From a virus: a stretch of 32,223 nt of DNA. The notes under the pieces are model-generated. The model had not been told where the DNA came from and did not search any database. It was given only the letters and a program-made list of their open reading frames with translations. The stretch covers positions 1 through 32,223 of IMG/VR virus record IMGVR_UViG_3300042691_009100. One strand, written 5' to 3'. The number at the start of each line of letters is the position of its first letter. The first letter of the stretch is position 1. Positions 1 to 32,223 of this stretch are shown here, one piece after another. Both the position numbers and the translations under genes were made by a program.

Positions 1-128
1 TCCCTCGGATATATCCTGAGGAGTCCCCTACCGTCTAGATCGGCGTCGATCGGGGTTCGATCGGGCGTGGTTTCCCTTGCGTCGGGTGACGTCTCCCTTG
101 CGTCGGACGCCGCTCAGGGTATCTAAAC
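1..128. other. Non-coding left end with phased repeats, candidate packaging (cos/pac) region
   Basis: No gene lies before terS. The stretch holds a near-palindrome at 3-21 centred on GGATATATCC. Three GATCGG copies start at 38, 48 and 59, so they are spaced about one helical turn apart. CCCTTGCGTCGG occurs twice, at 74-85 and 95-106, in a 21-nt period. Small terminases commonly bind repeats near their own gene, and an HNH nuclease gene lies at the other end of the window, so a terminase recognition site is a reasonable inference. Nothing in the sequence proves cleavage here. Confidence 0.4.
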
Positions 129-641
129 ATGCCTAAGCCAAAGACGGGCGTCGGGAGAGGCGCGAAGCCTATGCCGCTGGAGACGCACCGTGCGCGCGGA
201 AACCCAGGGCATAAGAAGATGCCTGCCGCGCCGACACCTGACACCGCGGTGGTCGTCGTCCAGGGTGACGCCATCCCACCTGCACCTGAGTGGTGTGACG
301 ATTACGGTGCGGCTGTTTGGCAGCAGTTGTGGCAGGCTGGGCGTCGCCATCTGAGCGAGCAGCACGATATGGTGATGATGCACTTGCTGGTGGAGAAGTT
401 GCAGACGTCGCAGAAGTTGCGTCTGTGGTTGGGTGATGATGTCGAGCGTAGGTGGTATACGACTGCGAATGGTCAGACTGTGACGCATCCTGCGGTGAAG
501 CAGTTAGAGCAGGCGGATGCTCAGATCACGGGTTGGTTGCAGTTGCTGGGTTTCCCAGTTAGCGAGCGTGCGCGTCTTGGTTTGTTTGAGATCAGAGTGG
601 CGAATGAGTTAGATGAGTATCGACGTCGACATAACACCTAA
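129..641 (+). CDS. terS: Terminase small subunit, P27 family
   Basis: This protein of 170 residues should recognise phage DNA and hand it to the large terminase for packaging into proheads. The N-terminus (KPKTGVGRGAKP, then LETHRARGNPGHKK) is the basic, Gly/Pro-rich start typical of P27-type small terminases. The helical body carries an HPAVKQLEQADAQI segment followed by GFPVSERARLGL, the usual C-terminal layout of the family. It starts at ATG 129, behind a modest AGGGT. Its 3' end overlaps terL by 29 nt, which fits translational coupling. Position immediately upstream of terL is the standard arrangement. Confidence 0.85.
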   Translation: MPKPKTGVGRGAKPMPLETHRARGNPGHKKMPAAPTPDTAVVVVQGDAIPPAPEWCDDYGAAVWQQLWQAGRRHLSEQHDMVMMHLLVEKLQTSQKLRLWLGDDVERRWYTTANGQTVTHPAVKQLEQADAQITGWLQLLGFPVSERARLGLFEIRVANELDEYRRRHNT

Positions 642-2082
642 CTACGCAACGTCGTGGCGCAGCGGTGCGGCGACTGACGGTGCTGCTGTCGCTGACTTTG
701 CGCGTACGTTCTTGCATGTGGACAAGGGGTTTCGTGCTGGTGAGCCTTTGGAGTTGGTGCGTTGGCAGACTGATCTGTTAGATGCGATCTATGAACGTCG
801 TGCGGATGGTAAACGTCGCTACCGTCGTGCGGTTGTCGGTCTTGGTCGTAAGAATGGTAAGTCGTTGATCGGTTCGGTGATCGCGTTACATGGGTTGATC
901 GAGGGTGGTTTGGGTGCTGAGGTGTATGCGGCTGCTGGTGATCGTCAGCAGGCGCGTATCGTGTTCGAGGTGGCGCGTAAGCAGGTGCAGCAGTCTGCTG
1001 CGTTGTCTGGTATCTGTAAGATATATCGTGATTCGATCGCGGTTCCTGCTACTGGTTCGGTGTTTCGTGTGTTGTCGAGTGATGCGGCGTTGCAGCAAGG
1101 TTTGAATCCGTCGACGGTGGTGTTCGATGAGTTGCATGTGCAGAAGAATGACGAACTGTGGGATGCGTTGACGCTAGGTTCTGGTGCGCGGCGTGATGCG
1201 TTGATCGTTGCGATCACGACGGCTGGTTATGACTTAGATTCGCTGTGTGGTCGCATGTACCGCTATGGCAAGAGTGTTGCGGCTGGTGAGGTTGATGACG
1301 CGGCGTTCGGGTTCTGGTGGTGGCAAGGCACAGATGACTGTGCGTTGGATGATCGTGCGGAGTGGCGTCGTGCGAACCCGAATATCGCGCTCGGTTTGCT
1401 CGATGAGGAAGATATGGAAGTGGCGGTGAAACAGACGAGTGAGAGCGCGTTTCGTCGTTACAGGTTGAATCAGTTCGTGCGTGCGCAGGAGTCCTGGCTT
1501 CCTGCTGGGACGTTTGAGACGATGCGCAGTGACCGTATGTTAGACCCTGCGTTGCCGACGTACGTTGGTATCGATATGGCGTTGAAGCATGACTCGATCG
1601 CGGTGGTGTGTGCGCAGCCGCAGGATGGTGTGATCGTGACGCGTGCGAAGATATGGCATCCGCATGAGGTGGCGTTGGACGTCGCCGAGGTTGAACGGTA
1701 TCTGCGTACGTTGCATGACACGTTGAACGTGCGCGAGTTTGCGTACGACCCTGCGTACTTCCAGCGCAGTGCTGAACAGTTGGCGGATGATGGGCTGCCG
1801 ATGGTTGAGTATCCGCAGAACAGGCAACGCATGGTTCCTGCGTGTGGCAACGCGTACGAGTTGATCGTGAATCGTCGTGTGGTGCATGACGGTGCGCCGC
1901 AGTTCATCGATCAGGTGTTGTCTGCTGCGCAGCGTATGACGGACGACGGGTGGCGTCTGTCGAAGGGTAAGAGCAAGCGTAAGATCGACGCGGCTATTGC
2001 TCTTGTGATCGCTTTAGATCGTGCTACGCTGGTTGTGAAAGAAGACCCAACACCAAGCGTGATCAACGTGTGGAAGGACTAA
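613..2082 (+). CDS. terL: Terminase large subunit (ATPase/nuclease)
   Basis: This protein of 489 residues is the packaging motor. The ATPase domain has a Walker A-type loop GLGRKNGKS at about residues 76-84 and a Walker B VVFDELH at 169-175, with D172-E173 as the acidic pair. The nuclease domain begins at the strand TYVGIDMA with D321, followed by EFAYDPAYF with D379 and KIDAAIA with D459, giving the acidic triad expected of an RNase H-like terminase nuclease. Length is near the usual 450-560 residues. No strong ribosome binding site precedes ATG 613, and translation is probably coupled to terS, which it overlaps. Confidence 0.95.
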   Translation: MSIDVDITPNYATSWRSGAATDGAAVADFARTFLHVDKGFRAGEPLELVRWQTDLLDAIYERRADGKRRYRRAVVGLGRKNGKSLIGSVIALHGLIEGGLGAEVYAAAGDRQQARIVFEVARKQVQQSAALSGICKIYRDSIAVPATGSVFRVLSSDAALQQGLNPSTVVFDELHVQKNDELWDALTLGSGARRDALIVAITTAGYDLDSLCGRMYRYGKSVAAGEVDDAAFGFWWWQGTDDCALDDRAEWRRANPNIALGLLDEEDMEVAVKQTSESAFRRYRLNQFVRAQESWLPAGTFETMRSDRMLDPALPTYVGIDMALKHDSIAVVCAQPQDGVIVTRAKIWHPHEVALDVAEVERYLRTLHDTLNVREFAYDPAYFQRSAEQLADDGLPMVEYPQNRQRMVPACGNAYELIVNRRVVHDGAPQFIDQVLSAAQRMTDDGWRLSKGKSKRKIDAAIALVIALDRATLVVKEDPTPSVINVWKD

Positions 2083-2085
2083 CGG

Positions 2086-2220
2086 ATGCGTGAACGCGTT
2101 ATACTCGCTGTGGAGGCTCTCGGTGTTGCATCTGTGGTTGTGGGTGTGGCGTTGTGGTCTATCCCTGCTGCGTTTATCACGCTAGGTGTCGCGGCTATCG
2201 CTTACGGTGAGACACGCTGA
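2086..2220 (+). CDS. Small hydrophobic membrane protein between terL and portal
   Basis: This short reading frame encodes 44 residues. It begins MRERVILAVEALG and continues as one long hydrophobic stretch containing VVVGVALWSIPAAFITLGVAA, so it is probably a membrane protein of one or two short helices. It starts 3 nt after the terL stop, and its TGA overlaps the portal ATG (TGATG at 2218-2222), so it fills the gap exactly. Small membrane proteins at this place occur in other actinobacterial phages; their function is not known to me. Confidence 0.65.
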   Translation: MRERVILAVEALGVASVVVGVALWSIPAAFITLGVAAIAYGETR

Positions 2221-3392
2221 TGGGTTTGTTCCGTTCTGAGAAGCGCGCGCTGCCGCTGAACATCGACCCGTATCAGATCACTGCACGTCCGCTGTATCAG
2301 AACTGGTCTGGTGAGATCGTCAACGAGAGTAACGCATTCACGTCGAGCGCGGTGTTGGCATGTGTCACGTTGATCGCCGATTCGATCGCGTCGATGCCGA
2401 TGGAACTGGTGCGTGAACGTGCTGGGCGTATCGAGTTGTTGCCGACACCTAGCGTGCTGGTCAAGCCGAACCAACATCAAACGATGTTCGAGTTCATTCA
2501 CCAGTTGACTGCTACGTTGGCGTTGCTCGGCTGTGTGTACATCTACGCGCCGCGTCGCGCTGGTGAACTGCCGAGCGAGATGCGTGTCATCCATCCGAAC
2601 CGTGTGAAAGGGTACACGGATGTGGACAGCGGCGATATGTACTACAACATCGACAACGTGGAAACGCGCTACAATGCGAACGAACTGCGTGCCATCCACT
2701 GGATGGTGCTCGCTGGTCAGCATCGCGGCATCTCACCGTTGGATGCGCAACGCAACACGATCGGTATGGCGATCGCGATGGACAGGTTCCTCGCTCAGTT
2801 CTACGGTGATGGTGCAACGCCGAGCAGCGTATTGGAGACTGACAAACCGTTGACTGACGAGCAGGCGCGCATCATGCGCGAGACTTGGGAAGACTCACAC
2901 TACAAGCGTCGTCGTCCTGCGGTGTTGTCTAACGGTTTGAAGTGGCGTTCGATCACGACGAGTGCGGCTGACATGCAGATGTTGGAGCATCGCGAGTCGA
3001 TCGTGCGTGACATCGCACGTGTGTACCGTGTTCCGTTGCACATGATCAGCGGCACTGGTGGCGATTCGCAGACCTATCAGAATATCGAATCGATGGGTAC
3101 GAACTTCGTGCGTTACACGTTGCTACCGTGGATGCGACGTATCGAGGATGCATTGAGTGACACGTTGCCGATCACGCAGCGTGTGCGGTTTGATGCTGAG
3201 GAGTTCGAGCGTGCTGACTTGATGACACGTGTGCGTGCGCAGCAGGTGCAGATCTCGTCTGGTACGTTGTCGCCGAACGAGGCACGCCAGGACAACAACC
3301 GTGAACCGTACGCTGGTGGCGATGACTTCTACGTTATGGGGACTTCGCAGATTCAGCCAGTTGGAGAGGATGAGGAGCCACCGCTACCATGA
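2220..3392 (+). CDS. Portal protein, HK97/phage_portal family
   Basis: The portal forms the dodecameric ring at one capsid vertex through which DNA passes. The 390-residue protein has the family's N-terminal pattern, NAFTSSAVLACVTLIADSIA at about residues 38-57. It also has the SPLDAQRNTIG segment near 172 and VPLHMISGTGGDSQTYQNIE near 273-292, where portals of this family commonly read P...LG...S.ysn.e. It lies between terL and the protease/capsid genes, as expected. ATG 2220 overlaps the stop of the upstream small membrane gene. Confidence 0.93.
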   Translation: MGLFRSEKRALPLNIDPYQITARPLYQNWSGEIVNESNAFTSSAVLACVTLIADSIASMPMELVRERAGRIELLPTPSVLVKPNQHQTMFEFIHQLTATLALLGCVYIYAPRRAGELPSEMRVIHPNRVKGYTDVDSGDMYYNIDNVETRYNANELRAIHWMVLAGQHRGISPLDAQRNTIGMAIAMDRFLAQFYGDGATPSSVLETDKPLTDEQARIMRETWEDSHYKRRRPAVLSNGLKWRSITTSAADMQMLEHRESIVRDIARVYRVPLHMISGTGGDSQTYQNIESMGTNFVRYTLLPWMRRIEDALSDTLPITQRVRFDAEEFERADLMTRVRAQQVQISSGTLSPNEARQDNNREPYAGGDDFYVMGTSQIQPVGEDEEPPLP

Positions 3393-3655
3393 AATCGACA
3401 GTCGTTACCGTAGGCACCACGCCAACTATAGTCGTGAATCCAGACGACCAGAATCGCTATATCTACGTGCAGATCGTCACGAGCGCGACGATCTACATCG
3501 GCGACAGTACGGTGACAACCGCGAATGGTCTCCCATTGGAAAAGCACACTTCTCCGCATGAGTTTTTCCTGCCGACCAAGCAAACTATGTACGCTGTAGT
3601 CACCTCACAAGTTGGAACTGCTGATCTGCGCGTTATGACGCCAGACGTTGACTGA
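3389..3655 (+). CDS. Small beta-rich virion-associated protein of unknown function
   Basis: This protein has 88 residues and a strand-rich pattern: TPTIVVNPDDQNRYIYVQI, then a segment with IYIGDSTVT and GLPLEKHTS, then YAVVTSQVGTADLRVMTP. Small proteins with an IYIG.S.VT..NG.PL core are frequent beside phage portal genes, and I read it as a small structural or decoration protein. The exact role is not established. ATG 3389 overlaps the portal stop (ATGA), with a purine-rich GAGGATGAGGAG upstream inside the portal gene. Confidence 0.7.
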   Translation: MKSTVVTVGTTPTIVVNPDDQNRYIYVQIVTSATIYIGDSTVTTANGLPLEKHTSPHEFFLPTKQTMYAVVTSQVGTADLRVMTPDVD

Positions 3656-3656
3656 C

Positions 3657-5264
3657 ATGCCGTACGGAATCAGCGACTCACAAGCCGACTGTGCAGGTTG
3701 GGCAACAGTCAAACAGAACGGTGACGGTTCGTTCGAAACGATCGGTTGTCACGACTCGAAGCAGGCTGCTGTTGATCAGATGGTTGCTGTGTCGCTTGCT
3801 GAGGAGATCGAGCCGCTCGGTGAGGTTGGTCGACGTGAACTGCGCGCTGAAGGTGAAGTGCTCGTCGTCGATATCGATGACACGTTGCTGCGCGACGGTG
3901 TGGAGCCGATGCAAGAAGTCATCGATGCGGTGAACATGAGCGAGTACCCAGTGATTCTGCTCACTGGTCGTTCACCTGACGACCGCGATGCGACGGTAAC
4001 CGCGCTCGAAGCCGCAGGTGTCGAGTACGTCAGGTTGATCATGAACGCCGACGCGAGCAGCGACGAGGAAGTAGCCGCGTACAAGAAGGACGCAATACAA
4101 CAGTTGATGAACGAGGGCTATGAGATCGACGCTTTCGTTGACAACAGCGAGATGAACCGCGCCGCTGTCGCCGAACTTGATGTCGATGTTTACACACCAG
4201 CGGAGTTCGTCGCCGACGAGATGGAACAAGAGCCAGAGGTTGATGAACCTGAGGTTGAGGAACCTGAAGAGCAACCGATGGAGTTCGAATCTCGTGCAGT
4301 CGACCTGAGCGCACCAGCGTACATGCGTGCATCCGCTGAGCGTGGGCTGCGTCTCCACGAGCAAGGTCTGTCTGGTGACGGTTTGGTGCCTGCCACTGTC
4401 GCCGATGCACGTCGTATGGCGCGCGGCGAGATCGGCGAAGCGAAGTGGCGCAAGATCGGACCGTGGATAGCGCGACACATTGACAACCTGGACGCTGTGC
4501 AAGGCGACGAGATCACACCTGGACTGGTGGCGATGTTGCTGTGGGGTGGCGGCTCCAACAAGATGACTGCACGTCGAGCGCAACAGTACGCCGAGCGTAT
4601 CGTCGCGCAACTGGACGCCGATAGTGGAACACGTAAAGCCAAAAAAGACGTGTATGCTAGCCGCAGTATGAACGAGACGTCGACTGTCCACTGGATTACT
4701 GACCAAGTCGATGAACGTCGATCTGTCGCGTACACCACGCTCGAACTGCGCGCCGAAGGTGACAGCAACACGCTCGTCGGATACGCTGCTGTGTTCGATT
4801 CGCCGAGCGAGCCGATGCCATTCGTCGAGTACGTACGTCGCGGCGCGTTCACCAAAACCTTGAACGACGGTGCAGACGTACGGCTGTTGATCGACCACGA
4901 AGGTGTACCGTTGGCGCGTAGCAAGTCTGGTACGTTGATGCTTGAAGAAGACGAGCGCGGGTTACGTGTCGAGGCAAGCCTCGACCCGATGAACCCAGAC
5001 GCACAGCGTGTGCTGTCCGCGATGCGTCGCGGTGACCTGTCGCAGATGTCGTTCGCATTCCGCACGGTCAAAGACTCCTGGAACAACGACCGTAGCGTGC
5101 GCGAACTCAAAGAGGTACAACTGTTCGACGTTAGCGTTGTAACCTACCCAGCGTATGAGGATACTGTTGTAAGCGTGCGCAACCGTCAGCCTGCTACCGT
5201 TAGCGTGTCAAGTGGTTTGACCGCTGCACGGCAACGTCAGATTCAGATCGCGCGACACCGCTAG
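3657..5264 (+). CDS. HAD-like phosphatase domain fused to prohead protease
   Basis: Numbered from ATG 3657, this 535-residue protein has four parts. Residues 5-45 carry a W.TVK..GDGSFETIGCHDSK motif that recurs in phage head proteins. Residues 67-185 look like a HAD phosphatase: VVDIDDTLL (D72, D74), LLTGRSP (T103), a lysine pair near 143 and FVDNS (D162). An acidic linker (190-210) leads to a helical domain (217-322, GLSGDGLVPATV...IGPWIARH). Residues 338-535 form an S78-type prohead protease with GYAAVFDS, H414, GDLSQMSF (S462/S465) and DVSVVTYPAY. It should cleave scaffold and capsid during maturation. TTG 3648 is an alternative start; ATG 3657 follows the previous stop directly. The usual protease alone is about 200 residues. 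Confidence 0.88.
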   Translation: MPYGISDSQADCAGWATVKQNGDGSFETIGCHDSKQAAVDQMVAVSLAEEIEPLGEVGRRELRAEGEVLVVDIDDTLLRDGVEPMQEVIDAVNMSEYPVILLTGRSPDDRDATVTALEAAGVEYVRLIMNADASSDEEVAAYKKDAIQQLMNEGYEIDAFVDNSEMNRAAVAELDVDVYTPAEFVADEMEQEPEVDEPEVEEPEEQPMEFESRAVDLSAPAYMRASAERGLRLHEQGLSGDGLVPATVADARRMARGEIGEAKWRKIGPWIARHIDNLDAVQGDEITPGLVAMLLWGGGSNKMTARRAQQYAERIVAQLDADSGTRKAKKDVYASRSMNETSTVHWITDQVDERRSVAYTTLELRAEGDSNTLVGYAAVFDSPSEPMPFVEYVRRGAFTKTLNDGADVRLLIDHEGVPLARSKSGTLMLEEDERGLRVEASLDPMNPDAQRVLSAMRRGDLSQMSFAFRTVKDSWNNDRSVRELKEVQLFDVSVVTYPAYEDTVVSVRNRQPATVSVSSGLTAARQRQIQIARHR

Positions 5265-5348
5265 CCGAGTCGCAGCCGACGCGCACCGCGCGTCACTGAG
5301 TGACATCACTCGTGGCAACCTACCAACTTATATCTACAAGGAGCACAA
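5265..5348 (+). promoter_or_regulatory. Leader of the capsid gene with an operator-like inverted repeat and strong RBS
   Basis: This 84-nt gap holds a perfect inverted repeat, GAGTGA-CA-TCACTC, at 5298-5311. An A/T-rich ACTTATATCTAC follows near 5327-5338 and a strong Shine-Dalgarno AAGGAG lies at 5338-5343, 5 nt before the GTG start. The TTATAT could be a -10 element for a capsid promoter, but no convincing -35 is visible. The inverted repeat could be a protein-binding site or simply a small RNA hairpin. Confidence 0.35.
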
Positions 5349-6647
5349 GTGAAGAAGTACACTGAAACGCTCAGCGAGAAGCGCGACGCCGCGCTTGCTC
5401 GTGCAGAGCAGATCACCGCTGCGGCTGTTGCCGAAGCGCGCGATATCACCAAGGATGAAGACGCGGTTATCGCGTCGGCACTTGACGAGGTCCGCGACCT
5501 CGACGAGCAGATCAAGCGTCACGGCGAACTCGAAGCCCGTGCTGCTACTGCCGCCGAAGTCCGTGCTGTCAAGCCCGTTGACGTCGTCACCGTGAAGAGC
5601 GAGCCGCGCATCTACTCGCAAGAGTCGCGCAACTCGTTCATCGCTGACGCGTACAACGCGCAGTTCAACAACGACTTCAGCGCACGTGAGCGTCTTTCGC
5701 GCCACATGAACGAAGAGCGTGTCGAGCGTCGCGATGTCACCAGCGCGAACTTCGCTGGTCTCGTGGTTCCTCAGTACCTCACCGATCTCGCCGCACCGCT
5801 TGCTCGCGCAGGACGTCCCATCGCGGACACCGCTCGCAAGCACGCGCTGCCTGCCTCTGGTCTCACACTGAACATCAGCCGTGTCACCACGGGAAGCAGC
5901 GTCGCGCAGCAGAACGAAGGCGCAGCCGTTTCGGAGACGAACATGGACGACACGCTGCTCACCATCAACGTGAACACGTACGCTGGTCAGCAGAACGTCA
6001 GCCGTCAGGCTCTTGAGCGTGGCACTGGTGTCGATTCGTTGGTCATGGCTGACCTCGTCCGCGCCTACCACACGGCACTCGATGCCGCGTTGGTCACGTC
6101 GCTGACGAACGCAGTCACCCAGGTGGTTACATACACCGACGCGTCGCCGACCGTTGCGGAACTCTACCCGAAACTGCTCGACTGTGTGCAGCGCATCCAG
6201 ACGAACTTCTTCGGTGGTCCGAACGTCATCTACATGCACCCGCGTCGTCTTGCGTGGATTCTCGCCGCGCTTGACAACAGCAACCGTCCGTTGGCTGTGC
6301 CGACGCCGAACGGTCCGTACAACGCTACGGCTGTCGGTGAAGGTTCGGTGCTCTACGGTGCATCGCGTTACTCGATCGCAGGCTTGCCTGTCATCACCGA
6401 CGCGAACATCATCACCACCAACGGTGCAGGTAACAACGAAGACGTCATCATCGTGGGCAACACGCAGGAACTGCACCTCTGGGAGCAGGGTTCTGGCGAG
6501 CCGATGATGCTGCGCTTCGAGCAGCCGAAGGGTGCGGAACTCGACGTTCAGATGATCGTCTACGGTTACGCCGCTTTCACTGCCGCTCGTTACCCGAACG
6601 CGTTCTCGCTGATCGGTGGAACGGGACTCGTCACGCCGACGTTCTGA
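5349..6647 (+). CDS. Major capsid protein, HK97 fold with N-terminal scaffold domain
   Basis: The protein has 432 residues. The first 75 or so are a charged, Ala-rich coiled coil (SEKRDAALARAEQI..., then ITKDEDAVIASALDEV) corresponding to the delta/scaffold segment cleaved by the prohead protease encoded upstream. The remainder has HK97-family features, including FAGLVVPQYL, SVAQQNEGAAVSET and NVSRQALERG, with IYMHPRRLAWI further on. The GTG start is chosen because AAGGAG lies 5 nt upstream and the coiled coil begins there. It is the main building block of the head. Confidence 0.95.
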   Translation: MKKYTETLSEKRDAALARAEQITAAAVAEARDITKDEDAVIASALDEVRDLDEQIKRHGELEARAATAAEVRAVKPVDVVTVKSEPRIYSQESRNSFIADAYNAQFNNDFSARERLSRHMNEERVERRDVTSANFAGLVVPQYLTDLAAPLARAGRPIADTARKHALPASGLTLNISRVTTGSSVAQQNEGAAVSETNMDDTLLTINVNTYAGQQNVSRQALERGTGVDSLVMADLVRAYHTALDAALVTSLTNAVTQVVTYTDASPTVAELYPKLLDCVQRIQTNFFGGPNVIYMHPRRLAWILAALDNSNRPLAVPTPNGPYNATAVGEGSVLYGASRYSIAGLPVITDANIITTNGAGNNEDVIIVGNTQELHLWEQGSGEPMMLRFEQPKGAELDVQMIVYGYAAFTAARYPNAFSLIGGTGLVTPTF

Positions 6648-6670
6648 CGTCAGCAACAACTGAGTGAATG

Positions 6671-6719
6671 CACGCGTGGCGTGCTGGTGGTCTGCTAGAC
6701 TGCTGGCACGCCACACGTG
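6671..6719 (+). terminator. Strong hairpin in the gap after the capsid gene
   Basis: Arms 6671-6684 and 6706-6719 pair over 14 positions with one mismatch; the inner eight, TGGCGTGC against GCACGCCA, are perfect. The 21-nt loop itself contains a small hairpin, GTCT-GCT-AGAC at 6690-6700. No T-run follows, so this may be a pause, a processing site or RNA stabiliser limiting or protecting capsid mRNA, rather than a classical terminator. It is the only strong structure in the 88-nt gap 6648-6735. Confidence 0.5.
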
Positions 6720-6735
6720 TATGTGAGAGGACGAC

Positions 6736-6939
6736 ATGAACAAACAGATCGAGGCTTTGTTGATCGAGCGGCGCGGTTATGAACAGCGCGGTTTGAAAGA
6801 TCGCGTCGCCGCTGTCGATGAGCAGTTGCACAAACTCGGATATCACCACAAAAGTGTTACAGTTGAAACTGAAACGGCTACTGTCGCACCGCAAGTAGAG
6901 CGCAGCATCCGAAGCAAAACCAAGAAACGCGAAGTCTGA
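6736..6939 (+). CDS. Small basic head-associated protein
   Basis: This protein of 67 residues has a helical N-terminal half (IEALLIERRGYEQRGLKDR, then VAAVDEQLHKLGY) and a Thr/Lys-rich tail ending RSKTKKREV. Small proteins with a GYE.RGLKDRV.AVDEQL core are recurrent between the capsid and first connector genes of actinobacterial phages. I know of no established function. The start follows GAGAGGACGAC, a good ribosome binding site, and the TGA overlaps the next ATG. Confidence 0.75.
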   Translation: MNKQIEALLIERRGYEQRGLKDRVAAVDEQLHKLGYHHKSVTVETETATVAPQVERSIRSKTKKREV

Positions 6940-7535
6940 TGACTATAACCAACGGCTACTGCACGCTCGCTGAAGTCAAGGCTGCTCTACGCATCACTGA
7001 CACCGCAGACGATGCGCTCCTGGAGAACTCGATCGAAGGAGCGAGCCGACGTATCGACGGCTATACTGGCAGGTTCTTCTATCAGAGAGTAGCCGCAGTC
7101 AAGATGTACGCACGCGACATCTACACGCTGCTACTTCAAGATGATCTACACCAGATCACGACATTGAAGACAGACGACGACGGCGATGGCACGTATGAAG
7201 ACACCTGGACGTTGAACGTTGACTACCAGTTGCAGCCGTTGAACGCTGCACTGCAAAGCCGACCGTACAACCGACTAACTGCTATCGGTGGCAAGACGTT
7301 TCCGATCGTCATCCAACCAGAGATTCCAGCGGTCGAGGTGACTGGCACGTGGGGCTGGGGAGCCATCCCTGACGATGTACGCGAGGCGTGCGTGTTACTG
7401 TCTATGCGTGGCTTTGCACGTTACAACGCCGCGCTCGGTGTGGTCGGATTCGCGGATATGGCTATCCAGGTGCGCAGCGTCGACCCAGACGTGCGCGATC
7501 TGTTGTCACCGTACGTGCGGTACGGTATCGCCTGA
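6939..7535 (+). CDS. Head-tail connector (adaptor) protein
   Basis: The 198-residue protein begins with a helical segment, YCTLAEVKAALRITDTADDA, then a segment with LENSIEGASRRIDGYTGRFFY, the pattern of gp6/gp15-type head-tail adaptors. It has a strand-rich middle and a C-terminal segment ending VRDLLSPYVRYGIA. Such proteins form the ring below the portal. Placement two genes after the capsid gene and the length agree. The TGA overlaps the next start (TGATG at 7533-7537). Confidence 0.8.
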   Translation: MTITNGYCTLAEVKAALRITDTADDALLENSIEGASRRIDGYTGRFFYQRVAAVKMYARDIYTLLLQDDLHQITTLKTDDDGDGTYEDTWTLNVDYQLQPLNAALQSRPYNRLTAIGGKTFPIVIQPEIPAVEVTGTWGWGAIPDDVREACVLLSMRGFARYNAALGVVGFADMAIQVRSVDPDVRDLLSPYVRYGIA

Positions 7536-7942
7536 TGTCTGGTTCTGTTTCCGCAGTAGCGGCAGGGTTCAAGACACGGCTGGCAACGATCAACGGTCTG
7601 CGCACCTACGCGTACCAGCCTGAGCAGACGAACCCACCGCTCGCCTATCCTGTGCTGAACAGTATCAACTACCACCGTGCGTTCGGTGGCGGTGACATGG
7701 TGATGGACTGGTCGATATACGTGATCGTCGGCAGGTGGACAGATAGCCGTGCGTTTGACGCACTCGACGACTATCTCGCTTTCACTGGTACTAAGTCGTT
7801 GCGTGCAGTCCTGGAAGGTGACCTGACGTTGAATGGTTCCGCTAAGACGTTGGTTGTCAACTCGTCTATCTCTATCGAGCCGCAGTCGCAGGCTGACGCC
7901 GAGTTCCTTACCGTGCGTGTCGACGTCACGGTACATGCTTGA
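7535..7942 (+). CDS. Neck or tail-terminator-like protein
   Basis: This protein of 135 residues starts MSGSVSAVAAGFKTRLATI and has a helix, a long strand region (DWSIYVIVGRWTDSRAF) and a helical segment DALDDYLAF. It ends with a basic pairing of strands, ISIEPQSQADAEFLTVRVDV. The size, alpha/beta pattern and place between the connector and the tail tube fit a tail terminator or head-closure protein, but I cannot tell which from sequence alone. The start at 7535 is chosen because it overlaps the preceding TGA. Confidence 0.65.
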   Translation: MSGSVSAVAAGFKTRLATINGLRTYAYQPEQTNPPLAYPVLNSINYHRAFGGGDMVMDWSIYVIVGRWTDSRAFDALDDYLAFTGTKSLRAVLEGDLTLNGSAKTLVVNSSISIEPQSQADAEFLTVRVDVTVHA

Positions 7943-7966
7943 AAAGTGACCACGCACGTACGCGTG

Positions 7967-7972
7967 TAGGAT
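7967..7972 (+). promoter_or_regulatory. Possible -10 element (TAGGAT) placed for a leaderless start
   Basis: TAGGAT lies 7 nt before ATG 7980, so transcription could begin on or next to the start codon. AGGA within the same hexamer could alternatively act as a Shine-Dalgarno sequence with 8-9 nt spacing. No -35 match is evident. Confidence 0.3.
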
Positions 7973-7979
7973 GATCGTC

Positions 7980-8150
7980 ATGGCAACGTACAAAGTCACG
8001 AGTGATCGCGTCGCAGGTAAGAAGCGCGGCGACATCGTCAACGTGAGCGATCTCGACGGTTTCAACGTCGACGCGCTCGTTGATGGTGGACACATCGAAC
8101 TGGCACGTTCCACCAAGACCGAAAAAACCGCTAACGAAAGCGAGAAGTAA
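7980..8150 (+). CDS. Small conserved-type protein before the tail tube
   Basis: This short frame encodes 56 residues: MATYKVTSDRVAGKKRGD, then a segment with VNVSDLDGFNVDALVDGGHI and a charged tail ending in NESEK. The layout (K.V...VAGK..Gd.V...dL.g.NvdALv.gGHi) is familiar as a tiny gene beside phage tail genes; its role is not known to me. It ends 3 nt before the tail tube GTG. Base composition and codon use match its neighbours. Confidence 0.75.
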   Translation: MATYKVTSDRVAGKKRGDIVNVSDLDGFNVDALVDGGHIELARSTKTEKTANESEK

Positions 8151-8153
8151 ACC

Positions 8154-8564
8154 GTGGCACAGATCGTTCTCACCAACGCTGACATCACCGTGAATGGTGT
8201 CGTACTCAGCGATAGGGCAAACAGCGTCGAACTCAACTACGAAGTTGACAGCGTCGAGATCACCGCGTTCGGTGATACGGGGCACAAGTTCACGGGTGGT
8301 CTCCAGAACCTGTCGTGCACGATCGAGTTCATGCAGGACTTCGCCGCTGGTGAAGTCGAGGCGACGATCTATCCGTTGGTCGGCACGCAGACCACCGTTA
8401 CGGTGCGTCCGAGCGCAGCCGCGACGTCGAGCACGAACCCTCTCTATACCCTAACTGGCACGTTCCTCGCCAGTCATCAGCCTGTCGCTGGAGCCGTGGG
8501 TGAGTTGTCAATGACGAGTCTCACGTTCACTGGCGGTTCGCTCGCCAAGTCAACGGGTGCGTGA
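8154..8564 (+). CDS. Major tail tube protein
   Basis: The 136-residue protein is almost all beta strand: IVLTNADITVNGVVLSDRAN, then VEITAFGDTGHKFTGGLQNL, CTIEFMQDF and a final strand pair LSMTSLTFTGGSL. The pattern ITAFGDT..KFTGGL.N...T.EF is characteristic of short siphophage tail tube proteins. It lies directly upstream of the frameshifted tail chaperone genes, the standard place. A GTG start is used 3 nt after the preceding stop, with the purine-rich GCGAGAAG upstream. Confidence 0.85.
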   Translation: MAQIVLTNADITVNGVVLSDRANSVELNYEVDSVEITAFGDTGHKFTGGLQNLSCTIEFMQDFAAGEVEATIYPLVGTQTTVTVRPSAAATSSTNPLYTLTGTFLASHQPVAGAVGELSMTSLTFTGGSLAKSTGA

Positions 8565-8596
8565 TCTCACATAGTAACTGAAAGGACAGCAGCAAC

Positions 8597-8881
8597 ATGA
8601 AACTCACGATGGTTGTAAAGCCGATCGATGACGCGTCGTATGAAGTCACCGCACGGTTTGGTGACTTCGTCGCGTTCGAGCGCACCTGGAATCGTTCAGT
8701 TGCGAAACTCGAAAGCGAGATGCGTCTTACCGACATCGCGTGGCTCGCATGGCAGGTATCGAAGCGTGTGGGCAAGACAGCCGACGCGTTCGACCCTACG
8801 TGGATTCAAACGATCGACGAAGTGTCAGTGAAAGATGAACCTGCTGATAGCCCTTTGGACAGCACAGCGCACACTGGGTGA
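8597..8881 (+). CDS. Tail assembly chaperone, short product (gpG-like)
   Basis: The 94-residue zero-frame product is mostly helical, with TFGDFVAFERTW-like strands first (ARFGDFVAFERTWN), then RLTDIAWLAWQVSKRVGK and a region FDPTWIQTIDEVSV. These are features of tail assembly chaperones, which coat the tape measure protein during tail growth. It sits between tail tube and tape measure genes and contains a slippery site near its 3' end. GAAAGGACAGC precedes ATG 8597. Confidence 0.85.
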   Translation: MKLTMVVKPIDDASYEVTARFGDFVAFERTWNRSVAKLESEMRLTDIAWLAWQVSKRVGKTADAFDPTWIQTIDEVSVKDEPADSPLDSTAHTG

Positions 8882-9021
8882 TCGCGTCGCTAGCGTGCGA
8901 AACTAACATCGCACCTAGCGCGCTACTGGCAGAAGAACCTGAGATGTTGCAGGCTATGCTTGACTATATGCAGTGGCGCACACGTGAACAGAACAAACAG
9001 AACAAGAAGTGGCGTAGATGA
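8597..9021 (+). CDS. Tail assembly chaperone, -1 frameshift product (gpGT-like)
   Basis: A -1 shift on CCCTTTG at 8851-8857 joins 8597-8857 to 8857-9021, giving about 141 residues. The added part reads GQHSAHWVIASLACETNIAP, then a segment with LLAEEPEMLQAMLDYMQWR and a basic end. The -1 frame is open from 8851 to the TGA at 9019-9021, begins just after a TAG at 8848-8850, and has no start codon of its own in the right place. It fills the otherwise empty gap to the next gene exactly. G/GT frameshifting is a conserved property of long-tailed phages. Confidence 0.85.
8851..8857 (+). other. Slippery heptamer CCCTTTG for -1 ribosomal frameshifting
   Basis: In the zero frame the ribosome reads ..C CCT TTG, which matches the X XXY YYZ rule. 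After slipping back one base, both tRNAs still pair at their first two codon positions with CCC and TTT. The site lies 24 nt upstream of the zero-frame stop at 8879-8881 and directly after the last stop in the -1 frame. Confidence 0.85.
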
Positions 9022-9557
9022 CGACTAGAGTAGAGGTGCACGGTATCTCGCAGGCGTTGCGTGAACTACGCCGCTACGACAAACAGATGTACAAAGACAT
9101 CGAAGGAAAGATGCGACAGTCGGCAGGTGGACTCGCCGCGCAAGTCGGTAGCGACTACCCAGACAAACCGTTGACACGGTGGAAGTCGACGCCACCTAAA
9201 AAACGGCGCGGCACGAAACGTCCTTTCCCTGTCTACAGTTCGGCGGCGGTGCGCGGCGGTGTGCAGCCTAAAGTGCAGCCGTCACGACGCACAGTCAACA
9301 ACCAGCGTACGATCTTGCGTATCCAACAGATGACTGCTGGTGGTGCTGTGTTCGACTCTGCAGGTAGCCGCACCAATAACATCTTCGTCAAGAACCTGGA
9401 CACGTACGCGCCCACGAAAGGCTCTAGCCGTGTTGGTGCGTTGCGATCACGCGTGTTGTACAAAGCGGTCGACAAACGTAAAGACGAAGTCGAGGGTATA
9501 GTCGCCGCGGCGGTGCGCATCACTGATAAGATCGTGCAGTCGTCGATCAACTCTTGA
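9018..9557 (+). CDS. Tail-associated protein of unknown function
   Basis: This protein has 179 residues and is basic, beginning VEVHGISQALRELRRYDKQ. A helical N-terminal third is followed by a Lys/Arg/Pro-rich stretch (KSTPPKKRRGTKRPFPVYS) and a C-terminal helical part ending in KIVQSSINS. HK97 gp10-like minor tail proteins have a comparable helical start, but the match is not decisive. ATG 9018 overlaps the end of the frameshifted chaperone (ATGA), so it is translated right after it. It is placed between chaperone and tape measure. Confidence 0.6.
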   Translation: MTTRVEVHGISQALRELRRYDKQMYKDIEGKMRQSAGGLAAQVGSDYPDKPLTRWKSTPPKKRRGTKRPFPVYSSAAVRGGVQPKVQPSRRTVNNQRTILRIQQMTAGGAVFDSAGSRTNNIFVKNLDTYAPTKGSSRVGALRSRVLYKAVDKRKDEVEGIVAAAVRITDKIVQSSINS

Positions 9558-9573
9558 AAGGTGGTGACGTAGC

Positions 9574-12156
9574 GTGGCTGTTGGCGTAAACATAGTATCA
9601 GAGTTTGATAGTAAAGGTATCAAACGTGCGATCGCCGACTTCAAGAAACTTGAAGGGGCAGGAGCAAAAGCCACCTACGGACTGCGTACGTTCGACTCGG
9701 CTGCAGTCGGGTTGGCTAAGTCTGTAGCCAAGTTTGGCGCGATCGCCGCTGGCGCGGCAGGTGTCATCGGCTACAACCTGATACAAGCAGCGTCAGGTCT
9801 TGAAGAAGCGATCTCGAAAGTCAACGTCGTGTTCGGTCAGTCATCTGACGCGGTGCACGAGTTCGCGTCACAGTCTGCAGTCAACCTCGGTATCTCACGT
9901 CAGGCAGCACTCGAAGCGGCAGGTACTTACGGTAACTTGTTCCAGGCGTTCGGTGTCGGTCGTGAACGTTCGCAAGAGATGTCAACGTCACTTGTACAGT
10001 TGGCGGCTGACCTGGCGTCGTTCAACAACGCAACTATCGACGACGCACTACAAGCGTTGCGTTCAGGCTTGTCAGGTGAAACTGAACCGCTGAAGCGATT
10101 CGGTGTCGCGTTGAACGATGTGCGGTTGAAGCAAGAAGCCCTGAGCATGGGGCTGTACAACGGCAAAGGCAACCTTGACGTTGCTGCTAAAGCGCAGGCT
10201 GCGTACGCACTCATCTTGAAAGACACATCGTTGGCGCAAGGTGACTTCGCACGTACAAGCGATGGAGTGGCAAACCAACAGCGTATCCTCGCTGCACAGT
10301 TCGCTGACGTGCGCGCCGAGATCGGTACTGCGTTGCTACCAGTCTATAAGACGTTGCTTGGTTTCATCAACGATCAAGTGTTGCCACGGTTTCGTGAGTT
10401 CGCTGATGCTGTCGGTAAAGACGGGCTTGGCGGTGGGTTGCGCGTCCTGGGTGGTGCGTTCCTCGACGTCACATCGTCAAGCGGCAAGATGAAAGACGCG
10501 ATCATGCTGTTGACTGCAGCGTTCGTGACGTTCCGTGGTATCGCTATCGCTGCGGCGATCTCGCAGCAGTTGTTCAACGTCGCACTGTTCGCCAACCCGA
10601 TCGGTATCGTCGTGGCTGCGATGATCGCGCTCGGTGTTGCTGTAGTCACCGCGTATCTGCGGTTCGAGAAGTTCCGTGACGTAGCGAACAAAGTGATAAA
10701 CGTCGTGCTCGCTGGGTTGGAGTTGCTGGTGAACGCGTTCATCGGTTTGATCAACTCGTTCATCCAGTGGGGCAACATGTTCAACGGCGTGTTCCGTGCG
10801 TTGGGCATCAACATCGGGAACATGGGCTACCTGGGTGAAGTGTCATTCGGTCGAATCGGTGACGCCGCCGCTAAAACCAACAAAACACTCGGCGAAACTG
10901 TGTCGATCATGCAGCAGATCAGAAACGCTGAACGACGCCAAGTTACTACAGGCAACTTCGGCGGTGGGACACCGCCACCAGTGCCGACTGGTGGCGCAGC
11001 ACGAGCGATCGAAACCGCGAAGGAGAAACTGCAGAAGTACACCGACGCGTTGAAGGGTTCACGTAACGCGGAACGCAGCGTACGTGACGCGATCGCAGGA
11101 ACGGTCAAAGCGCGGAAAGATCTTACTTCTGCGACGCAGAAGGTAGCGGACGCGCAGGAACACTTCAACCGTGTGACACGCGGTTACGCACGCGACAGTA
11201 AGGAAGCACTCGATGCGATGCGCGATGTCACCAGCGCGCAGAAACGACTGCGTGACGCGAACCTTTCGTTGGATGACGCGGTGCGCGGTGTCGCCGATGC
11301 TGAACGTCGACTGTTCGATCTGCGCAACAAGACTGCAGACCCAGAGTCGGTAGCCGAGGCTGAACGTAGCCTGGAACGGCGGAAGTACGACGTCGAGCAG
11401 GCGAACTTCGCAGTTATCGACGCTGAGAACGAACTGGCTGCGCTGCGACTCGACCCGAACGCATCGCCGCAAGCGGTACGTGAAGCGGAGATCAGACTTG
11501 CCGAGTCGAAACTTGACGTCGTCGACGCGGTGATCGCGGTACGTAACGCTGAACGTCAACTCGACCAGCAACGTACGCTCGCCGCCACACCTGAGGAGAT
11601 CGCAGACGCGGAACGTGAACTGGCACGTGCGAAGATCAGCGTACAAGACGCAACCGACGCACAGACAGAAGCGACTGCTGAACTTGCCACCGCAGAGTTC
11701 ATCTACACCCAGGTGATCGAAGGTGCGAAAGAAGGAAGCGAAGCGTACAAGGACGCGCTCGACAAGTTGAACGCCGCACGTGAGGCTGAGGTCGACGCGA
11801 GCGAAGCGGTGACTGACGCACTGGAGAAGGAACGCGACGCAACCGACGCGCTACGTGAAGCCAAGGAGAAACTGCGCGACGTCGGCAGCACAGTCGGCAA
11901 CGCGATCGTTGAACGTGCCACACGTCGATTCAACGAAACACTACCGAACTTTGGTACGTCATTCGAACCAGTAGCCACAACCGTACCTGACTTTTTCGGT
12001 GGGCAGACGATCATCAACAACAACATCACAGCAGGAATGGGCGCGGACGCTAACGAACTCGCCCAGGTGATCGTCGACAACCTGCGCACATATGAACGCG
12101 CTAACGGCTACATCCCAGTGACGACACGCTACGCGGTTGAATCCATCGCAGTATGA
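9574..12156 (+). CDS. Tape measure protein
   Basis: At 860 residues this is the longest protein and sets tail length. Hydrophobic segments lie near residues 54-70, 309-330, 341-363 and 374-396, the usual membrane-active patches of tape measures. The N-terminal third has the family pattern SGLEEAISKVNVVFG...VHEFASQSA...LGISRQAALEAAGTYGNLFQAFG. From about 480 to 770 it is Ala/Glu/Arg-rich coiled coil, with three tandem 41-42-residue repeats at 575-698. The GTG start follows GAAAGGTGG. By the known ratio of about 1.5 angstrom per residue, a tail near 130 nm would be expected. Confidence 0.95.
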   Translation: MAVGVNIVSEFDSKGIKRAIADFKKLEGAGAKATYGLRTFDSAAVGLAKSVAKFGAIAAGAAGVIGYNLIQAASGLEEAISKVNVVFGQSSDAVHEFASQSAVNLGISRQAALEAAGTYGNLFQAFGVGRERSQEMSTSLVQLAADLASFNNATIDDALQALRSGLSGETEPLKRFGVALNDVRLKQEALSMGLYNGKGNLDVAAKAQAAYALILKDTSLAQGDFARTSDGVANQQRILAAQFADVRAEIGTALLPVYKTLLGFINDQVLPRFREFADAVGKDGLGGGLRVLGGAFLDVTSSSGKMKDAIMLLTAAFVTFRGIAIAAAISQQLFNVALFANPIGIVVAAMIALGVAVVTAYLRFEKFRDVANKVINVVLAGLELLVNAFIGLINSFIQWGNMFNGVFRALGINIGNMGYLGEVSFGRIGDAAAKTNKTLGETVSIMQQIRNAERRQVTTGNFGGGTPPPVPTGGAARAIETAKEKLQKYTDALKGSRNAERSVRDAIAGTVKARKDLTSATQKVADAQEHFNRVTRGYARDSKEALDAMRDVTSAQKRLRDANLSLDDAVRGVADAERRLFDLRNKTADPESVAEAERSLERRKYDVEQANFAVIDAENELAALRLDPNASPQAVREAEIRLAESKLDVVDAVIAVRNAERQLDQQRTLAATPEEIADAERELARAKISVQDATDAQTEATAELATAEFIYTQVIEGAKEGSEAYKDALDKLNAAREAEVDASEAVTDALEKERDATDALREAKEKLRDVGSTVGNAIVERATRRFNETLPNFGTSFEPVATTVPDFFGGQTIINNNITAGMGADANELAQVIVDNLRTYERANGYIPVTTRYAVESIAV

Positions 12157-13406
12157 CAACGCTAGCCTCAGGCGAAGACATCGTCGTATTGATGGAACTG
12201 GGCTTCCCAGTCAACAAGTTCACACTCAACGACCCAGTGCTCGGACTGCTCGACGGTGAAGGTGTGCTCGACGGTACGTTGCTCGGCGACAACGTCGCAC
12301 CGTACATCCAGCAGATCAACATCGCACGCGGCAGATCGCAACAGTTAGATGAGTTCGGCGCAGGACGTGCGACGTTCGTGTTGAACAACAACGACCGTAG
12401 GTTCGACCCGATCAACGAATCCAGCCCGTACTGGGATGCAGTCACTGGACGTTCAGGTGTAACACCGCGACGCAAAGTCACCGTCCGATCTGGTGGCATC
12501 GATCTGTTCGTCGGTCGTATCGCCGACATCAACCTCACCTACAACTACAACCTCAGTACGGTTGAGATTCTCGCGTTCGATGACTTCGTGCTGTTGGCTA
12601 ACGCGTACACAGCCGCTGCGTTGACACCGACACAGGAACTGAGCGGCGACCGTGTCGAATACCTGCTCGATCTCCCTGAGATCGCGTACCCAGCCGACAC
12701 ACGTGACATCCAAACTGGCACTGCGACCCTGGGTGCGTATCAGATCGCGGCGAACACCAACGCGCTCGCCTACCTGCAAAAGGTCGCCGAGGCTGAACGT
12801 GGTCTGATGTTCATCTCGGCTGACGGGAAACTGACCTTCACCGACCGTATCGGCACAGAGTTCGGACCTGCAACGATCACGTTCGCAGACGACGGCAGCG
12901 GTCTACCGTACACCGCGCTCGACATCATCTACGGACAGGAACTGCTATACAACCGTATCCAGATCACACGTGAAGGCGGCACGCTACAAACAGCAGACGA
13001 CCTGGCAAGTCAGGCTGAGTTCAACGTCTCAACCTACGCACTCGACAACGTCCTACTGTCAGATGACACACAGGCTGCAGACCTAGCCGACCTGCTGTTG
13101 TCACAGTACTCACTACCCGAGTACAGGTTCGATGATCTGCGTACCACGGTGTCTGCGCTCAGCAGCGGCAACCGCGACATCGTCAACGCGATCGAGATCG
13201 GCGATCTGTTGAATATCACACGCACCTATGCGACTGGTTCACCAGCACAAGTCACACAAACCTACGCAGTGGAAAGAGTGTACCACTTCATCAACGCAGG
13301 TGTGCACACAGTTGAGTACGGTCTCAGGTTCACCGATCTTGTCTATCCGTTCACATTGGACGACCCAGTGTACGGTCTGCTTGACGCCGACAACGCGCTG
13401 CTCTAG
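12153..13406 (+). CDS. Minor tail protein (distal tail/baseplate)
   Basis: The 417-residue protein lies directly after the tape measure, where siphophages encode the distal tail protein and baseplate hub. It contains QQLDEFGAGRATFVLNNNDR, then RFDP and VTPRRKVTVRSGGIDLFVGR, features widely shared by minor tail proteins of actinobacterial phages. The two ends carry a self-similar motif: FTLNDPVLGLLDG... at residues 23-40 and FTLDDPVYGLLDA... at 400-417. ATG 12153 overlaps the tape measure stop. The self-similarity suggests an internal duplication of a short strand element. Confidence 0.82.
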   Translation: MTTLASGEDIVVLMELGFPVNKFTLNDPVLGLLDGEGVLDGTLLGDNVAPYIQQINIARGRSQQLDEFGAGRATFVLNNNDRRFDPINESSPYWDAVTGRSGVTPRRKVTVRSGGIDLFVGRIADINLTYNYNLSTVEILAFDDFVLLANAYTAAALTPTQELSGDRVEYLLDLPEIAYPADTRDIQTGTATLGAYQIAANTNALAYLQKVAEAERGLMFISADGKLTFTDRIGTEFGPATITFADDGSGLPYTALDIIYGQELLYNRIQITREGGTLQTADDLASQAEFNVSTYALDNVLLSDDTQAADLADLLLSQYSLPEYRFDDLRTTVSALSSGNRDIVNAIEIGDLLNITRTYATGSPAQVTQTYAVERVYHFINAGVHTVEYGLRFTDLVYPFTLDDPVYGLLDADNALL

Positions 13407-13408
13407 TG

Positions 13409-13414
13409 TAAACT
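13409..13414 (+). promoter_or_regulatory. Possible -10 element (TAAACT) placed for a leaderless start
   Basis: TAAACT ends 7 nt before ATG 13422, and the leader ATGG is preceded by AATCATC with no Shine-Dalgarno sequence at all. TTGACG at 13381-13386 lies 22 nt upstream, too far for a normal -35. Leaderless initiation from this element is the simplest reading for the gene that follows. Confidence 0.35.
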
Positions 13415-13421
13415 AATCATC

Positions 13422-13685
13422 ATGGCGATCACTGGTACGAAACTGTGGGTGGCACAAGAAGAAGTCACCGCTGCAAACGTCAACCAGTACCTCATGCGTG
13501 GTGTGAAAGTGTTCGCGAACGAAGCGGCACGCACAGCAGCGTACGGTGGTGTTGGTGAGCCGCCACTTGAAGAAGGTGAAGTCACCTACCTCGCCGACGT
13601 GAACGCCATCCAAGTGTATGATGGTACTGAATGGATCGCTGTCGGTGGCGGTGCAGACGTTTTGCAAACACAAGTATTCAGTTAG
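13422..13685 (+). CDS. Small tail/baseplate-associated protein
   Basis: This protein of 87 residues reads MAITGTKLWVAQEEVTAANV, then NQYLMRGVKVFANEAARTA and a C-terminal part with VTYLADVNAIQVYDGTEWIAV. The combination (an oligomerising helix, then a strand pair with YLAD.N..Q.YDG..W) is common in phage tail fibre and baseplate proteins, where such modules trimerise. It probably is a small structural protein. No ribosome binding site precedes the start, see the -10-like element upstream. Confidence 0.65.
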   Translation: MAITGTKLWVAQEEVTAANVNQYLMRGVKVFANEAARTAAYGGVGEPPLEEGEVTYLADVNAIQVYDGTEWIAVGGGADVLQTQVFS

Positions 13686-13694
13686 AGAGGCGAC

Positions 13695-14057
13695 ATGGCT
13701 ACGTTCAGCAAACTCACACTCAGCGGTTCAACCGATGGACGTCCGATCAAGGTCGCGGCGACGTCGTCACCTGGCACGACGTTGCACACAGGTTCTGCCA
13801 CCGCGACCACGTACGACGAGGTGTGGCTGTACGCGATGAACACAGACACCACCGCACGCAAGTTGACCGTCCAGTTCGGCGGTACGACCTCTCCTGATGA
13901 TGAGATCGAGGTGACGATTCAACCTGAGGCTGGGCTGGTTACGATCGTTCCAGGTTTCCCGATCAAAGGCAACGCGACACCTCTCGTCGTGCGTGCTTTC
14001 GCTGCGACCACTAACGTCATCACGATTCACGGATTCGTCAACCGTATCGAGGCGTAA
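13695..14057 (+). CDS. Small beta-sandwich structural protein
   Basis: This 120-residue protein is Thr-rich and strand-rich, with DGRPIKVAATSSPGTTLHTG, EVWLYAMNTDTTARKLTVQF, PEAGLVTIVPGFPIKGN and VITIHGFVNRIEA. The pattern looks like a capsid decoration or tail appendage protein. It lies among tail genes upstream of two adhesin-like genes, so tail is favoured. AGAGAGGCGAC forms its ribosome binding site. The exact function is not recognisable. Confidence 0.65.
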   Translation: MATFSKLTLSGSTDGRPIKVAATSSPGTTLHTGSATATTYDEVWLYAMNTDTTARKLTVQFGGTTSPDDEIEVTIQPEAGLVTIVPGFPIKGNATPLVVRAFAATTNVITIHGFVNRIEA

Positions 14058-14060
14058 CCG

Positions 14061-14945
14061 ATGGCAACAGCACGTCGGCAGATTGGCTACGTCTCTACGC
14101 TGATTACGGAGAGCGTTCCGCTCATGTCGTATGGTACTGCGACTGGTGGCGTCGGTGCGCCAACCGATGTGACGATCAGCGGTGTGAACTATCAATACTT
14201 GACTTTCACCAGCACTGGTACTTTGACGATCACGAAGGCTGGACTGTTTGACGTTCTACTCTGTGGTGCAGGTGGTGGTGGTGGTGGAGTTCCGCAGGGT
14301 GGCAATAACGGTGGCGGTGGCGGTGCAGGTGGAATGACACTCGCAACTACCTATCTTGATGCAAACGTTACTGTGACTATCGGTGGTGGTGGTGCGGATA
14401 GCACGTCTGGGACTGGGACTTCTGTTGGTGGCACAACTCCAAGCGCGACAGTTGCGAACCTATCGTCATCTGGTGGTGGTCATGGTGGCTATCGTGTAAA
14501 CGACAACAGTACTCGCCCATCATCTGGCGGTTCTGGTGGCGGTGGCGGTGGCGGTCAATCACCTGGAACTATCGGGGCTATCTCTATCAGTGCCGAGGGT
14601 CGTGATGGTTTCGCTGGTGGCAGCACGACTGGGGTTGGTGGTGGTGGTGGCGGTTCTGGTGCAGCAGCGACCAACGCCAATGGTGGTGCTGGTGTAGATG
14701 TTGCTGGTTTCATCGGTGGTTCGTCGTTGTTCAAGGCTGCTGGCGGTGGAGGTGGCGCATACAACACTGGTGCAGGGTCTGGTGGCTCTTCTATCGGTGG
14801 TGCAGGTGGCAACAATGCGAATGGTTCTGCTGCTGCCGCGAACACAGCGTCGGGTGGCGGTGGTGCTGGTTCCAACACTGGTGGCGTTGCCCGTACTGGT
14901 GGCGCAGGTGGTTCAGGTATCGCGTATGTGAGGTTTAAGGTATGA
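14061..14945 (+). CDS. Glycine-rich tail adhesin-like protein A
   Basis: The 294-residue protein has a non-repetitive N-terminus (RRQIGYVSTLITESVPL, then TISGVNYQYLTFTSTGTLTI) and TKAGLFDVLLCGAGGGGGG. From there to the end it is dominated by Gly-rich loops with Ala/Ser/Asn, ending GGSGIAYVRFKV. This is the profile of the glycine-rich domain found in phage tail adhesins such as T4-type gp38, where loops on a poly-glycine core bind surface receptors. Receptor binding is inferred. It overlaps its paralogue downstream by ATGA. Confidence 0.7.
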   Translation: MATARRQIGYVSTLITESVPLMSYGTATGGVGAPTDVTISGVNYQYLTFTSTGTLTITKAGLFDVLLCGAGGGGGGVPQGGNNGGGGGAGGMTLATTYLDANVTVTIGGGGADSTSGTGTSVGGTTPSATVANLSSSGGGHGGYRVNDNSTRPSSGGSGGGGGGGQSPGTIGAISISAEGRDGFAGGSTTGVGGGGGGSGAAATNANGGAGVDVAGFIGGSSLFKAAGGGGGAYNTGAGSGGSSIGGAGGNNANGSAAAANTASGGGGAGSNTGGVARTGGAGGSGIAYVRFKV

Positions 14946-15856
14946 CTCGTTCTTACATGGGTTATGTTTCGTCGCTCACGACGAACACGGTGAACGTGAA
15001 CGGTTACGGGACTGCAACTGGTGGAACTGGTGTCACGGCTGTAACTATCAGCGGTGTGAACTATGAGTACACATCGTTTACTTCTTCTGGAACATTGACT
15101 GTTACCAAGTCTGGTTTGTTTGACGTTTTGATGGTCGGCGGTGGCGGTGCAGGTTCGGCAGCAAACAATGGTGGTGGTTCTGGTGGTGGTGCTGGCGGTG
15201 TCGCAAGTGGCACTGTTTATTTAGCATCAAATACGACTATCACTATCGGTGCAGGTGGAACGGCTGCAGCCAATACTGCAGGAGGACCAGGACAGGGCAA
15301 CAGTTCCGTGTGTGGAATCGCAGTCGGTGTTGGTGGTGGTCGTGGTGGTTCGGTTGATGTTGCAGCAAGTGTCGCTGTGGCACCTGCCGTTGGTGGTTCT
15401 GGTGCTGGCGGTATGGGTGCTACCAATAACGCATCAACTGGCGCAGCAGGAACACCGAGTCAAGGCAACGCTGGTGGCAACGGTTCGGCAACAACTAACG
15501 GTGCTGCTGGTGGTGGCGGTGGAGCGACGGCAGTCGGTGGCAACTTTAGTACTGGCAATGGTGGTGCTGGAGGTGCAGGCTACGACGTTTCGGCGTTCAT
15601 CGGCGGTTCCGCACTTTTCAAGGGTGGCGGAGGCGGAGGTGGCGCACGTTATTCATCCGCTGGTGGTGGAACTGGTGGCGCAGGTGGTTCGTCGGTAGGT
15701 GGTGCAGGCGGTTCATCGTCTGGAACTATCAACGGGTCTGCTGCTTCTGCGAATACTGGTGGCGGTGGCGGTGGTGGTTCCTTTGATGGAGGCGCATTGG
15801 GTGGTAGTGGTGGTTCGGGTGGCTCTGGAATCGCTTATGTCAGATGGAAGGTCTAG
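14942..15856 (+). CDS. Glycine-rich tail adhesin-like protein B (paralogue of A)
   Basis: The 304-residue protein is a clear paralogue of the one just upstream. Shared blocks are GYVS.L, GYGTATGG.G, TISGVNY.Y..FTS.GTLT.TK.GLFDVL, the poly-Gly loops, a DV.. FIGGS.LFK.GGGGGGA segment, and the end GGSGIAYVR.KV. The loops between these blocks differ strongly, as expected if they determine different receptor specificities. ATG 14942 overlaps the previous stop. A tandem duplication followed by divergence is the likely origin. Confidence 0.7.
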   Translation: MTRSYMGYVSSLTTNTVNVNGYGTATGGTGVTAVTISGVNYEYTSFTSSGTLTVTKSGLFDVLMVGGGGAGSAANNGGGSGGGAGGVASGTVYLASNTTITIGAGGTAAANTAGGPGQGNSSVCGIAVGVGGGRGGSVDVAASVAVAPAVGGSGAGGMGATNNASTGAAGTPSQGNAGGNGSATTNGAAGGGGGATAVGGNFSTGNGGAGGAGYDVSAFIGGSALFKGGGGGGGARYSSAGGGTGGAGGSSVGGAGGSSSGTINGSAASANTGGGGGGGSFDGGALGGSGGSGGSGIAYVRWKV

Positions 15857-15870
15857 GATAAGGAAACGTT

Positions 15871-16128
15871 ATGGCACATTTCGCACAAGTCAATGACAGC
15901 AACATCGTTCAGCAGGTCATCGTTGTCGGCAACGACGACTGTGGCGGTGGTGACTTTCCTGAGAGCGAGCCTGTCGGTCAAGCATTCATCGCATCGCTCG
16001 GTCTAACAGGAACGTGGTTGCAGACCTCATACCACGCAAACTTCAGGGGACTGTACGCAGGTATCGGCTATACCTATGATGCTGAACTTGATGAGTTCGT
16101 CGCGCCGCCGACACCTGACGTCGAGTAG
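15871..16128 (+). CDS. Small tail-associated protein common in aquatic phages
   Basis: This protein of 85 residues starts MAHFAQVNDSNIVQQVIVV and includes NDDCGGG, a segment GTWLQTSYHANFRGLYAGIG, and YTYDAELDEFVAPP. The pattern MAHFAQ...N.V..VIVV.N.DC......ES..G......L.G.W.QTSY..NFR..YAGIGYTYD is widespread in cyanophages and other aquatic phages near tail fibre genes. Its function has not been established as far as I know. AAGGAAACGTT provides a ribosome binding site. Confidence 0.75.
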   Translation: MAHFAQVNDSNIVQQVIVVGNDDCGGGDFPESEPVGQAFIASLGLTGTWLQTSYHANFRGLYAGIGYTYDAELDEFVAPPTPDVE

Positions 16129-16362
16129 TTGTTTCACACGCTCCTAGAACACATCACTGCGACACCGCTGTGGTGTCTCAACACAGGTGAAAAGTGGCTC
16201 GATGCACGCGACATGCAAACACTAATCGACATCGGAGCCACGAAACTGTGCAACGGTGGCGGCATAAAAGCAGGCTCACGTATCACAAACGAAGAACGTG
16301 AGACGTTCACTGTTATTGCGATCGGCACGTTCATCATCGCCAGTAGAATGCGAGGTCGATGA
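16129..16362 (+). CDS. Small hypothetical protein with C-terminal hydrophobic segment
   Basis: This frame encodes 77 residues if it starts at TTG 16129, directly after the previous stop. Its C-terminal part, FTVIAIGTFIIASRM, is hydrophobic and could insert in the membrane. No clear Shine-Dalgarno sequence supports the TTG. A shorter form beginning at the in-frame ATG at 16210 is possible. Its stop overlaps the next ATG (ATGA), which favours a real gene. I do not recognise the family. Confidence 0.5.
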   Translation: MFHTLLEHITATPLWCLNTGEKWLDARDMQTLIDIGATKLCNGGGIKAGSRITNEERETFTVIAIGTFIIASRMRGR

Positions 16363-16526
16363 AACTGTGGGAGTATCTACGAGATAACGCGTGGACTTGG
16401 GCAGGTGTCGCGTTCATCCTTATCACGCTAAGCGGTAGCACGATGTTGTTCACCTTGACAGTTGCGTTAGTGACAGTCGTGCTACACTGGCTGTTCACGA
16501 CGCTCGCAGATAAGGAGCAGGACTGA
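16359..16526 (+). CDS. Small two-helix membrane protein, possible holin component
   Basis: This short frame encodes 55 residues. It begins MKLWEYLRDNAWTWAG and has about 30 hydrophobic residues (15-46) that can form two short membrane helices, with charged ends (LADKEQD). It lies directly upstream of a holin-like gene and overlaps both neighbours (ATGA with the previous stop, TGATG with the next start). Position and topology suggest a holin or antiholin partner. This is inference from context, since such proteins have little sequence conservation. Confidence 0.6.
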   Translation: MKLWEYLRDNAWTWAGVAFILITLSGSTMLFTLTVALVTVVLHWLFTTLADKEQD

Positions 16527-16795
16527 TGGAGAAAGCCAAAGAAGTGCTCCAACGTATCGTGGCGTTGTTCATGACAAGCGCGCTCGGAATCATCACAGGT
16601 GCGTCAGTGCTGGGCGACATCCCACTGTGGAAGGCAGCCGCGCTCGCTGGATTCGCTTCAGTTGCTGCGGTCGTCGAACGTCTCGCACGTGCGTCGCTCG
16701 ACGGCAAGTTGACCATGGAAGAGATCGATGAGGCGTTCGCAGGTGCAACCGTCAAAAAAACCCGTGCAAAGAAAGCAGCCGCGAAAAAGCGGTAA
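16526..16795 (+). CDS. Holin
   Basis: The 89-residue protein has two hydrophobic segments, IVALFMTSALGIITGASVL near residues 11-29 and WKAAALAGFASVAAVV near 35-50. A basic Lys/Ala-rich C-terminal tail follows, VKKTRAKKAAAKKR. Two membrane helices plus a charged cytoplasmic tail is the layout of r1t-type holins in phages of Gram-positive hosts. It directly precedes the endolysin gene. AAGGAGCAGGACTG is the ribosome binding site. It should form membrane lesions that time host lysis. Confidence 0.75.
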   Translation: MEKAKEVLQRIVALFMTSALGIITGASVLGDIPLWKAAALAGFASVAAVVERLARASLDGKLTMEEIDEAFAGATVKKTRAKKAAAKKR

Positions 16796-16796
16796 C

Positions 16797-17285
16797 GTGA
16801 CGAAGCGACCTTACACAGGTAGCAGCGACGGTGCAGCACCGCGACTGCGCGCAGGTACGAAGACATTCATCGACCGTGTCGTGTTCCTTTCCGAACGTGC
16901 GTTGTGGAACAACGGCGACTGGGTAGTGCGTAACATGCGCGGCAAAGAAACACTCAGCGTACACGCAACAGGACGGGCGGTCGACCTGTCCTACCGTAAA
17001 CTTGGCGACAAAGGTAAACCAGACGGACGGAAACACGCCACCGAGTGGTGCAAACTGTTGGTCGCCAACGCTGACCTGCTCGGTATCGAGATGATCATCG
17101 ACTACTTCCCACAGCCGCACGGCAGAGCATGGCGGTGTGACCGCGCAGCGTGGCAGAAGTACACCAAGCCGACCGTCAGCGGCGCACCTGGCGGCGACTG
17201 GATACATGTCGAGATCTCGCCTGCGATGGCAGACAACCCAACCGCTGTCGACGCCGCATTCAAAAAGATCTTTGCACAGCCATGA
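16797..17285 (+). CDS. Endolysin, M15-type peptidase (peptidoglycan-cleaving)
   Basis: The 162-residue protein, starting at GTG 16797, carries the zinc-peptidase signature of the M15/VanY group. SVHATGRAVDLS gives H56 and D63 of the H.....D motif, and DWIHVE gives the third ligand H137 with E139 in the W.H.E motif. Such enzymes cut peptide cross-bridges or stems of peptidoglycan. It lacks an obvious separate cell-wall-binding domain. The gene follows the holin by 1 nt and its stop overlaps the next ATG, so a lysis role is well supported. Confidence 0.85.
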   Translation: MTKRPYTGSSDGAAPRLRAGTKTFIDRVVFLSERALWNNGDWVVRNMRGKETLSVHATGRAVDLSYRKLGDKGKPDGRKHATEWCKLLVANADLLGIEMIIDYFPQPHGRAWRCDRAAWQKYTKPTVSGAPGGDWIHVEISPAMADNPTAVDAAFKKIFAQP

Positions 17286-17521
17286 ACGAAGCGGTCGCAG
17301 TTGCGTTGATCGCTGCGATCGGAACAGTTATCGTCGCGCTGGTGCAACGCGGACGTGTGGAGAACAGCGCAGACCACGCGCGCGTCATGGACGCGATCAA
17401 ACGGTTCAGCAGCAAACTTGACCGTATCGACGAGAAAACAGACCGCGTCGATGGGAAGATCGACCGCGTCGACGAGAAACTAGAACGTCACATCGCCAGG
17501 TATAACATCGAACACGACTAG
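17282..17521 (+). CDS. Membrane-anchored coiled-coil protein of the lysis cassette
   Basis: The 79-residue protein has one N-terminal membrane helix, VAVALIAAIGTVIVALVQ, followed by a coiled coil with a repeated motif: LDRIDEKTDRVDGKIDRVDEK. This layout recalls small holin-associated (XhlA-like) proteins, though in the opposite order of parts from classical XhlA. ATG 17282 overlaps the endolysin stop. A role in lysis timing or membrane attachment is inferred from context. Confidence 0.7.
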   Translation: MNEAVAVALIAAIGTVIVALVQRGRVENSADHARVMDAIKRFSSKLDRIDEKTDRVDGKIDRVDEKLERHIARYNIEHD

Positions 17522-17531
17522 TGAGGACAGT

Positions 17532-17771
17532 ATGAACCTGAAAGATGAGATCGCAGAAGCGCAGTCTGTGCACGCTGCAGGTGGGCGCAAGTCACGTATC
17601 GTGGAGATCATGGAGAAGATGGAACCGCAGGACGCAGCCGATCTGCGTGCTGCGCTCGACGATCACACTGTATCGGCGTCGGTTATCGAACGTGTTATGG
17701 CGAAACGCGGTTTCAAACTGAGCGTCAACATGGTGTACAAGTATAGGAAAGGTGACTATGTCACTGTCTGA
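17532..17771 (+). CDS. Small protein with HTH-like C-terminus
   Basis: This protein of 79 residues has an N-terminal helix and a segment VSASVIERVMAKRGFKLSV followed by NMVYKYRKGDYVTV. The C-terminal half looks like a helix-turn-helix, and similar small proteins (VSA..IERVL..RG.....V..YR.G) are found in actinobacterial phages. DNA binding is inferred. GTGAGGACAGT supplies the ribosome binding site, and the 3' end overlaps the next gene by 14 nt. Confidence 0.65.
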   Translation: MNLKDEIAEAQSVHAAGGRKSRIVEIMEKMEPQDAADLRAALDDHTVSASVIERVMAKRGFKLSVNMVYKYRKGDYVTV

Positions 17772-18810
17772 CGATATCCTCTCGGAGAAACACGACGAAT
17801 CGCAGCGTTACAAGAAAGAGCGCGACAACGCGATCGCTGAACTGGCGCGGGTGAACGAACGTCTCGATCAGATGAAACAGACTCTCGATATCGTGGAGCG
17901 TGCAGAGTCGGCGACGTTGCAGCCGCCGCAGTGGTTGCTGCCACGCGATAAGAAGAAAACACAGGCGGCTACTGTTGTGGCGATGTTGTCTGACTTGCAC
18001 CTGGATGAGGTGGTGTTACCTGAAGAGGTGGACGGTTTGAATGCGTACAACCGTGCGATCGCCGAGGTGCGTATGAAACTGTGGTGTGCGAACACTATCA
18101 AACTTGCACGTCATCACCTCGCTGGTTTGAAGTATGACGGTTTCGTGTTGTTCCTCGGTGGTGACATCTTCAGCGGTGACATCCACGAAGAACTGGCAGA
18201 GACGAACGAGGACACGATGATCGGCTCGCTGCTGTACTGGGCAGAGCACATGGCGTCAGCAGTCGACATGTTGGCAACCGAGTTCGGTAAAGTTCACATC
18301 GCAGCAGTTGCAGGCAACCACGGACGCACGACACGTAAGCCGCGTGCGAAACTGCGTGCGCGCACCAACTTCGACTGGTTGTTAGCGAAGATGATCGAAC
18401 GTCACTTCAAAGGCGATAAACGTGTGACGTTCCAAGTGCCAGAATCGAGCGACTGTCTCGTACAGGTGTACGGTCATGGTCATCTGTTGACACACGGCGA
18501 TCAAGCGCACGGTGGTTCAGGTATCGGTGGCATCTATCCGCCGATCATGCGTCTGCGTGCACGCAAGGCGCAACGCTATCTCGCTATCGGTTCGTCGTTC
18601 GACACCTTGTGGCTCGGTCACTGGCATCAGTACCTGCCGTCTCCTGGGTTGGTGGTGAACGGCTCCATGAAGGGCTACGACGAGTATGCGTATGTCAACA
18701 ACTTCCAACATGAGCAGCCGCAGCAGGCTCTCGCGGTGGTGACTTCACATCGTGGTATCATCTTGCAGGCTCCAGTGTTCTGTTCAGATCGTGACCGTGA
18801 AGGGTGGTAG
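17758..18810 (+). CDS. Calcineurin-like metallophosphoesterase
   Basis: The 350-residue protein has the full motif series of this superfamily: SDLHLDE (D.H), LFLGGDIFSGD (GD), GNHGR (GNH), THGD and GHWHQ. It should use a two-metal centre to hydrolyse phosphomonoesters or diesters, possibly nucleic acid ends or nucleotides. The first 60 residues are a charged helix or coiled coil (DESQRYKKERDNAIAELARV). ATG 17758 is preferred to GTG 17752 because GGAAAGG lies 5 nt upstream. Related genes are common in phages, but the substrate is not known. Confidence 0.85.
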   Translation: MSLSDDILSEKHDESQRYKKERDNAIAELARVNERLDQMKQTLDIVERAESATLQPPQWLLPRDKKKTQAATVVAMLSDLHLDEVVLPEEVDGLNAYNRAIAEVRMKLWCANTIKLARHHLAGLKYDGFVLFLGGDIFSGDIHEELAETNEDTMIGSLLYWAEHMASAVDMLATEFGKVHIAAVAGNHGRTTRKPRAKLRARTNFDWLLAKMIERHFKGDKRVTFQVPESSDCLVQVYGHGHLLTHGDQAHGGSGIGGIYPPIMRLRARKAQRYLAIGSSFDTLWLGHWHQYLPSPGLVVNGSMKGYDEYAYVNNFQHEQPQQALAVVTSHRGIILQAPVFCSDRDREGW

Positions 18811-18812
18811 CA

Positions 18813-19058
18813 GTGGACGAGAACTATGACGTCGTGGTGGTGACGTGGCACGACGCGCACGCGATGACTGACACGTGGACTGCGTTGCGTGACTTCGATG
18901 TTGAGCCGTGTGTTGTTCGGTCGGTTGGGTTGTTGATTCCTAACGCTAAAGATGGGCATGTGGTGATAGCCCAGTCGCATATTGCCGAGAATGGGGACTT
19001 CGACTCGGTTCTGGCTATCCCTATGGGGATGGTCCAGAAGTTGACTATCTGCCGCTGA
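18813..19058 (+). CDS. Small conserved-type actinophage protein
   Basis: This protein of 81 residues starts at GTG 18813 behind GAAGGG. It reads MDENYDVVVVTWHDAHAMTD, then a segment with WTALRDFDVEPCVVRSVGLL and KDGHVVIAQSH. The pattern V.V.W.DAHA....W....D....P......G.L.......V..A.S is a recurrent one for small actinobacterial phage proteins. The function is unknown to me. It ends the block before the first repeated promoter. Confidence 0.65.
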   Translation: MDENYDVVVVTWHDAHAMTDTWTALRDFDVEPCVVRSVGLLIPNAKDGHVVIAQSHIAENGDFDSVLAIPMGMVQKLTICR

Positions 19059-19099
19059 GCCGCGTCGGGACGGGTTCTCGGACGGGTTGTTGGGAATGC
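19059..19099. repeat. Short direct repeat GGACGGGTT upstream of promoter P1
   Basis: GGACGGGTT occurs at 19068-19076 and 19080-19088, 12 nt apart, directly upstream of the -35 at 19100. It could be a protein-binding repeat, but it has no counterpart at the other four copies of the promoter. Confidence 0.3.
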
Positions 19100-19129
19100 T
19101 TGACAGGCACTAGGCTGGTGTGGTAAGAT
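19100..19129 (+). promoter_or_regulatory. Promoter P1 (repeated type)
   Basis: TTGACA lies at 19100-19105 and TAAGAT at 19124-19129 with 18 nt between, and TGG directly precedes the -10. AATGC precedes the -35. ATG 19136 falls 7 nt after the -10, where transcription is expected to begin. A second in-frame ATG with the ribosome binding site GAAAGGAC lies at 19160. Confidence 0.85.
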
Positions 19130-19159
19130 ATAGTCATGGTAGAGAAAGGACAGACCACC

Positions 19160-19972
19160 ATGATCAACATCCAAACCGCAACACCCATTCAGATCGACAC
19201 GCAACTGCTGCGTGAGATGAGCCTCTACTGGCGCGCACGTCAGATGAAAGCGATGTACGCAGACGCAGTGCATGGCTACGTTGCCCACCAGTGCAAGTTC
19301 AACTACGCAGGCAACGGTACATATCGCAACGCAGAAGGCGAGTTCCTCACCACCGAGCGTGCACTGCAGATCGCACCCGACGTGATCGCACACAAAGGTT
19401 CATACGCTGCAACGTTGAAGCACCACCTCGATCTTTACACCCAGGAAAGCAACGAAGTGAAAGTGCACCGCGCACGCATCAACGAGTTGAATGAAGAGTT
19501 CACACGTCGCGGCGGCTGGACACGCTACTGGGCAGTGGTGTCGAGCGCAGGACACGTGCACAGCAGCACCGAGTGCTTCACGTGCAACAACGGTAAGAAC
19601 CCGACCGAGTTCGTGCTGTTCCCGTCGTTGAGCGGCAAGGATGTCGACGCTGCTGTTGCGAAGGTCGGTGCGACGCTCTGCTCGCACTGCTTCCCCACTG
19701 CACCAGTCGAGTATCGCGAGCAGGCTAAGGTTAGCAAGACTGCAGCGCAGGCGATGCGTGACAGCGGCGATGAAAAAGACTTCGATGCTGCGGTTGCGAA
19801 GGCAGCAGCGAAAGCAGCGGCGTCGTGTGGCGGTTCGGGCAAGGCTGGTCTCCAGGGAACGAATCACTGGCAGAAGTGCACCGAGTGCGACTACACGGCT
19901 CGTTCGGTGACGATGAGCGGAAAGCCGATTCACAAGTTGCCGCGCCACAAGCCCCATAGAAAGGTCGGGTGA
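19160..19972 (+). CDS. Cysteine-rich protein family of actinobacterial phages
   Basis: The 270-residue protein has a helical N-terminal half and a C-terminal half rich in cysteine pairs: GHVHSSTECFTCNN, then TLCSHCFPTAPVEY and CTECDYTA. It also holds an Ala/Lys-rich stretch (AAVAKAAAKAAASCGGSG). The arrangement suggests zinc-binding ribbons. The motif GHVHSS..C..C together with C..CFP.APVE recurs in actinobacterial phages with no established function. ATG 19160 has a good ribosome binding site. In-frame ATG 19136 would add eight residues (MVEKGQTT) and may be used in a leaderless way. Confidence 0.75.
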   Translation: MINIQTATPIQIDTQLLREMSLYWRARQMKAMYADAVHGYVAHQCKFNYAGNGTYRNAEGEFLTTERALQIAPDVIAHKGSYAATLKHHLDLYTQESNEVKVHRARINELNEEFTRRGGWTRYWAVVSSAGHVHSSTECFTCNNGKNPTEFVLFPSLSGKDVDAAVAKVGATLCSHCFPTAPVEYREQAKVSKTAAQAMRDSGDEKDFDAAVAKAAAKAAASCGGSGKAGLQGTNHWQKCTECDYTARSVTMSGKPIHKLPRHKPHRKVG

Positions 19973-19978
19973 TAATGC

Positions 19979-20008
19979 TTGACAGACCCTATATCGGTGT
20001 GGTAAGAT
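19979..20008 (+). promoter_or_regulatory. Promoter P2 (repeated type)
   Basis: TTGACA lies at 19979-19984 and TAAGAT at 20003-20008, separated by 18 nt, with TGG before the -10 and AATGC before the -35. The in-frame ATG pair is at 20015 and 20039. From the -10 to the second ATG it matches P1 with a single base difference. Confidence 0.85.
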
Positions 20009-20038
20009 ATAGTTATGGTAGAGAAAGGACAGACCACC

Positions 20039-20368
20039 ATGAAGATCACACACACGATCACCACAAGCACAGGCGATGCGATTCCTGCAATCGATAACAG
20101 CGTGTGGCGACAGAGCATCGAGCGCATCGAAGCGAACCGCCGCAGTCATCGCATCGGCTATCATGATTCAGAGGAATGCATGATGTGTGGGCGCAAGATG
20201 AGCCGCAAAGCACACGAGAACGCACGACACGTTCACATGACGATCGACGGTGATCTCGTGCCGATGGCTGCAGAAGTCGGCTCACTCTCGCAGGGTTGGT
20301 TCCCAGTCGGTAGTGAGTGCGCTAAGCGGTTGCCGAAAGGCTTCGCTGAGAAACCGTGGGTCGGGTGA
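20039..20368 (+). CDS. Zinc-finger-like small protein
   Basis: This protein of 109 residues contains CMMCGRKMSRKAHENARHVH, then DGDLVPMAAEVG, and WFPVGSECAKRLPKG. The CxxC pair, the histidines and the later Cys suggest a metal-binding site. Small proteins with C..CGR...H...DG.L.PV......GWFPVG.ECAKR.P are common in actinobacterial phages; their role is not known. ATG 20039 follows GAAAGGAC. In-frame ATG 20015 would add MVEKGQTT. Confidence 0.75.
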   Translation: MKITHTITTSTGDAIPAIDNSVWRQSIERIEANRRSHRIGYHDSEECMMCGRKMSRKAHENARHVHMTIDGDLVPMAAEVGSLSQGWFPVGSECAKRLPKGFAEKPWVG

Positions 20369-20373
20369 ATGAC

Positions 20374-20727
20374 ATGCAAGTGCACCGCATCTACAGGCTG
20401 CAAGTCTCAACACGGGCATTAGACGATCACGTAAGCAGACTTTATCAACGCATCGTCGTCGAACGTGAAAACGCAAAACGCATCTACACAGAGTTCTATC
20501 AGCATATAGACAACAACGAAGCGTTCATCATGATGATCAAAACGCTGAAGAACACTGCAACTGTGCGTGTCAGTCATGCCGCCATCATGGAACTGATCGA
20601 TGACCTGGCTTACCAGGCAGAGTTCAACGAGGACGACACCAGCCTGCGCAAGGCATGTCAACACGCGGTTCGCAGCCTTCGCAAACAGATGGCTCGCGAT
20701 CACGGCGTCGTCGTGGTTCCGAGATAA
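20374..20727 (+). CDS. Small helical hypothetical protein
   Basis: The protein has 117 residues if it starts at ATG 20374. GTG 20365 is an alternative that overlaps the previous stop by GTGA. It is mainly helical: IYRLQVSTRALDDHVSRLYQ, then VVERENAKRIYTEFYQHI, and DTSLRKACQHAVRSLRKQMA. I do not recognise a family or catalytic motif. Promoter P3 begins immediately after its stop codon. Confidence 0.6.
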   Translation: MQVHRIYRLQVSTRALDDHVSRLYQRIVVERENAKRIYTEFYQHIDNNEAFIMMIKTLKNTATVRVSHAAIMELIDDLAYQAEFNEDDTSLRKACQHAVRSLRKQMARDHGVVVVPR

Positions 20728-20730
20728 TGC

Positions 20731-20760
20731 TTGACACACATACCCTCGATATGGTAAGAT
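20731..20760 (+). promoter_or_regulatory. Promoter P3 (repeated type)
   Basis: TTGACA lies at 20731-20736 and TAAGAT at 20755-20760 with 18 nt between and TGG before the -10. ATG 20767 follows after 6 nt, and the second in-frame ATG is at 20791. This is the last copy before the purZ block, and it likely drives transcription into it. Confidence 0.85.
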
Positions 20761-20790
20761 ATATATATGGACAGAAAGGACAGCAATAAC

Positions 20791-21201
20791 ATGATCACCG
20801 ACTGGATAGCCGAACCAGCCTACTCACCAGAGGACGCAACCGCGAAGTTCAGGTGGTGGTGCGCTAACCACGGCGTCACCAAGGCATACGCAAACGTGAG
20901 CATTCGCGAACGTGCACTAATCCCATCCAACGTGCGAGTCGACATCGCAACGTTCTTCGCAAACGTGAACGCGACACCAGTGAAAGCAGAGGACCTGGTC
21001 ACACGCGTCATCAAGTGGTGCGAGCAGAACGTGTTTGCAGAAGTGACGACGCGCAAACTTGCTGAGGAGATGGGCTGCTCGCAGCACGTCGCACGTCGCA
21101 TCGTCAGCGACCTGCCTAACTACTTCAGGCGGCTGAACCAGTATAAGTATGAAGTGCGCGACTATAACATCGACAAAGCGCACGACCGCCGCACCGCGTA
21201 A
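20791..21201 (+). CDS. Winged-helix-like DNA-binding protein
   Basis: This protein of 136 residues contains a clear helix-turn-helix near residues 91-112: VTTRKLAEEMGCSQHVARRI, followed by a strand-like LNQYKYEVRDY that could form the wing. The N-terminal part (SPEDATAKFRWWCANHGVTK) resembles no family I know. It could be a regulator of the repeated promoters, which is speculation. ATG 20791 follows GAAAGGACAG. In-frame ATG 20767 would add MDRKDSNN. Confidence 0.65.
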   Translation: MITDWIAEPAYSPEDATAKFRWWCANHGVTKAYANVSIRERALIPSNVRVDIATFFANVNATPVKAEDLVTRVIKWCEQNVFAEVTTRKLAEEMGCSQHVARRIVSDLPNYFRRLNQYKYEVRDYNIDKAHDRRTA

Positions 21202-21231
21202 CACATCTAGGCTAAACTAGGGCAGGACACC

Positions 21232-21522
21232 ATGAAGTTCAGGGACAGGCGCGACGCTGCACGTCAAGCACGCATCGCACGCGAACAGCAAGAGCAGAAA
21301 GGACGCGACCGAGTCGCACAGTTCGCAGTCCTGGATGAGATCAACAAAGCGATCGAGGACGGCGACTACGTCACACTGACGTCACTACTGGAGATCGACT
21401 TCGCGTTGATCGCCGACATGACGATCACCGAATGGCAGCAAACCGTCATCGTCAGGCTGCACGACTTTTGCAGGTCGGTGGGCATCGAATATAAGTGGCA
21501 AACCAACAACGACAACGAATAG
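21232..21522 (+). CDS. Small charged helical protein
   Basis: The 96-residue protein begins MKFRDRRDAARQARIAREQ, a strongly basic helix, followed by LDEINKAIEDGDYVTLTSLL and a C-terminal part ending in NNDNE. No family is recognised. A possible -10, TAAACT at 21213-21218, precedes it, and AGGACACC gives a weak ribosome binding site. It is separated from purZ by 13 nt containing GAAAGG. Confidence 0.6.
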   Translation: MKFRDRRDAARQARIAREQQEQKGRDRVAQFAVLDEINKAIEDGDYVTLTSLLEIDFALIADMTITEWQQTVIVRLHDFCRSVGIEYKWQTNNDNE

Positions 21523-21535
21523 AAAGGCACATATC

Positions 21536-22663
21536 ATGACCATTCACGCCATCGTCGGCGGTCAGTTTGGCTCCGAAGCCAAAGGACACGTCGCCGCACA
21601 ACTGGCAACGCGACTGCGCACCAACACACTCGGCAAGAGGCTGCACCTCGTGCGCGTTGGTGGTAGCAACGCAGGACACAGCGCAGCCGCAGCAGACGGC
21701 ACGATCTGGGCGTTGCGCCAAGTTCCAGCAGCAGCCGTCGTCGACCTCGACGCCGCGCTCTATATCGCACAAGGAAGCGAGATCGACATCAGCGTACTGA
21801 CTAGCGAAGTTGACGCGCTCGACGCAGCAGGCTTCAACGTCAGCAGCCGACTCTACATCGACGCGAATGCGACCATCCTGGAGCCGCATCACATCGAACG
21901 TGAAAGCGGCAGCGACATCAACGCGCGCACAGGCTCAACGAGCAAGGGTATCGGAGCCGCACGCGCCGACCGACTGATGCGACTCGCACGCACCGCTGCT
22001 ATGGCGGTGGGCGACCTGTCCGATCTCGGTATGGTGTGTGAAACCGCAGGTATGTTCCAGGCTGCACACTTGCGGCAAGAGCACGTCGTCATCGAAGGCA
22101 CGCAGGGCTACGGTCTCGGGTTGCATACCCGTTTCTATCCGCAGACAACCAGCGGCGACTGCCGCACCGTCGACCTGCTCGCACAGATCGGCTATCTGCC
22201 GCTCAACCCGAGACAGCCACGCGAGATTCACACGTGGCTCGTGTTGCGCACCTACCCTATCCGCGTTGCAGGCAACAGCGGACCGATGGACAGCGACGAA
22301 CTCACCTGGGAGCAACTCGGTGAACGCACCGCAGGCTACGTCCAGCCAGAGCGCACCACGGTTACCAAGAAGATTCGACGTGTTGCAGAGTGGAACCCAG
22401 CCGTCGTCATGGAAGCGGTACAGGCAAACGGTGGAGTGGGCGACCACTTGCACCCGTGTCTGATGTTCGTCGACTACTTCGAGCCGAACCTCGCTAGTGA
22501 AACCGACGTGAGCAAACTGTTGCTCTACCCGAGCGCGCTGCGACAGATCAGACACTGCGAGATTCACATCGGCAAGCAGGCAGCGATGTACGGCACTTCC
22601 GCGAACACCGTCATGTTCAACAACACACAACTCGCCGCCACCGTGCGCGACTGGTCTATCTAA
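21536..22663 (+). CDS. purZ: PurZ: adenylosuccinate synthetase-like enzyme for 2-aminoadenine synthesis
   Basis: The 375-residue protein has the PurA-superfamily motifs. These are the P-loop region GGQFGSEAKGH (8-18), GGSNAGH (42-48), GSTSKGIGAARADR (133-146), EGTQGYGLGL (187-196) with YPQTTS, and TTVTKKIRR (274-282). Residue 13 is Ser, where PurA has the catalytic Asp of GDEGKGK; this substitution is the published hallmark of PurZ. PurZ condenses dGMP with aspartate to give the precursor of 2-amino-dAMP (dZMP). The length is close to phage PurZ and shorter than bacterial PurA (about 430). The downstream MazG-like gene supports the assignment. GAAAGGCAC precedes ATG 21536. Confidence 0.87.
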   Translation: MTIHAIVGGQFGSEAKGHVAAQLATRLRTNTLGKRLHLVRVGGSNAGHSAAAADGTIWALRQVPAAAVVDLDAALYIAQGSEIDISVLTSEVDALDAAGFNVSSRLYIDANATILEPHHIERESGSDINARTGSTSKGIGAARADRLMRLARTAAMAVGDLSDLGMVCETAGMFQAAHLRQEHVVIEGTQGYGLGLHTRFYPQTTSGDCRTVDLLAQIGYLPLNPRQPREIHTWLVLRTYPIRVAGNSGPMDSDELTWEQLGERTAGYVQPERTTVTKKIRRVAEWNPAVVMEAVQANGGVGDHLHPCLMFVDYFEPNLASETDVSKLLLYPSALRQIRHCEIHIGKQAAMYGTSANTVMFNNTQLAATVRDWSI

Positions 22664-22681
22664 ACAAGAAAGGGCAACAAC

Positions 22682-23005
22682 ATGCTAGGTAAGAGACAGA
22701 AACAACGACTCAACAACTGGTGGATTCAACACGCGACCGACGAAGTCGCCGCGATGTTGAAAAAACTGGACGAGTACGGAGCAGGCGACCTGCACGAGAT
22801 CGGCTACTCGATGGCGAAAGTCGCCAACCGAGAAGTCACACGTGAACAAGCATACGAACTCGGCATCATGTTCTATGCACTGGGCAAGATGCAACGCATC
22901 ATCAGCGCAGCAGAACAAGCACGCGAAGCATCAACCGACACGTGGCACGACCTCGCTGTTTACAGCAAGATGGTGCTCGCAAACCGTGCAGAGGTGATGC
23001 CATGA
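22682..23005 (+). CDS. MazG-like nucleotide pyrophosphohydrolase (candidate MazZ)
   Basis: This 107-residue, all-helical protein has the pattern of small MazG-like proteins of actinobacterial phages: LKKLDEYGAGDLHEIGYSMA (27-46), then EQAYELGIMFYALGKM (55-70) and DTWHDLAVYSKM (86-97). MazG-type enzymes hydrolyse NTPs or dNTPs to monophosphate and pyrophosphate. In Z-genome phages the MazZ branch turns dGTP into dGMP, the substrate of PurZ. The gene starts 18 nt after purZ with AAAGGGCAAC. Family membership is likely, and the dGTP specificity is inferred from position only. Confidence 0.65.
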   Translation: MLGKRQKQRLNNWWIQHATDEVAAMLKKLDEYGAGDLHEIGYSMAKVANREVTREQAYELGIMFYALGKMQRIISAAEQAREASTDTWHDLAVYSKMVLANRAEVMP

Positions 23006-23205
23006 ACAAAGGCTATGACGCAGTGAACTACTGCCACGCCGAAGTGCTGTACCGCGACCAGTTGCAGCAAGCACAACGACGCGCCAACATCTACGGCTAC
23101 ACCGAACTTGTCATCTGGCAAAGCGCAGACGGTACGCTCATCGACGAGCAGACCATCAAACCGAACACTGAACTGCAGACTGGAGCGCGCAACGTATGGC
23201 GTTGA
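23002..23205 (+). CDS. Small hypothetical protein
   Basis: This protein of 67 residues reads MNKGYDAVNYCHAEVLYRDQ and continues with a helix and a short strand pair, YTELVIWQSADGTLI. ATG 23002 overlaps the preceding stop (ATGA), and its 3' end overlaps the next gene by 10 nt, so it belongs to the same operon. I do not recognise a family. It may be an accessory to the nucleotide enzymes around it, by position only. Confidence 0.65.
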   Translation: MNKGYDAVNYCHAEVLYRDQLQQAQRRANIYGYTELVIWQSADGTLIDEQTIKPNTELQTGARNVWR

Positions 23206-24053
23206 TCTACCTCGCACATCCGATCGACAAGACGGGCGGCAACCCGATGGTCGTGGCGATGAGCATGCAGGACGAATTGCTGCAAAAAGACGGCATCGCA
23301 GTGTTCACACCAGCCGACGCATGGCAAGTGCGACCGCCACACGACGCACGAGTGCAACGCATCAACGAGCGTGCACTGCACGAGTGTGATGTTGTGTTGG
23401 TCTACTTACCAGCAGGTGTGTGGACGCGCGGTGTACCAGTTGAGATCACGATCGCTAACGAGCGCGGCATCCCAGTCGTGCTCGTGAGCGAGCAGGACGA
23501 GTCGTCACTGATCGAAACGTACTGGGCGAGCCACTACAACATCTACACGTACGAAGTCGACGAATATCGACAAGCGTGCGAGTGGGCAGCAACCCTGGGA
23601 CGCAACCGCGACAAGAAGAGCACGCTGAAGTTTGCGCGTTTCACTGGAGACAGCCACCAACTGTCGCAGGCGTTCACGGGTGACGCAGGGTTCGACCTGG
23701 CGTACAACGGTGACCAGCCGCTGGTGGTGGAGCCGCACACGATGGCACGCATTCCGACTGGTGTGTGTGTTGAGATGCCGCGCGGCATCTACGCTGTGCT
23801 CACTGGTCGCTCGTCGACGTTCTCCAAACGAAACCTGATCACACCGATGTCGGTGATCGATGAGGGCTTCCGAGGTGAACTGTTCGCGGTGGTGTGGAAC
23901 TTCGGAGACACACCGCAGGTGATCGAGCCGAAAGAGCGAGTCGTGCAACTGTTGCCAATGAACAACGTTGCTCGTGAGATAAACTGGCTACAGACTGCTG
24001 ATCTGTCACCGACCGATCGAGCCGACCATGGGTTCGGCTCATCGGGCAGGTGA
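23196..24053 (+). CDS. Nucleoside 2-deoxyribosyltransferase-like domain fused to dUTPase
   Basis: Residues 1-115 resemble nucleoside 2-deoxyribosyltransferases: IYLAHPID (4-11), ECDVVLVYLPAG (63-74) with the substrate Asp, and VEITIANERGIPVVLV (82-97), where E83 aligns with the catalytic Glu. Residues 143-285 form a trimeric-type dUTPase with all five motifs: DAGFDLA (163-169), GRSSTF (204-209), VIDEGFRGEL (220-229), RVVQLLP (248-254) and RADHGFGSSG (275-284). The second half hydrolyses dUTP to dUMP, keeping uracil out of DNA. The first half could exchange bases on deoxyribonucleosides or be a related hydrolase. Fusion of the two is unusual. Confidence 0.85.
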   Translation: MALIYLAHPIDKTGGNPMVVAMSMQDELLQKDGIAVFTPADAWQVRPPHDARVQRINERALHECDVVLVYLPAGVWTRGVPVEITIANERGIPVVLVSEQDESSLIETYWASHYNIYTYEVDEYRQACEWAATLGRNRDKKSTLKFARFTGDSHQLSQAFTGDAGFDLAYNGDQPLVVEPHTMARIPTGVCVEMPRGIYAVLTGRSSTFSKRNLITPMSVIDEGFRGELFAVVWNFGDTPQVIEPKERVVQLLPMNNVAREINWLQTADLSPTDRADHGFGSSGR

Positions 24054-24222
24054 TGAACATGCAGCCGCGTTCCTGTCCTACGCTGGCGCGTGTTCGCGGC
24101 GGCGTGGCGTTGGTTCCCCCACGTCACGCCGCCGCAGGCGTTTCTCTTGCGTTCCCTTGCATCGGAGAGGGGGGTAGGGCTATTCGAATACCCTCCGTCA
24201 AGAGAACGCAACGGAGAGCCTC
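24054..24222 (+). promoter_or_regulatory. Structured intergenic region with two large hairpins
   Basis: This 169-nt gap holds no gene. The first hairpin pairs 24096-24106 with 24125-24135 over 11 perfect G/C-rich positions and could terminate transcription of the nucleotide operon, although no T-run follows. The second pairs TTGCGTTC (24147-24154) with GAACGCAA (24204-24211). Inner complementary segments are CTTG/CAAG, CGGAG/CTCCG and a palindrome TATTCGAATA at 24181-24190 flanked by GGG and CCC. It ends against the ribosome binding site CGGAGAG (24212-24218) of the next gene. CCCTTGCATCGG at 24154-24165 echoes the repeats at 74-106. Confidence 0.6.
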
Positions 24223-24486
24223 GTGAAGGTCGCCGCGATCATCTACCTAGCGGTCGTAGCCGCGACCTACCCGACCGTCTACAAACACCTACGCAAACGG
24301 ATGGTCAAGACACGCGGCGCGTCGTTCGTCGTGCAAACCATCCTGGGCAGGCGGAAAACCGCGTACATCGCTCGCGTCACCGTCGTCTCACTCGCCATAC
24401 CGATCGTCGTGTTGGTTGCAGTCATCGCCACCTACACCAAACTGATCGCGCAAAGCATCCTCGATTCCGATACACCTACCAGTTAG
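24223..24486 (+). CDS. Small membrane protein with two membrane helices
   Basis: This 87-residue protein starts at GTG 24223, 4-5 nt after CGGAGAG. It has a hydrophobic N-terminus, VAAIIYLAVVAATYPTVY, a basic central part (KHLRKRMVKTRGAS, then GRRKTAYIAR), and a second hydrophobic segment, VTVVSLAIPIVVLVAVIATY. The function is unknown. Its start lies at the foot of a large RNA hairpin, so expression may be controlled by RNA folding. Confidence 0.65.
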   Translation: MKVAAIIYLAVVAATYPTVYKHLRKRMVKTRGASFVVQTILGRRKTAYIARVTVVSLAIPIVVLVAVIATYTKLIAQSILDSDTPTS

Positions 24487-24489
24487 GAT
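24484..24489 (+). promoter_or_regulatory. Possible -10 element (TAGGAT) placed for a leaderless start
   Basis: TAGGAT ends 7 nt before ATG 24497 of the nuclease gene. It also includes the stop codon of the previous gene. AGGA could instead be a weak Shine-Dalgarno sequence. There is no clear -35 upstream. Confidence 0.25.
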
Positions 24490-24496
24490 ACTGCAC

Positions 24497-25933
24497 ATGA
24501 CATCACCAAAACTAGCGAAAACAACACGAACAGGCAGAACATACAAACACCCAGTGACAGGCGCGGAATATCCGAGCGTCACTACAGTGCTCGGTATCGT
24601 CGGCAAAGGCGAGGCACTGAAACACTGGGCAGCAGGTGAAGTAGCCAAGTTCGCAGTCAACAACAAACAAGCGTGGCAAAGCCTCGACGACGCAGCAGCG
24701 ATCGACCTGCTGAAACGTGAACCGTTGCGATTCCTCGACCGTGCAGCATCACGCGGCACAGACGTACACGCACTCGCCGAAACATACGCCAAAACAGGAA
24801 CGATGCCACAGTGGGCTGACGAGATCAGCGGCTACGTCGCCGCGCTCAAACGGTTCTTCGACGAACATCAACCGCAGCCAGTGCTCGTCGAACACACCGT
24901 GTTCAACAGCGAGATCGGCTACGCAGGCTCGTTCGACATGGTGTGCAAACTACCGACGTTCGGCGACGAACTCGTGGTGCTCGACTACAAAACCAGCAAA
25001 GCGATCTACCCAGACGTCGCCGCACAACTCGCAGCGTACGCACACGGCACCGAGTACATCGACGACGACAAAGTACAGCCGATGCCTGCGATCGCACGCG
25101 GTGTCGCAGTGCGGCTCGCAGCAGACGCCACCTACGAAGTCATCGAATGCGATGTGAACGCAGGCTGGACGTACTTCAAAGCAGTGCGCGCAGTGTTCGA
25201 CATCCCGACCAAGCCGTTTCTCCTAGGTGACGTGCGACCGTCAGGAGAACGCAGCGACGAAGCACGCGCAGAAAAACGCGACTGGCTAATGAACCGAGTG
25301 CGGAAACTGAAAGAAGTGAACAGCGAAGCATTCGCCGCGTTCGCCGCACGCTGGTCACCAGCGATACCTACGTTCAAGTCGCAACACCAACACTCGTCGA
25401 TCGAACTGCGACAGATCGAACAACTGCTCGTCGAGATCGAACGCGACTTCAGCGTACCGTTCCACGAACACGTCGTACCGCCGAGCGTCAAACGACCACC
25501 ACAGATCGCGACACCAGCAGAGAAACCGATGCCGCCGAGCGACGACATCACCGTAGCGACAAACGACATCGAACTGCTGCGCATGCGACTCAACGACAGT
25601 GCGAACGCAGTGAAACTTACCGCGAAACGGCTAGCGAAAGAAGCAGCAGCAGTGAAACGCTCAGTGTCGCTCAGCGGCAAACCGTCGCTGCGTCGCTACA
25701 TGATCGTCAGCACCATGCTCGACTTCCTCGACGAGGACGACGGCAGCGGTGACACACTCGACGCCGCGCTACGTTACCTCGATATTCGAGGTGATGACAC
25801 GCTCGGCGCGGCAGTCGGCAACCTGGACATCGCCCAGGTACAACAGATGTCCAACGTGCTCGCACAACTGCGTGCAGGTACGTTGAACTTGCAATACATC
25901 AATGACACATTCACTATCACGGAAGGAAAGTAA
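24497..25933 (+). CDS. PD-(D/E)XK nuclease, RecB/Cas4-like exonuclease
   Basis: The 478-residue protein has the RecB-like nuclease series. It starts with YPSVTTVL and GTDVHALAETYA (residues about 89-100). The core follows: SEIGYAGSFDMVCKL with the metal-binding Asp, then ELVVLDYKTSK with the D-x-K pair, and AAQLAAYAHG. The C-terminal 200 residues are helical and unlike known domains. It probably processes DNA ends for recombination or replication, working with the OB-fold-like protein encoded next. No strong ribosome binding site precedes ATG 24497. Confidence 0.82.
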   Translation: MTSPKLAKTTRTGRTYKHPVTGAEYPSVTTVLGIVGKGEALKHWAAGEVAKFAVNNKQAWQSLDDAAAIDLLKREPLRFLDRAASRGTDVHALAETYAKTGTMPQWADEISGYVAALKRFFDEHQPQPVLVEHTVFNSEIGYAGSFDMVCKLPTFGDELVVLDYKTSKAIYPDVAAQLAAYAHGTEYIDDDKVQPMPAIARGVAVRLAADATYEVIECDVNAGWTYFKAVRAVFDIPTKPFLLGDVRPSGERSDEARAEKRDWLMNRVRKLKEVNSEAFAAFAARWSPAIPTFKSQHQHSSIELRQIEQLLVEIERDFSVPFHEHVVPPSVKRPPQIATPAEKPMPPSDDITVATNDIELLRMRLNDSANAVKLTAKRLAKEAAAVKRSVSLSGKPSLRRYMIVSTMLDFLDEDDGSGDTLDAALRYLDIRGDDTLGAAVGNLDIAQVQQMSNVLAQLRAGTLNLQYINDTFTITEGK

Positions 25934-25937
25934 CAAC

Positions 25938-26288
25938 ATGTCCATCAACTGGTCAGAGTTTGAGCGACCGACAGGCGACTTCAACAAGTGGAAGCCAGAA
26001 AACGAAGGTGACAGCATCAGCGGAGTGCTCACTGCGCTGCGCGTGGCTACGATGCCAGACGGTAACAAGTACCCGTCGCTCACCATCACCAAAGACGGAA
26101 CCGCCTACGAGGTGCTCGCATCACAGACTCAACTGCTGCGTCTGCTCGCAGACACCAAGCCCACCGTTGGCGACACCATCACGATCACGCACACACGTGT
26201 CGAGAAACTCGCAGGCAACAAGACGCTGAAGCACTTCGACGTCAAAGTGGCACGCGGTAAGAAGATCGACAGCGACGATCTCATCTGA
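25938..26288 (+). CDS. OB-fold-like protein, probable ssDNA-binding protein
   Basis: This 116-residue protein begins MSINWSEFERPTGDFNKWKP and is strand-rich: DSISGVLTALRVATMPDGN, SLTITKDGTAYEVLA, VGDTITITHTRVEKL and KTLKHFDVKVARGK. The pattern G.V........ G..YP.L.....G....V.......L......P..GD.I.I is that of small OB-fold-like proteins found beside phage recombination nucleases. ssDNA binding is inferred. ATG 25938 has the strong ribosome binding site GGAAGGAAAG, and its TGA overlaps the next ATG. Confidence 0.65.
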   Translation: MSINWSEFERPTGDFNKWKPENEGDSISGVLTALRVATMPDGNKYPSLTITKDGTAYEVLASQTQLLRLLADTKPTVGDTITITHTRVEKLAGNKTLKHFDVKVARGKKIDSDDLI

Positions 26289-26728
26289 TGCGCGACTTCA
26301 TCCACATGCGCGACAGCGATGCGCGTTGGATGGCGTACGCACTATGTAAGGGCAACACCGAGGTGGACTTCTTCCCAGACAGTATCACCTCGGTGGTTGC
26401 CACAAAAGCGATATCACTGTGCAACCGCTGCCCAGTACAAGACGCCTGTGCAAAGTACGCGATCGTCAACGACATTGAGTACGGTATCTGGGGTGGTTTA
26501 TCACCGCGCGCTAGACGTGAGATAGCATCATCACGTTCGACACGCGACCGTACACGCGAGATGCTCACATACAACACGTATAACAAACATCGTGCGGCAA
26601 ACCGCACCGACCCAGTGAAAGCAACAGCACGTGACCTCGGAATCTCAACAGCGACCGTCTACCACCACATCAGGCTCATCAAGTTCAAACTCATCTTCGA
26701 ACAACTGGGTGGTGATACACAGACGTGA
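26288..26728 (+). CDS. WhiB-like Fe-S protein with an added C-terminal HTH
   Basis: The 146-residue protein has four cysteines in WhiB arrangement, C20, C45, C48 and C54 (ALCKGN, LCNRCPVQDAC), which bind a [4Fe-4S] cluster. The turn GIWGGLSPRAR follows at 66-76. WhiB proteins usually work by binding the main sigma factor and are confined to Actinomycetota and their phages. After a basic linker, residues 108-134 (PVKATARDLGISTATVYHHI) form a helix-turn-helix that ordinary WhiB proteins lack. It may be a regulator that contacts both RNA polymerase and DNA. ATG 26288 overlaps the previous stop. Confidence 0.85.
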   Translation: MRDFIHMRDSDARWMAYALCKGNTEVDFFPDSITSVVATKAISLCNRCPVQDACAKYAIVNDIEYGIWGGLSPRARREIASSRSTRDRTREMLTYNTYNKHRAANRTDPVKATARDLGISTATVYHHIRLIKFKLIFEQLGGDTQT

Positions 26729-26840
26729 CCTCGCGTACATCATCACACTGATCGAACGTGTCGTCGCACGAGAAGAACAAGACACCATCGCCGCGTTACA
26801 CCACCGACTAACACAAACCCTGAAAGGAACCAAACAATGA
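26709..26840 (+). CDS. Very small helical protein
   Basis: This short frame of 43 residues starts at GTG 26709 (or GTG 26712), inside the last codons of the WhiB gene. It reads VIHRRDLAYIITLIERVVAR, then a helical stretch ending in TQTLKGTKQ. Its stop overlaps the next ATG (ATGA), and it fills a gap of about 110 nt that would otherwise be empty. There is no good ribosome binding site, so translation would depend on coupling. It is a probable but not certain gene. Confidence 0.45.
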   Translation: MVIHRRDLAYIITLIERVVAREEQDTIAALHHRLTQTLKGTKQ

Positions 26841-27088
26841 GCGACATCGACCCTAGAATCCACGACTACGAACGTACACTCGAAGAACTGCGCACCCACA
26901 AAACGATGCTGATCGACCGCATCGACGCGTTAGTGAACGAGTTCGACACACTGCGCACCATGAACACGAAACTCGCGAAAGAAGTGAACGAATACGCCTA
27001 CCGCGAGAAACTGTTAGTGCAAACCATCGACCAACTGCGCAGCGACAACGCACGGCTCAACATCGCACTGCAAACGGGCGAACAATGA
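26837..27088 (+). CDS. Coiled-coil protein
   Basis: This 83-residue protein is one long coiled coil after a short start: ERTLEELRTHKTMLIDRIDA, then a segment with LVNEFDTLRTMNTKLAKEV and LLVQTIDQLRSDNARLNIAL. It could be an adaptor or dimerising factor in the replication block. CTGAAAGGAACC gives a strong ribosome binding site, and the stop overlaps the next start (ATGA at 27085). Confidence 0.7.
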   Translation: MSDIDPRIHDYERTLEELRTHKTMLIDRIDALVNEFDTLRTMNTKLAKEVNEYAYREKLLVQTIDQLRSDNARLNIALQTGEQ

Positions 27089-27300
27089 ACGAGAAGTATC
27101 TGCTCACCGTCACCACACGCGAAAACTGGAAACACGAAGCGACACGCAAACAGATCGAACACAGTCTCGCTAGAGCGTTACCAGCAAACGCGACAGTGGT
27201 AAACTCACAATGGCTCGGCACAACAGACCTCGATCTCGCAGTGTGGGGACCGATGTGCCGATACACCATCGTCTACACGGAAGGAACAGCCGATGCCTGA
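27085..27300 (+). CDS. Small hypothetical alpha/beta protein
   Basis: This protein of 71 residues reads MNEKYLLTVTTRENWKHEAT, then a helix RKQIEHSLARALP and strands TVVNSQWLGTTDLDLAVWG, RYTIVYTEGT. The strand-helix-strand layout suggests a small compact fold. I recognise no family. It overlaps the previous gene by ATGA and the next gene by 8 nt. Confidence 0.65.
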   Translation: MNEKYLLTVTTRENWKHEATRKQIEHSLARALPANATVVNSQWLGTTDLDLAVWGPMCRYTIVYTEGTADA

Positions 27301-27508
27301 ACAGTTCACCATCACCTGCATGTGGTGTAAAGCGAAAGTCGTGCACAACCTGCGACACCTGGAAGGCTGCAACTGCGACCCAGACTCACCATACTGGTGT
27401 TACATCGACAAACACGGCACCCCAGGTGGACTACGACTCGCCAAGTTCAAACCACAACGTACACGTGTTGTGGTAGCCTTAGAAGATGGCGAACAGGAAC
27501 AAGACTAA
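27293..27508 (+). CDS. Small cysteine-rich zinc-ribbon-like protein
   Basis: This 71-residue protein has cysteines in the pattern CMWCKAK ... LEGCNCD ... YWCYID, which suggests one zinc-binding site. The end is acidic (EDGEQEQD). The function is unknown. ATG 27293 follows the strong ribosome binding site GGAAGGAAC, and the 3' end overlaps the resolvase-like gene by 23 nt. Confidence 0.65.
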   Translation: MPEQFTITCMWCKAKVVHNLRHLEGCNCDPDSPYWCYIDKHGTPGGLRLAKFKPQRTRVVVALEDGEQEQD

Positions 27509-27884
27509 AGGAGACCGTGCAGAACGTGCACTCGCCACACTCCTCACCGAGACACTCGGCAAACCGATGCGCAGGATGTTGGGAGCAGGACGGAAAGACG
27601 ACATCGGCGACATCGACGGCATCGACGACACCGCGATACAAGTAAAACACTGGACAAACATCACCGCCGCCATCACCGAAGGCATCAAACAACTAACACA
27701 ACAGCAAACAAACAAAAAAGCCGAAAACGGTGTACTGTTCATCAAACACCGCACACACGGCTGGTTAGCAGTGACGACGTTAGAACAATGGACAAGGACA
27801 GAACATGAACGACAACATCACACTCGAATGGGCGATTCACTACGCGAAACTCGGCTACCGAGTTATCCCGATCAGACCACGTGA
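27486..27884 (+). CDS. Holliday-junction-resolvase-like nuclease (PD-(D/E)XK)
   Basis: This 132-residue protein starts NKTKGDRAERALATLLTETL, then RMLGAGRKDDIGDIDGIDD followed by TAIQVKHW. The series KG...E......L.........G.GR.DDIGDI......IQVKH matches small PD-(D/E)XK resolvases, with the acidic D-x-D and the Q-V-K strand. It should cut branched DNA during replication or packaging. A TAGCCT hexamer with TGG before it ends 6 nt from ATG 27486. The last 26 codons overlap the primase-polymerase gene by 80 nt. Confidence 0.7.
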   Translation: MANRNKTKGDRAERALATLLTETLGKPMRRMLGAGRKDDIGDIDGIDDTAIQVKHWTNITAAITEGIKQLTQQQTNKKAENGVLFIKHRTHGWLAVTTLEQWTRTEHERQHHTRMGDSLRETRLPSYPDQTT

Positions 27885-29946
27885 GAAACGACCACCGATC
27901 GCCGCATGGCAAGACGCCGCAACAACACAAACAGGAACCATCCAAGCATGGTGGACAGGACGGTACGCTGACCACGGCATCGGTATCGTCACAGGCACAC
28001 TCGACGACGGTACACGGTACATCGCGCTCGACCTCGACGAACACAACCCGACCAGCAGCGGAACCGCAACCCTGGACAGGCTCCAGGAACGCCACGGAAG
28101 GCTTCCCGAGACCGTCGAAGCCAAAACAGGTAGCGGCGGCACTCACCTGCTTTTCAGGCTAAAGGAAAGCCACGGAGACATCTCCAACGGGGCAGGAAGA
28201 CTGCTAGGTGCAGGAATAGATGTAAGAGCGGTCAACGCACAGATCGTCGTCGCACCAACCGTCCATCCGAACGGCAACGAATACCGCTGGGTAGACGGAC
28301 ACGCGCCAGGTGAGATCGAGATGGCAACCCTACCCGACTGGGTTGCCGACATCATCACCACCAAAGAACAACAAACCGCCACATCAACGGTGAACACACG
28401 CACCGAGGACGACGTCGACACACGCGCAGGTACAAGGTTCAACCGCGAAACACGGTGGGACGACCTGCTACTCAACGACGGGTGGACACCGCACCACACA
28501 GAGAACGACGTCTACTACTGGACACGACCCAACAAGTCAGTGCGCGACGGCGTCAGCGCAACCGTCAACCACAACGGCAACGACAACCTCACCGTGTTCA
28601 CAACATCGATCAGCAACCTACCGCCAGGTTCATACGACAGGTTCGGCTACTGGACACAAACACGACACAGCGGCGACTTCAAAGAAGCAGCACGCCAACT
28701 CAACGCACAAAACGACCAACAGATCGCACAATGGGTGTCCACCATCCAGTCCGAACAACCACCACAACTGGTCACACCAGAGAACCGAAACGACGACCCA
28801 CTCACCACGTGGTACGTCGACTGGCAGAAACTGTGGACCGACGACACCACCGACCAAGAATGGCTCATCGAACCCATCCTCGCCAAAGGACGAGCACACG
28901 CACTGTACGCAGGAGCAAAAAGTGGCAAAAGCCTGCTACTGCTCGAACTTGCAGCCGCGCTCGCATCAGGACGACCAGTGCTCGGCAAACCAGCACAACC
29001 ACCGATCGACGTGCTATACATCGACTTCGAGATGACAGCAGCAGACGTACGCGACCGACTCGACGCATTCGGCTACAGCATCGACGACAACCTCACAAAA
29101 CTGCACTACGTGCTCCTACCATCGATCGCAGGTCTAGACACACAAGAAGGAGCACGCGCAGTAATCGCCGCCATCAAAGCAACCAACAGCAAACTCGTCA
29201 TCATCGACACCACAGCACGAGCAGTAGAAGGAGAAGAAAACGACGCCGACACCATGCGCGCGTTCTACCGCTGGTCAGGCGTCAACATGAAGTCACTCGG
29301 CGTCACCTGGATACGAGCAGACCACGCAGGCAAAGACACCAGCAAAGGACAACGAGGAACCAGCGCAAAAAACGACGACGTCGACGTGGTGTGGAAGTTC
29401 ACGAAACGCAGCCTCACCTCGATCTTGATCGAATCCACACACCGACGTATGCAGTGGGTTCCAGACAAAGTCGAACTGGAACTGCGCGAGATCGACGGCA
29501 AACTGTCTCACCACCTGCTCGGTGACGAGTTCAGCGACGCCGCGATCACCGCAGCCGCCGACCTCAACATGTGTAAAGCACCCATCGACATCACCATACG
29601 CGCAGCCAGATCACTACTCAAAGAACACGACATCAAGTGTGGTAACGACATCCTTGCGCAGGCTATCAAACTACGCAAACAGAAAGCGGCAAACGGCAAC
29701 GTCGACGCATGGCTAGGGACCATCGACGAGAGCGTAACAAAAGACGGAACACGTTCGGAACAAACCGTAACAAACGACCTGCGTAACACGCGCGGAACAA
29801 ACCTTCCGACCGCGTCGTTACGCGGCGTAACACGTTCGGAACACGACGTAACACACTCTAGCGGTTCTGTTACGGCTGTTCCGCGCTCTATAGAGCGGAA
29901 CGCCAACGGAACACCACAGTTCGACGACCTGGACGAGATATTCTAG
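27805..29946 (+). CDS. Primase-polymerase (AEP) fused to RepA-like helicase
   Basis: The 713-residue protein has an N-terminal bifunctional primase-polymerase domain: GIGIVTG (58-64), YIALDLDEH with the metal-binding D76 and D78, GSGGTHLLFRL with H114, and GIDVRAVNAQIVVAP (137-151). Residues 340-560 form a RecA-fold ATPase of the RepA type: GAKSGKS Walker A (370-376), VLYIDFEM, LVIID Walker B (464-468) and the ADHAGKD.....RGTSAK motif. It is the only polymerase-like protein visible, so it probably primes, copies and unwinds the phage DNA. ATG 27805 follows AAGGACAG. The last 70 residues are low complexity and lie over a dense repeat cluster. Confidence 0.88.
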   Translation: MNDNITLEWAIHYAKLGYRVIPIRPREKRPPIAAWQDAATTQTGTIQAWWTGRYADHGIGIVTGTLDDGTRYIALDLDEHNPTSSGTATLDRLQERHGRLPETVEAKTGSGGTHLLFRLKESHGDISNGAGRLLGAGIDVRAVNAQIVVAPTVHPNGNEYRWVDGHAPGEIEMATLPDWVADIITTKEQQTATSTVNTRTEDDVDTRAGTRFNRETRWDDLLLNDGWTPHHTENDVYYWTRPNKSVRDGVSATVNHNGNDNLTVFTTSISNLPPGSYDRFGYWTQTRHSGDFKEAARQLNAQNDQQIAQWVSTIQSEQPPQLVTPENRNDDPLTTWYVDWQKLWTDDTTDQEWLIEPILAKGRAHALYAGAKSGKSLLLLELAAALASGRPVLGKPAQPPIDVLYIDFEMTAADVRDRLDAFGYSIDDNLTKLHYVLLPSIAGLDTQEGARAVIAAIKATNSKLVIIDTTARAVEGEENDADTMRAFYRWSGVNMKSLGVTWIRADHAGKDTSKGQRGTSAKNDDVDVVWKFTKRSLTSILIESTHRRMQWVPDKVELELREIDGKLSHHLLGDEFSDAAITAAADLNMCKAPIDITIRAARSLLKEHDIKCGNDILAQAIKLRKQKAANGNVDAWLGTIDESVTKDGTRSEQTVTNDLRNTRGTNLPTASLRGVTRSEHDVTHSSGSVTAVPRSIERNANGTPQFDDLDEIF
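29733..29901. repeat. Iteron-like repeat cluster inside the 3' end of the primase-helicase gene
   Basis: CGTAAC occurs at 29733, 29766, 29782, 29826 and 29847, and its complement GTTACG at 29817 and 29869. A perfect 15-nt direct repeat, AACACGTTCGGAACA, lies at 29748-29762 and 29829-29843. A near-palindrome with centre CGCTCTATAGAGCG and flanks GTTC/GAAC covers 29878-29901. This density in 170 nt is far above chance and is what an initiator-binding region or replication origin looks like. Origin function is inferred. Confidence 0.6.
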
Positions 29947-29980
29947 ATAGGGTTTAGGGCATATCCCCCATCCCCCCCGA

Positions 29981-29999
29981 AACCCCGTCAGACGGGGTT
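29981..29999 (+). terminator. Hairpin after the primase-helicase gene
   Basis: AACCCCG (29981-29987) pairs with CGGGGTT (29993-29999) around the loop TCAGA. It lies 34 nt after the stop codon and just upstream of promoter P4, a good place for a terminator, although only TTG follows instead of a T-run. A run of seven C lies at 29972-29978. Confidence 0.5.
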
Positions 30000-30004
30000 G
30001 TGGT

Positions 30005-30064
30005 GAGAATGCTTGACACGATAGACTTGGTAGTGGTAAGATAGAGATATGGACAACAAGGAGA
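30005..30064. repeat. 60-nt perfect direct repeat, copy 1 (contains promoter P4)
   Basis: Positions 30005-30064 and 30364-30423 are identical. The repeat starts upstream of AATGC, includes the -35, spacer, -10 and first ATG, and ends within the Shine-Dalgarno segment. Confidence 0.9.
30013..30042 (+). promoter_or_regulatory. Promoter P4 (repeated type)
   Basis: TTGACA lies at 30013-30018 and TAAGAT at 30037-30042 with 18 nt between and TGG before the -10. The in-frame ATG pair is at 30049 and 30073. Transcription is expected to begin at or beside ATG 30049. Confidence 0.85.
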
Positions 30065-30072
30065 CCACCACC

Positions 30073-30363
30073 ATGAAACGATACACCAGCCGCATCGCAG
30101 TCGGAACCATGATCGCAGGACAAGCAGCCGCCGACCTCAAAGTAGGCGACTTCCTCATGTGGAACTACGGCTACATCACCGAGATCGTCGCGATCACACC
30201 CAAAGGCAAGACCCAGATGATCGTCACCGAACGCGACCTCGGCATGGGTGGCAAGAAGCCCAGCGGTAAGGATTACAGCCGCACACTGAAGCGCAGCACC
30301 ACCGTCGTCCGTGTCGAGCCGACCGAGCGTGGTCACTTCCGCAACGCCAACATCAGCCTGTAA
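30073..30363 (+). CDS. Small hypothetical protein of the late-window early-type block
   Basis: This 96-residue protein begins MKRYTSRIAVGTMIAGQAAA and is strand-rich: LKVGDFLMWNYGYITEIVAI, PKGKTQMIVTERDL, then KRSTTVVRVEPTE. The pattern V..GD......GY..EI..I.P.GKT recalls small barrel-like proteins of actinobacterial phages without known function. ATG 30073 follows AAGGAGACC. The in-frame ATG 30049 would add MDNKETTT. Confidence 0.65.
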   Translation: MKRYTSRIAVGTMIAGQAAADLKVGDFLMWNYGYITEIVAITPKGKTQMIVTERDLGMGGKKPSGKDYSRTLKRSTTVVRVEPTERGHFRNANISL

Positions 30364-30423
30364 GAGAATGCTTGACACGATAGACTTGGTAGTGGTAAGA
30401 TAGAGATATGGACAACAAGGAGA
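30364..30423. repeat. 60-nt perfect direct repeat, copy 2 (contains promoter P5)
   Basis: This is identical to 30005-30064, exactly 359 nt downstream. Together the two copies flank the gene at 30073-30363, so recombination between them would remove one gene and one promoter cleanly. Confidence 0.9.
30372..30401 (+). promoter_or_regulatory. Promoter P5 (repeated type)
   Basis: TTGACA lies at 30372-30377 and TAAGAT at 30396-30401, 18 nt apart, with TGG before the -10. The in-frame ATG pair is at 30408 and 30432. Confidence 0.85.
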
Positions 30424-30431
30424 TCACCAAC

Positions 30432-30677
30432 ATGGACAACAGCATCGAAGCCCAGGAACGTTGGAGCCGCCAAACCATCAAAGCACACAAGATCATCAAA
30501 GTCGTGCTTTTCGGAACCAAAGAGCAAAAGATCACACAAGCACACCTTGACCTGGTCGTTTACTTCCACAACCGCATGAGCAAAACCACCACCTACTGGA
30601 ACGGTTCACGTCACGCAGTCTACGCAGCCAGGGCTATCGACAAGATGACCAAGCAACTCGCCGCCACCAACAAGTAA
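30432..30677 (+). CDS. Small helical hypothetical protein
   Basis: The 81-residue protein is basic and helical: IEAQERWSRQTIKAHKIIKV, then ITQAHLDLVVYFHNRMSK and AARAIDKMTKQLAATNK. No family is recognised. ATG 30432 follows AAGGAGATC. The in-frame ATG 30408 would add MDNKEITN. It is likely an early gene by its promoter type. Confidence 0.65.
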   Translation: MDNSIEAQERWSRQTIKAHKIIKVVLFGTKEQKITQAHLDLVVYFHNRMSKTTTYWNGSRHAVYAARAIDKMTKQLAATNK

Positions 30678-30706
30678 CCAAACCACAACCAACAAAGGAC
30701 AGCAAC

Positions 30707-30922
30707 ATGAAAGACCAACACCTCGAAGAACTAGAGCAACACTACAACAAACTGCGCAAAGCGTTGCGTGCAGCAATCTCAGCGCGACTCGACATCAACG
30801 ACGAGTATGGACTCGACGTTGAAGATGGCGACTTCCTGGAAACGCTGCGCACACTGCTCGGCTCAGTAGTCCAGGAACATGAAGCACTGCGCGAGATGCT
30901 GAACGACGAGGCAAACGTATGA
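30707..30922 (+). CDS. Small acidic helical protein
   Basis: This 71-residue protein reads HLEELEQHYNKLRKALRAAI, then ARLDINDEYGLDVEDGDF and LRTLLGSVVQEHEALREML. It is predicted to form a long helical hairpin and is acidic overall. The function is unknown. AAAGGACAGCAAC gives a good ribosome binding site, and its stop overlaps the next ATG. Confidence 0.65.
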   Translation: MKDQHLEELEQHYNKLRKALRAAISARLDINDEYGLDVEDGDFLETLRTLLGSVVQEHEALREMLNDEANV

Positions 30923-31107
30923 AAGTCATCAACCAGCGACGCTGGGACATCACCTGCGCCATCATCGGATTCATCTTCATCATCGCAGCAACCGCGATCA
31001 GCACGAACAACCCGAACAGCCAACTCGACCCATTCACCATTCTGATCACATTCGGACTGTACCTGCAGTTGCGAGGCTTGAAACGACTAGCACGCAGGAT
31101 GCTATAG
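30919..31107 (+). CDS. Small membrane protein with two membrane helices
   Basis: The 62-residue protein has hydrophobic segments ITCAIIGFIFIIAATAI (residues 11-27) and FTILITFGLYLQLRG (39-53), and a basic end, LKRLARRML. With both ends charged it should be a helical hairpin in the membrane. No family is recognised. ATG 30919 overlaps the previous stop (ATGA). Confidence 0.65.
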   Translation: MKVINQRRWDITCAIIGFIFIIAATAISTNNPNSQLDPFTILITFGLYLQLRGLKRLARRML

Positions 31108-31171
31108 GCTGGGTACAGCACCTCGACGTCGAACGCACAGCGTCCGTCAACCTCACCCGATGAAAGGGAAC

Positions 31172-31702
31172 ATGACTACACTCACGCGCATCGCGCTGGT
31201 CATCTCGTTAGCACTCGGCACGTTCAGCCTCGCCGCCAACGCACAACCAGTAGCAGCACCCAAACCAACCAACACCACAACCGCAACCACCACCACGACT
31301 ACAACCATACCACCACAGCAGTACACCTACGGCGACTGCACGTGGGTAGGAGCAGTGGCGTTGCAGGCTGGATGGGAACAGCACCAACTGCCACGACTCA
31401 CCAGCATCATCGAACGTGAATCTGGGTGCTGTCCGAACGTGCGCGGCGGCGATGTGGTGAACAGCGACTGTGAAGTTGTGCGCGTCGCCACCATGAGCCA
31501 CCGCAGCGACTCTGGACTGTTACAGATCAACGGCGTACACTGGAAACAAGACCACGCCCAATATCACGGTCTGGTGTGTAAGCGCATGGGCGTCTGCACC
31601 CAGGAGCCGCTGCTCGACCCACTCACCAACTTGACCGCAGGACGTCTACTGTTCGATGTTGCAGGCTGGTCACCGTGGAGTTTGAACCACACGAAACCGT
31701 GA
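31172..31702 (+). CDS. Secreted lytic transglycosylase/lysozyme-like protein
   Basis: Numbered from ATG 31172, the 176-residue protein has a signal peptide (TLTRIALVISLALGTFSLAA, with a likely cut after ANA), then a Thr-rich linker of about 20 residues. A catalytic domain of the SLT/lysozyme-like type follows: IIERESGCCPN, with E83-S84 as the expected catalytic Glu and following Ser, SDSGLLQIN (111-119) and an AGRLLFDVAGWSPW end. Four to six cysteines suggest disulfides. It should cut glycan strands outside the cytoplasm. ATG 31172 is preferred to ATG 31160 because GAAAGGG lies between them. Confidence 0.75.
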   Translation: MTTLTRIALVISLALGTFSLAANAQPVAAPKPTNTTTATTTTTTTIPPQQYTYGDCTWVGAVALQAGWEQHQLPRLTSIIERESGCCPNVRGGDVVNSDCEVVRVATMSHRSDSGLLQINGVHWKQDHAQYHGLVCKRMGVCTQEPLLDPLTNLTAGRLLFDVAGWSPWSLNHTKP

Positions 31703-31709
31703 TAAGTGA

Positions 31710-31715
31710 TAAGAT
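31710..31715 (+). promoter_or_regulatory. Possible -10 element (TAAGAT) placed for a leaderless start
   Basis: TAAGAT, with TGA before it, ends 7 nt before ATG 31723. The hexamer is the same as in the five repeated promoters, but no TTGACA lies at the right distance. No Shine-Dalgarno sequence precedes the ATG. Confidence 0.4.
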
Positions 31716-31722
31716 GCTCGTC

Positions 31723-31896
31723 ATGGACGAGCAAACAACGAAACAACTGCGACCGTGTGGAACATATGCGGCAGCACGACGCCACCAGCGGAAGCATGAA
31801 CCCATGTGCACTGCTTGCAAAGCGGCTATCGCCGCAAGACAGCGAGCGTTCTACCACCGTCGCAAAGCGGAACGCGCCACACGTGCCGATTCTTAG
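31723..31896 (+). CDS. Small zinc-finger-like protein
   Basis: The 57-residue protein reads MDEQTTKQLRPCGTYAAARR, then HQRKHEPMCTACKAAIAAR and a basic tail. The pattern CGTY.....H.R..E..C..CK.A is familiar in small actinobacterial phage proteins and predicts one zinc site. Function is unknown, though such genes often sit near HNH endonucleases. ATG 31723 has no ribosome binding site; a -10-like TAAGAT lies 7 nt upstream. Confidence 0.65.
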   Translation: MDEQTTKQLRPCGTYAAARRHQRKHEPMCTACKAAIAARQRAFYHRRKAERATRADS

Positions 31897-32191
31897 ACCT
31901 TGCATCGAATGCAAGCGACTGAATGAGCAGACACGCTGCACAGCGTGCGAACGCAGACATCAAGCAGTTAGGAACATGAGACGTGAGCACTACCGTGGCA
32001 GTTACCGCAAGAACGCTAAACAAGTGCGCGACACAGCAGTGTTGTGTGCGATCTGCGGAAAAGGTGCGAAACCTGGCGACCCATGGACTGCCGACCACCT
32101 CATACCTGGCGACCCACAGTCACCGCTGCGTGCCGCGCACAGGTCGTGTAACTCAAGTCGAGGCGCGCGCACTCACACATCCACACGATGA
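31883..32191 (+). CDS. HNH endonuclease
   Basis: This 102-residue protein starts at GTG 31883, overlapping the previous gene by 14 nt. It has two zinc knuckles, PCIECKRLNEQTRCTACERR and LCAICGKGAKPGDP, then the HNH core WTADHLIPGDP with the D-H pair and a final RAAHRSCNSSRG containing the Asn. Phage HNH proteins of this size often act with the terminase in DNA packaging. If the window closes to a circle, this gene lies about 160 nt before terS. The start codon is uncertain, because no ribosome binding site stands out. Confidence 0.8.
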   Translation: MPILRPCIECKRLNEQTRCTACERRHQAVRNMRREHYRGSYRKNAKQVRDTAVLCAICGKGAKPGDPWTADHLIPGDPQSPLRAAHRSCNSSRGARTHTSTR

Positions 32192-32223
32192 GTCGCTTTT
32201 TCGAGGACGGATAGAAAACAGAA
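32192..32223. other. Right end, non-coding
   Basis: The last 32 nt after the HNH gene contain a run of five T (32198-32202 region) and no reading frame. No sequence of useful length is shared with the first bases of the window, so no terminal repeat is visible. Confidence 0.5.

Follow-up and report, generated by a model that had tools for sequence, protein, structure and literature searches.

Repeated phage promoter modules that pair a putative leaderless start with an in-frame Shine-Dalgarno-led start

Introduction

Several described systems come close to the arrangement reported here. Leaderless mRNAs of mycobacteria and corynebacteria share with it a TANNNT -10 element at the right distance, A or G at +1 and a 5'-terminal AUG or GUG, and in these hosts an extended -10 is linked to higher activity (PMC3898074, PMC4633059, PMC3890552). 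In M. tuberculosis, the centre of the -10 motif lies 7-12 bp upstream of the start, and a purine at +1 and T at +2 are favoured (PMC3898074). GTG is the sole other codon reported for leaderless starts in mycobacteria, and in M. smegmatis reporters a +1 RTG and a +30 codon led by a Shine-Dalgarno (SD) sequence were used within one construct library (PMC4633059). Compared with these mRNAs, most of the phage modules add an in-frame SD-led start, and the whole is repeated as a module.

The 5'-terminal-AUG mRNAs of E. coli likewise carry a 5'-AUG and a downstream SD-led AUG on one mRNA, but those that were tested had been selected to be out of frame, each being a small ORF of its own, whereas the phage frame is kept (PMC4965119). 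Leaderless 'isoform' ORFs of M. tuberculosis have a 5'-RUG in frame with the annotated gene, so that an extended or truncated isoform results; these are, however, scattered host genes, some of them mis-annotations, in contrast to a recurring, frame-kept phage module (PMC9094748). As far as the available text of two phage reports goes, the start-associated and extended start-associated sequences (SAS/ESAS) of cluster K resemble our modules as repeated start-site elements with a promoter before several small phage genes, although a 5'-AUG module is not described there (PMC11373665), and the predicted leaderless SigA promoters of cluster O mycobacteriophages share the sigma-A type and a +1 on the first base of the start codon, but are leaderless only, with no paired SD start reported (PMC4351075).

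Results

Five modules of one design

The window, that is, the whole stretch of DNA analysed, is the IMG/VR virus record IMGVR_UViG_3300042691_009100 (32,223 bases). An earlier note on this DNA had described five promoters of identical geometry, with TTGACA at 19100, 19979, 20731, 30013 and 30372, and all five were found there. At each site (5/5), AATGC and TTGACA precede an 18-nt spacer with TGG at its end, after which come TAAGAT, 6 nt and an ATG (ATG1); a second, in-frame ATG (ATG2) begins 24 nt after ATG1, with 21 nt between the two, again in 5/5 modules. The N-terminal extensions that it had listed are also present: MVEKGQTT (twice), MDRKDSNN, MDNKETTT and MDNKEITN. The features are as follows.

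19095-19129, + strand: promoter 1; AATGC, -35 TTGACA at 19100-19105, 18-nt spacer ending TGG, -10 TAAGAT at 19124-19129
19136-19162, + strand: start region 1; ATG1 at 19136 (expected transcription start), eight codons MVEKGQTT, SD AAAGGA, ATG2 at 19160
19136-19972, + strand: gene 1; 278 aa from ATG1; phrog_2433/15500, unknown function
19974-20008, + strand: promoter 2; AATGC, TTGACA at 19979, TAAGAT at 20003-20008
20015-20041, + strand: start region 2; ATG1 at 20015, MVEKGQTT, SD AAAGGA, ATG2 at 20039
20015-20368, + strand: gene 2; 117 aa from ATG1; weak HNH-like match (phrog_8660, E 0.005)
20726-20760, + strand: promoter 3; AATGC, TTGACA at 20731, TAAGAT at 20755-20760
20767-20793, + strand: start region 3; ATG1 at 20767, MDRKDSNN, SD AAAGGA, ATG2 at 20791
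20767-21201, + strand: gene 3; 144 aa from ATG1; kept directly before PurZ in relatives
30008-30042, + strand: promoter 4; AATGC, TTGACA at 30013, TAAGAT at 30037-30042
30049-30075, + strand: start region 4; ATG1 at 30049, MDNKETTT, SD AAGGAG, ATG2 at 30073
30049-30363, + strand: gene 4 (family A); 104 aa from ATG1; orthologues in L206, L208, L257 and L258
30367-30401, + strand: promoter 5; AATGC, TTGACA at 30372, TAAGAT at 30396-30401
30408-30434, + strand: start region 5; ATG1 at 30408, MDNKEITN, SD AAGGAG, ATG2 at 30432
30408-30677, + strand: gene 5; 89 aa from ATG1; without a family match

The SD before ATG2 is AAAGGA or AAGGAG, 9-10 nt separating GGA from the ATG. The window contains five matches to TTGACA-N15-20-TAAGAT-N6-ATG, against none in 100 dinucleotide shuffles. 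Because the modules at 30013 and 30372 are near-identical copies and those at 19100 and 19979 have almost the same leader, the window holds about three independent leaders. Judged by sequence, ATG1 lies at the predicted transcription start, 6 nt after TAAGAT, in all five modules, as expected of leaderless actinobacterial mRNAs, in which ATG or GTG should stand 6-8 nt past the -10; the centre of the -10 hexamer is about 9-10 bp from the A of the ATG. On the same grounds, and with a 5' end that is itself predicted, the modules of the window fall into the E. coli 5'-uAUG class.

Two other candidates were tried and rejected. No unusual structure, such as would point to a structured regulatory leader, emerged when the 5' ends were folded as RNA. 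For the cluster K comparison, the 13-bp SAS gave one match with three mismatches in the window (at 21947), which is not at a module gene and is fewer than expected by chance.

The frame is kept while the spacing varies

A scan of viral_contigs with the TGC-TTGACA consensus gave no match and the gene 1 protein had no relatives there, so that relatives were sought via the PrimPol/AAA protein, which led to the contigs L206, L207, L208, L209 and L258. A further five (L193, L225, L231, L239 and L257) were reached via promoter patterns blind to frame, whereas relatives of the capsid protein were left out because most lack this promoter. Ten related contigs were thus compared, several of which are fragments.

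We defined a dual module as an ATG or GTG 6-7 nt after the -10 plus an SD-led ATG downstream. All 17 dual modules of the group are in frame and without a stop between the starts; they represent 15 distinct leaders, although 15/15 overstates their independence, the modules being related by descent. The earlier note had read the paired ATGs as a leaderless plus a leadered start, a reading at odds with any relative that keeps the promoter and loses the frame; in the relatives, 12/12 dual modules have kept it. Conservation of the 24-nt spacing, which it had proposed to look for, did not hold, since there are seven spacings (18, 21, 24, 27, 30, 33 and 39 nt) and divisibility by three alone is kept. 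As to both ATGs persisting in relatives, they do so in the dual modules (in L231 one ATG1 is replaced by GTG), but some orthologues keep ATG1 alone and others the SD-led ATG alone.

The GGA of the SD occupies all three phases relative to ATG1 across the dual modules and, as the spacing also varies, a fixed SD block does not account for the frame. In every dual module a purine run of the AAAGGA or AAGGAG type stands 4-12 nt before ATG2 (GGA-to-ATG 7-10 nt), the range that is the common SD-to-start spacing in C. glutamicum. Where no RTG occupies the ATG1 position, four of eight distinct modules are in register (Fisher p 0.008 versus dual). Common descent reduces the weight of this contrast; within the orthologous families A, B and F the length has changed at least four times, each time by a multiple of three.

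Dual and single-start orthologues

Three members of family A are dual (those of the window, L208 and L257), that of L258 lacks both SD and ATG2 and is leaderless-only, and the L206 member is leadered-only. L206:12212 and L207:2086 belong to one family and are both dual, whereas its L258 member is leaderless-only. Gene 1, dual in the window, has a relative in L257 that carries ATC where ATG1 would be. The existence of leaderless-only orthologues indicates that ATG1 can be the sole start. The window itself offers two comparators.

31707-31896, + strand: leaderless-only comparator; TGATAAGAT, 7 nt, ATG at 31723; small conserved gene without SD, the same in five relatives
27471-27884, + strand: probable leaderless-only comparator; TGGTAGCCT, 6 nt, ATG at 27486; small conserved gene

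The gene starting at 27486 we take to be resolvase-like. In 6/6 contigs for each gene, an extended -10 precedes the start by 6-8 nt, and a convincing SD, looked for across the same contigs, was not seen.

The leaderless-only orthologues and these two genes with leaderless-type starts would also suit the exclusive use of ATG1, the AAGGA motif and ATG2 being chance or decayed internal sequence. We regard this as highly improbable, given that SD and ATG2 are present together or absent together, that leadered-only modules retain both without ATG1, and that the SD remains at a near-optimal distance from ATG2 even as the total length varies. The retention of the SD is a point against the use of both starts too, as it would be hard to explain if leaderless starts alone sufficed.

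Alternatively, the 5'-AUG could be a ribosome-docking (standby) signal that boosts the SD-led ATG2, protein coming almost entirely from ATG2 and the frame rendering stray starts harmless. There is a precedent in E. coli ptrB, where expression of the downstream coding sequence needed the 5'-uAUG and not translation of its ORF (PMC4965119), and SD and ATG2 are kept in every dual module. However, docking would not call for a frame, and one is kept; the group includes leaderless-only orthologues, and mycobacteria translate from any AUG or GUG at the 5' end (PMC4633059). On balance we find docking rather unlikely.

Phage, host and gene-turnover hotspots

The capsid protein of the window is akin to mycobacteriophage capsid proteins (37% identity), and a WhiB protein, a PrimPol/AAA protein and a PurZ-type synthetase are also encoded. 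The WhiB gene and the mycobacteriophage-like capsid protein make an actinobacterium the likely host; a search for a host genome of this phage found none.

Small variable genes stand behind the TTG-18-TGGTAAGAT promoter at two conserved places, one ahead of PurZ and one following PrimPol/AAA. Both are hotspots of gene turnover (19100-20793 and 30013-30434 in the window; L206-L258), where small genes with their own promoter are swapped among relatives. Because family A is found before PurZ in L206, L257 and L258 and after PrimPol/AAA in the window and L208, genes appear to travel from hotspot to hotspot as units with their promoters.

The PurZ-type synthetase (21536-22663 in the window; phrog_1211, E 2e-72; NCBIfam PurZ 299.8 bits against a cut-off of 300) is encoded near a dUTPase fusion and the PrimPol/AAA gene. 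The phage DNA may carry 2-aminoadenine (Z) for adenine, and the promoters might then be read with Z in them. Directly after PurZ, a small ORF (22682-23005) is kept in five relatives at 44-61% identity; it has no match in Pfam, PHROGs or NCBIfam and is a candidate partner of PurZ.

Wider survey

IMG/VR was scanned, blind to frame, for TTGACA, an extended -10, 6 nt, ATG and then AAGGA within 33 nt, and non-redundant clusters with a downstream ORF of at least 40 codons were kept. Among the matches listed, 42/70 clusters are in frame, with 12 and 16 in the other frames (p ~4e-6); among those listed on contigs of at least 50% GC, 11/14 are in frame. As a control, ATGs of comparable leaders that lie at offsets other than 5-8 were counted, and 43/119, about a third, are in frame. 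One contig, L311 (IMGVR_UViG_3300031911_000024; 62% GC), has eight TTG-type/extended -10/6-nt/ATG modules, mostly starting MIN or MIK, four of them dual and in frame and four leaderless-only; no protein tie to the group of the window was seen. Exceptions are L283, L291 and L301, each with one in-frame dual module and an out-of-frame copy, such that out-of-frame or stopped ATG1s do occur in other phage groups. As judged from these contigs, the frame rule is strong in the window's group and a tendency elsewhere.

These data also bear on the idea that a promoter-plus-ribosome-site cassette was simply copied about, ATG1 being untranslated and the frame shared by descent. The pairs 30013/30372 and 19100/19979 are clear copies and the modules sit in two hotspots, which speaks for such copying. 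Nevertheless, the spacing has changed repeatedly, by multiples of three with ATG1 and not so without it, the same design recurs in L311 and there is an in-frame excess among the IMG/VR matches listed, so that we consider mere copying very unlikely.

No dual module was seen in ten cultured actinophages searched whole. They gave a few promoter-pattern matches with a start 6-7 nt after the -10, and the three inspected in sequence look like plain leaderless genes. The proteins of L311, L285 and L283 had no useful cultured relatives.

Two side observations may be added. In the low-GC phage contigs L338, L364, L377 and L384, a repeated 5'-ATGATGAGAAAT leader is out of frame with a large SD-led gene (of 414 codons, for example), and is possibly a short upstream ORF that has been conserved, the reverse of what the window shows. 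In the Curtobacterium phage Parvaparticeps (MZ357096, 342-686), promoter-like sequence surrounds the annotated start at 342, and a leaderless ATG at 354 is the better fit.

Discussion

From the module geometry, the frame kept despite length changes, the single-mode orthologues and the hotspot location, we infer that transcription starts at ATG1, that both starts are used and that the phage benefits. It is probable that one 5'-AUG mRNA is initiated both at a leaderless ATG1 and at an SD-led ATG2, giving two N-terminal isoforms. A strong sigma-A-type promoter (TTGACA and the extended -10 TGGTAAGAT) would start transcription on the A of ATG1, so that the mRNA begins with 5'-AUG, at which an intact 70S ribosome could initiate without a leader. 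Canonical initiation at the SD-led in-frame AUG 18-39 nt downstream would yield a protein shortened by about 6-13 residues. We favour dual initiation on a single mRNA as the best reading because the placement of the -10 in the window fits the spacing of M. tuberculosis leaderless genes. It would also be the simplest explanation of the frame: if 5'-AUG initiation truly occurs, ribosomes out of frame would waste the transcript and disturb ATG2, and as such initiation would be unavoidable in these hosts, it must stay in frame.

The extensions are hydrophilic and variable, and in the model of gene 4 residues 1-6 of the extension have very low prediction confidence, as disordered tails do. The two isoforms therefore probably do the same job, and the extension is probably dispensable for function. 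What the phage would gain is most likely that its small accessory genes are expressed robustly whichever route is taken, and not a second kind of protein. Any advantage beyond that, for instance expression when ribosome pools are altered, is speculative.

Leaderless mRNAs, phage leaderless promoters (PMC4351075), E. coli mRNAs with a 5'-AUG plus SD (PMC4965119) and M. tuberculosis leaderless isoforms (PMC9094748) were already known, and mycobacteria provide an example of each ingredient of the module. A repeated module in a phage that holds its frame through changes in length did not turn up in the open-access literature, to which the search was confined.

Gene callers name one start per gene, and the N-termini in many environmental phage genomes may thus be mis-assigned; the +1 ATG geometry offers a marker of transcription starts from sequence alone. 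The dual, leaderless-only and leadered-only orthologues of one gene form a test set for why leaderless or SD initiation is used in actinobacteria. It is tempting, if doubtful, to suggest that phages of leaderless-translating hosts have repeatedly evolved a frame-locked, dual-mode start cassette, by which the expression of accessory genes might survive, or switch mode, as the host initiation machinery changes in infection.

Follow-up and report, generated by a model that had tools for sequence, protein, structure and literature searches.

The stretch of DNA analyzed here (the window) is IMG/VR record IMGVR_UViG_3300042691_009100, 32,223 nt (32.2 kb) from an uncultivated virus, which IMG/VR classes as linear and possibly a fragment, with no completeness estimate given. 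A small terminase gene (terS, 129-641, + strand) marks the left end of the genome and is followed by the large terminase gene (613-2082, +; PHROG 9, E 1e-107), with an HNH endonuclease gene (31706-32191, +) at the right end. The window and three relative contigs all begin 117-136 nt before terS, at the physical left end. A 34 kb relative stops after the HNH gene, at the point equivalent to the end of the window, and a relative contig that spans the junction has its HNH homologue ~263 nt before terS. Based on these shared left and right ends and the contig joining HNH to terS, the window looks like an essentially whole, cos-type actinophage genome of ~32 kb. No close DNA relatives were found among isolated phages, the best match showing 65-75% identity over at most ~6% of a 5 kb query, and no tRNA genes or Rfam RNAs were found in the window.

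A WhiB-type regulator gene (26288-26728, +; PF02467, E 1.9e-17) is a marker of an actinobacterial host, and every phage isolate matching x107, the gene next to purZ0 described below, is an actinophage. Both observations bear out the proposal, made in an earlier note on this DNA, that the phage has an actinobacterial host. The replication/recombination module includes a PD-(D/E)XK exonuclease gene (24497-25933, +; PHROG 298, E 6e-43). Elsewhere, two tandem genes (14061-14945 and 14942-15856) encode paralogous tail-region proteins, both of PHROG 2295, and the head maturation protease (3648-5264) has a weak polynucleotide-kinase-like stretch (residues 83-182) ahead of its protease domain.

The genes of a 2-aminoadenine (Z) operon span 20767-24053, downstream of a TTGACA ... 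TAAGAT repeat (20723-20793, +) of direct-repeat family D1, which, judged by its consensus match, would head the operon as a putative promoter. The five copies of this repeat, 71 nt each (at 19092, 19971, 20723, 30005 and 30364), end at start codons, and these promoter-plus-leader repeats are reminiscent of start-associated repeats in other actinophages. The first operon gene, a 144-aa ORF (20767-21201, +), had no match in a Pfam search and has homologues of 35-42% identity at the same position in relatives; the second, a 96-aa ORF (21232-21522, +), has a weak homologue in relative contig L011 and precedes purZ0 (21536-22663, +). The cassette then runs purZ0, x107 (22682-23005, +), a small ORF and a dmtZ-dutZ fusion (23196-24053, +). 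The x107 gene starts 18 nt past the purZ0 stop, and the small ORF (67 aa, 23002-23205, +; homologues in contigs L009-L015, 37-52%) has an ATGA overlap with x107 and a 10-nt overlap with the dmtZ-dutZ start.

The purZ0 gene is an intact ATG ORF of 375 aa, a predicted 2-aminoadenylosuccinate (dSMP) synthetase. The motifs on which the gene had originally been called purZ (GSEAKG with Ser13 for the catalytic Asp, GGSNAGH, GSTSKGIG, EGTQGYG and TTVTKKIRR) are all present. The ORF matched PF00709 (adenylosuccinate synthetase, E 4e-28) and PHROG 1211 ("2-aminooxy adenylosuccinate synthetase", E 2e-72), and its homologues are 39-68% identical. In the PDB search its best match by far was 7vf6, a PurA-like adenylosuccinate synthetase (E 1.6e-65), ahead of the PurZ of phiVC8 (2e-26) and of S-2L (7e-18). 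The window shares its GSExKG motif with 86 of the 87 other viral PurZ0 rows, the remaining row not being parsed, and GDEGKG occurred in 28 of 29 PurA rows. The residue in the catalytic motif was Ser in all parsed viral PurZ0 and Asp in all parsed PurA. In a tree of 83 sequences, one PurZ0 clade of 44 rows including the window had an SH-aLRT support of 100, as did the PurA clade, and the PurZ of phiVC8, S-2L and DMU1 formed a separate clade (98). By sequence, then, the window protein is PurZ0, the predicted ATP-type Z synthetase of actinophages; its subclade, the 7vf6 match and Ser13 uphold the purZ identification, and the tree comparison that had been proposed as a check does not group it with host PurA. 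We give almost no credence to an ordinary, IMP-using, host-type PurA acquired by the phage, which would fit the membership of the PF00709 superfamily but not the replacement of the catalytic Asp by Ser13, the fully supported PurZ0 and PurA clades or the position of the gene amid a dmtZ-dutZ cassette.

Two genes that the earlier note omitted are the dmtZ-dutZ fusion and a PrimPol gene (27805-29946, +). The fusion encodes an NDT-type N-terminal half and, from about residue 140 on, a dUTPase-fold C-terminal half (PF00692, E 6.5e-22). A DmtZ-DutZ of the same architecture has been characterized from phage Wayne, and the fusion fills the role of dATP/dGTP hydrolase in published PurZ0 phages: DutZ converts dATP, dGTP and dUTP to monophosphates, and DmtZ converts dAMP to adenine and is also able to move deoxyribose phosphate onto Z (PMC12884076). 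Residues Y5, D11, P39, N57, G79 and E83 of the window DmtZ correspond to Y6, D12, P57, N77, G99 and E103 of the Ghobes protein, and the Tyr/Asn/Glu triad of NDT enzymes (Y5, N57, E83) is kept, together with D11 and P39. The window protein has E102 at the position of the Ghobes lid residue W124, a Trp also missing in the five nearest relatives examined, and K12 at the position of the phosphate-contacting Gln13. As the lid Trp was proposed from modeling and its requirement was not demonstrated (PMC12884076), the N-terminal half is likely to belong to DmtZ despite this substitution. In the other half, a GRSS motif was found in all eight aligned DutZ sequences versus PRSG in E. coli Dut, a comparison confined to these proteins.

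The PrimPol has an AEP primase-polymerase domain (residues 10-179) and a RepA-like AAA helicase, matches PF09250 (E 4e-39) and carries the DxD, GxH and D motifs. A model of its AEP domain (pLDDT 89.7) matched the pRN1 PrimPol by Foldseek (E 1e-7), with the S-2L PrimPol (6zp9) weaker, at rank 7. No other gene of polymerase type was found in the window: no family-A polymerase (PF00476) was detected there even at E 10, and the remaining plausible-gene ORFs of >350 aa are structural, nuclease or purZ0. The ten nearest PurZ0 contigs likewise all have a Prim-Pol and no PF00476 match, and Pol I is absent in 28 of 50 PurZ0 records, including 19 viral contigs of at least 30 kb. On a bootstrapped tree there are five changes of the Pol I label, of which well-supported branches force at least two, and PurZ0 records without Pol I thus lie on at least two separate branches. 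The large L079-L135 set of PurZ0 contigs, which resemble one another, makes up a second Pol I-less lineage; its members encode PrimPol, have dmtZ and dutZ as separate genes and often a purB-like gene as well, and Pol I was absent from those tested. A Z-selective Pol I, DpoZ-1, is present in published PurZ0 phages (PMC12884076), and PolA together with PrimPol is the usual complement of Z phages (PMC8599892). A 2026 survey of PurZ0 phages reported a perfect match with Z-selective Pol I and nowhere mentions PrimPol. In the window phage PrimPol may serve only as a primase, with host Pol III doing most of the synthesis. The dmtZ gene was present in 24 of 25 Pol I-less and 15 of 25 Pol I-bearing PurZ0 contigs (Fisher 0.005); we claim no tie between Pol I loss and dmtZ retention, as phylogenetically independent pairs gave it no support and the difference was not significant given the tree.

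Together, the observed gene identities, conserved catalytic residues, synteny and absence of Pol I make us rather confident that the window represents a Z-DNA actinophage with a PurZ0-type cassette, one that would exclude A by destroying dATP and not by polymerase choice. The enzyme activities that we infer, and with them the presence of Z in the phage DNA, would work as follows. PurZ0 would join dGMP and aspartate to give dSMP, which a host lyase and kinases would convert to dZMP and then dZTP. The DutZ half would hydrolyze dATP to dAMP and dGTP to dGMP, which would deplete the dATP of the cell and supply PurZ0, and the DmtZ half would break dAMP down to adenine, so that dATP could not be rebuilt; it could also make dZMP from free Z base. 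Copying of the genome would fall to the phage PrimPol, the host replicase or both, with no selection between bases. As there is no Z-selective Pol I, A would probably be excluded by draining of the dATP pool, as in S-2L, where a purge by DatZ is combined with a non-selective PrimPol (PMC8065100).

Alternatively, the cassette might give a partial A-to-Z swap, in which the PrimPol or host replicase inserts a mixture according to the dATP/dZTP ratio, blunting restriction enzymes. The absence of DpoZ, the lack of a Trp lid in the window DmtZ and the lack of Z/A selectivity in the S-2L PrimPol (PMC8065100) would each suit such an outcome, but S-2L fully replaces A using that same non-selective PrimPol (PMC8065100), and we consider partial replacement improbable. 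The retention of dmtZ, and with it dATP removal, in nearly all the Pol I-less contigs also argues against it, a counterpoint weakened by the presence of dmtZ in Pol I-bearing lineages and the non-significant difference on the tree.

Under the preferred reading, exclusion of A by dATP destruction, x107, whose slot is held by DUF5664 in Arthrobacter phages, would probably add an extra (d)NTP pyrophosphohydrolase step. The gene encodes a 107-aa, all-helical protein of a PurZ0-linked family and can be taken as real because it is conserved in relatives (51-69% identity to the nearest). Searches by tblastn found it in 31 phage records (Microbacterium 18, Gordonia 6, Streptomyces 5, Curtobacterium 1, Micrococcus 1); the numbers of purZ matches equaled those of x107 for the first four hosts, and Olihed, the Micrococcus record, also has purZ. 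The protein is a bare domain in the window, whereas in the phage isolates inspected it forms the C-terminal end of larger proteins (180-315 aa) encoded right after purZ0. A pattern scan of IMG/VR gave 25 x107 loci, all with purZ0. Conversely, x107 lay within 1.8 kb of purZ0 (median 75 nt) in all 77 viral PurZ0 contigs that could be tested, namely those of 80 with at least 900 nt downstream of purZ0; these are no random sample of PurZ0 phages, as the 80 were picked by similarity to the window and its relatives. No x107 without purZ0 was seen among the fetched loci examined, none at 45 cellular purZ-like loci, and none in 397 actinobacterial genomes, a set that had no positive control and is hence weak. 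In Arthrobacter phage Glenn the x107 slot is occupied by a DUF5664 gene (PF18909, E 2e-31).

The earlier note had taken this neighbor of purZ0 to be a MazG-like protein acting as a MazZ-type dGTP pyrophosphohydrolase. A real ORF does lie directly downstream and its predicted fold, resembling NMAD1/DUF6378, loosely supports such a role; a MazG sequence match was not found. Searches of Pfam and PHROGs assigned no family even at E 1-5, bar one chance-level PHROG match, and hhalign to MazG (E 0.13) did no better than shuffled controls. Membership of MazG, MazZ, DUF550 or DUF5664 by sequence was accordingly rejected, with nothing above shuffled controls in Pfam, PHROG, PDB or profile-profile comparisons. 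Pfam DUF6378 was matched by 2 of 64 members (best E 0.037), and hhalign gave E 0.014 for DUF1599 and 0.35 for DUF6378, all below significance, the x107 profile not joining DUF6378 above shuffled controls; the closest profile was that of a DUF1599-like gene of contig L155 (hhalign E 5e-4, a single pair). The AlphaFold model is all-helical (pLDDT 93.6) and had no PDB match with E<1 by Foldseek, DCTPP1 and RS21-C6 being weak. Among viral models it matched its own family and then NMAD1, DUF6378 and DUF1599 proteins at probabilities of 0.75-1.00, with E values of only ~0.05-1.2. The NMAD1 (DUF1599)/DUF6378 phage proteins share with x107 this predicted fold and the pattern YG ... K..R ... DT..D...Y, but their sequence match to it is never significant. 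Because sequence profiles fail and only the predicted fold points there, "MazG-like" is a fold-level guess.

In 64 x107 sequences, W14, K28, Y32, G41, K69, R72, D86, D90, Y94 and M97 are invariant and E31, D36 and E59 nearly so; K28, Y32, K69, R72, D86, D90 and Y94, together with the three acidic residues, look like a metal/phosphate site. Our preferred inference, held with moderate confidence, is that x107 is a candidate (d)NTP pyrophosphohydrolase of NMAD1/DUF6378 type. A less likely, but still serious, option is that x107 is no enzyme and instead binds or regulates PurZ0 (or DmtZ-DutZ), channeling dGMP. The strict one-gene linkage to purZ0, the varying N-terminal extensions among phage isolates and the missing sequence match to known hydrolases would agree with a binding partner; the charged invariant and near-invariant residues, the nucleotide-modification-associated proteins as nearest predicted folds and the occupation of the slot in Arthrobacter phages by DUF5664, a proven dATP/dGTP hydrolase, favor an enzyme.

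The PurZ0 phages compared (Gordonia Ghobes, Arthrobacter Wayne and Glenn, Streptomyces Galactica and Microbacterium FireCastle) resemble the window in their actinobacterial hosts and in having purZ0, then an x107 or DUF5664 gene, then dutZ, usually fused to dmtZ. They all have Pol I (DpoZ-1), which the window and its nearest clade lack. S-2L (purZ-mazZ-datZ) follows the same logic and has the same order of synthetase, ~106-aa helical protein and dATP-destroying enzyme, and likewise a PrimPol and no DpoZ (PMC8065100). However, its synthetase belongs to the PurZ subclade and not to PurZ0, its MazZ has no detectable sequence homology to x107, its dATP-destroying DatZ is a metal-dependent phosphohydrolase of a different family from DmtZ-DutZ, and the two PrimPols are only distantly similar.

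Phages with Z-DNA are the clearest natural example of a genome-wide base swap. Z-DNA, PurZ0 and DmtZ-DutZ are already published; in the literature searched, with the original PurZ0 paper outside that scope, we found no description of the x107 family, of its strict linkage to purZ0 or of PurZ0 phages without Pol I. We tentatively propose, as a joint claim about as apt to fail as to hold, that x107 is a new purine (d)NTP pyrophosphohydrolase family, sequence-unrelated to MazZ, DUF550 and DUF5664 and, except in Arthrobacter phages, an obligate PurZ0 partner, and that a large uncultured PurZ0 group makes Z-DNA without a Z-selective polymerase, having reached the pool purging of S-2L independently. 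The Pol I-less genomes make it testable whether a dATP drain alone is enough for A exclusion, as in S-2L. The presence of x107 in every testable purZ0 contig sampled, and its absence from all sampled sequences that lack purZ0, is a strong lead to an unrecognized step, also useful for Z-DNA production in laboratory strains.

Related genes were seen elsewhere. A PurB-like lyase is common in PurZ0 phages (L003:17829-19214, L004:4062-5195 and many of the PurZ0 contigs from IMG); the window lacks one and would depend on that of its host. Besides a canonical GDEGKG PurA, at least 28 bacterial genomes from several phyla (within L138-L182, e.g., L144, L166 and L172) encode another PurA-like protein, whose motif is of the GSExKG type and which the tree places near PurZ/PurZ0 and away from PurA. 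In a Bacteroidetes MAG (JAMNYO010000107.1, L155:5937-11716), genes for Pol I and for purZ-like, dutZ-like, DUF1599-like and PurB-like proteins lie in a row that resembles a further, separate cassette for Z-DNA; an NDT-like domain is apparently fused to the DUF1599-like one.
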